Shown piece by piece: positions 1 through 47,832 of a stretch of 47,832 nucleotides of DNA. The notes beneath the pieces were generated by a model. It ran no database searches, was not told the origin of the DNA, and saw only the letters and a program-made list of their open reading frames with translations. A program made the translations under genes and the position numbers. Source of the DNA: Flavisolibacter sp. (GTDB lineage Bacteria; Bacteroidota; Bacteroidia; Chitinophagales; Chitinophagaceae); contig JAQBNG010000082.1 of the NCBI GenBank assembly GCA_028288675.1, positions 1-47,832 on the forward strand. The letters are read 5' to 3'. The first letter of the stretch is position 1. Every line of letters begins with the position of its first letter.

Positions 1-34
1 AGATGAGATACATTTGGCTGAGGATTAAAACAAC

Positions 35-1363
35 ATGAGACTATTTCTGCTTCTACTTACTTCTTTCTTCTTTTGTGCCTGTAGTGTTACAAAACAAATT
101 AGTGAATCTGCCACAAAAAATGTGTTGGATGAAGAGGCACTAAAAACAGCGCATGTAGGTATAAGTATTTACGAACCTGCCACCGGCAAGTATTGGTATA
201 ACTACCAGGGTGATAAATATTTTGTACCGGCGAGTAATATAAAGATTCCGACTTGTTATGCAGCAATGAAGTATTTGGGAGATAGTTTAGTGGGGTTGCG
301 AGTAGCTCAACAGAATGACCATCTATTTTTCAGCGGTACGGCTGACCCAACTTTTTTTCATGAAGACTTCAAAATACAACCTGTTTTTAATTATCTAAAG
401 CAGATAGCTAATTCAAAATATAATGTATGGTACCGTGAAAAAATACAACAGCCTGCTCATTGGGGTAGCGGTTGGTCATGGTCGGATTATGATGCTGATT
501 ATATGACCGAGCGAAATGCCTTTCCTGTTTATGGAAACACCGTTTCATTTTCTGGAAGATTTGATTCAATTAATGTCTTCCCGCAATATTTTAAAAAGCA
601 GATCTTATCTAAAAAATCAACGCCTGATGGATATGTCAGTGAAGTGAATAGAGAAATGCGTACAAACAATTTCAGTACAGTTTCATATGGTAAGACAAAT
701 AGAAAATTAAAGATCCCCTTTGTTACGTCTGATACTTTGACATTTAATTTGTTGATGGAAGCTTTGAATAATCCAAAAAATTTTGTCGGCCCGAATGTCG
801 CTCCTCCTATCTTTTTTAAGAACGAACAACAACAAATCTTTGCTATCCACTCTCAACCCACCGACTCCCTTCTTAAACCCATGATGCACCGCTCCGATAA
901 TTTCTTTGCAGAGCAATCTTTACTCATGGTAAGCAATGAGCGATTAGGTTTTATGAACGATGCAAAAATTATTGATACCATCCTTAAGACCGATTTTAAA
1001 GACCTCCCGCAAAAGCCACGCTGGGTAGATGGGTCAGGGTTGAGCCGCTACAATTTATTTTCGCCACAGGATTTTGTTTTCATCCTCAAAAAAATGAAAA
1101 CAGAGTTTGGTATGCCCCGCATTAAAAACATTATGGCTACCGGCGGCGAAGGCACCTTAAACAGTTATTATAAAAAAGACAGCACCTTCGTTTACGCTAA
1201 AACCGGTACCCTTTCCGGCGTTGTTGCCATCAGCGGTTTTCTATATACAAAAAAAGGAAAAGAATTAATTTTTTCTGTGCTTGTAAATAATCACCAGGGG
1301 TCTGCAACAAATGTGCGGAGGGCAGTGGAGAAGTTTATTGAAGGCATCAGGGAGAAGTTCTGA
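35..1363 (+). CDS. dacB: D-alanyl-D-alanine carboxypeptidase/endopeptidase (PBP4 type, family S13), lipoprotein
   Basis: Penicillin-binding protein of the DacB/PBP4 family, expected to trim or cleave peptide cross-links of peptidoglycan in the periplasm. Seen in the 442-residue product: a lipoprotein-type signal peptide ending in FFFCAC near residue 16; an SxxK nucleophile motif in ASNIKIP near residue 69; an SxN motif in DGSGLSRYN near residue 332; and a KTGT box near residue 387. Length and motif order fit the family. The stop codon TGA is also the first three bases of an intergenic inverted repeat (1359-1491), so the repeat may supply the end of the gene. It converges on mutL. With the NagZ-like fusion at 4315 and the recycling genes near 24-26 kb it forms a cell-wall theme. 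Function is confident; carboxypeptidase versus endopeptidase preference cannot be read from sequence. Confidence 0.9.
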   Translation: MRLFLLLLTSFFFCACSVTKQISESATKNVLDEEALKTAHVGISIYEPATGKYWYNYQGDKYFVPASNIKIPTCYAAMKYLGDSLVGLRVAQQNDHLFFSGTADPTFFHEDFKIQPVFNYLKQIANSKYNVWYREKIQQPAHWGSGWSWSDYDADYMTERNAFPVYGNTVSFSGRFDSINVFPQYFKKQILSKKSTPDGYVSEVNREMRTNNFSTVSYGKTNRKLKIPFVTSDTLTFNLLMEALNNPKNFVGPNVAPPIFFKNEQQQIFAIHSQPTDSLLKPMMHRSDNFFAEQSLLMVSNERLGFMNDAKIIDTILKTDFKDLPQKPRWVDGSGLSRYNLFSPQDFVFILKKMKTEFGMPRIKNIMATGGEGTLNSYYKKDSTFVYAKTGTLSGVVAISGFLYTKKGKELIFSVLVNNHQGSATNVRRAVEKFIEGIREKF

Positions 1364-1491
1364 ACTGGGATTAATAGGATTGAAAATGACTTATAGGAAA
1401 TAAAGATTCGTCGTTATAGAATAACTTTCCCTGATAAGTATAGTTGATCACCTCCCAATAATCCCTTAATCCTATAAATCGTGGTTCAGAC
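1359..1491. repeat. Inverted-repeat intergenic element, GAACTGGGATT family, copy 1
   Basis: The left arm from 1361 begins TGAACTGGGATTAATAGGAT. The right arm, about 1455-1488, read on the minus strand begins TGAACCACGATTTATAGGAT. The arms are built of near-repeated words around GGATT. The element fills the spacer between the convergent dacB and mutL genes and overlaps the dacB stop codon. Related copies lie at 4149, 11407 and 14229. Confidence 0.8.
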
Positions 1492-1508
1492 AATCCCAGC
1501 TCGTTCAA

Positions 1509-3407
1509 TTACCGCATAAACATCTTTTCCAGCCCATCTTTTTTAAACTCTAAATAAGTAGGCCGTCCTGATGGTGATGCATTTGGCTGACCACAGGCAA
1601 ACAAATCGTTCACTAAACTTTCCATTTCCTTTTCGGAAAGTGACACCCCGGTTTTAACGGACTGCTGCCAGGCTACTGTTCGTAGTAACACCTCCCGTTT
1701 TGGTAGTTTTAATTCGGAGCTGAAATGTTTATACTGCTCTATTATTTTTTCCAGCGCTGCCTTTTCATTACCTGTATCAATATCGGCCGGTGTGCCCTGG
1801 ATCACAAACGCTGATTTTCCAAAATGTTCTATGCTATAACCGAGTTGTTGCAAGTCGGGTAAGAGTTCAGTTAACAATACCGCATCAACTGGTGTGAGCT
1901 CTATAGTTGCGGGGAACAAGCTTCGTTGTGTTGCCATCGGCCTGCCTTGAAGGGCAGCTACCAATCGGTCGTAAAGGATTCGTTCATGTGCGGCCTGCTG
2001 GTGAATAACCAGGAATCTATCAGCGTAAGGAACGAGTATATAAGAAAGAAAAAGCTGGGCAGGCGGGGCTGCTGCTTCGTTAGAAGTGAGATGTGAGACG
2101 TTAGAAAAGGAGCTTTGTTGCTGAGTAGTTTGCGGTTGCGGAGTAACTACCCTTTCATCCATATCCAGCAACTGTTTTGATAATGAAACAAAGGTTGAAG
2201 ACGACCCCTTATCCACTACAAAGTTGTCATCCTGCGCTTGTCGAATGACACTATTTACCTCCCCGCTCATTACTTTATGCGCCTGGTTGGCTTCTGTAAA
2301 TGTTTGAAAAATGCTTCCTTCTTTTATAGCTGTTTGCCGCTCTTCTGTAAAGGGCTTTTGTATTGAATCAAGACCTTGTATAGAAGCATCTAATTCAAAA
2401 TCTAAAGTAGGTGTAATGCTGAATTGCGCCAGTGAATGTTTTACTGCTGCCTGTATAAATGCGTAGATGATTTTTTCATCTTCAAATTTTATTTCCTGTT
2501 TGGTGGGATGCACATTAACATCTATCTGGGTAGGGTCTAAATCAATAAATAATACATATGCCGGGAAGGAATCAGTACCTATCATTTGCTGGTAGGCGTT
2601 CATTACCGCATGATTGAGATATGCACTTTTTATAAAACGGTTGTTTACAAAAAAATATTGATCGCCCCTGGTTTTTTTTGCCGTTTCGGGCTTACCCACA
2701 AAGCCGTAAATATTCAGGTAGTCAGTATCTTCTTTAACCGCTACCAATTTTGCATTATAATTCGTTCCCAGTATTTGTAAGATGCGACCCTTTAAGCTTC
2801 CTGCTTCTAAATAAAAAATTTGCTGCCCGTTGCTGGTTAATGAAAAAAAGATGGAAGGAAACGACATCGCCACACGGATAAATTCATCTATCACATGGCG
2901 CATTTCAGCGGCATTGCTTTTTAAAAAATTGCGACGGGCCGGTACATTAAAAAACAAATTCTTCATGCAGATAGAAGTGCCAACCGGTGCGGCCACAAGC
3001 GATTGCTTTATTACCTGGCTATTTTCAATTTCAATACAGGTGCCTACTTCGTCTTCAACTCTTCTTGTACGTAACTCCACCTGCGCCACGGCTGCAATAG
3101 ATGCCAATGCCTCGCCCCGGAAACCCATGGTGCGGATATGAAACAGGTCGTCAATGTTTTTTATTTTAGAAGTTGCATGGCGTTCAAAAGCCATACGGGC
3201 ATCGGTTTCGCTCATGCCGCTGCCATTGTCAACAACCTGGAGCAAGGCTTTACCTGCGTCATTAATAAACAATTTTATTTCAGTAGCACCGGCATCCACG
3301 GCGTTTTCAAGCAGTTCTTTTACCGCACTGGCCGGACGTTGAATTACCTCTCCTGCGGCAATCTGGTTCGCAATATTATCTGGAAGCAATAGAATTCTGT
3401 CAGCCAC
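1509..3407 (-). CDS. mutL: DNA mismatch repair endonuclease MutL
   Basis: MutL couples mismatch recognition by MutS to strand incision. The 632-residue protein has the GHKL ATPase signature in order: ANQIAAGEVIQRP near residue 14, ELLENAVDAGA (Mg/ATP-binding Asn) near 32, DNGSGM near 60, and FRGEAL near 95. The C-terminal dimerisation domain ends with GQPNASPSGRPTYLEF, close to the family's conserved C-terminal motif. The linker (about residues 330-460) is low-complexity and holds two short stretches encoded by dispersed repeats (2225-2250 and 2074-2106). A -7 promoter element lies about 22 bp upstream of the ATG. The gene stands alone on the minus strand between two plus-strand genes. Confidence 0.96.
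   Translation of the reverse strand: MADRILLLPDNIANQIAAGEVIQRPASAVKELLENAVDAGATEIKLFINDAGKALLQVVDNGSGMSETDARMAFERHATSKIKNIDDLFHIRTMGFRGEALASIAAVAQVELRTRRVEDEVGTCIEIENSQVIKQSLVAAPVGTSICMKNLFFNVPARRNFLKSNAAEMRHVIDEFIRVAMSFPSIFFSLTSNGQQIFYLEAGSLKGRILQILGTNYNAKLVAVKEDTDYLNIYGFVGKPETAKKTRGDQYFFVNNRFIKSAYLNHAVMNAYQQMIGTDSFPAYVLFIDLDPTQIDVNVHPTKQEIKFEDEKIIYAFIQAAVKHSLAQFSITPTLDFELDASIQGLDSIQKPFTEERQTAIKEGSIFQTFTEANQAHKVMSGEVNSVIRQAQDDNFVVDKGSSSTFVSLSKQLLDMDERVVTPQPQTTQQQSSFSNVSHLTSNEAAAPPAQLFLSYILVPYADRFLVIHQQAAHERILYDRLVAALQGRPMATQRSLFPATIELTPVDAVLLTELLPDLQQLGYSIEHFGKSAFVIQGTPADIDTGNEKAALEKIIEQYKHFSSELKLPKREVLLRTVAWQQSVKTGVSLSEKEMESLVNDLFACGQPNASPSGRPTYLEFKKDGLEKMFMR
2074..2106 (-). repeat. Word-type repeat inside the mutL linker (TCTAACGTCTCACATCTCAC type)
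   Basis: On the minus strand this reads TCTAACG, then CTCACATCTCACTTC-like words, then TCTAACG again. It encodes about residues 434-445, around NVSHLTSNE, in the non-conserved MutL linker. The unit resembles the word-built intergenic repeats elsewhere in the window, but no second copy of this exact type was found here. Confidence 0.5.
2225..2250. repeat. Small palindromic element inside the mutL linker
   Basis: TGTCAT...ATGACA palindromic ends enclose CCTGCGCTTGTCGA. On the coding strand it encodes about residues 386-394 (VIRQAQDDN). As I recall, GTCATCCTGCGCTTGTCGAA-type sequences are common dispersed repeats in Bacteroidota genomes, so this is probably a repeat insertion tolerated in the disordered linker. 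Confidence 0.5.
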
Positions 3408-3428
3408 AATTTTCTCTTGTTAAGGTTT

Positions 3429-3436
3429 CAAAAATA
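3429..3436 (-). promoter_or_regulatory. Candidate -7 promoter element of mutL
   Basis: The minus strand reads TATTTTTG, an exact match to the Bacteroidota -7 consensus TAnnTTTG, 21 bp upstream of the mutL ATG. I see no clear -33 TTTG, so the call rests on one element and its position. Confidence 0.45.
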
Positions 3437-3567
3437 CAGGATTGAGAAAAAAGGTGGAGCATAAGGTTACAGCTAAGGGAGATTGCTTAGCAAAGCAAAA
3501 TTTTTCCACAAACGCTTTTTTTTATGAGGAGGTGAATATAATTTGACGCTCCAAGCCTGAACGACCT

Positions 3568-4161
3568 ATGAAAACTTCCCTCTTGTATGTGGCAGCATGC
3601 CTTATATTTTTTTGCAGTTGCAGCAAAGAAAGCGGTCCCGAAAATTTATCAACATCAACCCCGGTTGCATCATTTAAACAATTTCTTATTCCGCAAGGTG
3701 CGCACTATGCTACCGAAAATATTTTCAAGCCTTTAGAAATTACAGAGCTAAAATTTAGGGTGAAGTTTGACAGCTCGGCTATCTATCAAACCACCGATCC
3801 CGAAAATCAATATGATATTAATAAGCTTTATGGCTTTGCAGATAACGGCGAACAACATCATTTGTACAGTGCCCGTTTTGGATGGCGCTGGAGCGATGGG
3901 GCCTTGCGGCTTTTTGCTTATACGTATAACAATGGTGTGAGGGATTCAAAAGAGTTAGGTGTTGTTACTATCGGAAAAGAAGTGGACTGTTCTATTAAAG
4001 TAGGAGCAGAAATTTACACTTTTTTAGTTGATGGCAAAATAGAAACTATGCCCAGGTTGAGTTCTACATCAACGGCAAAAGGCTACCAGCTCTATCCTTA
4101 TTTTGGTGGCGATGAAGTGGCACCGCATGAAGTGAAAATTTGGATAAAGTCTGAACCTTGA
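3568..4161 (+). CDS. Small lipoprotein of unknown function
   Basis: I do not recognise a family. The 197-residue product starts with a lipoprotein signal peptide (MKTSLLYVAACLIFFCSCSK, acylated Cys near residue 18) and should be anchored in the outer membrane facing the periplasm or surface. The rest is rich in beta-strand-like, aromatic-alternating sequence with motifs such as FGWRWSDGALRLFAYTYNNG and GYQLYPYFGGDE, which would fit a lectin-like beta-sandwich; that fold is only an inference. Its stop codon lies inside the repeat at 4149-4288, which also carries its terminator. Confidence 0.75.
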   Translation: MKTSLLYVAACLIFFCSCSKESGPENLSTSTPVASFKQFLIPQGAHYATENIFKPLEITELKFRVKFDSSAIYQTTDPENQYDINKLYGFADNGEQHHLYSARFGWRWSDGALRLFAYTYNNGVRDSKELGVVTIGKEVDCSIKVGAEIYTFLVDGKIETMPRLSSTSTAKGYQLYPYFGGDEVAPHEVKIWIKSEP

Positions 4162-4288
4162 TTTATTGGATTGAAAGGATTAGGAAGAGGTAAAAACTTC
4201 TTTATAAAACAAGAGTTGTTCATCATTTGAACAACTCTTTTATTTCTGATAAAATCTATTTAATCCACCCAAATCATGGTTCAGACAT
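4149..4288. repeat. Inverted-repeat intergenic element, GAACTGGGATT family, copy 2, with nested terminator
   Basis: The left arm at about 4151-4187 reads TGAACCTTGATTTATTGGAT and continues with GGATT words. The right arm at about 4250-4286 ends in AATCATGGTTCAGACA, the inverse of the left arm. The element overlaps the stop codon of the upstream lipoprotein, encloses a perfect hairpin (4211-4239) and ends about 27 bp before the GH3 start codon. Confidence 0.75.
4211..4244. terminator. Rho-independent terminator, possibly bidirectional
   Basis: An 11-bp perfect stem, AAGAGTTGTTC (4211-4221) with GAACAACTCTT (4229-4239), has a 7-nt loop and is followed by a T-rich tail. It lies at the centre of the inverted repeat after the 3568-4161 gene. 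Confidence 0.8.
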
Positions 4289-4314
4289 CCTAAATTGCGC
4301 AGAGATTCTTCAGC

Positions 4315-7206
4315 ATGAAAAAATTAGCCCTGATCCTTTGTTGTCTTTCCACCTACTTTTTATTTACACAATATAGCAGCCGCTCTTCCGCCGATAAATG
4401 GGTAGACAGTGTTTTTTCCTCTTTTAGCAAAGAAGAAAAGATTGCGCAATTAATGGTGATTCGTGCCCATAGCAATTTAGGTCCCGACCATGTACAAAAG
4501 GTAACAGACCTGATCAAAAATTATAACGTTGGTGCCCTCTGTTTTTTCCAGGGCGGGCCGGTGCGGCAAGCTAATCTTACCAACTTTTATCAGTCTATTG
4601 CAAAAACACCACTGATGGTAACCATTGATGGCGAGTGGGGCTTAGGCATGAGGCTTGACAGTGTAATAAAATATCCTTATCAATTAACGCTTGGCGCACT
4701 CAGGGATGAAAAGCTGGTGTACGAAATGGGCCTTGCAGTAGGGGAGCAAATGAAGCGCATTGGCGTGCATGTAAACTATGCACCGGTGGTTGACATTAAT
4801 AACAATCCCGCCAATCCTGTTATTGGTTACCGCTCATTTGGCGAGGATAAATATAAAGTGGCCGCTATGGGTGTTGCTTATACCAAAGGCATGCAGGAAG
4901 CCGGCATTATGGCCTGCGCCAAACACTTTCCCGGACATGGAGATGTAGCAGTTGACTCGCATTACGATCTCCCTGTTATTTCCAAATCAAGGTCTGACCT
5001 GGATTCATTGGAGTTGTATCCCTTCAGGCAATTATTTAAAGCAAACGTAGGCAGTGTAATGATTGCGCATTTAGCTATCCCTGCACTTGATACTACGGCC
5101 AACAGGCCTACTTCACTTTCAAAAGCCAACGTTACAGACCTGCTTCGCGATGATTTGAACTACGACGGCCTGACGTTTACTGATGCCCTGGAGATGAAAG
5201 GCGTTACCAAATATTTTGGCGGCGGTGAGGCATCTGTAGAAGCATTAATCGCCGGCAATGATATGCTTTGCCTGCCTGAGAATGTAGGTGAGTCTATAGA
5301 TGCAATAAAAAAAGCCATCAAGGATAAACGATTAAAATGGGATGATATTGATAAAAAACTAAGGAAGGCATTATATGCAAAGTTCCAGTTAGGGCTAAGT
5401 AACCCGCAGGTAATTGATACTACTAATTTATTAGCTGATGTTAATAAAGCTACTGAATCAATTCGTTCAAAAGTGGCCGCTAATGTTATCACCGTAATGA
5501 GCAACAGCAAAAATTTACTGCCGTTTGTAAGCGGTGGTAAGGTGGCTTACGTTGGCATAGGCACAGCAACACTGAACACGTTTGGTGAAAGAGTAAAAAC
5601 CGATTTTGGAGCGGATACTTATTTGCTTACTTACAGGGATAGCATTCGAGCTATTTCTCTATTGGATAGTATAAAGAACGGGAAATACAATAAGGTGGTA
5701 ATCGGTTTACATAACTATTCAATTCGTACCGCCAATAATTATGGCATTTCAAAAGCAGTCATTGATTTAATAGACAGCTTACAGGGTTACAATGCGCTCA
5801 CTTTTGTTTTTGGAAATGTATATGCAGCACAAAATTTTTGTACCGCTTCTACATTGGTAGCCATGTATGAAGATGATGCCATTTTTCAGAATGCTGCGGC
5901 TGATTTTTTAACAGGCAGGATAGGTGCAAAAGGAACTGTGCCGGTTACAGTTTGCAATAGCAAATTTGGAAATGCTATAGCTGTAAGCCGCTTTACTCCT
6001 GTGGGAACAAGCTATGAATGGGCCGTAGTAGATTCTATAATGCAGGATGGTTTGGCAAAGAAAGCTTATCCCGGTGCGGTGGTGTTAGCGGTGCAGGGCG
6101 GTATAATAAAATACCACAAAGCCTTCGGCAATTTTGAATTTGATCCGGCTTCTATGCCGGTGAATTTGGAAAGTGTTTACGACCTGGCTTCTGTAACAAA
6201 AGTTTCCGCTACTACAGTTGCTGTAATGAAGCTATACGAGCAGGGCAAACTGGATTTAGACAATACTCTTGGCGACTATTTGCCTTATACTGTTGGCACA
6301 GATAAAGCGCCGTTAAAACTGAAAGATGTACTACTGCACCAGGCAGGATTAAATCCTTTCATTTCATTTTATAGAGAAACAATTGATGTGGCTACCGGGC
6401 AGCCTTCGCCGCTTTATTATAGAGATAAAATGGATAGTTTATTTACCATCCCTGTTGCCCGCAACTTATGGCTGCGCAAAGATTATAATGATAGTATGTT
6501 GAAGAAGATCGTGCAAAGCAAACTCACGGCTCATGGTAAGTATGTGTACAGCGATAATGATTTTATTTTATTGGGTAAAGTAGTGGAGAGCATAAGCGGA
6601 ATGCCACTTGACAACTTCGTGCAAAAAACGTTTTACAGGCCAATGGGAATGGCAAGTACAGGCTTTAAGCCATGGGAATATTTAGGTGTGGAAAGAGTAG
6701 TGCCTACAGAAAATGAAACCTATTTCCGTCGCCAGTTATTGCGTGGTTATGTGCATGATGAAGGCGCCGCGATGTTTGGAAATGTTTCAGGCCATGCCGG
6801 ATTATTTTCTAATGCTTACGATTTATCTATGCTCTATCAAATGCTGTTGAATGGCGGCAGCTTTAACGGTGAACGTTATTTAAAAAAAGAAACCATTGAT
6901 TTGTTTACGGCGTATCACAGCGATATTAGCCGCCGTGGTTATGGGTTTGACAAACCGGAGAAAGACAATGCAAGCCGTAAAGAACCATATCCATCTTCTT
7001 TAGCATCGAGTGAAACCTTTGGCCACACCGGGTTTACAGGCACCTGTGTTTGGGTAGATCCAAAATCGAATCTGGTGTATGTGTTTTTATCGAACCGCGT
7101 TTATAATACAAGGGCTAATAATTTACTGGGGCAGATGGGTATTAGAGGTAAAGTGCAGGATGCGATTTATAAGGCGTTGGGAGTAGAGAAGGTGAAGGGG
7201 CTTTAG
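4315..7206 (+). CDS. NagZ-like GH3 beta-N-acetylglucosaminidase fused to a beta-lactamase-fold serine hydrolase
   Basis: The 963-residue exported protein has a signal sequence at residues 1-26. Residues about 30-370 are a GH3 catalytic domain with the NagZ signature KHFPGHGDVAVDSH near residue 202 and the nucleophile aspartate in FTDALEM near 290. A GH3 C-terminal-like region follows to about 560. Residues about 565-960 are a serine beta-lactamase/class C PBP-fold domain with SxxK (SVTK) near residue 627, a YxN-like YSDND near 744 and HTG in FGHTGFTG near 904. The predicted role is release of GlcNAc from peptidoglycan fragments together with a peptidase or esterase activity in the periplasm. 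Similar fusions are common in Bacteroidota. Whether the hydrolase half cleaves D-Ala-D-Ala is not shown. Confidence 0.88.
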   Translation: MKKLALILCCLSTYFLFTQYSSRSSADKWVDSVFSSFSKEEKIAQLMVIRAHSNLGPDHVQKVTDLIKNYNVGALCFFQGGPVRQANLTNFYQSIAKTPLMVTIDGEWGLGMRLDSVIKYPYQLTLGALRDEKLVYEMGLAVGEQMKRIGVHVNYAPVVDINNNPANPVIGYRSFGEDKYKVAAMGVAYTKGMQEAGIMACAKHFPGHGDVAVDSHYDLPVISKSRSDLDSLELYPFRQLFKANVGSVMIAHLAIPALDTTANRPTSLSKANVTDLLRDDLNYDGLTFTDALEMKGVTKYFGGGEASVEALIAGNDMLCLPENVGESIDAIKKAIKDKRLKWDDIDKKLRKALYAKFQLGLSNPQVIDTTNLLADVNKATESIRSKVAANVITVMSNSKNLLPFVSGGKVAYVGIGTATLNTFGERVKTDFGADTYLLTYRDSIRAISLLDSIKNGKYNKVVIGLHNYSIRTANNYGISKAVIDLIDSLQGYNALTFVFGNVYAAQNFCTASTLVAMYEDDAIFQNAAADFLTGRIGAKGTVPVTVCNSKFGNAIAVSRFTPVGTSYEWAVVDSIMQDGLAKKAYPGAVVLAVQGGIIKYHKAFGNFEFDPASMPVNLESVYDLASVTKVSATTVAVMKLYEQGKLDLDNTLGDYLPYTVGTDKAPLKLKDVLLHQAGLNPFISFYRETIDVATGQPSPLYYRDKMDSLFTIPVARNLWLRKDYNDSMLKKIVQSKLTAHGKYVYSDNDFILLGKVVESISGMPLDNFVQKTFYRPMGMASTGFKPWEYLGVERVVPTENETYFRRQLLRGYVHDEGAAMFGNVSGHAGLFSNAYDLSMLYQMLLNGGSFNGERYLKKETIDLFTAYHSDISRRGYGFDKPEKDNASRKEPYPSSLASSETFGHTGFTGTCVWVDPKSNLVYVFLSNRVYNTRANNLLGQMGIRGKVQDAIYKALGVEKVKGL

Positions 7207-7346
7207 AGTTAGTCAGGGCCTGGGGCTCGCTACAAAGCCATCACACAATGCCGTAGCGAAGACTTGGCCGCACACAAAAAACAAGTTTGGCAATAATCGT
7301 AAAAACGTAAATTGGCTTTCAAACCATTCACCTTAGTTTAATTAAC

Positions 7347-7715
7347 ATGAAAAAGACAATACTCGTTTCCGTTTTTGCCGTTTGTTTGTTCGCCCTGAAA
7401 ACATCCGCCCAAACAAACAAACCAAAGGATACCATTCCCGTGTTTTCTATCGCCGACAGCGCCAGTTACACCGGCAACTACAAGTACGAGGGCCTGCCAT
7501 TCCAGTATATGGAAATCAGCGTAAAAGACGGCAAGCTTGCTTTTTCGGGCGGCGAATACAACGGCACTTTGAATCCCATAAAGGACAAGAAAGATGCGTT
7601 TGATGCTGACGGCGCTGCCCTCTTTACCTTTTTACGCCACAGCGAAGGCAAAGTAGCCGAACTGCAGATTAACTACCAGGGGCAAACCTATCTCGGTAAA
7701 AGGGAGAGTAAATAG
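7347..7715 (+). CDS. Small secreted protein of unknown function
   Basis: The 122-residue product has a classical signal peptide (MKKTILVSVFAVCLFALKTSAQ) and a compact beta-rich body containing YTGNYKYEGLPFQYMEISVKDGKL and a closing YQGQTYLGKR. This resembles the short DUF3471-like domain often found after beta-lactamase-fold hydrolases, which would fit its position behind the GH3/serine hydrolase fusion; the assignment is tentative. The 140 bp between the two genes hold no terminator that I can see, so co-transcription is possible. Confidence 0.72.
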   Translation: MKKTILVSVFAVCLFALKTSAQTNKPKDTIPVFSIADSASYTGNYKYEGLPFQYMEISVKDGKLAFSGGEYNGTLNPIKDKKDAFDADGAALFTFLRHSEGKVAELQINYQGQTYLGKRESK

Positions 7716-7740
7716 AGTTAATAACCGTGACAAACAAGCG

Positions 7741-7884
7741 ATGGCTGCGAACAAACCTTTCCATTCCCTAATGAGTAAATCTCCCGCAACCGCATCTTAC
7801 ATTAAATACTGCTGCGGAGGCATCATCGGGAAAGGTATCCGGTTATTGTTTATCCTTCTTTGTTTATTCAATCAACTCGTTTAA
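7741..7884 (+). CDS. Possible 47-residue membrane peptide
   Basis: An ATG at 7741 opens a 47-codon frame ending at 7884. Its second half is hydrophobic (GIIGKGIRLLFILLCLFNQL), enough for one membrane segment, after a Cys pair. It starts 25 bp after the preceding gene and overlaps the 3' end of the convergent gene at 7864. There is no ribosome-binding site or known homologue to support it, and the same stretch contains short inverted repeats (AATAACCG with CGGTTATT, AACCTTTCC with GGAAAGGT) that may instead form a terminator-like structure. Confidence 0.18.
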   Translation: MAANKPFHSLMSKSPATASYIKYCCGGIIGKGIRLLFILLCLFNQLV

Positions 7885-8202
7885 GCCAGGTGCCAAATAT
7901 GATAAATCAATATCAGCACCAGTATAATTTATTGCTTTATTGCCGGAATGATACCCTTTAAATATCTCTTTGCCATCCTTATAAAAAGCAATCGTACCAA
8001 GGCTGCCACCAACAGGCATTTCATCTTCACTTGGCTTAGCCATTCCTTTTAAATCTTTAAAAGAACTCAGCACCTCATTAAACTTTTCCTGCGTCAAAAG
8101 CCGCTTTTCCGTTAGTAAGACTTTACTGTAACTTTTAATATCTACAACTAACTTATTGGGCGTGATAGTGATGGTATAACCCCTGTTATATTGCGGCGCC
8201 AC
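7864..8202 (-). CDS. Small protein of unknown function, probably a gene broken at its 5' end
   Basis: The frame gives 112 residues from a GTG at 8202, with protein-like sequence such as GYTITITPNKLVVDIKSYSK and MPVGGSLGTIAFYKDGKEIF. Upstream in the same frame it continues to look like coding sequence (VADADKIEYSHHGPT) back to a TAA at 8248-8250, and before that MDENKFQVKA from an ATG at 8280. There is no ATG or TTG between the TAA and 8202. The reading frame therefore looks interrupted by a nonsense codon, or relies on the GTG. The ATG at 8280 is only 24 bp from the terminator of ricT, leaving little room for a promoter. Function unknown. Confidence 0.5.
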   Translation of the reverse strand: MAPQYNRGYTITITPNKLVVDIKSYSKVLLTEKRLLTQEKFNEVLSSFKDLKGMAKPSEDEMPVGGSLGTIAFYKDGKEIFKGYHSGNKAINYTGADIDLSYLAPGLNELIE

Positions 8203-8303
8203 TGTCGGACCATGATGCGAATATTCAATTTTGTCTGCATCGGCAACTTAGGCTTTTACCTGGAACTTATTTTCATCCATGATCAATGGTTTTGAGCTGA
8301 TTG

Positions 8304-8331
8304 CAAAAAAATAGTGGCCGAAGCCACTATT
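8304..8331 (-). terminator. Rho-independent terminator of ricT
   Basis: On the minus strand ATAGTGGC and GCCACTAT form a perfect 8-bp stem closed by a TTCG tetraloop and followed by TTTTTTT. It lies 24 bp after the ricT stop codon. Confidence 0.88.
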
Positions 8332-8354
8332 AAAATAATTATAAAGCCACCAAC

Positions 8355-9821
8355 TTAACCTTCCTTCCTGGGCTCAATGCCACCATCACCCTGCGGTCTG
8401 CGGGGTTGCTGCGGACGTTGTGGCCTTTGCTGTTGGCCTCCTGAATTAGGATTCGGTCTCTGGCCCTGGTTGCCTCCTCCCGGGTTAGGTCGCTGCTGAT
8501 TTCCCTGCGGTCTTTGTTGCGAACCCTGGGGACGCTGCGCTGGACGGTTGCCACCTCCCTGTTGCTGGTTAGATGGCCGTTGCTGTTGTGGGTTGGAAGG
8601 ACGCTGTTGCCGTTGCTGTCCATCGCTTTTTTGTGGCGCTTGTCTATTGCCAATTACAACTGGCCCGGTGCCCTGCCTTTGCGGACGCTGCTGTTCTCTT
8701 CCTTTATCTCTTTTTTTCCTGTCTGCTTTTTCAAGCGTTTGTAAACTGATCTGTCCAACCAGATCAACATACTCTGGCTCCACATCTTTTGCTTTGCCGG
8801 TTAGCACTTCTACCGGTTCCAGTTCTTCCGGGATTACATTCTGCTGGTTAAGCGAACGGATTTTCCGAACCCTTTCGATTGTCAATGGATACTGCTTGTT
8901 GCTTTGCGGCAACACGTACCACATCAGGTTTTTAAAAATATCTTTCTTAATCAGGGTGGCTGTGCCCTTTGCTACCTGGAGCATGTCGGCATTTTCCGGA
9001 AACCCCTGCAATGCGTCTAAATAGGTATCCAGCTCATAATTCAAACAACATTTCAACCGGCCGCATTGTCCGCTTAATTTAGTTTGATTGATAGAAAGGT
9101 TTTGGTAACGGGCCGCAGCCGTGTTAACCGATTTAAAATCGGTAAGCCAGGTAGCGCAACAAAGTTCGCGGCCGCAGGAGCCGATACCACCCACCTTGCC
9201 ACTCTCCTGCCGGGCGCCTATCTGGCGCATCTCTACTTTTACCTTAAACTCCGAAGCATAAATTTTTATCATTTCCCGGAAGTCAACCCGGTCATCGGCA
9301 ATATAAAAGAAAGTTGCTTTTTTGCCATCAGCCTGAAACTCAACCTGGCTAAGTTTCATGTTCAGGTTAAGCTGCCTTGCAATGGCACGGCTTCTTATCA
9401 AGGCTTCGGCTTCACGGGCCTTGTTTTGTTTCAATACTTCAAGGTCGCGGTCAGTAGCAGGACGCAGAACTTTTTTCATATCAGGCGCCGCCTCATTAAC
9501 GCCCCGCTTCTTCATTTGCAGACGAACAATTTCGCCTGTAAGTGAAACTTCTCCCACATCAAACCCGCTAATCCCTTCCAGTGCTACCATGTCGCCTTTT
9601 TCAAAGGTTTGTAAAGTGCTGTTCCGGTAAAAATCTTTACGGCTGCCCTGGTTAAAACTGATTTCAACTGCGCGGCAAACGTCGCCGGCATCGGAGATCG
9701 GAAGGTTGCGCAGCCAGTCGTGGGTATTCATCCGGTTACAGCCACCCGTACTGCAACCTCCGTTACTTTTACATCCGCCCGGTTTTCCGCCTGAAGCGGT
9801 ACCACAAGAATCACATCCCAT
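8355..9821 (-). CDS. ricT: PSP1-domain protein, RicT (YaaT) family, with long Q/P/R-rich tail
   Basis: In Bacillus, RicT works in the Ric iron-sulfur complex that influences RNA processing. The 488-residue product has a PSP1 core (about residues 90-270) with conserved cysteine clusters CGRELCCATW near 215 and CGRLKCCLNY near 252. Residues 1-30 form a separate Cys-rich head (MGCDSCG...CKSNGGCSTGGC) that could hold a metal. From about residue 370 the protein becomes a low-complexity tail of QQRP, NQQQ and GGG units, probably disordered and possibly RNA-binding; this is inference. holB lies directly upstream on the same strand, an association I know from other Bacteroidota, where gldH often follows; no gldH is seen here. 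A strong terminator closes the unit. Confidence 0.87.
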   Translation of the reverse strand: MGCDSCGTASGGKPGGCKSNGGCSTGGCNRMNTHDWLRNLPISDAGDVCRAVEISFNQGSRKDFYRNSTLQTFEKGDMVALEGISGFDVGEVSLTGEIVRLQMKKRGVNEAAPDMKKVLRPATDRDLEVLKQNKAREAEALIRSRAIARQLNLNMKLSQVEFQADGKKATFFYIADDRVDFREMIKIYASEFKVKVEMRQIGARQESGKVGGIGSCGRELCCATWLTDFKSVNTAAARYQNLSINQTKLSGQCGRLKCCLNYELDTYLDALQGFPENADMLQVAKGTATLIKKDIFKNLMWYVLPQSNKQYPLTIERVRKIRSLNQQNVIPEELEPVEVLTGKAKDVEPEYVDLVGQISLQTLEKADRKKRDKGREQQRPQRQGTGPVVIGNRQAPQKSDGQQRQQRPSNPQQQRPSNQQQGGGNRPAQRPQGSQQRPQGNQQRPNPGGGNQGQRPNPNSGGQQQRPQRPQQPRRPQGDGGIEPRKEG

Positions 9822-10170
9822 GCTATTAATTAATTATAGGGTTAAAAATTGCGGGGTGTAGATAAAGGGAAGAATAGCCTGGAAAGTCAAGAAGTCAAAA
9901 GGGTTAAACAGAAAGTAGAATTTGCCATTGAGAAGTCAAATATGTCATTATAAGTGATAAGGAAATTATATAATTATCCCTGCCTTACTAAACTTTTCAA
10001 CTTACACATCTGACTACTACATTGATAATGATTTAACCGTTAGACCTATTTTTATAGTGAGTATTTAATAACTTTCTGAACCTTCTTCACAATGCCGATA
10101 ACCCCGGATATATATTGAGTCCGCCAGAGGCGGAGTACAGCAAATATAATTTTTTTACCGTACCGAAAAT
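9822..10170. other. Intergenic region between holB and ricT with a TCCGCC hairpin
   Basis: 349 bp without a supportable gene. It is AT-rich. The one clear structure is a short perfect hairpin, TCCGCC (10120-10125) with GGCGGA (10129-10134) around AGA. This small GC-rich palindrome recalls dispersed repeats of other Bacteroidota. AAGTCAAGAAGTCAAAAGG near 9888 and CTTTTCAACTTACACATCTGAC near 9992 are weak inverse words, perhaps a decayed inverted-repeat element. Confidence 0.45.
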
Positions 10171-11403
10171 TTACACTGAAACCACCACCCCATTTTTAAC
10201 GATGTGAAAGATTTTAATGGTAAGGGCATGAAAGAGAATCTTGGCATTGGCGTTCCTCTCAATGTAATAAGCTGCTTTGTTTAATTCTTCGGCGATGGCT
10301 TCTTTTTGCTCAAGCCCCATAGCCTTATTTAGTTTCACAGCAAAATCCTGTTCGCCATTCGACATGGCAGCTAAAACCCTTTCCTGCATACTGCCTGTAC
10401 TTACTTCTAAGCGTAAAGCCTGCTCTAACAAATGGGTGAAGTAGCGCAGAAATTGTTTTTGAGCCTCTCTTCCAAGACGGGCTATTTCTTCTATCTGTTT
10501 TACCTGCGCTATTGGACCACTTCGTAAAATGGCGTTTAGCCATTCGCGAAGCAGGTTATAATAATCTTCATCAGCATGTTGCAATTGATGCAAGGCTTCG
10601 CGGTAGTTCCCTTCGCTGGCATTAGCAATAAGCTTTGCCTTGTCGGCTTCAATGCGGGCTTTTGTAATTAGCGATGCTTCAATATCTTCTGGCTGCAGAG
10701 CCGGAATCTTTACTAACTGGCAACGGGAAAGTATCGTGGTTAAAATGGCGCTTTCGCTTTCTGCCACTAAAATAAAAATAGTATCCGGCGGCGGTTCCTC
10801 TATCAGCTTTAAAAGCTTATTTCCTTCTTTTCCTAGGTACTCCGGCATCCAAAGCACGATGATCTTATAACCGCTTTCAAAACTTTTAAGTGATAGTTTT
10901 CGATTGATGTCGTTACATTCCTGGGCGGTAATATTGCCTTGCTTATTTTCGGCGCCGATAAATTGTAGCCAATCGTAAATATTGCCGTAAGGATATTGCT
11001 GGATAAACTCCCGCCACTCGCTGGCATAATCAACACTTAAGGGTGGCGTTCCTGCTTTTTTAGTTATGACGGGGTAGGAATAATGAATATCCGGATGCAC
11101 CATTGCGGCTGCTTTTGAAAAAGAGGATTGCTTAGCCATCCAGGCGTCGGCTTCATCGGAGGTTGCCGGAAGTTTTACCTCAATTTCGTCACCAAACATA
11201 GAAGGTCCCGCCTCGCTTTGCCCGGCCGGAGATGAAGAATTTGGGAGACTTGATATATAATTAGCAAAGGCCAGGGCCATCGGTAACCCACCGCTCCCCT
11301 CTTTTCCTAAAAAAAGCAAGGCGTGGCTCAAGCGATTGTGCTGCACCATTTCAACAAGGTGGCCCTTTACTTCGTGCTGGCCTATAACATCGCGGAATAA
11401 CAT
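10171..11403 (-). CDS. holB: DNA polymerase III delta' subunit
   Basis: Clamp-loader subunit that helps load the sliding clamp. The 410-residue protein starts MLFRDVIGQHEVKGHL, the usual delta' opening (consensus FxxIIGQ), followed by LSHALLFLGKEGSGG, a degenerate Walker A without the lysine, as expected for delta', which does not hydrolyse ATP. LLKLIEEPPPDTIFILVAES and ILTTILSRCQLVKIP are the typical AAA+ elements. The cysteine cluster that binds zinc in E. coli delta' is missing; in its place (about residues 53-92) is a Ser/Ala/Glu-rich stretch without cysteine. An inverted-repeat element begins about 5 bp upstream of the start codon. ricT lies downstream on the same strand. Confidence 0.92.
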   Translation of the reverse strand: MLFRDVIGQHEVKGHLVEMVQHNRLSHALLFLGKEGSGGLPMALAFANYISSLPNSSSPAGQSEAGPSMFGDEIEVKLPATSDEADAWMAKQSSFSKAAAMVHPDIHYSYPVITKKAGTPPLSVDYASEWREFIQQYPYGNIYDWLQFIGAENKQGNITAQECNDINRKLSLKSFESGYKIIVLWMPEYLGKEGNKLLKLIEEPPPDTIFILVAESESAILTTILSRCQLVKIPALQPEDIEASLITKARIEADKAKLIANASEGNYREALHQLQHADEDYYNLLREWLNAILRSGPIAQVKQIEEIARLGREAQKQFLRYFTHLLEQALRLEVSTGSMQERVLAAMSNGEQDFAVKLNKAMGLEQKEAIAEELNKAAYYIERNANAKILFHALTIKIFHIVKNGVVVSV

Positions 11404-11406
11404 TGT

Positions 11407-11522
11407 CTTGAACTGGGATTTATGAGATTACTTGGATTGATGGGATTAAAAAACCGCCTGAACTTCAGACGGCTTCAAATATCCTATTAAATCCTATTCA
11501 TCCAACACATCCCAGTTCAGAC
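11407..11522. repeat. Inverted-repeat intergenic element, GAACTGGGATT family, copy 3, with nested terminator
   Basis: The left arm (11408 on) reads TTGAACTGGGATTTATGAGA. The right arm ends ACATCCCAGTTCAGAC at about 11522. The element fills almost the whole spacer from the glutathione peroxidase stop codon (11525-11527) to the holB start codon (11401-11403), and a terminator hairpin sits at its centre. Confidence 0.85.
11446..11476 (-). terminator. Rho-independent terminator of the glutathione peroxidase gene, inside a repeat element
   Basis: The minus strand reads GCCGTCTGA, AGT loop, TCAGGCGG, then TTTTTT. The stem is 8-9 bp with one G-T pair. Its position means the upstream gene (gpx) terminates before holB. 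Confidence 0.75.
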
Positions 11523-11524
11523 GA

Positions 11525-12043
11525 TTAGTTGAGGTACTTTAAAACCTCTTCGCTCATTGGTTTGGTTTTGTTATTGATCACCGTAATCAGGTTCCCTTTT
11601 TCATCTAATAAAAACTTGGTAAAGTTCCATTTTATAGGATCTTCAATCCCTTTCTTCTTGGCTTCAGCAATAAGGTATTGAAATATGGGAGCAGCATCGT
11701 CGCCCTTTACAGAAACCTTATCAGCCATAGGAAAGGTTACGCCATAATTTTTGGTACAAAACTCTTTGATCTCGGTACTTGTGCCAGGCTCTTGCCCGCC
11801 AAAATTATTGGCAGGAAAACCAACAATAACCAATTTGTCTTTATACTTTTCATACAATTGTTCCAGCTCGGCATACTGCGGTGTATTACCACATTTGGAA
11901 GCAGTATTAACGATCATTATTTTTTTACCCTTGAATTTGGAGAAATCGATGTCTTTCCCTCCATCAAGGCCAGTTACTTTAAAGTCATAAATAGAAGCGG
12001 AACTGAATAGCACTGAAAGTAAAGCCACTAAAGCGATTTTCAT
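11525..12043 (-). CDS. Glutathione peroxidase family thiol peroxidase, exported
   Basis: Peroxide-reducing enzyme of the thioredoxin fold; in bacteria the reductant is usually thioredoxin. I start it at the ATG at 12043 (172 residues) because the signal peptide MKIALVALLSVLFSSASIYD begins there; an ATG at 12070 would add 9 residues. Peroxidatic Cys: NTASKCGNTPQY near residue 51. The partner motif that usually reads GFPCNQFGGQEPG is here GFPANNFGGQEPG, so the usual resolving cysteine is Ala. The Trp motif IKWNFTKFLLD is intact. The signal peptide puts it in the periplasm. A terminator inside the following repeat separates it from holB. Confidence 0.88.
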   Translation of the reverse strand: MKIALVALLSVLFSSASIYDFKVTGLDGGKDIDFSKFKGKKIMIVNTASKCGNTPQYAELEQLYEKYKDKLVIVGFPANNFGGQEPGTSTEIKEFCTKNYGVTFPMADKVSVKGDDAAPIFQYLIAEAKKKGIEDPIKWNFTKFLLDEKGNLITVINNKTKPMSEEVLKYLN

Positions 12044-12118
12044 AATTAGAAGTTTATTGATAAATAACAACCTAAAGATAAGATGGTTGAATTCTTGTTT
12101 GCCTCATTCGTAAGTTAA

Positions 12119-13525
12119 TTATTGCTTCTCGTAAGATCCCAAATCGGGTAAGCCTACAGGCCGCGGGTTCCCGTCCAGATCAATTGTTACTCCTGAATTT
12201 ATCCCGGTATTTTTTGCAGGCGAATTGTCTTTCAACCTAAAATTAAAAAAACGGTTTGCTGTATTAATGCTATCAAAAAGGGGAAGCTGATTAACAGGTG
12301 TGGTCACCGTTATTCCTGTTGCCGAAGGCGGCGCTTGCATTCGCCACAAAACTTTATTGAAATTAATGTTTGGCGGTTGGCTTCCTTTTATATCTATGGC
12401 TACTTCATTATTCACAAATCCATTCTGCTCTCCAAAGAAAATGCAATTAGTGAAAGACGCATTTAACCCAGCGGTAACGATGGTATTGCCCTGCACGGTA
12501 TAATTGGTTAAAATAAACACAGGCTCCTTATGCTGTACAAAACTATTGGAGTAAGAAGCCACCGTGCAATGCTTAAAATCGTACGTGCCGCCTCCACCAA
12601 GAGCCAGGTTTTGCCCGCAGTTAGAGATTAAAACGTTTCGTGCATTAACGCTTGTGTTGATGCCAATAAGGCCATTTGTATAAGCGTTATCAATTATGGT
12701 TTCGTTTAAAGTAAGCTTCGTGCCTGATGCTGAAGGATCTATTACAGCAATTCCCTGGTAGGAATTTTTTATGATAGCATAATTGATAGTATTATTCTTA
12801 CTGCTACCTGTAAAAATCAACCCGGGGTAAGAAGCCGGATAATTTTTATAGGGTTCATCTAACCTGTCACCAGTGAAAAGCACTTTCGTACTGTCATATC
12901 TTTCACCGTTAACCTGCAGGGAACCATTAATAATAAAAGGAGCATCAGCATGCATATAAATTTTGCATCCTTTATTAATAGTAAGTGTGGCTGTAGTATC
13001 AACAGTTAACCTTCCTAAGATCACATAAGGAAGGTCATTGTTCCATGCTTCACTGCCTGTAATTTTTCTATTACGAAAGAAGTGAGCGTTTTGTCCAAAA
13101 GCATCTAACTGCACAAATTGACGATTGCCGTTGTAATTTATTTCGATGCTATCCCGAACGATAAAGGCGAGATTTAGTGCATTTGGGTTGATGCTGATAG
13201 TAACACGAACGTACACGCTGTCACTAGCTAAAACTTCTACGTCGCCAACCTGCGGGCCCGGCACACCATCAACATTAATTTTAAACGGCGAAGCCGCACC
13301 ACCACCCAAACGAACTGAAGACAGCCTGATCCCTTTATTATTATTGTTGATGATTTTTAAGTATTGAGAAACGGAACCTGCAGTAGTAAACACCGTATCA
13401 AAATGCAAGGTATCTACGCTTGTCTGCAACTTTGCATCGGCACTTGAAGTGAAGCTTTCTTTACGACAGGAAAAGAGAAATAGTATAAGAGTGGCAAGGG
13501 GAACAAGGTTTTTCACAAACTTCAT
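12119..13525 (-). CDS. Lipoprotein with right-handed beta-helix repeats
   Basis: The 468-residue product has a lipoprotein signal (LATLILFLFSCRKE, Cys near residue 20). An Ig-like N-terminal part (about 30-150, VDTLHFDTVFTTAGSVSQYLKI) precedes a parallel beta-helix region (about 160-400) with short parallel strands such as LTINKGCKIYMHADAPFIIN, NNTINYAIIKNSYQGIAVID and TLNETIIDNAYTNGLIGI. It closes with IDLDGNPRPVGLPDLGSYE, a hallmark of choice-of-anchor/right-handed beta-helix secreted proteins of Bacteroidota. Such folds bind or cleave polysaccharide, but no catalytic residues can be assigned. It is 17 bp downstream of comF, so the two are probably co-transcribed. Confidence 0.85.
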   Translation of the reverse strand: MKFVKNLVPLATLILFLFSCRKESFTSSADAKLQTSVDTLHFDTVFTTAGSVSQYLKIINNNNKGIRLSSVRLGGGAASPFKINVDGVPGPQVGDVEVLASDSVYVRVTISINPNALNLAFIVRDSIEINYNGNRQFVQLDAFGQNAHFFRNRKITGSEAWNNDLPYVILGRLTVDTTATLTINKGCKIYMHADAPFIINGSLQVNGERYDSTKVLFTGDRLDEPYKNYPASYPGLIFTGSSKNNTINYAIIKNSYQGIAVIDPSASGTKLTLNETIIDNAYTNGLIGINTSVNARNVLISNCGQNLALGGGGTYDFKHCTVASYSNSFVQHKEPVFILTNYTVQGNTIVTAGLNASFTNCIFFGEQNGFVNNEVAIDIKGSQPPNINFNKVLWRMQAPPSATGITVTTPVNQLPLFDSINTANRFFNFRLKDNSPAKNTGINSGVTIDLDGNPRPVGLPDLGSYEKQ

Positions 13526-13542
13526 AAGAGGCTAAAAATACA

Positions 13543-14283
13543 TCAGCGACTCGAAAAACAAAGTGTAGCAATACTTAACTGCGTATTGCCTGCTTCCACC
13601 AGGGAGGCGCCGCAGGCTTCCAAAGTAGCGCCGGTGGTAATAACATCATCTATTAATAAGACGTGCTTGTCTTTAATGGCACCAGGTTTTACCACCTCAA
13701 ATCTTCCTTCCATATTCGCCCAACGTTCTATGCGGTTTTTCTTTGTCTGCGTGTCGGTGTGGGATGTTCTAATAATGACATCTTTCAAAATTGGTTTTTC
13801 TAAAACTTCTGCAATGCCCTCACATAAAACAGTAGCCTGGTTGTAGCCCCGCTTTTGTTCTTTGGCCGGAAAAAGCGGTAGCGGAATCAACGCATCTATA
13901 TAGCGAAACCTATTCGATTCTGCAAAGGCATGTCCCATCAATCTTCCCAAGTATAATCCTAACTCTTTGTTGCCATTATATTTTAAACCGTGCATCAGGT
14001 GCTGCATTTTAGAGCCTTTTGTAAAATAATATTGGGCAGTAGCATTGGCAACAGGTAGCCGTCCCCAAAATATTTTTTCAATGGGATTGTTTGGATAAAG
14101 ATGAAACTCTGTTTTTGGTAAATCAGCATGGCATCGTATGCAAAGAAAATGCTCTACCTGTAAAATATCTGTTCCGCATCCTTCGCATACATGCGGGAAG
14201 ATGAGATGAAGAAGTGATTCCTTAATGTCTTTGAACAGGGATTTTTGGGATTGTCTTAGATGAATGGGAGATGATTGATTCAC
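13543..14283 (-). CDS. comF: ComF family phosphoribosyltransferase-like protein
   Basis: ComF proteins are linked to DNA uptake and recombination. The 246-residue product has an N-terminal zinc ribbon (CEGCGTD near residue 34 and CIRCHAD near 48) and a C-terminal phosphoribosyltransferase fold with the PRPP loop VLLIDDVITTGATLEACG near residue 210. The first 17-18 residues (MNQSSPIHLRQSQKSLFKD) are not typical of the family and are encoded by the right arm of a dispersed inverted repeat (14229-14362), so the present start codon and N-terminus appear to come from the repeat. radA is directly upstream, the beta-helix lipoprotein directly downstream. Confidence 0.9.
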   Translation of the reverse strand: MNQSSPIHLRQSQKSLFKDIKESLLHLIFPHVCEGCGTDILQVEHFLCIRCHADLPKTEFHLYPNNPIEKIFWGRLPVANATAQYYFTKGSKMQHLMHGLKYNGNKELGLYLGRLMGHAFAESNRFRYIDALIPLPLFPAKEQKRGYNQATVLCEGIAEVLEKPILKDVIIRTSHTDTQTKKNRIERWANMEGRFEVVKPGAIKDKHVLLIDDVITTGATLEACGASLVEAGNTQLSIATLCFSSR

Positions 14284-14362
14284 TTTATAAAATGTATCAT
14301 CAAGTTAATCGCTTTTCCCTTATCCTCCCAATCCCTTTTATCTTATAAATCCGGTTCAGAAC
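14229..14362. repeat. Inverted-repeat intergenic element, GAACTGGGATT family, copy 4, overlapping comF and radA
   Basis: The left arm from 14230 reads TTGAACAGGGATTTTTGGGA, closely matching copy 3. The right arm ends AAATCCGGTTCAGAAC at about 14362. The element spans the radA stop codon (14356-14358), the whole 72-bp spacer and the first 53 bases of comF. As in dacB, the terminal TTCTGAAC of the element supplies the stop codon TGA in the same phase (TTC TGA). Confidence 0.8.
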
Positions 14363-15732
14363 AGGTACCGGTACAATTCCTCTACCCTTCCCATGGTAAC
14401 AATCTCAATATTGAATTTGCTTTTGGTTAATCCCTTTTGATTGTACTTAGAAAGTATGATCTTACCGAAGCCTAACTTTTCAGCTTCAGCAATGCGTTGC
14501 TCAATACGGCTGATGGCTCTTATCTCTCCGCTTAAACCTACTTCACCGGCAAAGCAAATGGTATGAGGAACCGGCGTGTCTTCATAAGAAGAAAGCAGGG
14601 CAACTATAACAGCTAAATCAATAGAAGGGTCTTCTACTTTTAAGCCGCCCGCAATATTTAAGAAAACGTCCTTCACTCCAAAATGAAAACCACCACGCTT
14701 CTCTAATACGGCTAATAATAATTGTAAGCGGCGGCTGTCAAAGCCACTGACAGTTCTTTGCGGTGTGCCGTAAACAGATTGCGTAACCAACCCTTGTACT
14801 TCTATAAGCAATGGCCGTTGGCCTTCGATAGTAGCGGCAATAGCAATACCTCCAAGGTCTTCTTCTTTTTGTGTGATGAGAATTTCACTTGGGTTGGTAA
14901 CAGGGCTCATACCTGTATCATTCATTTGATAAATGCCTAATTCCGCTGTGCTCCCAAAACGATTTTTGAGCGTACGCAAAATTCGATAAGCATAGTGACG
15001 GTCACCTTCAAACTGAAGCACTGTATCAACCATGTGCTCTAACAATTTAGGTCCGGCTATAGAACCTTCCTTCGTAATATGCCCTATTAAAAAAACCGGT
15101 GTATTTGTCTCTTTAGCAAACTGCTGAAACTCCGCAGCACATTCTCTTATTTGTGATACAGAGCCAGGTGATGATTCTATAAATGGTGATTCAAGGGTTT
15201 GAATCGAATCAACAATAATAACCTGCGGCTTTAATTTTTTTATCTCCTGGAAAATAACTTGCGTTGATGTTTCGGTAAGCAGGTAAAAGTTTTCACTCTT
15301 CATACCTAACCTGTCGGCACGCATTTTAATTTGCTGGTCGCTTTCTTCTCCGCTTATGTAAAGCGTTATATGATTTTTTAACTGCAGGCCCATTTGCAAA
15401 AACAAAGTGCTTTTACCTATCCCCGGCTCTCCAGCTACTAATACTAAACTTCCCGGAACTATGCCACCACCAAGCACCCTGTTTAACTCTGAATCAATAG
15501 TAAGTATCCGTGGAGTTTCACTTGTTTCTACTTCATTAAGATGACGTGTTTTTTTTGTAGTACTCTTTTCATTGTATGAGTCCCAATCATTAGTTGCAAT
15601 TTTATTACTATCCTTTTGTACAAGTTCTTCAACTAACGTATTCCACTGTCCGCAGGATGGACATTTGCCCGTCCACTTCGGACTTTCATTACCGCATACC
15701 TGACAGAAATAAGCTGTTTTAACTTTCGCCAT
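14356..15732 (-). CDS. radA: DNA repair protein RadA
   Basis: RadA is a RecA-like, hexameric ATPase that promotes branch migration in recombination. The 458-residue protein has all hallmarks: an N-terminal C4 zinc finger (CQVCG...CPSCG, residues 10-29), Walker A GEPGIGKST near residue 97, the RadA-specific KNRFGS motif near residue 253, and a C-terminal Lon-like domain (about 290-458) with GLSGEIR. Its stop codon lies in the repeat at 14229-14362. It is followed by comF, another DNA-processing gene, and the two may share a transcript. Confidence 0.96.
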   Translation of the reverse strand: MAKVKTAYFCQVCGNESPKWTGKCPSCGQWNTLVEELVQKDSNKIATNDWDSYNEKSTTKKTRHLNEVETSETPRILTIDSELNRVLGGGIVPGSLVLVAGEPGIGKSTLFLQMGLQLKNHITLYISGEESDQQIKMRADRLGMKSENFYLLTETSTQVIFQEIKKLKPQVIIVDSIQTLESPFIESSPGSVSQIRECAAEFQQFAKETNTPVFLIGHITKEGSIAGPKLLEHMVDTVLQFEGDRHYAYRILRTLKNRFGSTAELGIYQMNDTGMSPVTNPSEILITQKEEDLGGIAIAATIEGQRPLLIEVQGLVTQSVYGTPQRTVSGFDSRRLQLLLAVLEKRGGFHFGVKDVFLNIAGGLKVEDPSIDLAVIVALLSSYEDTPVPHTICFAGEVGLSGEIRAISRIEQRIAEAEKLGFGKIILSKYNQKGLTKSKFNIEIVTMGRVEELYRYLF

Positions 15733-16164
15733 TCACTAAAATTAGGTTGAATAAAAATGAAAAAATTTGGATTAGTAAAGTAGGAGGAAGAGTAGAAAAC
15801 AAGATGCGATTTTTAGTAAAAAGGGCTGATCTTTCGACCAACCCTTTTACTTACTAACCCATTAAATTCTAGCACTAAATTACAATTCTGCGGCACTTTA
15901 CAAAATTATTTTTTAGCCATGTGCAAAACTTTTTAAAGACTTTATATAATAGGTTTTAACAAAAAGTGAGGCGTAAGCAATTGATTTTCAACTTATAAAG
16001 AACTGCCTCGAAAACAGATTTTTGTCTTTGATGCTGCTAAACTGTCAGCAAATTTGCAGCCTTGCAAAAATGAAACTGACAAATCTCGGCAAATAACGTT
16101 TTTAGGGTTCTTTTGGTTGAATTGGATAAAAATTTGAAAGAGGTATAAAACAAAAAAGGTAAAA
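15733..16164. other. Divergent intergenic region with a strong hairpin; possible small RNA
   Basis: 432 bp between radA (minus) and the YugP-like gene (plus), no supportable gene. A long hairpin at 15816-15850 has a GAAA loop on the minus strand (GTAAAAGGG... with ...CCCTTTTTAC, one bulge). About 50 bp upstream on the minus strand, 15901-15908 reads TAATTTTG, an exact TAnnTTTG match, with a TTTG 15 bp further up. Together they could delimit a minus-strand RNA of about 80 nt ending at the hairpin, or a structured radA leader. GCAAATTTGC near 16040 is a 10-bp palindrome and TTTGCA/TGCAAA an adjacent inverted pair, possibly an operator. Confidence 0.35.
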
Positions 16165-16857
16165 ATGACATCTTCAATATTTATTGTTTCGCTGATTTTT
16201 GTTGGGATAAGTATGCTGGTTTCCAGTATTTTAAAGAGGAGGTTTACAGCCCTTGGCAAAATTCCGCTTGCAGCCCGGCTTACCGGTAAAGAAGTAGCGG
16301 AAAAGATGCTCCGGGAAAGTGGGATCTATGACGTTAAAGTAGTTTCTGTGGAAGGTTTTTTATCGGACCACTATAACCCTGCTAATAAAACCATCAACCT
16401 CAGCCCTGAAGTTTATAACAATTACAGCATTTCTGCTGCAGCGGTTGCAGCTCACGAAACCGGCCATGCTGTGCAACATGCAACAGCTTATACATGGTTG
16501 AACCTAAGAAGCAAACTCGTTCCTGCGGTTCAGTTTAGCTCAGGCATTGTTAACTGGGTGCTGCTGATTGGCGTTTTTATGGCAGCTTCCGGTAATTCAA
16601 CCCTGCTTTTAGGAGGTATTATACTCTTTGCAGCCACAGTTGTTTTCTCCATAGTAACATTACCTGTAGAGTTTGACGCCAGCCGCAGAGCTTTACAATG
16701 GCTCGAACGCACTAATGTTACCAATGCTGATGAATATCCCAAAGCTAAAAACGCACTTACGTGGGCGGCTATGACGTATGTGGTTGCTGCAATGGCGGCG
16801 ATAGTTACTTTGGTGCAATATGTAATGATTTACATGGGAGGAAGAGATAGAGATTAA
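16165..16857 (+). CDS. YugP-type zinc metallopeptidase, membrane-bound
   Basis: The 230-residue integral membrane protein of the neutral zinc metallopeptidase (YugP) family has a first membrane helix at residues 1-22, SPEVYNNYSISAAAVAAHETGH with the HExxH zinc motif near residue 96, and three further hydrophobic helices (about 125-150, 152-172 and 200-222). The substrate is unknown for the family. Transcription is monocistronic as far as can be seen, divergent from radA. Confidence 0.87.
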   Translation: MTSSIFIVSLIFVGISMLVSSILKRRFTALGKIPLAARLTGKEVAEKMLRESGIYDVKVVSVEGFLSDHYNPANKTINLSPEVYNNYSISAAAVAAHETGHAVQHATAYTWLNLRSKLVPAVQFSSGIVNWVLLIGVFMAASGNSTLLLGGIILFAATVVFSIVTLPVEFDASRRALQWLERTNVTNADEYPKAKNALTWAAMTYVVAAMAAIVTLVQYVMIYMGGRDRD

Positions 16858-16981
16858 AAAATATATTTGTGTTTTTTTGAGAAATGCCATGAGAAATCAT
16901 GGCATTTTATTTTATAAGCAGCAAAATTTTCAGCCGATTTGTCTATTTTGGGACGATTTCTTTAATTAAAATTATTTGTAC

Positions 16982-19900
16982 ATGAGAAAAATCAAAATCG
17001 TTCTGCTTATAGGATTGTTATGCACTGCACAATTCCTTTGGGCGCAGACCAGATTAATTACCGGGAAAATTACAGATGAAAGGGATGGAATGCCAATTGC
17101 AGGCGCCACCGTGACTGTAAAAAATACGAAGGTTACTACCGTTACAGATGCTAACGGAGCTTTCAATATTCAGGCTGCCGATAATGCGATATTGGTCATT
17201 AGCTATATTGGTTATGCAGGTGTGGAAGTGAATGCTTCAAGCGCTTCTGCCATACGTTTGGCCCAAGGCACAAATGCTTTGTCAGAAGTTGTAGTCGTAG
17301 GATATGGCCAAACGCTAAAACGAGAACTTACTTCCAGCGTAACAAGGGTAAAAGGAAGCGAAGTTGCCAATACGCCTGTTCCAAACTTTAACCAGGCACT
17401 ACAAGGCCGTGCTGCAGGTGTATTTGTAGAATCGAATAATGGTAAAGTCGGGGAAGGAGTAAAGGTTCGCATTCGCGGACAAGGGTCTATCAATGCTTCT
17501 AATTCACCACTTTATGTTATTGATGGAATTCCTGTAAGTACCGGAAGCTTATCCGGTAATGCCCTGGCAGATATTAATTTTAATGATGTTGAATCCTTTG
17601 AAGTTCTAAAAGATGCCGCAGCTACTGCTATTTATGGTAGCCGTGCCGCAAATGGAGTTGTTCTTATCACCACAAAAAAAGGCCGTAGCGGCCAGCCTAA
17701 ATTTACTGTAGGCTTACAATATGGAAGTAACAAGCCAACACATAAGCGTGGCTTTTTAAATGCAGCGGAATATGTTGAGTTATTAAAAGAGGCAGCTGTT
17801 AATACAGCTAAGTATCATTATAACCGTGCTGGTAATTGGCGGGGTTATGCATCTGAGCAAGCTGCCATTACAGATATGACAACATACATTGAAGGCCGCC
17901 TTACCCGTTACAGTGGAAGTAGCGACTGGCGTAAATTAGAAACGAACACAAATTGGGAAGACCTGGCTTTCCAGGATGCAAATGTTGGTGCTGTAGATGT
18001 TTCCGCTTCTGGTGGTAATGACCGTACCCGCTATTTTATTTCGGGTTCTTACAATAACCAGGATGGTATTTTATTTGGAAATAATTTCGATCGTATCTCT
18101 GGCCGTATTAATCTTGACCAGCAACTTGCTACAAAATTTAAAATAGGACTGAATTTAGCCGTATCCCGCACTAATGCAAAACGGGTAGCTGATGATAACG
18201 AGTTTTTTACCCCGATGCAAATTGTGGCCTTAGCCCCCATTACCCCGGTCAGGAATCCAATGGGTGCATTTTATAATACACCCACAACTACTTATTACAA
18301 CCCTTTAATTGAAACGGAAAATTCAGAATATAAGTCTTATACGTATAGAAATATCGGTTCTGCGTTTGGACAGTATGACTTTACAAAGAACTTGTTTTTG
18401 CGTACCGAGTTTGGTATTGACCTGAGTAGCCAGAACGACGAAGAGTTTTATGGCTCTAAAGCTTTATTAGGAAATGCTACCAATGGTTTTGGAAGAAGTA
18501 CGTGGTTACGTAACACCCGCTATACCACGAACACGTATGCGAACTTTAAAAAATCAATAAACGATATACATTCACTTGATGCTACCCTTGGTTTCGCTTT
18601 TGAAAAGGGTACCTCGCATACCACTTTTACACAAGGGGAACAATTCCCGTCAGATGATTTAAGAAGCCTTGATAATGCAGGCAAAATAACCGATGGAGGT
18701 TCTTCAATTACTGAAAATGCAATTGAATCTTTTTTCGGCCGTGTGAACTATGGCTTTAAAGGGAGATATCTTTTAGGCGTAACGGGCAGGTACGATGGCT
18801 CGTCTGTATTTGGTGTGAATAAACGATATGGCTTCTTTCCATCTGTGTCCGCTGGTTGGGTAATCAGCGAGGAGAATTTTTTAAAGAGCAGCAGTACAAT
18901 AAGCTTTTTAAAGCTAAGAGGAAGCTATGGCCAGTTAGGCAACTCCCTTGGCTTTGGCAGCTATGCAGCACAACCTGCGTATGTAGCAGGTCGTTATTCC
19001 GGTATTTCGGTTTTAGTTCCTGGCCGTTTAGGGAACAGCGATCTTACATGGGAAACCAGCGACCAGTTTGATGTAGGTTTAGAGTTTGGCTTTTTCAAAA
19101 ATCGCCTTACGGCAGAAATTGATTATTATGATAAACGTTCTGCTAAAGGAAACCGTGGTTTTATCTTCAATTTGCCGGTGCCTTTTACATCCGGTTACGG
19201 AAGCTACATTACTAACTTAGGCGAGATTCAAAACAGCGGGGTTGAATTCTCCATCAATAGTACTAATATATCAAATCGTGATTTTAGGTGGTCAACCAGC
19301 TTCAATATCGCCTACAATAAAAACAAAGTATTGAAGATCGATGGTGACCAGGATACTTTATCATTTAATGATGGCCGTTATATGAATGCATTGATTGTTG
19401 GCCAGCCTATTGGTGTCCACTACGGACAGAAATACGCTGGAGTTGATCCGCAAAACGGCGATGCTCTTTATTTTGAACAAGACGGAAAAACAACCACTGA
19501 CGACTACAATCGGGCGGGTCTTTTTGTGGTTGGCGATCCCAATGCCAAATACTTTGGCGGTATTACCAATAACTTCTCTTACAAAGGAATCGAGTTAAGC
19601 GTGCTGTTTCAAGGTGTGTTTGATTATGATATTGTAAATGGCGCCGGCGGTTTTATGAGTGCCCGTGCTGACTGGTTCGATAATCAAACACGTGACCAGT
19701 TAGGGCGTTGGAAAACAGTTGGACAACAAACTAATATTCCTGAAGCAAGACTTAACCGCTTTGGTGATTTTGCTTCCCCGGGAGTTTCTACACAGTATAT
19801 GGAAGATGGTTCGTACATCCGCTTAAAGAATATTACGCTGGCTTATAACCTTCCTGCAAAATGGCTAAGTAAAGCAAAACTTAGCTCTGCCCGTTTTTAC

Positions 19901-20056
19901 ATTACCGGTATCAACCTGGCCACCTTTACCGATTATACCGGATGGGACCCGGAAGTGAATACAGATTACAGAGCGGGAAATATTAACCAGGGTGGCGACT
20001 TTTATGCAGCACCGCAGATCAAGTCTATTGTATTTGGATTGAACATTGGCTTCTAA
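16982..20056 (+). CDS. SusC/RagA-type TonB-dependent outer-membrane transporter
   Basis: Forms the TonB-driven barrel that imports glycans or peptides presented by its SusD partner. I start it at the ATG at 16982 (1024 residues); a TTG six bases upstream is in frame but less likely. Order of domains: signal peptide (IVLLIGLLCTAQFLWAQ), CarboxypepD_reg-like domain (TGKITDERDGMPIAGATVTV, about 25-100), TonB-linked plug (ALSEVVVVGYG near 104; IRGQGSINASNSPLYVIDGI near 165; VLKDAAATAIYGSRAANGVV near 210), then a 22-strand barrel ending in an aromatic (IVFGLNIGF). susD follows after 16 bp. No glycosidase or regulator lies beside the pair, so the substrate cannot be inferred. Confidence 0.95.
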   Translation: MRKIKIVLLIGLLCTAQFLWAQTRLITGKITDERDGMPIAGATVTVKNTKVTTVTDANGAFNIQAADNAILVISYIGYAGVEVNASSASAIRLAQGTNALSEVVVVGYGQTLKRELTSSVTRVKGSEVANTPVPNFNQALQGRAAGVFVESNNGKVGEGVKVRIRGQGSINASNSPLYVIDGIPVSTGSLSGNALADINFNDVESFEVLKDAAATAIYGSRAANGVVLITTKKGRSGQPKFTVGLQYGSNKPTHKRGFLNAAEYVELLKEAAVNTAKYHYNRAGNWRGYASEQAAITDMTTYIEGRLTRYSGSSDWRKLETNTNWEDLAFQDANVGAVDVSASGGNDRTRYFISGSYNNQDGILFGNNFDRISGRINLDQQLATKFKIGLNLAVSRTNAKRVADDNEFFTPMQIVALAPITPVRNPMGAFYNTPTTTYYNPLIETENSEYKSYTYRNIGSAFGQYDFTKNLFLRTEFGIDLSSQNDEEFYGSKALLGNATNGFGRSTWLRNTRYTTNTYANFKKSINDIHSLDATLGFAFEKGTSHTTFTQGEQFPSDDLRSLDNAGKITDGGSSITENAIESFFGRVNYGFKGRYLLGVTGRYDGSSVFGVNKRYGFFPSVSAGWVISEENFLKSSSTISFLKLRGSYGQLGNSLGFGSYAAQPAYVAGRYSGISVLVPGRLGNSDLTWETSDQFDVGLEFGFFKNRLTAEIDYYDKRSAKGNRGFIFNLPVPFTSGYGSYITNLGEIQNSGVEFSINSTNISNRDFRWSTSFNIAYNKNKVLKIDGDQDTLSFNDGRYMNALIVGQPIGVHYGQKYAGVDPQNGDALYFEQDGKTTTDDYNRAGLFVVGDPNAKYFGGITNNFSYKGIELSVLFQGVFDYDIVNGAGGFMSARADWFDNQTRDQLGRWKTVGQQTNIPEARLNRFGDFASPGVSTQYMEDGSYIRLKNITLAYNLPAKWLSKAKLSSARFYITGINLATFTDYTGWDPEVNTDYRAGNINQGGDFYAAPQIKSIVFGLNIGF

Positions 20057-20072
20057 CTATAAAAAGTAAATA

Positions 20073-21452
20073 ATGAAATCAAAATATTTATCTATCGCAC
20101 TAATTGCCAGCATTGTTTTGGCTTCGTGCAAAAAAGAATTGAATTTAAAAGATCCGCAAGGCTTAGACCCGCAAACAGCATTAGCTACCGACGCTAATAT
20201 AAAACGTGTACTACAAGGTGGCTATGATGCACTTAGTTCTTCAAGTATGTATGGGGGAAACGCACAGTTGTTTGCCGACTTAGCTGCGTCTGATGGTCAG
20301 TTAAATTGGGTAGGAACTTTTAACACCTACAGAGAAGTTTGGGGTAAAAGTATTATTACAACAAATCCCATCATTCGTGATATCTGGGGTGCCGGCTACA
20401 ATGCTATAAACATTGCTAATAATGTGATAGCCAATATTGATAAAGTAGTTGCCGCTGACCAGGCCCGGGTAAAAGGCGAGGCTTTATTTATTAGAGGAGC
20501 CATGCACTTTGAGCTGGTTCGATATTTTGCCAAGGATTATACTGATGGTGACCCAAACACAAACCCGGGGATCCCGGTAATGAAACAGCCTACCAATGCC
20601 TCTGATGAAATAACAAAACCATCCAGGGCTAAAGTTGCGGAAGTGTATGCGGCAGTAATTGCGGATTTAATTGAAGCCGAAAGCTTATTGCCAACAACGA
20701 ATGGAGTATATGCAACAAAATCTGCCGCTGCTGCCATCCTCTCAAGAGCTTATTTGCAGAAGGCTGATTATACTGGTGCAAGAGATGCATCCAATAGAGC
20801 TATTACTAGCGCAACAGGTAAATCTTTACTGCCAGTTTTCATGAACAACTTCAACCAGGCAGCCAATACCGCTGAAGATATTTTTGCTATCCAGGTAAGC
20901 GACCAGGATGGAGCGAATAACTTACAATTGTTTTATTCAGTTGATATCTTCGGTGCCCGTGACGGTGACATTGAGGTGGAGCCTACTTATCTTTCTTTAT
21001 ACGAAGCAACGGATGTTAGAAGATCAAGTACAAACAACCCAGGTGCTACCACAGCTTTTAATACAGCCTTCTATGTAAAGTACAGCGCCTACCGTACAAC
21101 AAAATGGAGAGACTTATATAAGAACGTAAAAGTGATTCGTTTAGCTGAACTGTACTTAACAAGAGCTGAGGCTAACTTTAGATTAGGTACGGCACTTGGC
21201 GATACGCCATTGAATGATATCAACAGAATACGTACTCGTTCTAGCGCCACACCACTGGCGGTTCTAACTTTAAATGACTTTTACGACGAGAGGAGAAGAG
21301 AACTAGCATTTGAAGGTTTTGGTTTGCACGATGCGAAAAGGTTTAAGAAAACGATTGATGGCCTTCCCTGGAACAATAATAAATTAGTGTTCCCGATTCC
21401 ATTTAGAGAAATAAATGCCAATTCAAGCTTAACACAAAATAGCGGGTATTGA
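20073..21452 (+). CDS. SusD/RagB-type substrate-binding lipoprotein
   Basis: Surface lipoprotein that caps the SusC barrel and captures ligand. The 459-residue product has a lipoprotein signal (IALIASIVLASCKKELNL, Cys near 19), the N-terminal SusD-like helical repeats (GEALFIRGAMHFELVRYFAKDY near residue 135; AAAILSRAYLQKADYTGA near 218) and a C-terminal RagB/SusD domain with IRLAELYLTRAEANFRLG near residue 352 and RRRELAFEGFGLHDAKRF near 408. It is 16 bp behind susC and is followed by a strong terminator, so the pair is a two-gene operon. Confidence 0.95.
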   Translation: MKSKYLSIALIASIVLASCKKELNLKDPQGLDPQTALATDANIKRVLQGGYDALSSSSMYGGNAQLFADLAASDGQLNWVGTFNTYREVWGKSIITTNPIIRDIWGAGYNAINIANNVIANIDKVVAADQARVKGEALFIRGAMHFELVRYFAKDYTDGDPNTNPGIPVMKQPTNASDEITKPSRAKVAEVYAAVIADLIEAESLLPTTNGVYATKSAAAAILSRAYLQKADYTGARDASNRAITSATGKSLLPVFMNNFNQAANTAEDIFAIQVSDQDGANNLQLFYSVDIFGARDGDIEVEPTYLSLYEATDVRRSSTNNPGATTAFNTAFYVKYSAYRTTKWRDLYKNVKVIRLAELYLTRAEANFRLGTALGDTPLNDINRIRTRSSATPLAVLTLNDFYDERRRELAFEGFGLHDAKRFKKTIDGLPWNNNKLVFPIPFREINANSSLTQNSGY

Positions 21453-21478
21453 TTATTTTCAAACTTTGAATATAAAAT

Positions 21479-21516
21479 AAAAGAAAAGCTGTCATCCTGT
21501 TGACAGCTTTTCTTTT
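21479..21516 (+). terminator. Rho-independent terminator of the susC-susD operon
   Basis: AAAAGAAAAGCTGTCA (21479-21494) pairs with TGACAGCTTTTCTTTT (21501-21516) around a 6-nt loop, ending in a T-run. It begins 26 bp after the susD stop and could also act on the minus strand. Confidence 0.88.
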
Positions 21517-21593
21517 TAAGCATTGTTATTTACGAGTAGAAGCTTAGTTTAAAACAACGGCGGAACTCTCTTTTTAACATCTGCTAAAACATA

Positions 21594-21622
21594 AAAAAGG
21601 ATTTGCTTGTTGCAAATCCTTT
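21594..21622 (-). terminator. Rho-independent terminator of the M1 peptidase gene
   Basis: AAAGGATTTGC (21596-21606) and GCAAATCCTTT (21612-21622) form an 11-bp stem, with a T-run on the minus strand after it. It lies 28 bp past the M1 stop codon. Confidence 0.85.
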
Positions 21623-21649
21623 AAATTTATAATCATTCATTCAACCTAA

Positions 21650-23614
21650 CTACATCCCCGGCTTCCAGCTATTATTTTTCCTGTTTAAATCCGGTAATCT
21701 TTTATCAGGATCAAGCACCACTTCTGTAACCTTGCTGGTTGGATATACATAAAAAGTTGTTTCACCGCCACGCATCCACACTTCTACCGGCACAATAAGC
21801 GTTTGGGTTTTGCCATTGGCTTCTTTTACCAAAACCGGTACCGGCATCGCCATCTGATCCAGGTTTTGTAGTGTAATAGCAACACCCGATTCGGGCTTTG
21901 TTGCGCTTACCTGCGTTACACTTTTTACTGCTACATCCAGCTTATAATTATTCAGCACCCAGCCTCTCCAAAACCAGGCTAAGTCTTCACCGGCGGCGTT
22001 TTCCATGGTGCGAAAAAAGTCCCATGGCGTAGGATGTTTATACGCCCATGCTGCAATGTATTCCTTGAACGCTTTGTCAAAACGCTGAGGGCCTAAAACC
22101 ACATCACGCAAGGCATCCAGCATTTTTGCGGGCTTTTCGTAAGCTGCCGTACCCAAATTAAATTCCGTAATCTGATCGGCAGCAGTGAACAACGGATCCA
22201 TCTTATCGTTGAAGGTATATTTCAACATATCCTCTCCTCCAAAAAAAGAAAAGGTATTGAACTCACCTTTGTTGAATGCCTTGGTTGAAAGCCCGTTAAT
22301 AAACGTATTAAAGCCTTCATCCATCCACGCATATTTGCGCTCATTAGTGCCAACGATCATCGGGAACCAGTTATGCCCGAACTCGTGATCGGTTACACCC
22401 CACAAATCAGCACCAATAGATTGATAACTGCAAAATACAATGCCTGGATATTCCATGCCGCCAACAATACCGGCAACGTTTACAGCAACGGGATAAGAAT
22501 ATTCAAACCATTTTGAAGAGTAATGTTCTATGGAACCTTTCACCATTTCGGTGCTGCGCTGCCACCCATCTTTCTTAATGCTTTCCACCGGGTAGGCGCT
22601 CATGGCCAATGATTTTTTTCCACTCGGTAAATTAATCCTGGCAGCATCCCATACAAACGCCTTTGATGCGCCCCAGGCTATGTCGCGGGCATTTTGCATC
22701 TTAAATTTCCACGTAAGAGTACCGCTGCCTGCTGGCCTTGATTTAGCATCGCTTATTTCATCAGCTGTTCTTATCACTACTGTTTTATCGCTGCTGCGGG
22801 CTTCTGCTAAACGGCTTATTTGTGTTGAAGTCAATACCTCTTTTTCATTTTGCAATTCACCGGAACCAACTATGATTAAGTTAGCCGGAGCAGTAATAGC
22901 ATAATCAAAATCGCCATACTCTAAATAAAACTCACCCTGTCCTAAATAAGGTAAAGTGTTCCATCCCTGCTGGTCATCGTATACACACATACGTGGATAC
23001 CATTGTGCTATTTCATATATCCATCCATTTTTTGTACGCAGCCTTCCCATACGATCAGTGCCATATTCGGGAATGGTAAATTCATAACTGATAGTGAGCT
23101 TTGCTTTGTTGCCCGATGCTTTTAATGCGGTTGGCAACCATACCTGCAGGCGGGTATCGGTAACAATATATTCCGGTGTGACTTTCTTTCCATCCGCTTC
23201 TACCGAAATTGATTTGATCACTTCTCCTTGTGTAAAACCAACATTAGCAAAACGTCCGCCCGATGGTTCTGAAGCACCGCTGCTGCGGGAGTCGCTACGA
23301 AAAATATTCTGATCTACTTGCAGCCACAAATAATTCAAGGCATCGGGACTATTATTAGTGTAAGTGATTTCTACTTCGCCGGAAACTTTATGTGCGCTGG
23401 TATCCAACGTAACATTCAATTTATAATCTGCACGATTTTGCCAGTACTTGGGTCCTGGAGAGCCATTGGCTGAACGGTATTCGTTGCCACTGTTTGGATA
23501 AAACTGTAAATCGAAAAGTGCTCTTGGATTGTATTTAGATGTTGTTAATTGCGCCTGAGCAAAGGCGGCAAGCAAAAAACAATTTGCTAAAAGGGCCAGA
23601 CTTATTTTTTTCAT
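21650..23614 (-). CDS. M1 family metallopeptidase (aminopeptidase N-like), secreted
   Basis: Zinc aminopeptidase family. I start at the ATG at 23614 (654 residues), where the signal peptide [22 protein letters not shown] begins; an ATG 12 bases upstream is also in frame. The zinc motif HEFGHNWFP lies near residue 410, with the third ligand in WMDEGFNTF about 20 residues later. The exopeptidase motif GAMEN is replaced by GGMEYPG near residue 387, as in other M1 members of Bacteroidota, so aminopeptidase activity is plausible but specificity is open. A beta-sandwich N-terminal domain ([21 protein letters not shown]) precedes. Monocistronic, with its own terminator. Confidence 0.92.
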
Positions 23615-23693
23615 GTGGTAATACATTCTTTAAGTGTTGAAATTAAGGTAATAACTACGACAGCGAATTGGCAGGAGATAGTATTCACTTATT

Positions 23694-24407
23694 TTAAGGA
23701 AACATTGATTCAGCAAGGGCTACGCTTTCCGTACGGCCTACATCTATCACATTACTGGTGCTATGATTGTAGCCTGCGATCTTACTGTGTGTGGCAACTG
23801 TTAGAAAAACATCAATCAGCGAGAACTTACCTGTTTGCGTTATAGCGTCAAAAACAGATGGTTCAAAAATAGCGATACCACTGTAGGCTTTCTCAACATA
23901 TTCAACTGCAGGCACGGATATTTTTTCCTTTTGCGTATCGGTATTGCGCCAGCCGCACAACCGGTTGTACTTATCAAAAAGAAGATAGCGTTGCGTTTTA
24001 CGATCAGTAACAGCAAGTGTAATAACAGCTTCTTCCTGCCGGTGAGTAGCCAGGAAATCTGCGAGATTGGCGTTCGTTAAGATATCAACATTGATAGTTA
24101 TAAAAGTTTCGTTTTGTAAGTATTGTTTAGCCTTAAGCAATCCACCACCGGTCTCCAATACTTCTTCTGTTTCATCGCTGATGATGATGTTGCTGCCCCA
24201 TCCTTTATTATCTTCTATAACCTTTATTACCTGGCCGGCAAAGTGATGCACATTCACTACTACTTCTGAGATACCATATTGCTGCAGGTACTCGATGTTT
24301 CGTTGTAAAAGTGTTTTGCCGTTTACAACAGCCAATGCTTTAGGATGCTTGTCTGTCCAGGGTTTAAAGCGGGTGCCAAGACCAGCTGCGAAGATCATTG
24401 CTTTCAT
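23694..24407 (-). CDS. Sugar-1-phosphate nucleotidyltransferase, MurU-like
   Basis: NTP-transferase enzyme. The start chosen is the ATG at 24407 (237 residues), where the conserved MKAMIFAAGLGTRFKPWT begins; the longer frame adds 21 residues encoded by a dispersed repeat. Key features: the nucleotide-binding signature GLGTRFKPWTDKHPKAL, LETGGGLLKA near residue 90, and INVDILTN with the metal-binding Asp near 110. The sequence resembles Pseudomonas MurU (MurNAc-1-phosphate uridylyltransferase) more than RfbA/GlmU. The upstream gene on the same strand is an AmgK-like kinase, and amgK-murU is the known pair for cell-wall sugar recycling, which supports the assignment. A mannose-1-phosphate guanylyltransferase remains possible. 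Confidence 0.82.
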   Translation of the reverse strand: MKAMIFAAGLGTRFKPWTDKHPKALAVVNGKTLLQRNIEYLQQYGISEVVVNVHHFAGQVIKVIEDNKGWGSNIIISDETEEVLETGGGLLKAKQYLQNETFITINVDILTNANLADFLATHRQEEAVITLAVTDRKTQRYLLFDKYNRLCGWRNTDTQKEKISVPAVEYVEKAYSGIAIFEPSVFDAITQTGKFSLIDVFLTVATHSKIAGYNHSTSNVIDVGRTESVALAESMFP

Positions 24408-24592
24408 TCCCCCTGTCCCCCTGAAGGGGAGACTTAAATTTGAACCGTCTTTATTAGTTTCATCTTGCATACCTGTAAAACAAGTTTAGTAAAAATTTAG
24501 TTAGAAGATAAAGAGCTTACTCTTTAGAACTGATTGAAAAAGTAAAGCTCATTAACCTAAGTCTTCCCTTCAGGGGGAAAGGGGGAGTATCG
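24405..24592. repeat. Inverted-repeat element CCCCCTGTCCCCCTGAAGGGG between the kinase-fusion and MurU-like genes
   Basis: The left arm at about 24408-24432 reads CCCCCTGTCCCCCTGAAGGG. The right arm, about 24563-24589, read on the minus strand gives CTCCCCCTTTCCCCCTGAAG. The centre holds a second perfect hairpin, TAAAGAG-CTTA-CTCTTTA, near 24510-24527. The arms touch the ATG of the MurU-like gene and encode the last residues (ILPLSP) and the stop codon of the kinase fusion. A third, partial copy lies inside the kinase at 25420-25452. Confidence 0.8.
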
Positions 24593-26057
24593 GATTCTTC
24601 CAGCCTTTGGCCTCTTGCTCCCGGTGGCATAATTCAATTTTTACTTTGTACTTGTTGCGAAGATGTCTTGCAAGTGCATCAGCCGAATATACACTGCGAT
24701 GCTGCCCGCCGGTGCAACCGAAGTTTACGGTTAGCGAATCGAAGCCCCGTTTAATATATTCCTCTACCGAAATGTCAACAATATCAAAAACAGAATTTAA
24801 AAAGTCCTGTATGCGGGTCTGTCGTTCTAAATATTCCATTACCGGTTTATCGCGGCCATGAATTTCCTTATACTCCGCATGCCGTCCGGGGTTATCTATT
24901 CCGCGACAATCAAATACAAATCCGCCGCCATGAATGCTGGTATCTACCGGCACGCCTTTGCGATAAGAGAATGAACAAACTTTTACTACCAATGGAGTAT
25001 TTTCATCGGCTTGCACAGGCGTAAAACGTTGGATGATTTCTTCATCAATGCAAAGGCTCAATACCTTTTTAAATCCAGGTACCGATATTCCTATGCTATT
25101 GTTATCAAGAAAAGATTTCAGGTTTCTGAGTGCCTGCGGTATACTTGTAAGAAAATGCGCTTTACGCTCAAATAACCCGCGAAAACCATACGCCCCTAAT
25201 ACCTGCAGTAACCGTATCAAAACATAGCCATTGTATTGGCTTTTGAAAATATCACGGTCAATTTTATTATCAATGATAGTTTCAAAAGAATTCATGTATT
25301 CTTCCAGTAATCCTTCTTTCCACTCATCCGGCAGGTTGGCACGTGCCTGCCACAACATGCTGGCTACATCGTATTGCGGGGCACCTTTCATGCCACCCTG
25401 GTAATCTATAAAATTAACAGCATCCCCCTGCCCCCCTTCCAATGGGGAAACTAAAATATTCCGGCTTTGAAAATCGCGAAACATAAAATATTTGTACTCC
25501 GTATGCGTCAGGTACGAGCTAAGAGCATCAAAATCCTCCCCTAAGGCCTGCTTGTCGTAGGGCTTTTGCAGTGCATCTAAAAAATAATACTTGAAATAGA
25601 ACAAGTCAGCTTTGATAGCCTGGCGGCCAAACTCCTTGTTGGTTAAGCATTTTTCGTAATCCAATCCATCATCACCCAGCACCTGCAGCTTTGCTAACTG
25701 GTATAAGCTTTCCTTAAACAACTGGTATACTTCGGGCACAAAACCTTTTTCTTCTAAAATACTCATGAGCGATACATCGCCCAGGTCCTGCTGCAGGTAA
25801 ACGGTTTTATCGTCACTTACCGCAACCACTTCGGGTACCTGCAAACCTTTTTTATAAAACTGCTCCGAGAAATAAATGAAGCTATCGTTTTCAGGTATGT
25901 TTAATCCATGCGTACCAATAACCGTAGTTCCATCATTGTCATGTAAACGAAAGTATCTTCTGTCGCTGCCCGACTGTGGCAATACATCTACCAGCGCCGG
26001 CTCTCTCCCACTCCAGCTTTTATACAATTCCGATACGGCGTTTACTAATTCCTGCAT
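24570..26057 (-). CDS. AmgK-like sugar kinase (APH fold) fused to a RapZ C-terminal domain
   Basis: The 495-residue two-domain protein has an aminoglycoside-phosphotransferase-fold kinase at residues about 1-330: SGSDRRYFR nucleotide loop near 29, catalytic loop MFRDFQSRN near 191 (F for the usual H), and FIDYQGGMKG metal site near 214, most like the AmgK/anomeric MurNAc-GlcNAc kinases. Residues about 355-485 match the RapZ C-terminal domain: VKVCSFSYRKGVPVD, FVFDCRGIDNPGR, GRDKPVMEYLERQT and NFGCTGGQHRSVYSA near 455. In E. coli this domain binds glucosamine-6-phosphate and regulatory RNA; the RapZ N-terminal ATPase half is absent here. A 12-residue repeat-derived insertion (residues about 202-213) separates the two catalytic motifs. 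The MurU-like gene follows. Fusion role: inferred, cell-wall sugar recycling with product sensing. Confidence 0.88.
   Translation of the reverse strand: MQELVNAVSELYKSWSGREPALVDVLPQSGSDRRYFRLHDNDGTTVIGTHGLNIPENDSFIYFSEQFYKKGLQVPEVVAVSDDKTVYLQQDLGDVSLMSILEEKGFVPEVYQLFKESLYQLAKLQVLGDDGLDYEKCLTNKEFGRQAIKADLFYFKYYFLDALQKPYDKQALGEDFDALSSYLTHTEYKYFMFRDFQSRNILVSPLEGGQGDAVNFIDYQGGMKGAPQYDVASMLWQARANLPDEWKEGLLEEYMNSFETIIDNKIDRDIFKSQYNGYVLIRLLQVLGAYGFRGLFERKAHFLTSIPQALRNLKSFLDNNSIGISVPGFKKVLSLCIDEEIIQRFTPVQADENTPLVVKVCSFSYRKGVPVDTSIHGGGFVFDCRGIDNPGRHAEYKEIHGRDKPVMEYLERQTRIQDFLNSVFDIVDISVEEYIKRGFDSLTVNFGCTGGQHRSVYSADALARHLRNKYKVKIELCHREQEAKGWKNPILPLSP
25420..25452 (-). repeat. CCCCCTG-family repeat copy inserted in the kinase coding sequence
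   Basis: The plus strand reads TCCCCCTGCCCCCCTTCCAA followed by TGGGGAAACT, matching the arms of the element at 24405-24592. It is translated as SPLEGGQGDAVN between NILV and FIDYQGG of the kinase, where relatives have only a few residues. Confidence 0.7.
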
Positions 26058-26061
26058 GGCG

Positions 26062-26069
26062 CAAATGTA
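26062..26069 (-). promoter_or_regulatory. Candidate -7 element of the kinase-RapZ fusion gene
   Basis: The minus strand reads TACATTTG, an exact TAnnTTTG match. It ends 4 bp before the ATG at 26057, so transcription would start at or next to the start codon, predicting a leaderless or nearly leaderless mRNA. No clear -33 element was seen. Confidence 0.4.
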
Positions 26070-26104
26070 GGGTGGTTACCTCATTCGTTTCACCATCTTA
26101 CCCA

Positions 26105-26132
26105 AACAAAAAACGGGGCATAAAGCCCCGTT
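26105..26132 (-). terminator. Rho-independent terminator of the 754-residue T9SS protein gene
   Basis: AACGGGGC (26112-26119) pairs with GCCCCGTT (26125-26132) around ATAAA. On the minus strand a T-run follows. It lies 34 bp past the stop codon of the gene at 26166. Confidence 0.88.
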
Positions 26133-26165
26133 CTTTGTTAGAAAATTTTAACCCTATATCGAGGC

Positions 26166-28430
26166 TTAGTTTTTTACAATGCGCTGCTGGGCTGCTTCAT
26201 CGCCGCAGGTAGCTTTCACTACATACAGTCCTTTAGCTAATCCACTCAACATCATTGTCTCGGTTTGGCCGGCACTGCCTAACTGGATGCTTTTTGCCAT
26301 AATACCGTTAGCGGTATATAGTTGAAGCGCTACAGCTTTGCCTTGCCATGCATTGGGTAGGGTGATGCGAACATCGCTTACAGCCGGGTTCGGATAGGTT
26401 GTAAGGGCTATTGTTTGCATTTCGTTTTTTGAGAGGCGAATTGTTTTAACCACAGTGTACTGCATTTCCTTTGTTTTGTCAATGCTTGCCACACGGTAGT
26501 AAACAACACCAGTAGCAGAACTTACACCTTTGTCTTTGTAAGAATAGGTGGCTGTGCTATTCGCCAGTACGGAAGCAATGTCAGTGTAGGTTTTACCATC
26601 TGTGCTGCGTTGCACAATAAAGTGGTTTAACTGCTCGCCGTTTTGCGCCTGCCAGTTAATACTTGCATCACCCCTTGTGTATAGTACAGCAAAGCTTGAA
26701 AAGTTTACCGGCAGCATAACCCATGGAGACAGGGCAAAGGATTTGCTCCACATAGAGTTCAGGCGGATACCGGAACCATTGCTTGATAAAGAAGCAGACC
26801 TAGCACCGTAACGGAAATTGATTTGGTCAACATCTACATACTGGAACGTAGCCATCACCGCTGTACCAGCCGTATCGATGTTATTGTAGTTTTGAACCGG
26901 TCCTTGTAACACATTACCAATTACACCTTCGTAAGGATGATTACAGCCACTGAATAATACACCGTTGCCATCGCAAGCCAAGCAGTCAATACCAAGAACG
27001 TCACCCGTTCCGTGACAAGGTAAACATTGGTTCAAGGTGCTTGAAACATTACACACACCACAGGCCATCACTGAACCTAAGCTACCAGCTGGTGTAGAGG
27101 CTAAGCTTGAGAAAGAAGAGTAAGCAACATTAGCCGGGTTACTGAAAGAGGCGTATTCAGCAATTGACCATCCGTCGCCATCAACATCGAGTGCCGTGAA
27201 ATCTGCTCTTTGCACTTTGGTTTTCTTGTTTTTACCTGCTTCGTAAAAAGTCATCTCAAAATCAATGTACCAGTTTTGGTTAGGAGCTACCACGCCAGCC
27301 AGACCAAACTCTGGTTGAAACGCTTTGTTCCATCCTAAAGCAGAATTGTCAATACTGTTCATCACAATGTCGGAGCGGGAAAACTTTTTCAGCTTGATCT
27401 CGGCATCAACACCAGGAGCGATGTTGCTGAAACGGTAAACGGCACCTTGTTTCTTATCATTACCTTTTACTAAAACAGGACTGGTAAAGGAAAGCTCAGG
27501 CGCCGGCGCGGAAGTAGCTGTGGTAGAACAATCTTCCGGACGGGTAAAATCAATATCAGCGGCGGTACTTCCTTTAATGCTTCCCCCTACACAATAAGCA
27601 TCGATGCGGGCATTCCATGGTCCATCGGTTTCAAGATCACCCGAAGTTTTCAGCACGTTAAAACCATAGTTGTTGGCAGCACCCAGCAATACACTGACTG
27701 CGGAGTTAGGACTGGTTTTAAACTTACCGGCACCTACAGTTACCTTGGCATTGTCCACACGGAGGGTTACATAATCTTTGATCGAAAAATCACCGGACTT
27801 GTTAAGAGATACCTGTACGTTAGAATTCTTGATCGTGTCGATAGAAGGCAGGGCAGACGTGCCATCTATCGTATATCCTGAATTGATCAAAATGGTACTG
27901 TTGGTGAAGTTTGATTTAGAACCTGCTTTTGCGTCTATGCCTTTTGAGATAGCAATTTTTGCACTATTGGCGATAAATCTTCCGCTGATCAGCAGGTCGG
28001 CTTTATTAGCCGTTACATCCTGGATAAACCCGCCATTGGTAACACTGAGCACACCGGTTGACTGGATAACTACATTCTTATTGAAGGCGTTATCAAATCT
28101 GAGGGTGTCGGCCGTAATGTTCAGTTTTCCGGCAATAGTCAAATCGCTATTCACCGAGTATTGAACCGCATGCTTAATGATTACGGTTTGTGCAGCAGTG
28201 ATAGTACTGCCTGGCACCAGCCCTCCTACCCATGTAGCAGAACTTGTCCAGCTACCATTAGCTTTGGTGGTATAAGTCGTCTGTGCCATACCAACTAATG
28301 ATATAAAAGCACCTAAAGAAGTAAGGAAAAGTTTCCTTGATTTTAATCCAGGTTTCGCAGGATTAGTAACAATACCCGCTGCTGTCAGCAGGTATTGTTT
28401 TGAGAAAAAGTTTAGTACAGTTTGAGTCAT
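26166..28430 (-). CDS. T9SS-secreted protein with DnaJ-like zinc-finger insertion
   Basis: 754 residues. A long N-terminus ends in a signal-like segment (LFLTSLGAFISLVGMAQ near 50). Residues about 50-280 contain the beta-helix/G8-like part (SSATWVGGLVPGSTITAAQT; IIKHAVQYSVNSDLTIAGKL). Residues about 310-560 form a domain shared with the product of 29404-30723 (FSNIAPGVDAEIKL; FQPEFGLAGVVAPNQNWYID; PVQNYNNIDTAGTAVM). Residues about 595-680 are fibronectin-like, and the last 75 are a T9SS type A sorting domain (TYPNPAVSDVRITLPNAWQG to KGLYVVKATC). Within the shared domain, near residue 465-500, sit CGVCNVSS, CLPCHGTGDV and CLACDGNGVL, three CxxC units of which two are CxxCxGxG as in DnaJ zinc fingers; the paralogue lacks them. 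Function unknown. Confidence 0.88.
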   Translation of the reverse strand: MTQTVLNFFSKQYLLTAAGIVTNPAKPGLKSRKLFLTSLGAFISLVGMAQTTYTTKANGSWTSSATWVGGLVPGSTITAAQTVIIKHAVQYSVNSDLTIAGKLNITADTLRFDNAFNKNVVIQSTGVLSVTNGGFIQDVTANKADLLISGRFIANSAKIAISKGIDAKAGSKSNFTNSTILINSGYTIDGTSALPSIDTIKNSNVQVSLNKSGDFSIKDYVTLRVDNAKVTVGAGKFKTSPNSAVSVLLGAANNYGFNVLKTSGDLETDGPWNARIDAYCVGGSIKGSTAADIDFTRPEDCSTTATSAPAPELSFTSPVLVKGNDKKQGAVYRFSNIAPGVDAEIKLKKFSRSDIVMNSIDNSALGWNKAFQPEFGLAGVVAPNQNWYIDFEMTFYEAGKNKKTKVQRADFTALDVDGDGWSIAEYASFSNPANVAYSSFSSLASTPAGSLGSVMACGVCNVSSTLNQCLPCHGTGDVLGIDCLACDGNGVLFSGCNHPYEGVIGNVLQGPVQNYNNIDTAGTAVMATFQYVDVDQINFRYGARSASLSSNGSGIRLNSMWSKSFALSPWVMLPVNFSSFAVLYTRGDASINWQAQNGEQLNHFIVQRSTDGKTYTDIASVLANSTATYSYKDKGVSSATGVVYYRVASIDKTKEMQYTVVKTIRLSKNEMQTIALTTYPNPAVSDVRITLPNAWQGKAVALQLYTANGIMAKSIQLGSAGQTETMMLSGLAKGLYVVKATCGDEAAQQRIVKN

Positions 28431-29403
28431 TTTTGTTTTTTTAATAGGGTTTAAATTAATTGCTCAGGTTTTCTAAAGACCTTGGATTTTTTCGACAAAA
28501 ATGATTTCTAACAGGATAAGATTGGACAATAAGGGTTTCATCACCAGGATGCTGAATTTTGTTTTGGCTATTCAAAAGGATCAGGATCAGTTGGTTTTTT
28601 AAGATGCTTGGACCTTTTTGGTTTATTAGGATTTTTGTTTTTGGTTCTTCTTCGAATCTGGATCTTTCGGTTTTTTGCAGGATTGAATTTTATGGGTTTT
28701 TCTTTGGCTTGGACTTCGTTAGTTTTTCAGGATTGAATTTTTGGTTCTTCTTCAGTCTTGAATTTTAATTGGTTTAACTGGATTTGAATCTTTTGATTCT
28801 TCTTCGGTTTGGATTTGGTTGGCTTTTTCTTTCGGATTTAGATTTTTTGTTCTTTAAAGTACTTTTAAAACAGGTTGGCTTTTTTTCAGATACTGATTTT
28901 TGAGGCTTGGTTTTAAAAAGGAATGTTGAACTGGTTTTTCTTTGGATACAGATTTACTGCATTACAAAGGATGTTGGATTACCATTTCGAAAAACTAAAA
29001 GGGAGTGTGGAGCAAAAGAAGCGTTTGCCCGTTGTGCAGTTCCGGTGGCTGTATTGATCGGATACAAGCTTAAAAAACCAGGAACTTGCTGAGAGGCGGA
29101 AGAAGGGAATCTTCCTTGTGTGATAGTGTACAAACGTTTCATAGTCGGGTTTCAATTTAGTTTTCTACAGGGTTGTTTAGTTTTCGGATTACTCTGCCAG
29201 TTTTTTGATTGTTACATCAATTATTGGTACTGTAAATAAAGCACGGCCTTTCGGAAAATACAAGTGTTTTGCGGGAAATTTTACTTAAAATCTACCGTAT
29301 TTTCCACATCACCGTTTAAAATCAAGGGGTTACAATCAAAAAAATAAATAAAAAAAGCCAGATCCCTAATGGGATCCGGCCTTGTCTTCATAAGCAAATA
29401 CCC
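28431..29403. other. Long intergenic region with a T/G-rich degenerate repeat tract
   Basis: 973 bp without a convincing gene. From about 28550 to 28900 the plus strand is strongly T- and G-rich and made of recurring words: AGGATTGAATTTT (28679, 28729), TTTTTGGTTCTTCTTC (28633, 28738), GATTCTTCTTCGGTTTGG (28793) and GGTTGGCTTTTT (28817, 28873). The minus strand, the strand on which the flanking genes are read, is therefore A/C-rich and would give Lys/Pro/Gln-rich peptides in any frame, broken by stops. It may be the long leader of the 26166 gene or a decayed low-complexity gene. Near 29249-29300 GGAAAATAC and GTATTTTCC form a 9-bp inverted pair. Confidence 0.5.
29350..29379 (-). terminator. 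Rho-independent terminator of the 439-residue T9SS protein gene
   Basis: GCCAGATCCC (29356-29365) and GGGATCCGGC (29370-29379) form a stem with one mismatch around TAAT. A run of seven T follows on the minus strand. It is 24 bp beyond the stop codon of the gene at 29404. Confidence 0.85.
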
Positions 29404-30723
29404 TTAGTACTTAGCAATTCTTTGCTCGGCCCAAGTTCCGTCGCACTGTGCTTTTACCACGTAGATGCCCTTTGACAGATGTTGAAAATTTAGTGTTTCC
29501 GTCTGGCTGGCTGCTTTGATGGTTATGGCTTGCACCTGCATACCAGCACTATTAAAGATGCTTACCACTACAGGCTTATTCTGCCAGCTATTAGGTAAGG
29601 TTAGGTTAGCTGATGTTTGTACCGGGTTAGGGTAGATGGCCATTGAAGCGGCCGTTTCTTTACTAAGGCGTACTACTTTAATAGAAGAGTACTTTACCTC
29701 GCCTGTTATTTCCTTAGCTACTATGCGGTAATATATAATACCTGTTGCAGAAGAAACATTTTCGTCCTTGTGCTGGTAATTTGATAAAGAAGACCCTGTA
29801 GCTGCAACGACAGCTACTGCATTAAAGCTTTTGCCATCTGTGCTTTTTTCTACCACAAAGCTGCCAGAGATGTCCTTTGTATCAGCTGCCCAGGTTAACT
29901 GAACGCCTTTTTTATCATAGATAGCGGTAAAGCTGTAAAAGGCTACCGGCAAAAGAGAAGGAGGCGTTAACTGGAAGGCTTTGAACCATAAAGAATTTAA
30001 TCTTTCACCAGCGTTGGAAATTACTGTACCAGATTTTGCCCCGTACCTAAACGAGATCGTGCTCTTGTTCTCATAGGTGTACGTTGACATTACAGGAGTT
30101 CCTAAGGTATCAATGTTATTATAGTTCATTACAGGTCCAACAGCTTTTAAGTCAGTTCCATTTTCATTATCCTGGTCAGTTTCTTCATTGTTGTTTTGAG
30201 AGGCATCGGCTGTTGTGGAAATAAGATAGTTAACCGGGCAAAAAGCAACTCTTTTAGCTTTATTCATCTGAACGTATTCCTGGATGGAAGCATTATCACC
30301 ATCCACATCAATCGCAGTTACCTGGAAGCCTTTGATTTTTTTCTTCTTATCTGTACCCGTTTCATAAAAACACATTTCAAAATCCATCCACCAGTTTTGA
30401 TTGGCGGGTACATTACCGGTGATACCTAACTGCGGTTGAAAAGCTTTGGTAAAGCCCATATTGGCTACATCAATATTAGTAAGCACCACGGAAGCTCCTG
30501 AGCGGCCTTTAACTTTTATTGTAGCATCTATACCAGCAGCTACATTGCTGAATTTGTATATGGCATCGTTTTGACCGGCGACACCTGAAGTAAGAACGGG
30601 ATTTTGAAAAATTAATTCGGGAATAAAATTGTTGTTGCCTGATTGTGCAAAGGCGGCAGTAGTGAATACACTAAAGAAAAGCACGGTGAGTACATTGATT
30701 ACTTGTTTCATAATTAACAGCAT
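29404..30723 (-). CDS. T9SS-secreted protein, paralogue of the 26166-28430 product
   Basis: 439 residues. The signal peptide (VLTVLFFSVFTTAAFAQ) is at residues 10-27, and an alternative start MKQV lies 4 codons downstream. Residues about 33-245 share the domain of the neighbouring 754-residue protein (FSNVAAGIDATIKVKG; GFTKAFQPQLGITGNVPANQ; PVMNYNNIDTLGTPVMSTY). A fibronectin-like stretch (about 275-355) and a T9SS type A sorting domain (IYPNPVQTSANLTLPNSWQN to KGIYVVKAQC) follow. Where the paralogue carries the CxxC cluster, this protein has an Asn/Glu/Asp-rich loop (SQNNNEETDQDNENGTD). The pair looks like a tandem duplication followed by domain gain or loss. Likely cell-surface or released; function unknown. 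Confidence 0.87.
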   Translation of the reverse strand: MLLIMKQVINVLTVLFFSVFTTAAFAQSGNNNFIPELIFQNPVLTSGVAGQNDAIYKFSNVAAGIDATIKVKGRSGASVVLTNIDVANMGFTKAFQPQLGITGNVPANQNWWMDFEMCFYETGTDKKKKIKGFQVTAIDVDGDNASIQEYVQMNKAKRVAFCPVNYLISTTADASQNNNEETDQDNENGTDLKAVGPVMNYNNIDTLGTPVMSTYTYENKSTISFRYGAKSGTVISNAGERLNSLWFKAFQLTPPSLLPVAFYSFTAIYDKKGVQLTWAADTKDISGSFVVEKSTDGKSFNAVAVVAATGSSLSNYQHKDENVSSATGIIYYRIVAKEITGEVKYSSIKVVRLSKETAASMAIYPNPVQTSANLTLPNSWQNKPVVVSIFNSAGMQVQAITIKAASQTETLNFQHLSKGIYVVKAQCDGTWAEQRIAKY

Positions 30724-31159
30724 TAATAATTAATAAATGTTGGAGGTACGGATTCCTTTTGGAGTGTGGATTATGCTGTTTGTTCAGGAGGAGATTGGGG
30801 ATTATATATCGTTTAGAAACGAATCTTTTTGTTCCCGGCCCTGAAAATAAAATGAAGTTGAATGGAATGTTTCTTACTTAAAAAGCGGAAACATCATTAC
30901 GAAAATTAGAGAAGGAGTGTTTCTGCAAACTACTCATAGCTCCGGATCATTTTGTTTTCTTAAGGTCGGTAGTGGCTTTTCTTATTCAGGTAGATTTTGA
31001 GAAGGCTTTACAGAAGAATTGGAGATAGATTTGAGCAACGAAGAAAGCACGTAGAATTTAAAAATGCAAGCTTTTCACAAAAGAAATTTTCGATTCATAT
31101 TAAAATTAAAAAAGGAAAGCGGCCACTGTGGCCGCTTTCGCGCTATCAAAAAAATAAAA
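30724..31159. other. Intergenic region between atpA and the T9SS gene
   Basis: 436 bp with no supportable gene. It ends in the atpA terminator (31115-31139). ATGTTTC and GAAACAT near 30867-30895 form a 7-bp inverted pair. CGTTTAGAAACG at 30809-30820 is a short palindrome that could be an operator for the 29404 gene. No atpG is found here although it usually follows atpA. Confidence 0.45.
31109..31139 (-). terminator. Rho-independent terminator of atpA
   Basis: GAAAGCGGCCA (31115-31125) and TGGCCGCTTTC (31129-31139) form a perfect 11-bp stem with a 3-nt loop. A T-rich run follows on the minus strand. It closes the ATP synthase cluster right after atpA. Confidence 0.9.
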
Positions 31160-32737
31160 TTACTTATACTGCGGTATGATACCTTTTGCAAGGTCAACCA
31201 TTTTAGCAATGCCATCTTCGGGTAAGCCACCTTTTTTAAAGGCACTTAAAACTTCAGGCAATTTGCTTTCCATCTCCAGTAAAAACTGCTCTTCAAACTC
31301 TTTTACACGGCTAACTTTTACATCACGCAACAACCCTTGTGTACCTAAGTAAATGATAGCTACCTGCTTCTCTACCGGCATAGGTGAGTACTGAGGTTGC
31401 TTTAAAATTTCCACGTTACGGGCACCTTTATCAATTACCGATTTTGTAGCCGCATCAAGGTCGCCACCAAACTTAGAGAAGGCTTCCAGCTCACGGTAAA
31501 GTGCCTGGTCAAGCTTTAAGGTACCGGCTACTTTTTTCATGGACTTGATCTGCGCATTACCGCCCACGCGGCTTACCGAAATACCTACGTTAATGGCGGG
31601 ACGAATACCGGCATTGAACAAGTTAGATTCAAGAAATATCTGCCCGTCGGTAATAGAAATTACGTTGGTTGGGATATAAGCTGATACGTCACCAGCCTGT
31701 GTTTCAATAATTGGTAGTGCTGTTAAAGAACCACCACCTTTTACAAGGTGACGAATGCTTTCTGGTAAGTCATTCATTTCACTAGCCACTTTATCGTTGG
31801 CAATTACTTTAGCAGCTCTTTCCAACAAACGGCTATGCAAATAGAATACATCACCAGGATAAGCTTCACGGCCCGGTGGTCTTCTTAATAACAAAGAAAC
31901 CTCGCGGTAAGCTACTGCCTGTTTTGAAAGATCATCGTAAATAATCAAGGCTGGCCTTCCGGTATCTCTAAAAAATTCTCCAATGGCAGCACCGGCAAAT
32001 GGTGCATAGAACTGCAATGGCGCAGGGTCAGAAGCAGAAGCTGCAACGATAGTTGTATAAGCCATAGCGCCTGCATCCTGCAAGGTTTTCATTACCCCCG
32101 CAATGGTAGATGCTTTCTGCCCGATGGCTACGTATATGCAATAAACAGTATTGCCTGCTTCGTAAAATTCTTTTTGATTGATGATAGCATCTAAACAAAT
32201 AGCTGTTTTACCAGTTTGCCTGTCACCAATCACTAACTCACGTTGTCCACGGCCCACGGGAATCATGGCATCAATAGCTTTGATACCGGTTTGCAAAGGC
32301 TCTTTCACAGGTTCACGATAGATCACGCCTGGTGCTTTACGCTCCAGCGGCATTTCGTACCGTTCCCCTTCAATTGGGCCTTTACCGTCAATAGGTTCAC
32401 CCAGTGTGTTCACCACACGGCCGGCCATTCCATCTCCTACTTTAATAGAAGCGATCTGACCTGTGCGGCGCACTTTAGAACCTTCCTGCAATTTTCCCAT
32501 TTCTCCCATCAATACCACACCCACGTTATCTTCTTCAAGGTTCAGGGCAATACCCTGAACACCGTTTTCAAATTCTACCAGCTCACCTGCACGTACATTA
32601 CCCAAGCCGTACACACGGGCAATACCATCGCCCATTTGCAATACAGTCCCTACTTCCTCCAGGTCGGCGCCTGCATTAAAACCGCTCAACTGCTGGCGCA
32701 GAATGGCACTTATTTCATCTGGTTTAATTTCTGGCAT
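31160..32737 (-). CDS. atpA: F-type ATP synthase subunit alpha
   Basis: Non-catalytic nucleotide-binding subunit of F1. The 525-residue protein has the beta-barrel N-terminal domain ([20 protein letters not shown] near residue 32), P-loop [10 protein letters not shown] near 171, and the alpha-subunit signature [14 protein letters not shown] near 367. Length matches the family. It is preceded by its own promoter (32789-32819) and by the terminator of the inserted protease gene, so it appears to be transcribed separately from atpB-E-F-H. A terminator follows directly; atpG is not adjacent. Confidence 0.97.
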
Positions 32738-32788
32738 ATAAAATATTTACTGTTTTTTATAACAAGGGCAGCCCCTTTTTTGCGGTGG

Positions 32789-32819
32789 CAAAAGTAGGCC
32801 AATACGGCTATCAAACAAA
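32789..32819 (-). promoter_or_regulatory. Promoter of atpA
   Basis: The minus strand has TTTG (32819-32816), a 19-bp spacer, then TACTTTTG (32796-32789). Both boxes match the Bacteroidota consensus TTTG-N19-TAnnTTTG. The expected start is about 45 bp upstream of the atpA ATG. Confidence 0.65.
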
Positions 32820-32844
32820 AAAGGACAGAAAGAATTCTGTCCTT
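32815..32844 (-). terminator. Rho-independent terminator of the M43 protease gene
   Basis: AAGGACAGAA (32821-32830) pairs with TTCTGTCCTT (32835-32844) around AGAA. A T-rich run follows on the minus strand. It is 24 bp past the protease stop codon and overlaps the start of the atpA promoter. Confidence 0.85.
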
Positions 32845-32868
32845 GAAAAATGATTATAACGTTACTTA

Positions 32869-35800
32869 TTATTGAAGGATAAGCTGTTTTGTTACATCGC
32901 CATCCGGCAAATGAAGAATAAGGTTGTAATACCCTTTTGCATAGCGGCTTACATCTATCTGGTAAGGTGCACTTATAGTAGCCCTGATCAGTTTTGCGAC
33001 TGTTTGCCCTTTTGCATTTACAAGCGAAATATTTATCGGCTGTGTATTTCCGGCTACAAGAACGGTGATCTTATTTTTTGCAGGGTTAGGACTAACCGTT
33101 ATTAAAACACCATTATCCATAATCTTCGCTTGCCTTATAATTGATGAACGGGAACGGCTGTCGAAATCAATTTGTTGTAAACGATAATAGTAAACGGTAT
33201 TTGATTGCACATTATGATCAGAGTATGCATAGGCCGATGAAGTGCTGGTTGTACCTTTTCCGGCCACCCACCCGATAGCGGTAAAGTCAATACCATTTGT
33301 GCTGCGTTCAACAGAGAAGCCTTTGTTGTTATGTTCTGAAGCCGTCTTCCAGGTAAGTTCAATGTTATTCTTTGCAGGCTGTGCATCAAATGTTAAGGAC
33401 CCAACTGGCAGTGTAGTGGAAGGTAAAGCCAATACGAATTGAGAAAAACCTGTGAAATTAGCGGTATAAGTTATTATACCTGTGGCCGCATCTTCAACAG
33501 CAGAAACTGGGTTAACAAGAACAACATCGGTGGAGTTAACGTTTCCGCTAAGAGAAACACCGTCTTTGATCTTTACTATTTTCAGGGCCAGTTTATTTGC
33601 TCCCCAAACCGCTAACTCGGCCGAAGTAAAATATAGGGTTGCCTGGTAGGTGGCAGTTGAATTAGCTATGGACGGAGTAAGCTGTATCACTTTTTCTGTA
33701 CGCATATACATTTCATCAGTTGTTGCAAGAGGTGTTTGCCCTGTACCCGCCTGGGTAACCGAGGCTGTTATGGCACTTAGATTTTCATTAGAATTTGTGA
33801 TCCTGGCAATCATTCGATTGTTGGTGCTTCTGAAGTTATTGATTCCTGCACCTGTGATCACATCAGCACCAAAGCTGTTGCTAACTGTGGTTTCAATAGG
33901 TACACCCCTGCCGGTAACTACTACATCATCAATATTCAAAGGTGGATTAGTACCACCTGAACCATTGTTTTCCCAATAAAAACCAAGATAGAATTGGCTA
34001 TTTGCGAACGTACTGTTAGGTAAATCAATTGTAGGGTTGTCGCTTACAATACCAGATTCTCCTACATACGGCCCAACGTTGGGTGCAGCAATACTTTGTA
34101 TTTCCAAATTATTGCTACCGGGTGAGTACATAACTTGACCGAAGTCATAGATATTACTACCAGATTTTTCTCCATAAACCCGGTACTTGAAATTCAGTTT
34201 AATATCAGTATAACCGCTTGTGTTAATCAGTGGAGTTTGAAGCACCGCAAGGCTTGGTGCATTAATATCGTATGTATTTACAAAAGGAGCAACCGTACTA
34301 TTACTAACGTAACCGCAATTGCCCGTGCCACCTGCATTACCACCGTTGCCAATTACAAATTTATTTGGGTTAGGACCACCCCCAAAAAGAAAGCGCCATT
34401 CAGCCTGCGTATCAAAATTTTGGGACAGAAGTGTTACAGGATCATTGGCAATTATTATATTGTCATCATCTAAAACAGTTATAGTCATGCTTTGAGACGA
34501 TGCTCCCGCCTGTACACCGGTACCGGAAATAGTGTAGGTTAATACAATTGTTTTATTCCCTTCTACCAGGGCGTTATCAAAAACCCGAATGTTCACTGCC
34601 TTATAATCATCACCATTTACAAAATTTAAACTTGGTGTAAGAAGTTGATAGTTGAACCCGCTAATAGCGCTGCCACCAGCATTTACAGTTACCGTTGCAC
34701 TGCCGGTTGCTTTATCCTCAACATTTAAAGCGAAAGAGTAATCATGATAACGTAGCGTTGTTCCGGATATTCCTGTTTCTTTAACGGTTATCGCCCCCAC
34801 GCAATTGTAAAAAGCAATACGGTTAGTGGCTGATACAGCAACAAGACCTACAGTAGAAGCAGCTAATGTATTACGGCGGGGACTATTAGCTAAAACTGTT
34901 TGCATACGGGCAACCTGGTCTGCGGTAAATGTATTCAGCGTAACATCATCTGTATAGTCCATGTAATTCTCAAACATTTCATCTGCAGTGCCGCAACTGT
35001 TTGCTTTTGGGTGAGATGGCACACCTAAGTTTTCAGACGCATGGACCGGTGTATCGCCGCAGTAGTCGTTTCCACAAGTAGCATCGCCCCAAATATGCCG
35101 TAAGCCAAAAAAGTGGCCCATTTCGTGGGTGAGTGTTTTTCCTTTTGTATAAGAAGCGCAGCTGCTCGGCATAAAAATACTTCCTACTGTTTCAGGACCG
35201 ACAGCTACACCGGCATTGGTGTTATCATCACCGCTGCCACCCAGGTCTGCTATTCCCGAGCTGGAGGGAAATGTAGCAATACCAAGAATGCCGGCTTCCA
35301 TTTCAAGAACCCAAATGTTTAGGTAACGTGCAGGATCCCAAATTGTAGCGGGTTTTATAATATCACCCAAATAATCACTGCTTGGGTCATAGGCCCCTAC
35401 AGTATAAGGAGGTGCTGCAAAACCTGCTGTTGAATAATATATTCTGTCAATTCCAGGTTGTGCTAACGGGCTGCCTGCGGGATCAGTTTGCGCTAAGGCA
35501 AACTGGATATTGGCATTTGCGGAAACGCCATAAGGGCTGTTTGAAAGATTGGCAAAGTCTTTATTCAACTGAAGAATTTGTTGCTGGATAAGTGTTTGGC
35601 TGATGTTAGCACCACTGCCCTCTGCTTCATTGCTATGAATAATATGAAAAATAACCGGCAGGGTAGCAACTGACTGCGTACGCATTGTTCTTGCGTTCTT
35701 TTTCTGCGTTAACCAGGTTTCAAATTGCTGGTCTGTTTCAGCCTTAGGATTAAGCTTGCGAAAGTTTTCCAAAACCTCGAAAGTTGCACACCGCTTTGCT

Positions 35801-35871
35801 TTTACAGATAAGGTTTGGGAGAATGAATAGAATGGGAGGGTCAACAAAATTACTTGTAGCAGTTTTTTCAT
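32869..35871 (-). CDS. Secreted M43 (pappalysin-type) metalloprotease with Calx-beta domain and T9SS sorting domain
   Basis: 1000 residues: signal peptide (LLQVILLTLPFYSFSQ, 1-19), short propeptide, M43B catalytic domain about 70-335 with the long zinc motif HEMGHFFGLRHIWGD near residue 249 and Met-turn NYMDYTD near 300, a Calx-beta-like repeat about 350-465 (VEDKATGSATVTVNAGGSAI), a jelly-roll-like region about 475-660 (NFDTQAEWRFLFGGG), a further beta domain, a fibronectin-like stretch (LTWKTASEHNNKGFSVERST near 845), and a C-terminal T9SS sorting domain (VSPNPAKNKITVLV to LILQ). Predicted extracellular protease. It sits inside the ATP synthase cluster between atpH and atpA but has its own terminator, so it looks like an insertion. 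Its promoter was not identified. Confidence 0.92.
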   Translation of the reverse strand: MKKLLQVILLTLPFYSFSQTLSVKAKRCATFEVLENFRKLNPKAETDQQFETWLTQKKNARTMRTQSVATLPVIFHIIHSNEAEGSGANISQTLIQQQILQLNKDFANLSNSPYGVSANANIQFALAQTDPAGSPLAQPGIDRIYYSTAGFAAPPYTVGAYDPSSDYLGDIIKPATIWDPARYLNIWVLEMEAGILGIATFPSSSGIADLGGSGDDNTNAGVAVGPETVGSIFMPSSCASYTKGKTLTHEMGHFFGLRHIWGDATCGNDYCGDTPVHASENLGVPSHPKANSCGTADEMFENYMDYTDDVTLNTFTADQVARMQTVLANSPRRNTLAASTVGLVAVSATNRIAFYNCVGAITVKETGISGTTLRYHDYSFALNVEDKATGSATVTVNAGGSAISGFNYQLLTPSLNFVNGDDYKAVNIRVFDNALVEGNKTIVLTYTISGTGVQAGASSQSMTITVLDDDNIIIANDPVTLLSQNFDTQAEWRFLFGGGPNPNKFVIGNGGNAGGTGNCGYVSNSTVAPFVNTYDINAPSLAVLQTPLINTSGYTDIKLNFKYRVYGEKSGSNIYDFGQVMYSPGSNNLEIQSIAAPNVGPYVGESGIVSDNPTIDLPNSTFANSQFYLGFYWENNGSGGTNPPLNIDDVVVTGRGVPIETTVSNSFGADVITGAGINNFRSTNNRMIARITNSNENLSAITASVTQAGTGQTPLATTDEMYMRTEKVIQLTPSIANSTATYQATLYFTSAELAVWGANKLALKIVKIKDGVSLSGNVNSTDVVLVNPVSAVEDAATGIITYTANFTGFSQFVLALPSTTLPVGSLTFDAQPAKNNIELTWKTASEHNNKGFSVERSTNGIDFTAIGWVAGKGTTSTSSAYAYSDHNVQSNTVYYYRLQQIDFDSRSRSSIIRQAKIMDNGVLITVSPNPAKNKITVLVAGNTQPINISLVNAKGQTVAKLIRATISAPYQIDVSRYAKGYYNLILHLPDGDVTKQLILQ

Positions 35872-35910
35872 GGGGTTAGATTAGAGCGCCAATGTAATTA
35901 TTATTATTAC

Positions 35911-35954
35911 AAAAAGAAATAGCCGGATGTAGTTACATCCGGCTATTTCTTTTT
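35911..35954. terminator. Bidirectional rho-independent terminator
   Basis: GAAATAGCCGGATGTA (35916-35931) pairs perfectly with TACATCCGGCTATTTC (35934-35949), a 16-bp stem, flanked by AAAAA and TTTTT. It lies between the M43 protease start and the gene remnant at 35955-36188 and would stop transcription from either side. Confidence 0.9.
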
Positions 35955-36188
35955 CCTGGTAATTTATTGAATTAAGGGTTTTGCTTGTCCCGGTGTACTT
36001 CTGCATCGGGGAGGACCATGGCTTCAAAAACAACGTAGGTTTAGTTATCAATAGCACCCTGTGGGTAATCTGTGCACACCTTCCTCTCCTGCGCATGTTG
36101 GCCACGGTGGCCTTCCCAGAAAAGAGAAAATGATGCTGCTTTAATACTTCATCAATCAATGCATCTTTGGTGATAGCTGCCCAGGTAA
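35955..36188 (-). pseudogene. Possible degenerate gene remnant between two terminators
   Basis: The minus strand carries protein-like sequence split between frames. One frame reads LIDEVLKQHHFLFSGKATVA, an adjacent frame reads FWEGHRGQHAQERKVCTDYP then QGAIDN, a stop, and TYVVFEAMVLPDAEVHRDKQ followed by a stop. Neither frame alone makes a sensible protein. The segment is bounded by the terminator after atpH (36189-36224) and another at 35911-35954, the arrangement expected for a former one-gene unit. I do not recognise the family. Confidence 0.35.
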
Positions 36189-36226
36189 TTAAAAAAGGCC
36201 TTCTAAATAGAAAGCCTTTTTTAATT
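36189..36226 (-). terminator. Rho-independent terminator after atpH
   Basis: AAAAAAGGC-TTCT (36191-36204) and AGAA-GCCTTTTTT (36209-36222) form a stem with an internal C/A mismatch and end in a T-run on either strand. It begins 16 bp after the atpH stop and separates atpB-E-F-H from the downstream genes. Confidence 0.85.
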
Positions 36227-36241
36227 AGGATGGTATGTTTC

Positions 36242-36805
36242 TTATCTCACCTTATAAATAAAATCATTATTCTCAAACTGTCTTGAAATGTTTTTTAAAT
36301 CATAAGAGATGCTTGCGTCAATTAACTTATCGCCGGTTTGCAATACAAAGCCTCCGATAATATTGGGATCAATCACTTCTTCCAACTCAAGGTTTTGAAT
36401 ATTACCGGTTTTTTTTACCTGCTCAATAATAGCATTTCTTACCAAATCAGTTATCTGTACAGCGGTTGTAAGCTTTACTGTTTCAATACCTTTTTTTTCT
36501 TTGTATTGTTTGATGAACGAGGTAATTACTTCGGGCAGTACTGCTTCACGGGCTTTATTAATCATTAGTGATGTAAACGCTGTAGTTATCACACTGATTT
36601 TGCCTGCTGTTACAGCATCCACCGCTTTAATTTTTATATCGCTTTTGACTACGGGGCTGCGTAACAGGTTCAAAAAATCGCGACTTACATTTATTACCTG
36701 CTGCAGGTAAAGCATATCGTTATAAACCTCTTCCAACTGCCCTTTTTCAATAGCAAGGTCCAACACTGATTTAGCATACCGCGAGGCTACTCTTGGGTTC
36801 AACAT
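36242..36805 (-). CDS. atpH: F-type ATP synthase subunit delta
   Basis: Delta (OSCP-like) subunit connecting F1 to the peripheral stalk. 187 residues, the usual length, with the conserved N-terminal start VASRYAKSVLDLAIEKGQLE and the C-terminal family motif IDPNIIGGFVLQTGDKLIDASI near residue 145. Upstream on the same strand is atpF, separated by an inverted-repeat spacer; downstream comes a terminator instead of atpA. Confidence 0.95.
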   Translation of the reverse strand: MLNPRVASRYAKSVLDLAIEKGQLEEVYNDMLYLQQVINVSRDFLNLLRSPVVKSDIKIKAVDAVTAGKISVITTAFTSLMINKAREAVLPEVITSFIKQYKEKKGIETVKLTTAVQITDLVRNAIIEQVKKTGNIQNLELEEVIDPNIIGGFVLQTGDKLIDASISYDLKNISRQFENNDFIYKVR

Positions 36806-36811
36806 AAATAC

Positions 36812-36890
36812 AATTTGAAAATTTGAAAATCAGCAAATTTGAAAATGATGTCTCTTCATTTGCATATTTTCACATTTGTTAGTTTGCACA
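36812..36890. repeat. Inverted repeat of TTTGAAAA words in the atpF-atpH spacer
   Basis: The left arm is AATTTGAAAATTTGAAAATC and continues with CAGCAAATTTGAAAATGATG. The right arm, TTCATTTGCATATTTTCACA onwards, is its imperfect inverse. The element fills the 85-bp spacer between atpF and atpH. Confidence 0.7.
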
Positions 36891-37385
36891 TTAATTCAGC
36901 TTCACATCATCCACCAATCCTTTAATATGTGCTTCCTGGGCTGATTTATCAGCTAATTCTCTACGTAAAACTTTCTCTGTTACTTCTACAACTAATTTAC
37001 CTACCTGGTTTTTTACTTCAGTAATTGCAGCCATCTTTTGCGCATTAATTTGCTGCTGCGATTCGATGATAATTTTATTAGCTTCAATCTTAGCCTGCTC
37101 TTTTGCTTCAGCCACAATTTTGTCTTTTGTATCACGGGCTTCTTTCAGCATGATGCTTCTTTCTTCACGGGCCCTGGCCATCAACTCTTCATTTTCATTT
37201 TTAAGTTGCGCCATTTCACGCTGCACCCGTTCAGCAGTTTCCAATGAATCGGCAATAGATTTTTCCCTTTTATCCAAAGAGGCTAAAATGGGCTTCCACG
37301 CATATTTCTTCAATACAATAAACACAATCAAAAAAGCCAGCAAGGTCCAAAACAGTAAACCTAATTCAGGTGTTAGTAATCTCAT
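36891..37385 (-). CDS. atpF: F-type ATP synthase subunit b
   Basis: Peripheral stalk subunit. 164 residues: one N-terminal membrane helix (ELGLLFWTLLAFLIVFIVLK, about 7-26) then a long charged coiled coil (KREKSIADSLETAERVQREM onward) to the C-terminus, the classical b-subunit layout. The start codon lies 6-8 bp from the edge of the inverted repeat 37392-37520, leaving the leader to the repeat. Confidence 0.95.
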   Translation of the reverse strand: MRLLTPELGLLFWTLLAFLIVFIVLKKYAWKPILASLDKREKSIADSLETAERVQREMAQLKNENEELMARAREERSIMLKEARDTKDKIVAEAKEQAKIEANKIIIESQQQINAQKMAAITEVKNQVGKLVVEVTEKVLRRELADKSAQEAHIKGLVDDVKLN

Positions 37386-37391
37386 ATCAAA

Positions 37392-37520
37392 TACCCCAAA
37401 CCCCTAAAGGGGCTTTAAAGTCTGATGGGGTCAAACAGACTTTTATGATTGAACAACTTGTTATCGTAAAGAACTCATAGTTGAATGATTGCTTTCAAAG
37501 CCCCTTGAGGGGTTTGGGGT
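37392..37520. repeat. Inverted repeat CCCCAAACCCCTAAAGGGGC in the atpE-atpF spacer
   Basis: The left arm (37392-37421) is TACCCCAAACCCCTAAAGGG followed by GCTTTAAAG. The right arm (37490-37520) read on the minus strand is TTACCCCAAACCCCTCAAGG followed by GGCTTTGAAAG. A second inverted pair near the centre, ATTGAACAACT (37448) with AGTTGAATGAT (37479), extends the fold. Confidence 0.85.
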
Positions 37521-37563
37521 AAACTGCACCCTCCGCCCTGTGCTTTGGATGCAGTTTATTTTT

Positions 37564-37839
<276 letters not shown>

Positions 37840-37869
37840 TTATAATGGTTAAAAAAAGACAATTCCATT

Positions 37870-37940
37870 GCAGATTTACGATTGGTGATTTCAGATTTTG
37901 GCTTTACTCATACTTCTGAAATCCGCAACCTAAAATCTTA
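37870..37940. repeat. Inverted repeat of GATTTACGATT/GATTTCAGATT words in the atpB-atpE spacer
   Basis: The left arm (37871-37899) is AGATTTACGATTGGTGATTT followed by CAGATTTT. The right arm (37912-37940) read on the minus strand is TAAGATTTTAGGTTGCGGAT followed by TTCAGAAGT. The outer end overlaps the atpB stop codon. Confidence 0.75.
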
Positions 37941-39179
37941 AATAATCACCGGCTCTGTTGGCGCCAGGTTGTGGTTATCGCCGTGATGGCCCTCTTCCGT
38001 AGCCTGCCCGATAAATACAGCCGTAAGGTTTGTAAAGATGAAGGCCTGGATAAAAGCTACCAGCACTTCTATCACATATATAAATACAGCAAAAGCAATG
38101 GATATTGGCGAGAAACCAATTCCTACTCCGGTACTCATATTTCCGAAAATAAAAATCAATGATATTAAACAGATAATAATAATGTGCCCTGCAAGCATGT
38201 TGGCAAACAAACGGATGATCAAGGCGAAAGGCTTTGTAAAAATGGAAAGTATCTCCACCGGGATCAAAATCAGTTTAATGCCGTGCGGTACCGGCGGCCA
38301 AAAAATATGCCCCCAGTAATGTTTACTACCGCTGAATGCAATGACCAGAAACGAAACCAGGCCTAATACTACCGTAAAGGCAATATTACCGGTAACGTTT
38401 GCTGACCCGGGCAACAAACCGACAATATTATTGATCAAGATAAAAAAGAAGATGGTTAACAACAGCGGCATATAGCGTTTGTACTTATGGCCGATGTTTG
38501 GTTTTGCCACATCATCGCGTACAAACTGAATTACCGGTTCGATAGCATTTTGCCAGCCTTTTGGTGCCGATGTAACTCCCTGGCCAGCGCGGTAACGTTT
38601 TGCTATTGAAAGCATCAACCAAACAAGGACAATTAAAGCCAGGAACATTTGCACCACATTGCGTGTAATAGATAAATCATACACTTTTATATTTGGCAAA
38701 GGCCGTCCTGCATTATCAACTGCCACGATTTGCTCGTCGCTCAAGAGGCGGATTTCATTATCCTGCATGCCGCCTTCTTTTAAAAACTCGCGGTAATGCT
38801 GGCTTACAATACGGTAACCGTTGTACGTTTCTTCGCCATGATGAAATTTACCGGAGCTAAACATGCTCCAGCCACGACCCGGTTCAAATAAAATAACGGG
38901 TAAAGGAATGGTGGCGTGGTGCTGTTCACCATCACCGCCTTTGTAAGAAAAGAAATGAAACTGGTGGGCATCCATTACGTGACCAAAGATGACCTCGTTG
39001 GCATCAAACTTTTTATTCTCATGCCCTTCGCCGCCTTTTTCATCTGAGGCCTGCGGCACTTTGTCTTCTTTTTGTAAATGCTCATCACCTTTATCCTGGG
39101 CAAAAGAAATAGTAGAAGAAAATAGCAATAGTAAGCTGAAAGCCGCTACTGATAAGGATTTGATTCGCCTGAATGCCAT
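37938..39179 (-). CDS. atpB: F-type ATP synthase subunit a, with N-terminal periplasmic extension
   Basis: Stator subunit with the half-channels for ions. The start chosen is the ATG at 39179 (413 residues), just after a promoter element; a longer frame would cross that promoter. It begins with a signal peptide (SVAAFSLLLLFSSTISFAQ), then a Bacteroidota-type periplasmic region (about 20-170) rich in His (HVMDAHQFHFFSYKG; GEQHHAT; FHHGEE), and then five or so membrane helices. The essential Arg is in LIIRLFANMLAGHIIII near residue 312. Order atpB-E-F-H follows on the same strand. No atpI/atpZ-like gene is seen upstream. Confidence 0.95.
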   Translation of the reverse strand: MAFRRIKSLSVAAFSLLLLFSSTISFAQDKGDEHLQKEDKVPQASDEKGGEGHENKKFDANEVIFGHVMDAHQFHFFSYKGGDGEQHHATIPLPVILFEPGRGWSMFSSGKFHHGEETYNGYRIVSQHYREFLKEGGMQDNEIRLLSDEQIVAVDNAGRPLPNIKVYDLSITRNVVQMFLALIVLVWLMLSIAKRYRAGQGVTSAPKGWQNAIEPVIQFVRDDVAKPNIGHKYKRYMPLLLTIFFFILINNIVGLLPGSANVTGNIAFTVVLGLVSFLVIAFSGSKHYWGHIFWPPVPHGIKLILIPVEILSIFTKPFALIIRLFANMLAGHIIIICLISLIFIFGNMSTGVGIGFSPISIAFAVFIYVIEVLVAFIQAFIFTNLTAVFIGQATEEGHHGDNHNLAPTEPVII

Positions 39180-39200
39180 CACGTTTTCTGAAATTTGCGG

Positions 39201-39208
39201 CAAAGATA
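39201..39208 (-). promoter_or_regulatory. Candidate -7 element of the atpB-E-F-H operon
   Basis: The minus strand reads TATCTTTG, an exact TAnnTTTG match, 21 bp upstream of the ATG at 39179, behind the terminator at 39252. It supports the shorter atpB start. Confidence 0.55.
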
Positions 39209-39245
39209 AGGGTGAGAGCCGAAAAAGAAAGCAGATCTCACGGAT

Positions 39246-39271
39246 TAAAAAAGCCACACTATTGTGTGGCT
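39246..39271 (-). terminator. Rho-independent terminator of the 39313-40983 lipoprotein gene
   Basis: AGCCACAC (39252-39259) pairs with GTGTGGCT (39264-39271) around a 4-nt loop. On the minus strand TTTTTTAA follows. It insulates the ATP synthase operon from its upstream neighbour. Confidence 0.88.
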
Positions 39272-39312
39272 TGTGCTAAAATTACAACACTATATTTTTT
39301 CTTGATTGTGCT

Positions 39313-40983
39313 TTAGTTTACTTTCCAATAACGGATATTTTCCTCGTATATATTGATGGGATCAGCATCTTCTCTATACTTCACCTGGCCTATACCCTTA
39401 GCATAATAAGTTTTAATTGGATCACTTACATCTACAAACAGGCCTCCGATGTTCGCTTGCAACACGGAAGTTATTTGGTAGACATTAGTAATTGTTCCAC
39501 CCGTTGCCGAGGTTAATGTAGCATTGTTATTATCACAGGTGAACTTAAACCTTAAGGTGGAAGGGCCACTATAACCTGTAATGTTTAATGTTACCGGGTA
39601 TTCGGTACTATTCCATGTTTGACCGGTAGTTAGTGTATTTCGTAGAAAGTTTATGTCTAGTGCTGCTGTATTTGTAAAGATCGCTTGGGGTCCAAAGCCA
39701 GCCGTATCAATCCCTTCATAATAATAGCCCGTGGAAGCGTCTTTTCGGTAAAAATATTCAGCAAATGCGCCACCTTGTGCAGCGGAAGACCACTCAAAAC
39801 GCTGGTAACCCATGCCGCCAACTGTTGTCGGACCTGTCACCTTCATAATTAAAGTGTCGGAAGATGGGGATGCACCAGTATAGTTGTAACTCCACCAGTT
39901 GTTTGTCGTTAGCGGGAAATAATCAGTATTAATAACAGGCGTTCCGGCGACTACCGTTACTGAAAATGTACAAGTAGTACCATCATCATAATTAACCGTG
40001 AAGGTATTTGTGCCAGCAGCGGTTGGTGTGCCAACTGCGTTTAATGTAATGGTATTAGATCCTGCCGTGGCTGCATAAGGTGACGGGCTCGTAGTAAAAC
40101 TGTAGCCGTTTGTAGTTCCTGTTGTTACCGTATAGTTGCCGGCAGCAGAGTAAGTATGCGTAAGCACAACTTTATTCGTAGCAGACAATGCCGTTCCTGT
40201 GGTATAAGTTCCCTGGGCAGTAATGCCGCAAGGGCTCGGCACCGTGGCGAGTACTGTTACCTGGAAAGCGCAGGTTAAGGTTCCCGCTGTTACTGTAAAA
40301 TTATCTATTTGCGCAGCTACCGGCTTACCGGTTCCCTGTAAAAAAACGGTTTGAACACCTGTTGTACTAAAGGTTCCTGTAGCTGAAAACGAGTAGCCGT
40401 TTAAAGTATTGGTAGCGATGGTATAAGTACCGGTAGCAGTTACGTTTACCTGAACCCCTACCCTGTTAGTACTATTTAAAGCAGTGTCCTTAATATAGTT
40501 TCCCTGCCGGTCGAAAGCTGTACAACCTGTGGGCGAAACCACCAAAGTAAAAGTTGCCGGACTGCCTGAACTGCCAGCCGGAGATACGGTTATTGCAATT
40601 TCGCAGAAGCTTGAATCAAACAAAACTGTAAAATTATTTACACCTGCTGCAGTTGGTGTACCACTTCCTTTTAAACGAACGGTGTTTGTTCCAGCAGCTG
40701 AAAATGTACCCGTTGCTTTAAAGGAGTAGCCGTTTAAGGTATCGGTAGCAACAGTATAAGGGCCAGGTGTTAGAACATCCACAGTCACCTCAATAAAGTT
40801 ACTGTCAGCAAATGCTTTACCAGCAATATAAGTTCCGGCAACTGTTTTAGGCAGGCAATCACCGCCATCACCCTGAAGAGAACCTTTTGCAGGTACTCCA
40901 AATTCAACGCTTACCTCTTTCTGGCAGGAGTTAAAGAGAGTAAGAAGAAACAAACTCAAAAAGCCGGTTAGCAGGTATCTCAT
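39313..40983 (-). CDS. Lipoprotein with three tandem Cys-bounded beta-domain repeats
   Basis: 556 residues. The lipoprotein signal (LLTGFLSLFLLTLFNSCQKE) has its Cys near 20. Three tandem repeats of about 90 residues follow (about 42-132, 153-248, 251-348). Each begins with a Cys, contains a GxYxxGxAL-like stretch, then TVATDTLNGYSFKATGTFS, TIATNTLNGYSFSATGTFST or TVTTGTTNGYSFTTSPSPYA, and closes with a second Cys (SSFCEIAITV, LTCAFQVTV, TTCTFSVTV), probably one disulfide per domain. The C-terminal 190 residues (TDYFPLTTNNWWSYNYTGAS onward) are a different beta domain. Surface-attached adhesin-like or binding function is plausible but not established. No T9SS domain. Confidence 0.85.
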   Translation of the reverse strand: MRYLLTGFLSLFLLTLFNSCQKEVSVEFGVPAKGSLQGDGGDCLPKTVAGTYIAGKAFADSNFIEVTVDVLTPGPYTVATDTLNGYSFKATGTFSAAGTNTVRLKGSGTPTAAGVNNFTVLFDSSFCEIAITVSPAGSSGSPATFTLVVSPTGCTAFDRQGNYIKDTALNSTNRVGVQVNVTATGTYTIATNTLNGYSFSATGTFSTTGVQTVFLQGTGKPVAAQIDNFTVTAGTLTCAFQVTVLATVPSPCGITAQGTYTTGTALSATNKVVLTHTYSAAGNYTVTTGTTNGYSFTTSPSPYAATAGSNTITLNAVGTPTAAGTNTFTVNYDDGTTCTFSVTVVAGTPVINTDYFPLTTNNWWSYNYTGASPSSDTLIMKVTGPTTVGGMGYQRFEWSSAAQGGAFAEYFYRKDASTGYYYEGIDTAGFGPQAIFTNTAALDINFLRNTLTTGQTWNSTEYPVTLNITGYSGPSTLRFKFTCDNNNATLTSATGGTITNVYQITSVLQANIGGLFVDVSDPIKTYYAKGIGQVKYREDADPINIYEENIRYWKVN

Positions 40984-41095
40984 ATCAGTTGCGAATTTTA
41001 GCTAAACTAACGGTTTTTTTGATTGCGGTATTGCCTTTGTAATTGAAATAAAACAGAAGAAGCAGGAATAAAAAATTTGATAACCATAAAGATAT

Positions 41096-41590
41096 TTAGC
41101 TTTCTGTAGCTGATTCTTCTTCCTCGCGGAGTTTTTTTATTTTTTCGAGATAGATAACATCGAGTTGGTCCTTTGGGCGGCCCACGGCTTTTTTATTGGC
41201 AATGAGATGATTGATGTGGAGAACGGAGACCTGCACTCCATTAACATCGCAGCTTTTTGCAAGCCTTAAACACTCGTCAAAAGAAACATCTACTCCTTTC
41301 ATTGATGTCATAATATCCAAACGGACACCATTATTTAACGGGAAGTCTATCCAGCCAGGAACAAATTGAATTCTTTCAAATCCTTCAAAATCTATCTTGC
41401 TATAAGCTTTATATGCTTGGCGAAGGCTTTTCCGGTTATTTGGCGTATCCTCAATGTACAAATCCATATCTCCTGTAAAACGCTGATAACCGTGAAGATT
41501 AGTAGCAAACCCTCCTACCAGAATATATTTTACACCATACTGATTCAGTTGTTGCCATAGTTCAATAAAACTATCATCAAATAAATCCAT
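41096..41590 (-). CDS. Nucleotidyltransferase (DUF6036/AbiEii-like), probable toxin-antitoxin partner
   Basis: 164 residues with a polymerase-beta-type nucleotidyltransferase core: GGFATNLHGYQRFTGDMDLY near residue 27, giving the GG motif and the DxD pair, and a third acidic candidate in GVRLDIMTS near residue 90. Such minimal nucleotidyltransferases occur as toxins or antitoxins in two-gene cassettes. A 65-residue gene ends 5 bp upstream on the same strand, and both follow the ABC exporter gene. Which of the two would be the toxin is not clear from sequence. Confidence 0.8.
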   Translation of the reverse strand: MDLFDDSFIELWQQLNQYGVKYILVGGFATNLHGYQRFTGDMDLYIEDTPNNRKSLRQAYKAYSKIDFEGFERIQFVPGWIDFPLNNGVRLDIMTSMKGVDVSFDECLRLAKSCDVNGVQVSVLHINHLIANKKAVGRPKDQLDVIYLEKIKKLREEEESATES

Positions 41591-41595
41591 TTATT

Positions 41596-41793
41596 TTATT
41601 TGTCAATGAATTTTGCCTTGCTCATTACTTGACCCATTTTCATTAAATTCATCAGGAAAAAAAATTTTTCTTCATCGGTTCTTTTAAGCGCTTCTTTTAA
41701 ATAGGCAAGCTCCTGATCTTCACTTGATGAATAAAATCTTATTCCTGCTTCCTCTGCTTTTTGAACATCTATATTTTGAGGATAATTTTTCAT
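41596..41793 (-). CDS. Small hypothetical protein paired with the nucleotidyltransferase
   Basis: 65 residues, charged and mostly helical in appearance (EDQELAYLKEALKRTDEEKF, then FFLMNLMKMGQVMSKAK). I do not recognise a family. The gene is 15 bp after the ABC exporter stop and 5 bp before the nucleotidyltransferase start, so it is almost certainly co-transcribed and likely works with the latter. Confidence 0.7.
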   Translation of the reverse strand: MKNYPQNIDVQKAEEAGIRFYSSSEDQELAYLKEALKRTDEEKFFFLMNLMKMGQVMSKAKFIDK

Positions 41794-41808
41794 TGTTTTC
41801 AGAAGAGA

Positions 41809-43608
41809 TTATATAAGTGCTGGCGGTTTCTTTTCAAATTGCATCTGGTGCAATTTACTGTAAAAGCCACCCTTCGCCAATAGCTCCAAATGGGTACCGG
41901 CTTCCTTTACCTCGCCTTTATCCAGCACAATAATTTTGTCGGCCCTTTGTATGGTTGATAAGCGATGGGCAATAACAATAGAGGTTCTGCCGGAGATTAA
42001 TTTATCAATAGCACCTTCGATCAGCAATTCGCTTTCCGTATCTATGGATGATGTGGCTTCGTCAAGAATTAGTATTGACGGATTATAAAGCAAAGCCCTG
42101 ATAAAAGAAAGCAACTGCCGCTGGCCTAACGATAGTGTGGCGCCCCGTTCCATTACATTGTAATCGTAACCGTCCGGCAACTGCATAATAAATTCGTGCA
42201 TCCCAATCAATTTTGCCGCTTCTACCACTTTTTCCCTTGGTATCAATGGATTCATCAACGTAATATTATCCAGCACAGAACCGGGAAAAAGAAATACATC
42301 CTGTAACACAACACCAATATTCCGCCGTAAGGTTTCTATTTCAAAATCATCAATAGAAACATCATCCACTTTTATTTGACCACGGTTAATTTGATAGAGC
42401 CTGTTGAGCAAAGAAATGATGGTGGTTTTACCACTACCTGTATGGCCAACTATGGCTACTGTTTGTCCGGGCTTCACTAAGAATGAAACATCTTTCAGAA
42501 CATAATGATCTTCGGCATAACCAAACCAAACGTGGTCAAATTCAATCTTACCCTTCATCTCTTCAGGGGCATAGGCATCTTTCACCGAAGGCGGCAAAAC
42601 ATCATCGTTATCCAAAACTTTAAATACCCGTTCACTGGCGATCATGCCCATTTGCAGCACATTAAACTTGTCGGCTATTACCCGCAATGGACGAAAAATT
42701 AAATTGAGGTAAAGAATGAAGGCAGTTACTTTTCCATACTGGCTTTCATCTAACAGCAGCGCTTCTTTTGCAGTCCAGTAAACAACAATACCCATTGAAA
42801 GAGCCAATACAATTTCTACCAGCGGAAAAAAAACAGAGTAGGCAAAAATGGCTTTCACATTGGCATTACGGTGATCTTTATTAATGGCATCAAACTTCTG
42901 ACCCTCCCGCTGTTCAGCCGCAAAAGCCTGCACAATGTACATGCCTGTAATATGCTCCTGCACAAAAGCATTTAGGCTGGAAACCGCATTGCGCACCCGG
43001 TGAAACGATTTGTTGACGCTTTCTTTAAAATAGTAAGTAGCAACAATGATGATAGGAAAAGGAATAAGGCAAATCAAAGTAAGCCGCCAATCGGTGTAAA
43101 GCATAACGCCCAATACACAAAAAATAGAAAGAAGGTCAGCGATAATCGGAATTAAGCCATCAGAAAAAATATCGTTAATACGTTCTATATCATCAACTGT
43201 TCTTGTAGTTAAGGTTCCAATAGGTGTACGGTCAAACTGGCGTAGGTTTAAACGAAGCACCTTGCCAAACACTTTTACCCGCATGTCCTTAACTACCGCT
43301 TGCCCGAGCCATGAGGTTGTATAGGAGAAATAAAAACGCAAAGCCGTTTCAAGAATAGTAAAGCCTATCTGGAAGACCGTTATCCAAATGAGGGCTTCAA
43401 TAGCATTATCTATAAATGTCCGATCGGCTTTTGCTATGTATTTATCAACTGTATATTGAATTAAAAACGGACGCACCGGCGTAAAGGCAGCCAACACAAC
43501 CGCCAATACAATTGAACCTGCAAACCGCTTTTTATAGGGTCTTGTAAAAAGCAGTACCCGTTTTAAAAGGCTTATATCGAAGAAAGATTTTTTAGTAGAA
43601 GTGCTCAA
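41809..43608 (-). CDS. ABC exporter, fused membrane and ATPase domains
   Basis: 599-residue half-transporter of the ABCB/MsbA-like type, working as a dimer. Six membrane helices lie within residues about 20-320 (ending near VTAFILYLNLIFRPL). The ATPase domain (about 350-590) has Walker A GHTGSGKTTI near 389, signature LSLGQRQ near 493 (L for the second G of LSGGQ), Walker B ILILDEATS near 514 and the H-loop in VIAHRLST near 545. Substrate, lipid or drug, cannot be told. A promoter element at 43720 and an inverted repeat at 43618-43706 form its leader. Confidence 0.92.
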   Translation of the reverse strand: MSTSTKKSFFDISLLKRVLLFTRPYKKRFAGSIVLAVVLAAFTPVRPFLIQYTVDKYIAKADRTFIDNAIEALIWITVFQIGFTILETALRFYFSYTTSWLGQAVVKDMRVKVFGKVLRLNLRQFDRTPIGTLTTRTVDDIERINDIFSDGLIPIIADLLSIFCVLGVMLYTDWRLTLICLIPFPIIIVATYYFKESVNKSFHRVRNAVSSLNAFVQEHITGMYIVQAFAAEQREGQKFDAINKDHRNANVKAIFAYSVFFPLVEIVLALSMGIVVYWTAKEALLLDESQYGKVTAFILYLNLIFRPLRVIADKFNVLQMGMIASERVFKVLDNDDVLPPSVKDAYAPEEMKGKIEFDHVWFGYAEDHYVLKDVSFLVKPGQTVAIVGHTGSGKTTIISLLNRLYQINRGQIKVDDVSIDDFEIETLRRNIGVVLQDVFLFPGSVLDNITLMNPLIPREKVVEAAKLIGMHEFIMQLPDGYDYNVMERGATLSLGQRQLLSFIRALLYNPSILILDEATSSIDTESELLIEGAIDKLISGRTSIVIAHRLSTIQRADKIIVLDKGEVKEAGTHLELLAKGGFYSKLHQMQFEKKPPALI

Positions 43609-43617
43609 GAGAAAACG

Positions 43618-43706
43618 TTTACAGGTTCACGGGTTTACCCGTTCACATGAGGAGTTTCAAAGTAGCACGCTAACTTGTAAACCCGTGAACCAGTGAACTT
43701 GTAAAC
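43618..43706. repeat. Inverted repeat of GTTCACGGGTTTAC words in the ABC exporter leader
   Basis: The left arm (43618-43646) is TTTACAGGTTCACGGGTTTA followed by CCCGTTCAC. The right arm (43674-43706) read on the minus strand contains GTTCACTGGTTCACGGGTTT. It lies between the caspase-like gene stop (43733) and the exporter start (43608), downstream of the candidate promoter, so it would be transcribed as a large hairpin in the 5' leader. Confidence 0.8.
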
Positions 43707-43719
43707 TATTTACAGAGCG

Positions 43720-43727
43720 CAAATGTA
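43720..43727 (-). promoter_or_regulatory. Candidate -7 element of the ABC exporter gene
   Basis: The minus strand reads TACATTTG, an exact TAnnTTTG match, about 112 bp upstream of the exporter start. The predicted leader would contain the inverted repeat at 43618-43706. Confidence 0.4.
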
Positions 43728-43732
43728 CACGC

Positions 43733-45907
43733 TTAAATACCCTCCCGGGTTTCACCCATAGCATTTTTATAAGCCTTGATAAAAATAGCACCCAGGTTTT
43801 TATGCGGCGGAATATAATCGTCGAAACCTTCTGTTTTTCCGGCCCTTGTTTTAAACTCTTTCCAGAAAGGAATCCAGTCAACATTATTACCTGTACGCAG
43901 CTTTTCATTCAGCAAATCAAAAAAAGGTTGATTGATGACCTGCTTGCCAATTTGCTTTGAAGCAATGATATGAGCATCTTCAGCATGTTCCAGTACATCG
44001 TGTATCAAATGATAGCCGCCGCAGGAGCCTAAGAATACAATTTTGGCCGAAGGCGCTAACTGCTCAATTGTATAAGGTGCATAATAACTATGACCGCGAT
44101 GAACAACTATAGTGGGATTCAGATTTTTTTCTGCCAGGTAATCGCAAAGGGCGGCTTGTGCTTTATCCACTTCACCCGATTCTTCGTCCAGAGGCTTGTT
44201 GGCATACACTAAAATGGGCTTGCCTTTAGTAGATGTAAAGCTGACCCATTGCTTTGTTTCGCTGCGCTTCCAAAGAGAAGAAGGAAACTGGGGTGTGAAG
44301 TTGGCATAATTGCCACGACCATCTTTATCGCCATAAAAAAATACCTGCATTACTACTTTGCCCGTATCCCCTCCGGCAAGAGAATTATAGCTTACACCAT
44401 ATACAGGCGGGATATTAAATTCTTTGGAAAGGTTAATGGTGCTATCGCTTGCAGATAAAAATAACTTATATAGAAGGTCATAAATAACCATTCCCCGCCG
44501 GTTATTATTTTGCGCTGCGTCCTCGTAATTCTGTTTTACGTTAGCCAGCATTTCATCAGCCACCGGCTTTAAAATTTCCGAGATGCTTGCATAAGAATCT
44601 GCCACGTCTACTCCGTCTTCCAGGCCGGGCGATTTATCCAGACCTTTTACAAAAGCCCGCATTAAAAAACTGGCGTCTTCTTTAGTTGAAAAAGAGGTTA
44701 AAAAGTCGGGAAGCGTAGCATACCCGGCAGCCATTTTGATGAACTTTCTGAAGTGGTCGAAATTTACGCTCAATAGTAATGAATCGCCACGGCCACCGGT
44801 TCGCTGCATCATTTTAGCATATACGCCTTTTAAATAGCTGGATGTATATAAATCCCGTTCACCGGCAATTACCAGGTAATAAAGTTCCTGCGCAGTTAAA
44901 GGTTCAAGTGCCCTGAAGCGAACAGCCGGATTTTCTACTTCGTGCAGTTCGTTAATGGGCTTAATAAAATTTTCAATGGCTTTATTCTGAAGCATATCGC
45001 TGAGCGCTTCCAATTCAGTTACTTTCTCTCCCTGCAGACCAGCCTGCACATAATCCATTTTTGTCTTTACCAACAGCTTGTAATACTTTACCGGGTCGCC
45101 TTTTACCGCATCAATATCAGCGATTGTTTGCGAGCCTTTTAAAATATTATGAAGAAAAGGAAAATACAATTGGCCGCTGCCGCTTTTAGCCATTTTAGAA
45201 ACCGTTTGAATATAGGGATCGTTGATGCCCCTGATGGCATAACCTAATTTATTATCAGCGGCGGCATAATCGTAAAGCTGGCGGGGATTTTTAAGAGCGG
45301 CTATTTTTATTAAGCTATCCCGAAAAGGAACGTCTGAATTTTCTTTAAGGATCAAAAATGTTTTGTCGGGGTGAAGCTGGATGTTTTTATACACCATATG
45401 AAATTTGGCCGCCCGTATACCGGAATTTTTTTCAAACGAACCGGTACTTAATAACAGGCTGCCTACTTCGTAAGCCGCACCTTCAATCAGGGGCTCTATT
45501 GACTCACTTTTTTTATTTAAGGCCATCGCCTTTTGATATGCATCCAATACTGTAGGGAAGAGGGCGGCCGATATTTGCCGCGAACGATATTGGGAAGAAA
45601 AATTCTTTAATAAAGTTTCAATGCCACCGAGATACCCTTTTTTAGGCTGGTCGGTAAGAGAAGCATCAGCTTCAATAGCACATTGCAAGGCATCAACTTT
45701 TTTTGTGATGGCCTGCGAAACAAAATAATTCAGGTCATCATTTTCCCCTGTAGTAATTTTTTGATCCACCAGCTTTTTTTGCGCTTTGTCAATTTTATCG
45801 TGCCAAAGAACACGGCCGATGGGCGGCTTACAGGCCGCAGTCTGCGCTTTTGCTACCGATGAAAGAAAAACCAGGGAAAGTAAACACAGTTGTAAAGGGT
45901 AAGTCAT
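43733..45907 (-). CDS. Secreted protein with a C-terminal caspase/gingipain-like (clan CD) catalytic pattern
   Basis: 727 residues from the ATG at 45916 or 724 from 45907; I prefer the latter because a -7 element at 45921-45928 would start transcription at or after 45916. Signal peptide MTYPLQLCLLSLVFLSSVAK, then AQ. A long alpha-helical region (about 50-470) has no family I recognise. From about residue 500 an alpha/beta part follows (YGDKDGRGNYANFTPQFPSS), with GKPILVYANKP near 570. Residues near 600-640 read NPTIVVHRGHSYYAP and AKIVFLGSCGGYH: a strand then GHS, and a strand then Cys, 23 residues apart, the His-Cys layout of clan CD proteases (caspases, CHAT, gingipains). Protease activity is inferred. 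It has no T9SS sorting domain. Confidence 0.72.
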   Translation of the reverse strand: MTYPLQLCLLSLVFLSSVAKAQTAACKPPIGRVLWHDKIDKAQKKLVDQKITTGENDDLNYFVSQAITKKVDALQCAIEADASLTDQPKKGYLGGIETLLKNFSSQYRSRQISAALFPTVLDAYQKAMALNKKSESIEPLIEGAAYEVGSLLLSTGSFEKNSGIRAAKFHMVYKNIQLHPDKTFLILKENSDVPFRDSLIKIAALKNPRQLYDYAAADNKLGYAIRGINDPYIQTVSKMAKSGSGQLYFPFLHNILKGSQTIADIDAVKGDPVKYYKLLVKTKMDYVQAGLQGEKVTELEALSDMLQNKAIENFIKPINELHEVENPAVRFRALEPLTAQELYYLVIAGERDLYTSSYLKGVYAKMMQRTGGRGDSLLLSVNFDHFRKFIKMAAGYATLPDFLTSFSTKEDASFLMRAFVKGLDKSPGLEDGVDVADSYASISEILKPVADEMLANVKQNYEDAAQNNNRRGMVIYDLLYKLFLSASDSTINLSKEFNIPPVYGVSYNSLAGGDTGKVVMQVFFYGDKDGRGNYANFTPQFPSSLWKRSETKQWVSFTSTKGKPILVYANKPLDEESGEVDKAQAALCDYLAEKNLNPTIVVHRGHSYYAPYTIEQLAPSAKIVFLGSCGGYHLIHDVLEHAEDAHIIASKQIGKQVINQPFFDLLNEKLRTGNNVDWIPFWKEFKTRAGKTEGFDDYIPPHKNLGAIFIKAYKNAMGETREGI

Positions 45908-45920
45908 TCGCCTCATAGGG

Positions 45921-45928
45921 CAAATTTA
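45921..45928 (-). promoter_or_regulatory. Candidate -7 element of the clan CD-like gene
   Basis: The minus strand reads TAAATTTG, an exact TAnnTTTG match. The transcription start expected 5-7 bp downstream falls on or past the ATG at 45916, which favours the ATG at 45907 as the true start. Confidence 0.45.
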
Positions 45929-45967
45929 ATACCCGAAGCGGAAAAGGGTGGTTAAAGGGTTCATAAC

Positions 45968-46124
45968 AAGGAGTCAGGGAGACAGAATTCAGGAGTCAGG
46001 AGAAATGCATTGCAACTACATATTGACTGTAAAATCCATTAATTCCTTTACGCAGCTATTACCGGTTTTTATCTCTCTGCATAAAGCCCTCCCCTGACTC
46101 CTGTCTCCTTCTCTCTACCTCCTT
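45968..46124. repeat. Inverted repeat of GGAGTCAGGAG words in a divergent spacer
   Basis: The left arm (45968-46010) is AAGGAGTCAGGGAGACAGAA followed by TTCAGGAGTCAGGAG. The right arm (46079-46124) read on the minus strand contains GGAGACAGGAGTCAGGGGAG. It fills most of the 300-bp divergent region between the clan CD-like gene and the response regulator, upstream of both promoters. Nothing else is seen there. Confidence 0.8.
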
Positions 46125-46191
46125 ACATTAATTTTTCATTAACTCTATGTTACGGCTACTGCCCCGATTCAGCCCGTTACCGCTTTTCCTG

Positions 46192-46199
46192 TACGTTTG
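46192..46199 (+). promoter_or_regulatory. Candidate -7 element of the response regulator gene
   Basis: TACGTTTG matches TAnnTTTG exactly and lies 18 bp before the ATG at 46218. It supports that start over the in-frame TTG at 46197, which overlaps this box. Confidence 0.5.
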
Positions 46200-46217
46200 C
46201 CGCAAAGTACCAAAGCC

Positions 46218-46895
46218 ATGGAATCAAAAGGCCGAAAGGTTTTAATTGCTGATGATGAACCGGATATTCTGGAGATCTTAAAATATAATTTGGAAAAGGA
46301 AGGTTATGCCGTGGTAACGGCAAAAGATGGTGATGAAGCATTGGATAGAGCCAAGCACACAGCCCCGGACCTGATTGTACTGGACATGATGATGCCAAAG
46401 AAAAGCGGTATGGAAGTATGCGAGATTCTTCGGACACAAACGGCTTTTAAAGATACTCTCATCATGTTCCTCACGGCTATTAATGATGAAACCACACAGC
46501 TAAAAGGTTTTGATACGGGTGCCGATGATTATGTAAGCAAGCCGATAAGCACCTCTGTTTTTGTAAGTAAGGTTAATGCCTTACTGCGGAGGATGAAGCC
46601 TTCCGAAAATAAAAATATTCAGATTGGCAACCTGGTTATTGACCCGGAAAAATTTATGGTGAATTTTGACGGCAAAGACATTTCACTTGCCAAAAAAGAG
46701 TTTGAACTTTTATACCTTCTTGCCTCCAAGCCGGGGCGTGTTTTTTTGCGCAATGAAATTTTAAGCCAGGTTTGGGGCAACGATGTCATTGTTGGCGACC
46801 GCACCATTGATGTACACATTCGCAAAATACGGCAGAAGCTGGGCGTTGACTGCATTACCACGGTGAAAGGTGTGGGCTATAAGTTTGAGCTGTGA
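46218..46895 (+). CDS. Response regulator, OmpR/PhoB family
   Basis: 225 residues from the ATG at 46218. Receiver domain about 8-125: acidic pair ADDEPD near residue 11, phosphoacceptor Asp in LIVLDMMMPKK near 54, Thr in MFLTAIND near 83, Lys in DYVSKPIS near 105. Winged-helix DNA-binding domain about 135-225 with EFELLYLLASKPGRVFLRNE, VWGNDVIVGDRTIDVHIRKI and the closing KGVGYKF. The histidine kinase gene follows 125 bp downstream on the same strand, so this is a two-component pair. The signal and targets cannot be inferred from the sequence. Confidence 0.94.
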   Translation: MESKGRKVLIADDEPDILEILKYNLEKEGYAVVTAKDGDEALDRAKHTAPDLIVLDMMMPKKSGMEVCEILRTQTAFKDTLIMFLTAINDETTQLKGFDTGADDYVSKPISTSVFVSKVNALLRRMKPSENKNIQIGNLVIDPEKFMVNFDGKDISLAKKEFELLYLLASKPGRVFLRNEILSQVWGNDVIVGDRTIDVHIRKIRQKLGVDCITTVKGVGYKFEL

Positions 46896-47020
46896 GACTG
46901 TGAATGGCCAATGGTGAGTGGTGAATATTTTCTAAATCACAATTTAACTTTACTGCTTGTCCATTTATTGCCTATTGCCTATTGCTTATTCACCATTGAC
47001 CATTCACCACTCACTAGCCG
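46896..47020. repeat. Inverted repeat of ATTCACCATT words between regulator and kinase
   Basis: Left part from about 46900: TGTGAATGGCCAATGGTGAG followed by TGGTGAATATT. Right part up to about 47015: ATTCACCATTGACCATTCAC followed by CACTCAC, the inverse. The centre also has direct TTGCCTATTGCCTATTGC words. The element spans the spacer from the regulator stop codon to 5 bp before the kinase ATG. Confidence 0.8.
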
Positions 47021-47832
47021 ATGTTTGAAGCAAAGAATTTATCTCCTAAAAAATTAGCCGCTTTTACCGCGTTGGTTTTATCTATTCCCATCAGCCTGGG
47101 CATTTATATTTTAGAAGGCGAATGGCTTGTGGGAATCATTTCCCTCCTTATTATATTTCTCGGTTCTTATGGGCTGATCATTTACATTATTCAAAAATTC
47201 ATCTACCGGAAAATAAAGCTTATTTATAAATTCATCAATCAAACAAAGGCTACCCGCCGCGAAGAGACCTATTACAAATACATACTCCCTCAAAAAAGCA
47301 TTGATGATGTGCGGGAAGATGTGGAAGCATGGGCGGCACAGCGTAGCCAGGAACTGGATGTTTTGAAAAAGAATGAAGTGTTTAGAAAAGAGTTTTTGCA
47401 GAACCTTTCGCATGAATTTAAAACGCCGGTATTTGCCATTCAAGGCTACATAGACACACTGCTGCAAGGTGCCCTGGAAAACCCTGAGGTGAACAGGCGC
47501 TTTTTAGAAAAAGCAGGTAAAAACGTACAGCGCATGGCCAACCTGATTGAAGATCTTGACTCCATTTCTAAACTGGAACGAGGCGAGTTAAAACTGGTGA
47601 AGAATTATTTTATCATCCAGGATCTGGTACGGGAAGCTTTTGAAAGCCTATCGTTAAAAGCAGAGCAGTACAGCATAGACTTCAGCATAAAAAAAGGGTG
47701 CGAAAAACCGATTTCTGTTTATGCAGATAAAGAGAAAATAAGGCAGGTGGTTTCTAACCTTATTGACAACTCCATCAATTATGGTAAAATTGGCGTCCAT
47801 ATTATAGCCAGCATGTATAATACCGATGGCAA
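47021..47832 (+). CDS. Sensor histidine kinase, partial at the window edge
   Basis: The open frame from the ATG at 47021 runs off the window after 270 codons. Two membrane helices (KLAAFTALVLSIPISLGIYI near residue 11 and VGIISLLIIFLGSYGLIIYI near 42) enclose only a few residues outside the membrane. A linker of about 60 residues follows, then the HisKA domain with NLSHEFKTPVFAIQGYIDTL (His near residue 131), then the start of the HATPase domain with the N-box in VVSNLIDNSINYGK near 250. The rest of the ATPase domain is beyond the end. The short sensor suggests that it senses membrane or intracellular signals. Partner: the regulator at 46218. Confidence 0.92.
   Translation, partial: MFEAKNLSPKKLAAFTALVLSIPISLGIYILEGEWLVGIISLLIIFLGSYGLIIYIIQKFIYRKIKLIYKFINQTKATRREETYYKYILPQKSIDDVREDVEAWAAQRSQELDVLKKNEVFRKEFLQNLSHEFKTPVFAIQGYIDTLLQGALENPEVNRRFLEKAGKNVQRMANLIEDLDSISKLERGELKLVKNYFIIQDLVREAFESLSLKAEQYSIDFSIKKGCEKPISVYADKEKIRQVVSNLIDNSINYGKIGVHIIASMYNTDG

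Follow-up and report, generated by a model that had tools for sequence, protein, structure and literature searches.

The locus described here raises the question of what the C-terminal domain of RapZ (RapZ_C) contributes when it is joined to a sugar kinase. In a stretch of 47,832 nucleotides from Flavisolibacter sp. (the window, meaning the whole length of DNA analysed), one gene encodes an AmgK-like kinase followed by RapZ_C, next to a MurU-like gene. The domain and its phosphate loop are shared with E. coli RapZ, an RNase adapter and GlcN6P sensor, and the initial annotation proposed that the fusion sets the recycling flux by sensing GlcN6P. The kinase and its neighbour recall a different setting, namely the Pseudomonas route in which AnmK makes MurNAc-6P, MupP removes the phosphate, and AmgK and MurU then act (PMC5371407).

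The plus strand over positions 24570-26057 is rich in stops, and the real frame is the 495-residue one on the minus strand (Table 1). Pfam recognises in it RapZ_C (PF22740; 118.3 bits vs a cut-off of 27) and, over residues 31-254, APH (PF01636; 41.5 bits vs 23.2), the kinase occupying the place of the N-terminal P-loop ATPase of RapZ, which is absent. In NCBIfam, the RapZ equivalog reaches 108.5 bits against a cut-off of 244, with the match confined to the C-terminal part of the model, and two AmgK equivalogs reach 48.4 and 47.3 bits against cut-offs of 500 and 550; no other NCBIfam model was found at E up to 0.1, the AmgK models being the sole kinase models matched. The Pfam and NCBIfam results bear out the architecture given in the initial annotation, that is, an APH-fold kinase and RapZ_C in one frame that lacks the RapZ ATPase.

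Table 1. Positions of the fusion gene, its functional elements and its neighbour in the window.
Feature	Position	Strand	Basis
AmgK-like kinase/RapZ_C fusion gene, 495 aa	24570..26057	minus	open frame and domain matches
APH-fold kinase domain, residues about 1-320	25098..26057	minus	Pfam APH, alignment, Foldseek
Kinase motif RDFQSRN, residues 194-200	25458..25478	minus	alignment of fusions
Kinase motif FIDYQGG, residues 216-222	25392..25412	minus	alignment of fusions
RapZ_C domain, residues 357-481	24615..24989	minus	PF22740
Gly391-Arg392, sites of E. coli RapZ His190-Trp191	24882..24887	minus	alignment
C-X5-R-S phosphate loop, Cys448-Ser455 (E. coli C247-S254)	24693..24716	minus	alignment, model
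MurU-like uridylyltransferase gene, downstream of fusion	23694..24470 as listed	minus	NCBIfam
Stretch between fusion and MurU-like gene, bounded by inverted repeat arms	24408..24586	no strand	repeat search

Within the kinase half, residues R194, D195, F196, R199 and N200 of the first motif and D218 of the second are identical in all 20 aligned fusions; D195, N200 and D218 are taken here to be the catalytic Asp/Asn residues, as in APH kinases. The AlphaFold model of the whole fusion has a mean pLDDT of 90.2 and a pTM of 0.75 (pLDDT 90.7 for the RapZ_C domain), and the best Foldseek match of the whole protein is 3csv, a putative APH (E 8.3e-14), followed by a corramycin phosphotransferase. Judged by its best family match and its murU neighbour, the N-terminal half would be an AmgK-type kinase, being closest to AmgK. 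The locus resembles the AnmK-MupP-AmgK-MurU route of Pseudomonas and Caulobacter in keeping AmgK-like and MurU-like genes together, although its kinase and its MurU-like protein both fall well short of the cut-offs of those two families.

The adjacent gene finds its best NCBIfam match in MurU (135.5 bits, below the cut-off of 250), and Met22 (24407), rather than the listed start, is probably where the conserved frame begins. Between the two genes lies an inverted repeat, with arms of 29 nt (24408-24436 and 24558-24586) that are 93% complementary, 121 nt apart and extend into both listed frames; 100 shuffles yielded no repeat of such quality. In L003, from a genome of the same genus, the MurU ATG overlaps the fusion stop (ATGA), so the insertion of a small mobile repeat may have separated two coupled genes in the window. 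At 4315-7206, the plus strand carries a further peptidoglycan enzyme of 963 aa, which combines a beta-lactamase-type domain with a GH3 domain that is NagZ-like and matches a beta-N-acetylhexosaminidase model, and at 35-1363 a Peptidase_S13 protein (DacB-like D-Ala-D-Ala carboxypeptidase; 143.7 bits).

A kinase-based search of named genomes returned 583 loci, and the fusion is present in 77 of the best 80, which are close relatives of the window; among the three loci without an intact fusion, L091 and L130 end at a contig edge and L142 has Ns inside RapZ_C. In 61 of the same best 80, BLAST located a same-strand MurU-like gene no more than 600 bases away (59 downstream, 2 upstream). The kinase assignment, the MurU-like neighbour and, with them, the link to MurNAc salvage that the initial annotation had drawn are supported.

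Among 395 Bacteroidota genomes, RapZ_C is present in 49, lying in fusion-length frames (476-524 aa) in 37 and forming a separate frame of 134-169 aa in 12, and none of the 49 has a RapZ_C frame of canonical RapZ length (284 residues in E. coli). Similarity searches detected the kinase in 47 of these genomes, its presence in G391 and G394 resting on frame length. In 8 of the 12 split genomes the kinase, RapZ_C and the MurU-like gene are consecutive, and in the other four RapZ_C lies away from the kinase: in G331 it adjoins the MurU-like gene, with the kinase at another place, and in G180, G271 and G306 it stands apart from the kinase and from MurU-like matches. A search for MurU-like genes with NF045761 gave matches in 6/6 genomes, all below the cut-off, a result that is weak because controls also match (14/14). 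In a tree of the kinases with 58 rows, representing 56 distinct genomes (two entered twice) and with three long branches unsure, the split state corresponds to 4 changes, at least 3 of which are forced by well supported branches. The kinase/RapZ_C fusion is recurrent in Bacteroidota, beyond chance.

Several further loci illustrate how these genes are arranged and labelled. Plasmid-collection records of Parabacteroides and Bacteroides label their copies 'RNase adapter RapZ'; the fusions of Parabacteroides distasonis (L158, 7998-9428) and Bacteroides finegoldii (L159, 7998-9428) bear this label alone, which hides the kinase half. In G271 and G306, which belong to one genus, the stand-alone RapZ_C adjoins a same-strand MFS transporter gene (L173, 16273-17993; L174, 10627-12441), with AnmK 10-16 kb away on the same contig; the MFS protein shows no BLASTP likeness to E. 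coli AmpG (E 0.94), and it matched MFS_1 alone in Pfam and no NCBIfam model. In family f16 (L027-L031), a distant AmgK-like kinase adjoins a MurU-like gene of 313-320 aa in genomes without RapZ_C, AnmK or MurQ, and this pair perhaps represents a minimal salvage of free MurNAc.

The ligand pocket of RapZ_C bears on the proposed sensing. Foldseek returned E. coli RapZ as the sole match of the domain at E up to 0.001 (8b0j_A, TM-score 0.80). In E. coli RapZ, residues H190, T248, G249, H252 and R253 hold sulfate or malonate, with C247 nearby (PMC5737377, PMC9841335), and replacement of H190 by Ala abolishes function (PMC9841335). Residues were compared between 17 Bacteroidota sequences chosen from the loci and 9 canonical RapZ proteins, a tenth, from Fusobacterium (L161), being compared separately. 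The loop residues C247, G249, G250, H252, R253 and S254 are identical in the 17 Bacteroidota and 10 canonical sequences, T248 is kept in the 17 and in 9 canonical ones (Ser in Fusobacterium), and D182, R184 and H276 (E. coli numbering) are unchanged throughout. Position 190, in contrast, is Gly in 17/17 Bacteroidota sequences vs His in 7/10 and Tyr in 3/10 canonical ones (Tyr in Fusobacterium), and position 191 is Arg/Lys in 17/17 vs Trp or Tyr in canonical RapZ; a GNGGG-type insertion before FDxR further distinguishes the Bacteroidota domain from that of E. coli RapZ. Four of the five pocket residues (T248, G249, H252, R253) are thus kept and H190 is lost in all 17. The initial annotation had made its sensing hypothesis depend on conservation of the GlcN6P-binding residues; this held for the phosphate loop, including its cysteine, and failed at H190.

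Residues linked to RNA binding differ as well: R238 is K/R in 9/9 canonical sequences and F/W/Y in 17/17 Bacteroidota ones, position 283 is K/R in 0/17 (K283 lost), position 282 in 8/17 and the K170 position in 15/17, a comparison that is only partial because K270 varies among canonical RapZ too. The phosphate loop is thus kept, while residues around the remainder of the ligand are altered, as are some of those contacting RNA in E. coli.

The genomic company of RapZ_C was assessed in the same 395 Bacteroidota genomes, with AnmK called at E 1e-30 (271 genomes) and MurQ at E 1e-40 (279 genomes), weak SIS-domain matches in G087 and G128 being scored as MurQ-negative, and with counts and P values that ignore the relatedness of genomes. 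Sixteen genomes have AnmK and lack MurQ, and RapZ_C is present in 15 of these, distributed over 6/7 families (f1, f4, f14, f32, f39, f47), compared with 34 of the remaining 379; in the exception, G381, MurQ-like matches are weak (at most 29.1 bits). In a first sample, AnmK occurs in 17/24 kinase genomes with RapZ_C, while kinase genomes without it have neither AnmK (0/43) nor MurQ (0/43); about 42 of the kinases without RapZ_C belong to a single family, and a very long branch leads to its sampled members. Among the 49 genomes with RapZ_C, both AnmK and MurQ are found in 16, and AnmK is absent from 18, of which 13 also lack MurQ. If RapZ_C makes MurNAc-6P usable, its presence in 15/16 AnmK-positive, MurQ-negative genomes and the absence of AnmK (0/43) from kinase genomes where RapZ_C is missing would be expected, whereas G381 and the RapZ_C genomes that lack AnmK or have MurQ as well speak against it. 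Because kinase and RapZ_C travel together, the profile cannot part one from the other and is stronger evidence for the pair than for the domain alone. MupP was discovered through a search for a phosphatase that accompanies AmgK and is lacking where MurQ occurs (PMC5371407), and the present comparison asks a similar question. E. coli K-12 deprived of murQ accumulates MurNAc-6P (PMC5371407). The HAD-type model TIGR01449 matches in 11/11 AnmK-positive, MurQ-negative genomes tested, always below the cut-off (best 153.6 bits vs 180), which makes a MupP analogue of HAD type possible, although the search is uninformative on MupP itself because controls match in 14/14 cases.

Known systems offer partial parallels. 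Caulobacter has AnmK and no MurQ (PMC13046382), like the Bacteroidota genomes just described. A Bacteroidota AmgK-MurU pair is known from Tannerella forsythia; E. coli carrying it takes up MurNAc probes and was used as a positive control (PMC13041923), so a Bacteroidota AmgK can work. In the cited account of the T. forsythia genome, an AnmK ortholog is not predicted (PMC7670621), and the MurNAc kinase MurK of this species (PMC5790795) is a possible alternative source of MurNAc-6P.

The preferred reading is that the fusion is a two-step enzyme of anabolic MurNAc salvage in which RapZ_C would most likely be a MurNAc-6P phosphatase, an assignment held tentatively and with somewhat less than even confidence; both enzyme activities and the substrate are inferred. 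As a cysteine-loop (C-X5-R) module acting on a 6-phosphorylated amino sugar, RapZ_C would strip the phosphate from MurNAc-6P (the MupP step) ahead of AmgK and MurU, so that the AnmK product becomes usable. The N-terminal AmgK-type anomeric kinase would convert MurNAc to MurNAc-alpha-1-P, which would be passed to the MurU-like enzyme of the adjacent gene and become UDP-MurNAc. Speculatively, the lactyl group could be accommodated by Gly in place of H190, its carboxylate being bound by Arg/Lys at 191.

The C-X5-R-S/T loop is a signature of cysteine phosphatases, and the RapZ_C loop, C-T-G-G-Q-H-R-S, fits C-X5-R-S. In the AlphaFold model of the domain its cysteine ends a strand and its arginine opens a helix, giving a strand-loop-helix arrangement like that of PTP, DSP, LMW-PTP and Cdc25 phosphatases, in which the C-X5-R loop connects the end of a strand to the beginning of a helix; in E. 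coli RapZ an anion occupies the same pocket (PMC5737377). The C247A and C247S variants of E. coli RapZ are both inactive, for which the authors suggest a catalytic -SH, and the crystal with GlcN6P likely contains a transformed product (PMC9841335). The essential cysteine may also be read as lost binding, since the C247 variants tested fail to hold GlmZ as well (PMC9841335). A wider proposition, rather doubtful at present, is that RapZ C-terminal domains are unrecognised C-X5-R cysteine sugar phosphatases, acting on MurNAc-6P in Bacteroidota and on GlcN6P in E. coli, with the ligand read by turnover; if so, E. coli RapZ would turn over GlcN6P, which would explain why C247 is essential and why the crystal shows an altered ligand. 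Searches of the open-licence PMC literature found no paper linking RapZ with AmgK, none joining RapZ and CX5R, and none on YvcJ with nitrophenyl phosphate; three mention RapZ together with N-acetylmuramic acid.

Two relationships were considered and not borne out. Kinship of RapZ_C to PTP-type phosphatases by fold was not found: of 415 Foldseek matches at E up to 10, the 50 that were listed include no PTP, DSP or Cdc25 fold, and the next match after RapZ is an APS kinase (E 0.14); the likeness of the loops may be convergence. RapZ_C does not belong to the MupP family either: it matches RapZ only, whereas Pseudomonas MupP is an unrelated HAD enzyme, and the domain, joined to the kinase in Bacteroidota, is at most an analogue.

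The sensor itself, in which RapZ_C would bind GlcN6P, MurNAc-6P or another sugar phosphate and switch the kinase, in cis where fused and as a subunit where split, is possible, if on balance unlikely. GlcN6P is a tight ligand of the E. coli domain (KD 10 nM; PMC7073468), the Bacteroidota domains retain T248, G249, H252 and R253, and fused small domains usually have such a role; but the change of H190 to Gly and of 191 to Arg/Lys in every sequence compared, the invariant loop cysteine and the four genomes with RapZ_C off the kinase argue against it, and the use of MurNAc-6P by AnmK-positive, MurQ-negative genomes is left unexplained. With H190 lost, a GlcN6P sensor is displaced as first choice and is less likely than a cysteine-loop module acting on a 6-phosphorylated amino sugar. 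Stand-alone RapZ_C proteins, which in four genomes are encoded away from the kinase, suit an enzyme or free subunit no less well than a built-in sensor, and the earlier idea that sensing sets the recycling flux is weakened on both counts.

A catalytic RapZ_C with another substrate or reaction, such as another sugar phosphate or the opening of anhMurNAc in lineages without AnmK, is improbable: it would suit the 18/49 RapZ_C genomes that lack AnmK, as well as T. forsythia, which has no predicted AnmK, still grows, if poorly, on anhMurNAc by a route described as unexplored (PMC7670621), but the 15/16 count points to MurNAc-6P and the present data reveal no other reaction. It is more improbable that RapZ_C merely dimerises or stabilises the kinase, with the loop as a structural relic, since the phosphate loop is strictly conserved and a separate RapZ_C gene persists off the kinase in 4/12 split genomes, even though the E. 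coli C-terminal domain dimerises unaided (PMC7073468). An RNA-binding adapter tuning the expression of glmS or mur genes is the reading least to be expected, and very unlikely: RNA binding by E. coli RapZ resides in the homologous domain (PMC9841335), but the aromatic replacement of R238 and the lack of K/R at 283 in all Bacteroidota sequences compared, with K/R at 282 in fewer than half, speak against such a role, and an Rfam scan of the window matched no family.

Taken at its present strength, the evidence from genome comparison suggests that RapZ_C in the Bacteroidota kinase fusion may be no sensor but an enzyme whose substrate is a phosphorylated sugar of the cell wall. If the MurNAc-6P phosphatase assignment is true, the phosphatase of MurNAc salvage would be identified for many Bacteroidota, and a function would be assigned to the Parabacteroides and Bacteroides proteins that now carry an RNase adapter label. 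The open remark on E. coli RapZ, with its essential thiol and altered ligand, would then become directly testable as the question of whether the domain is an enzyme. As the salvage route bypasses MurA, the fosfomycin target (PMC5371407), the finding, if true, would also be relevant to cell-wall physiology across the Bacteroidota phylum.
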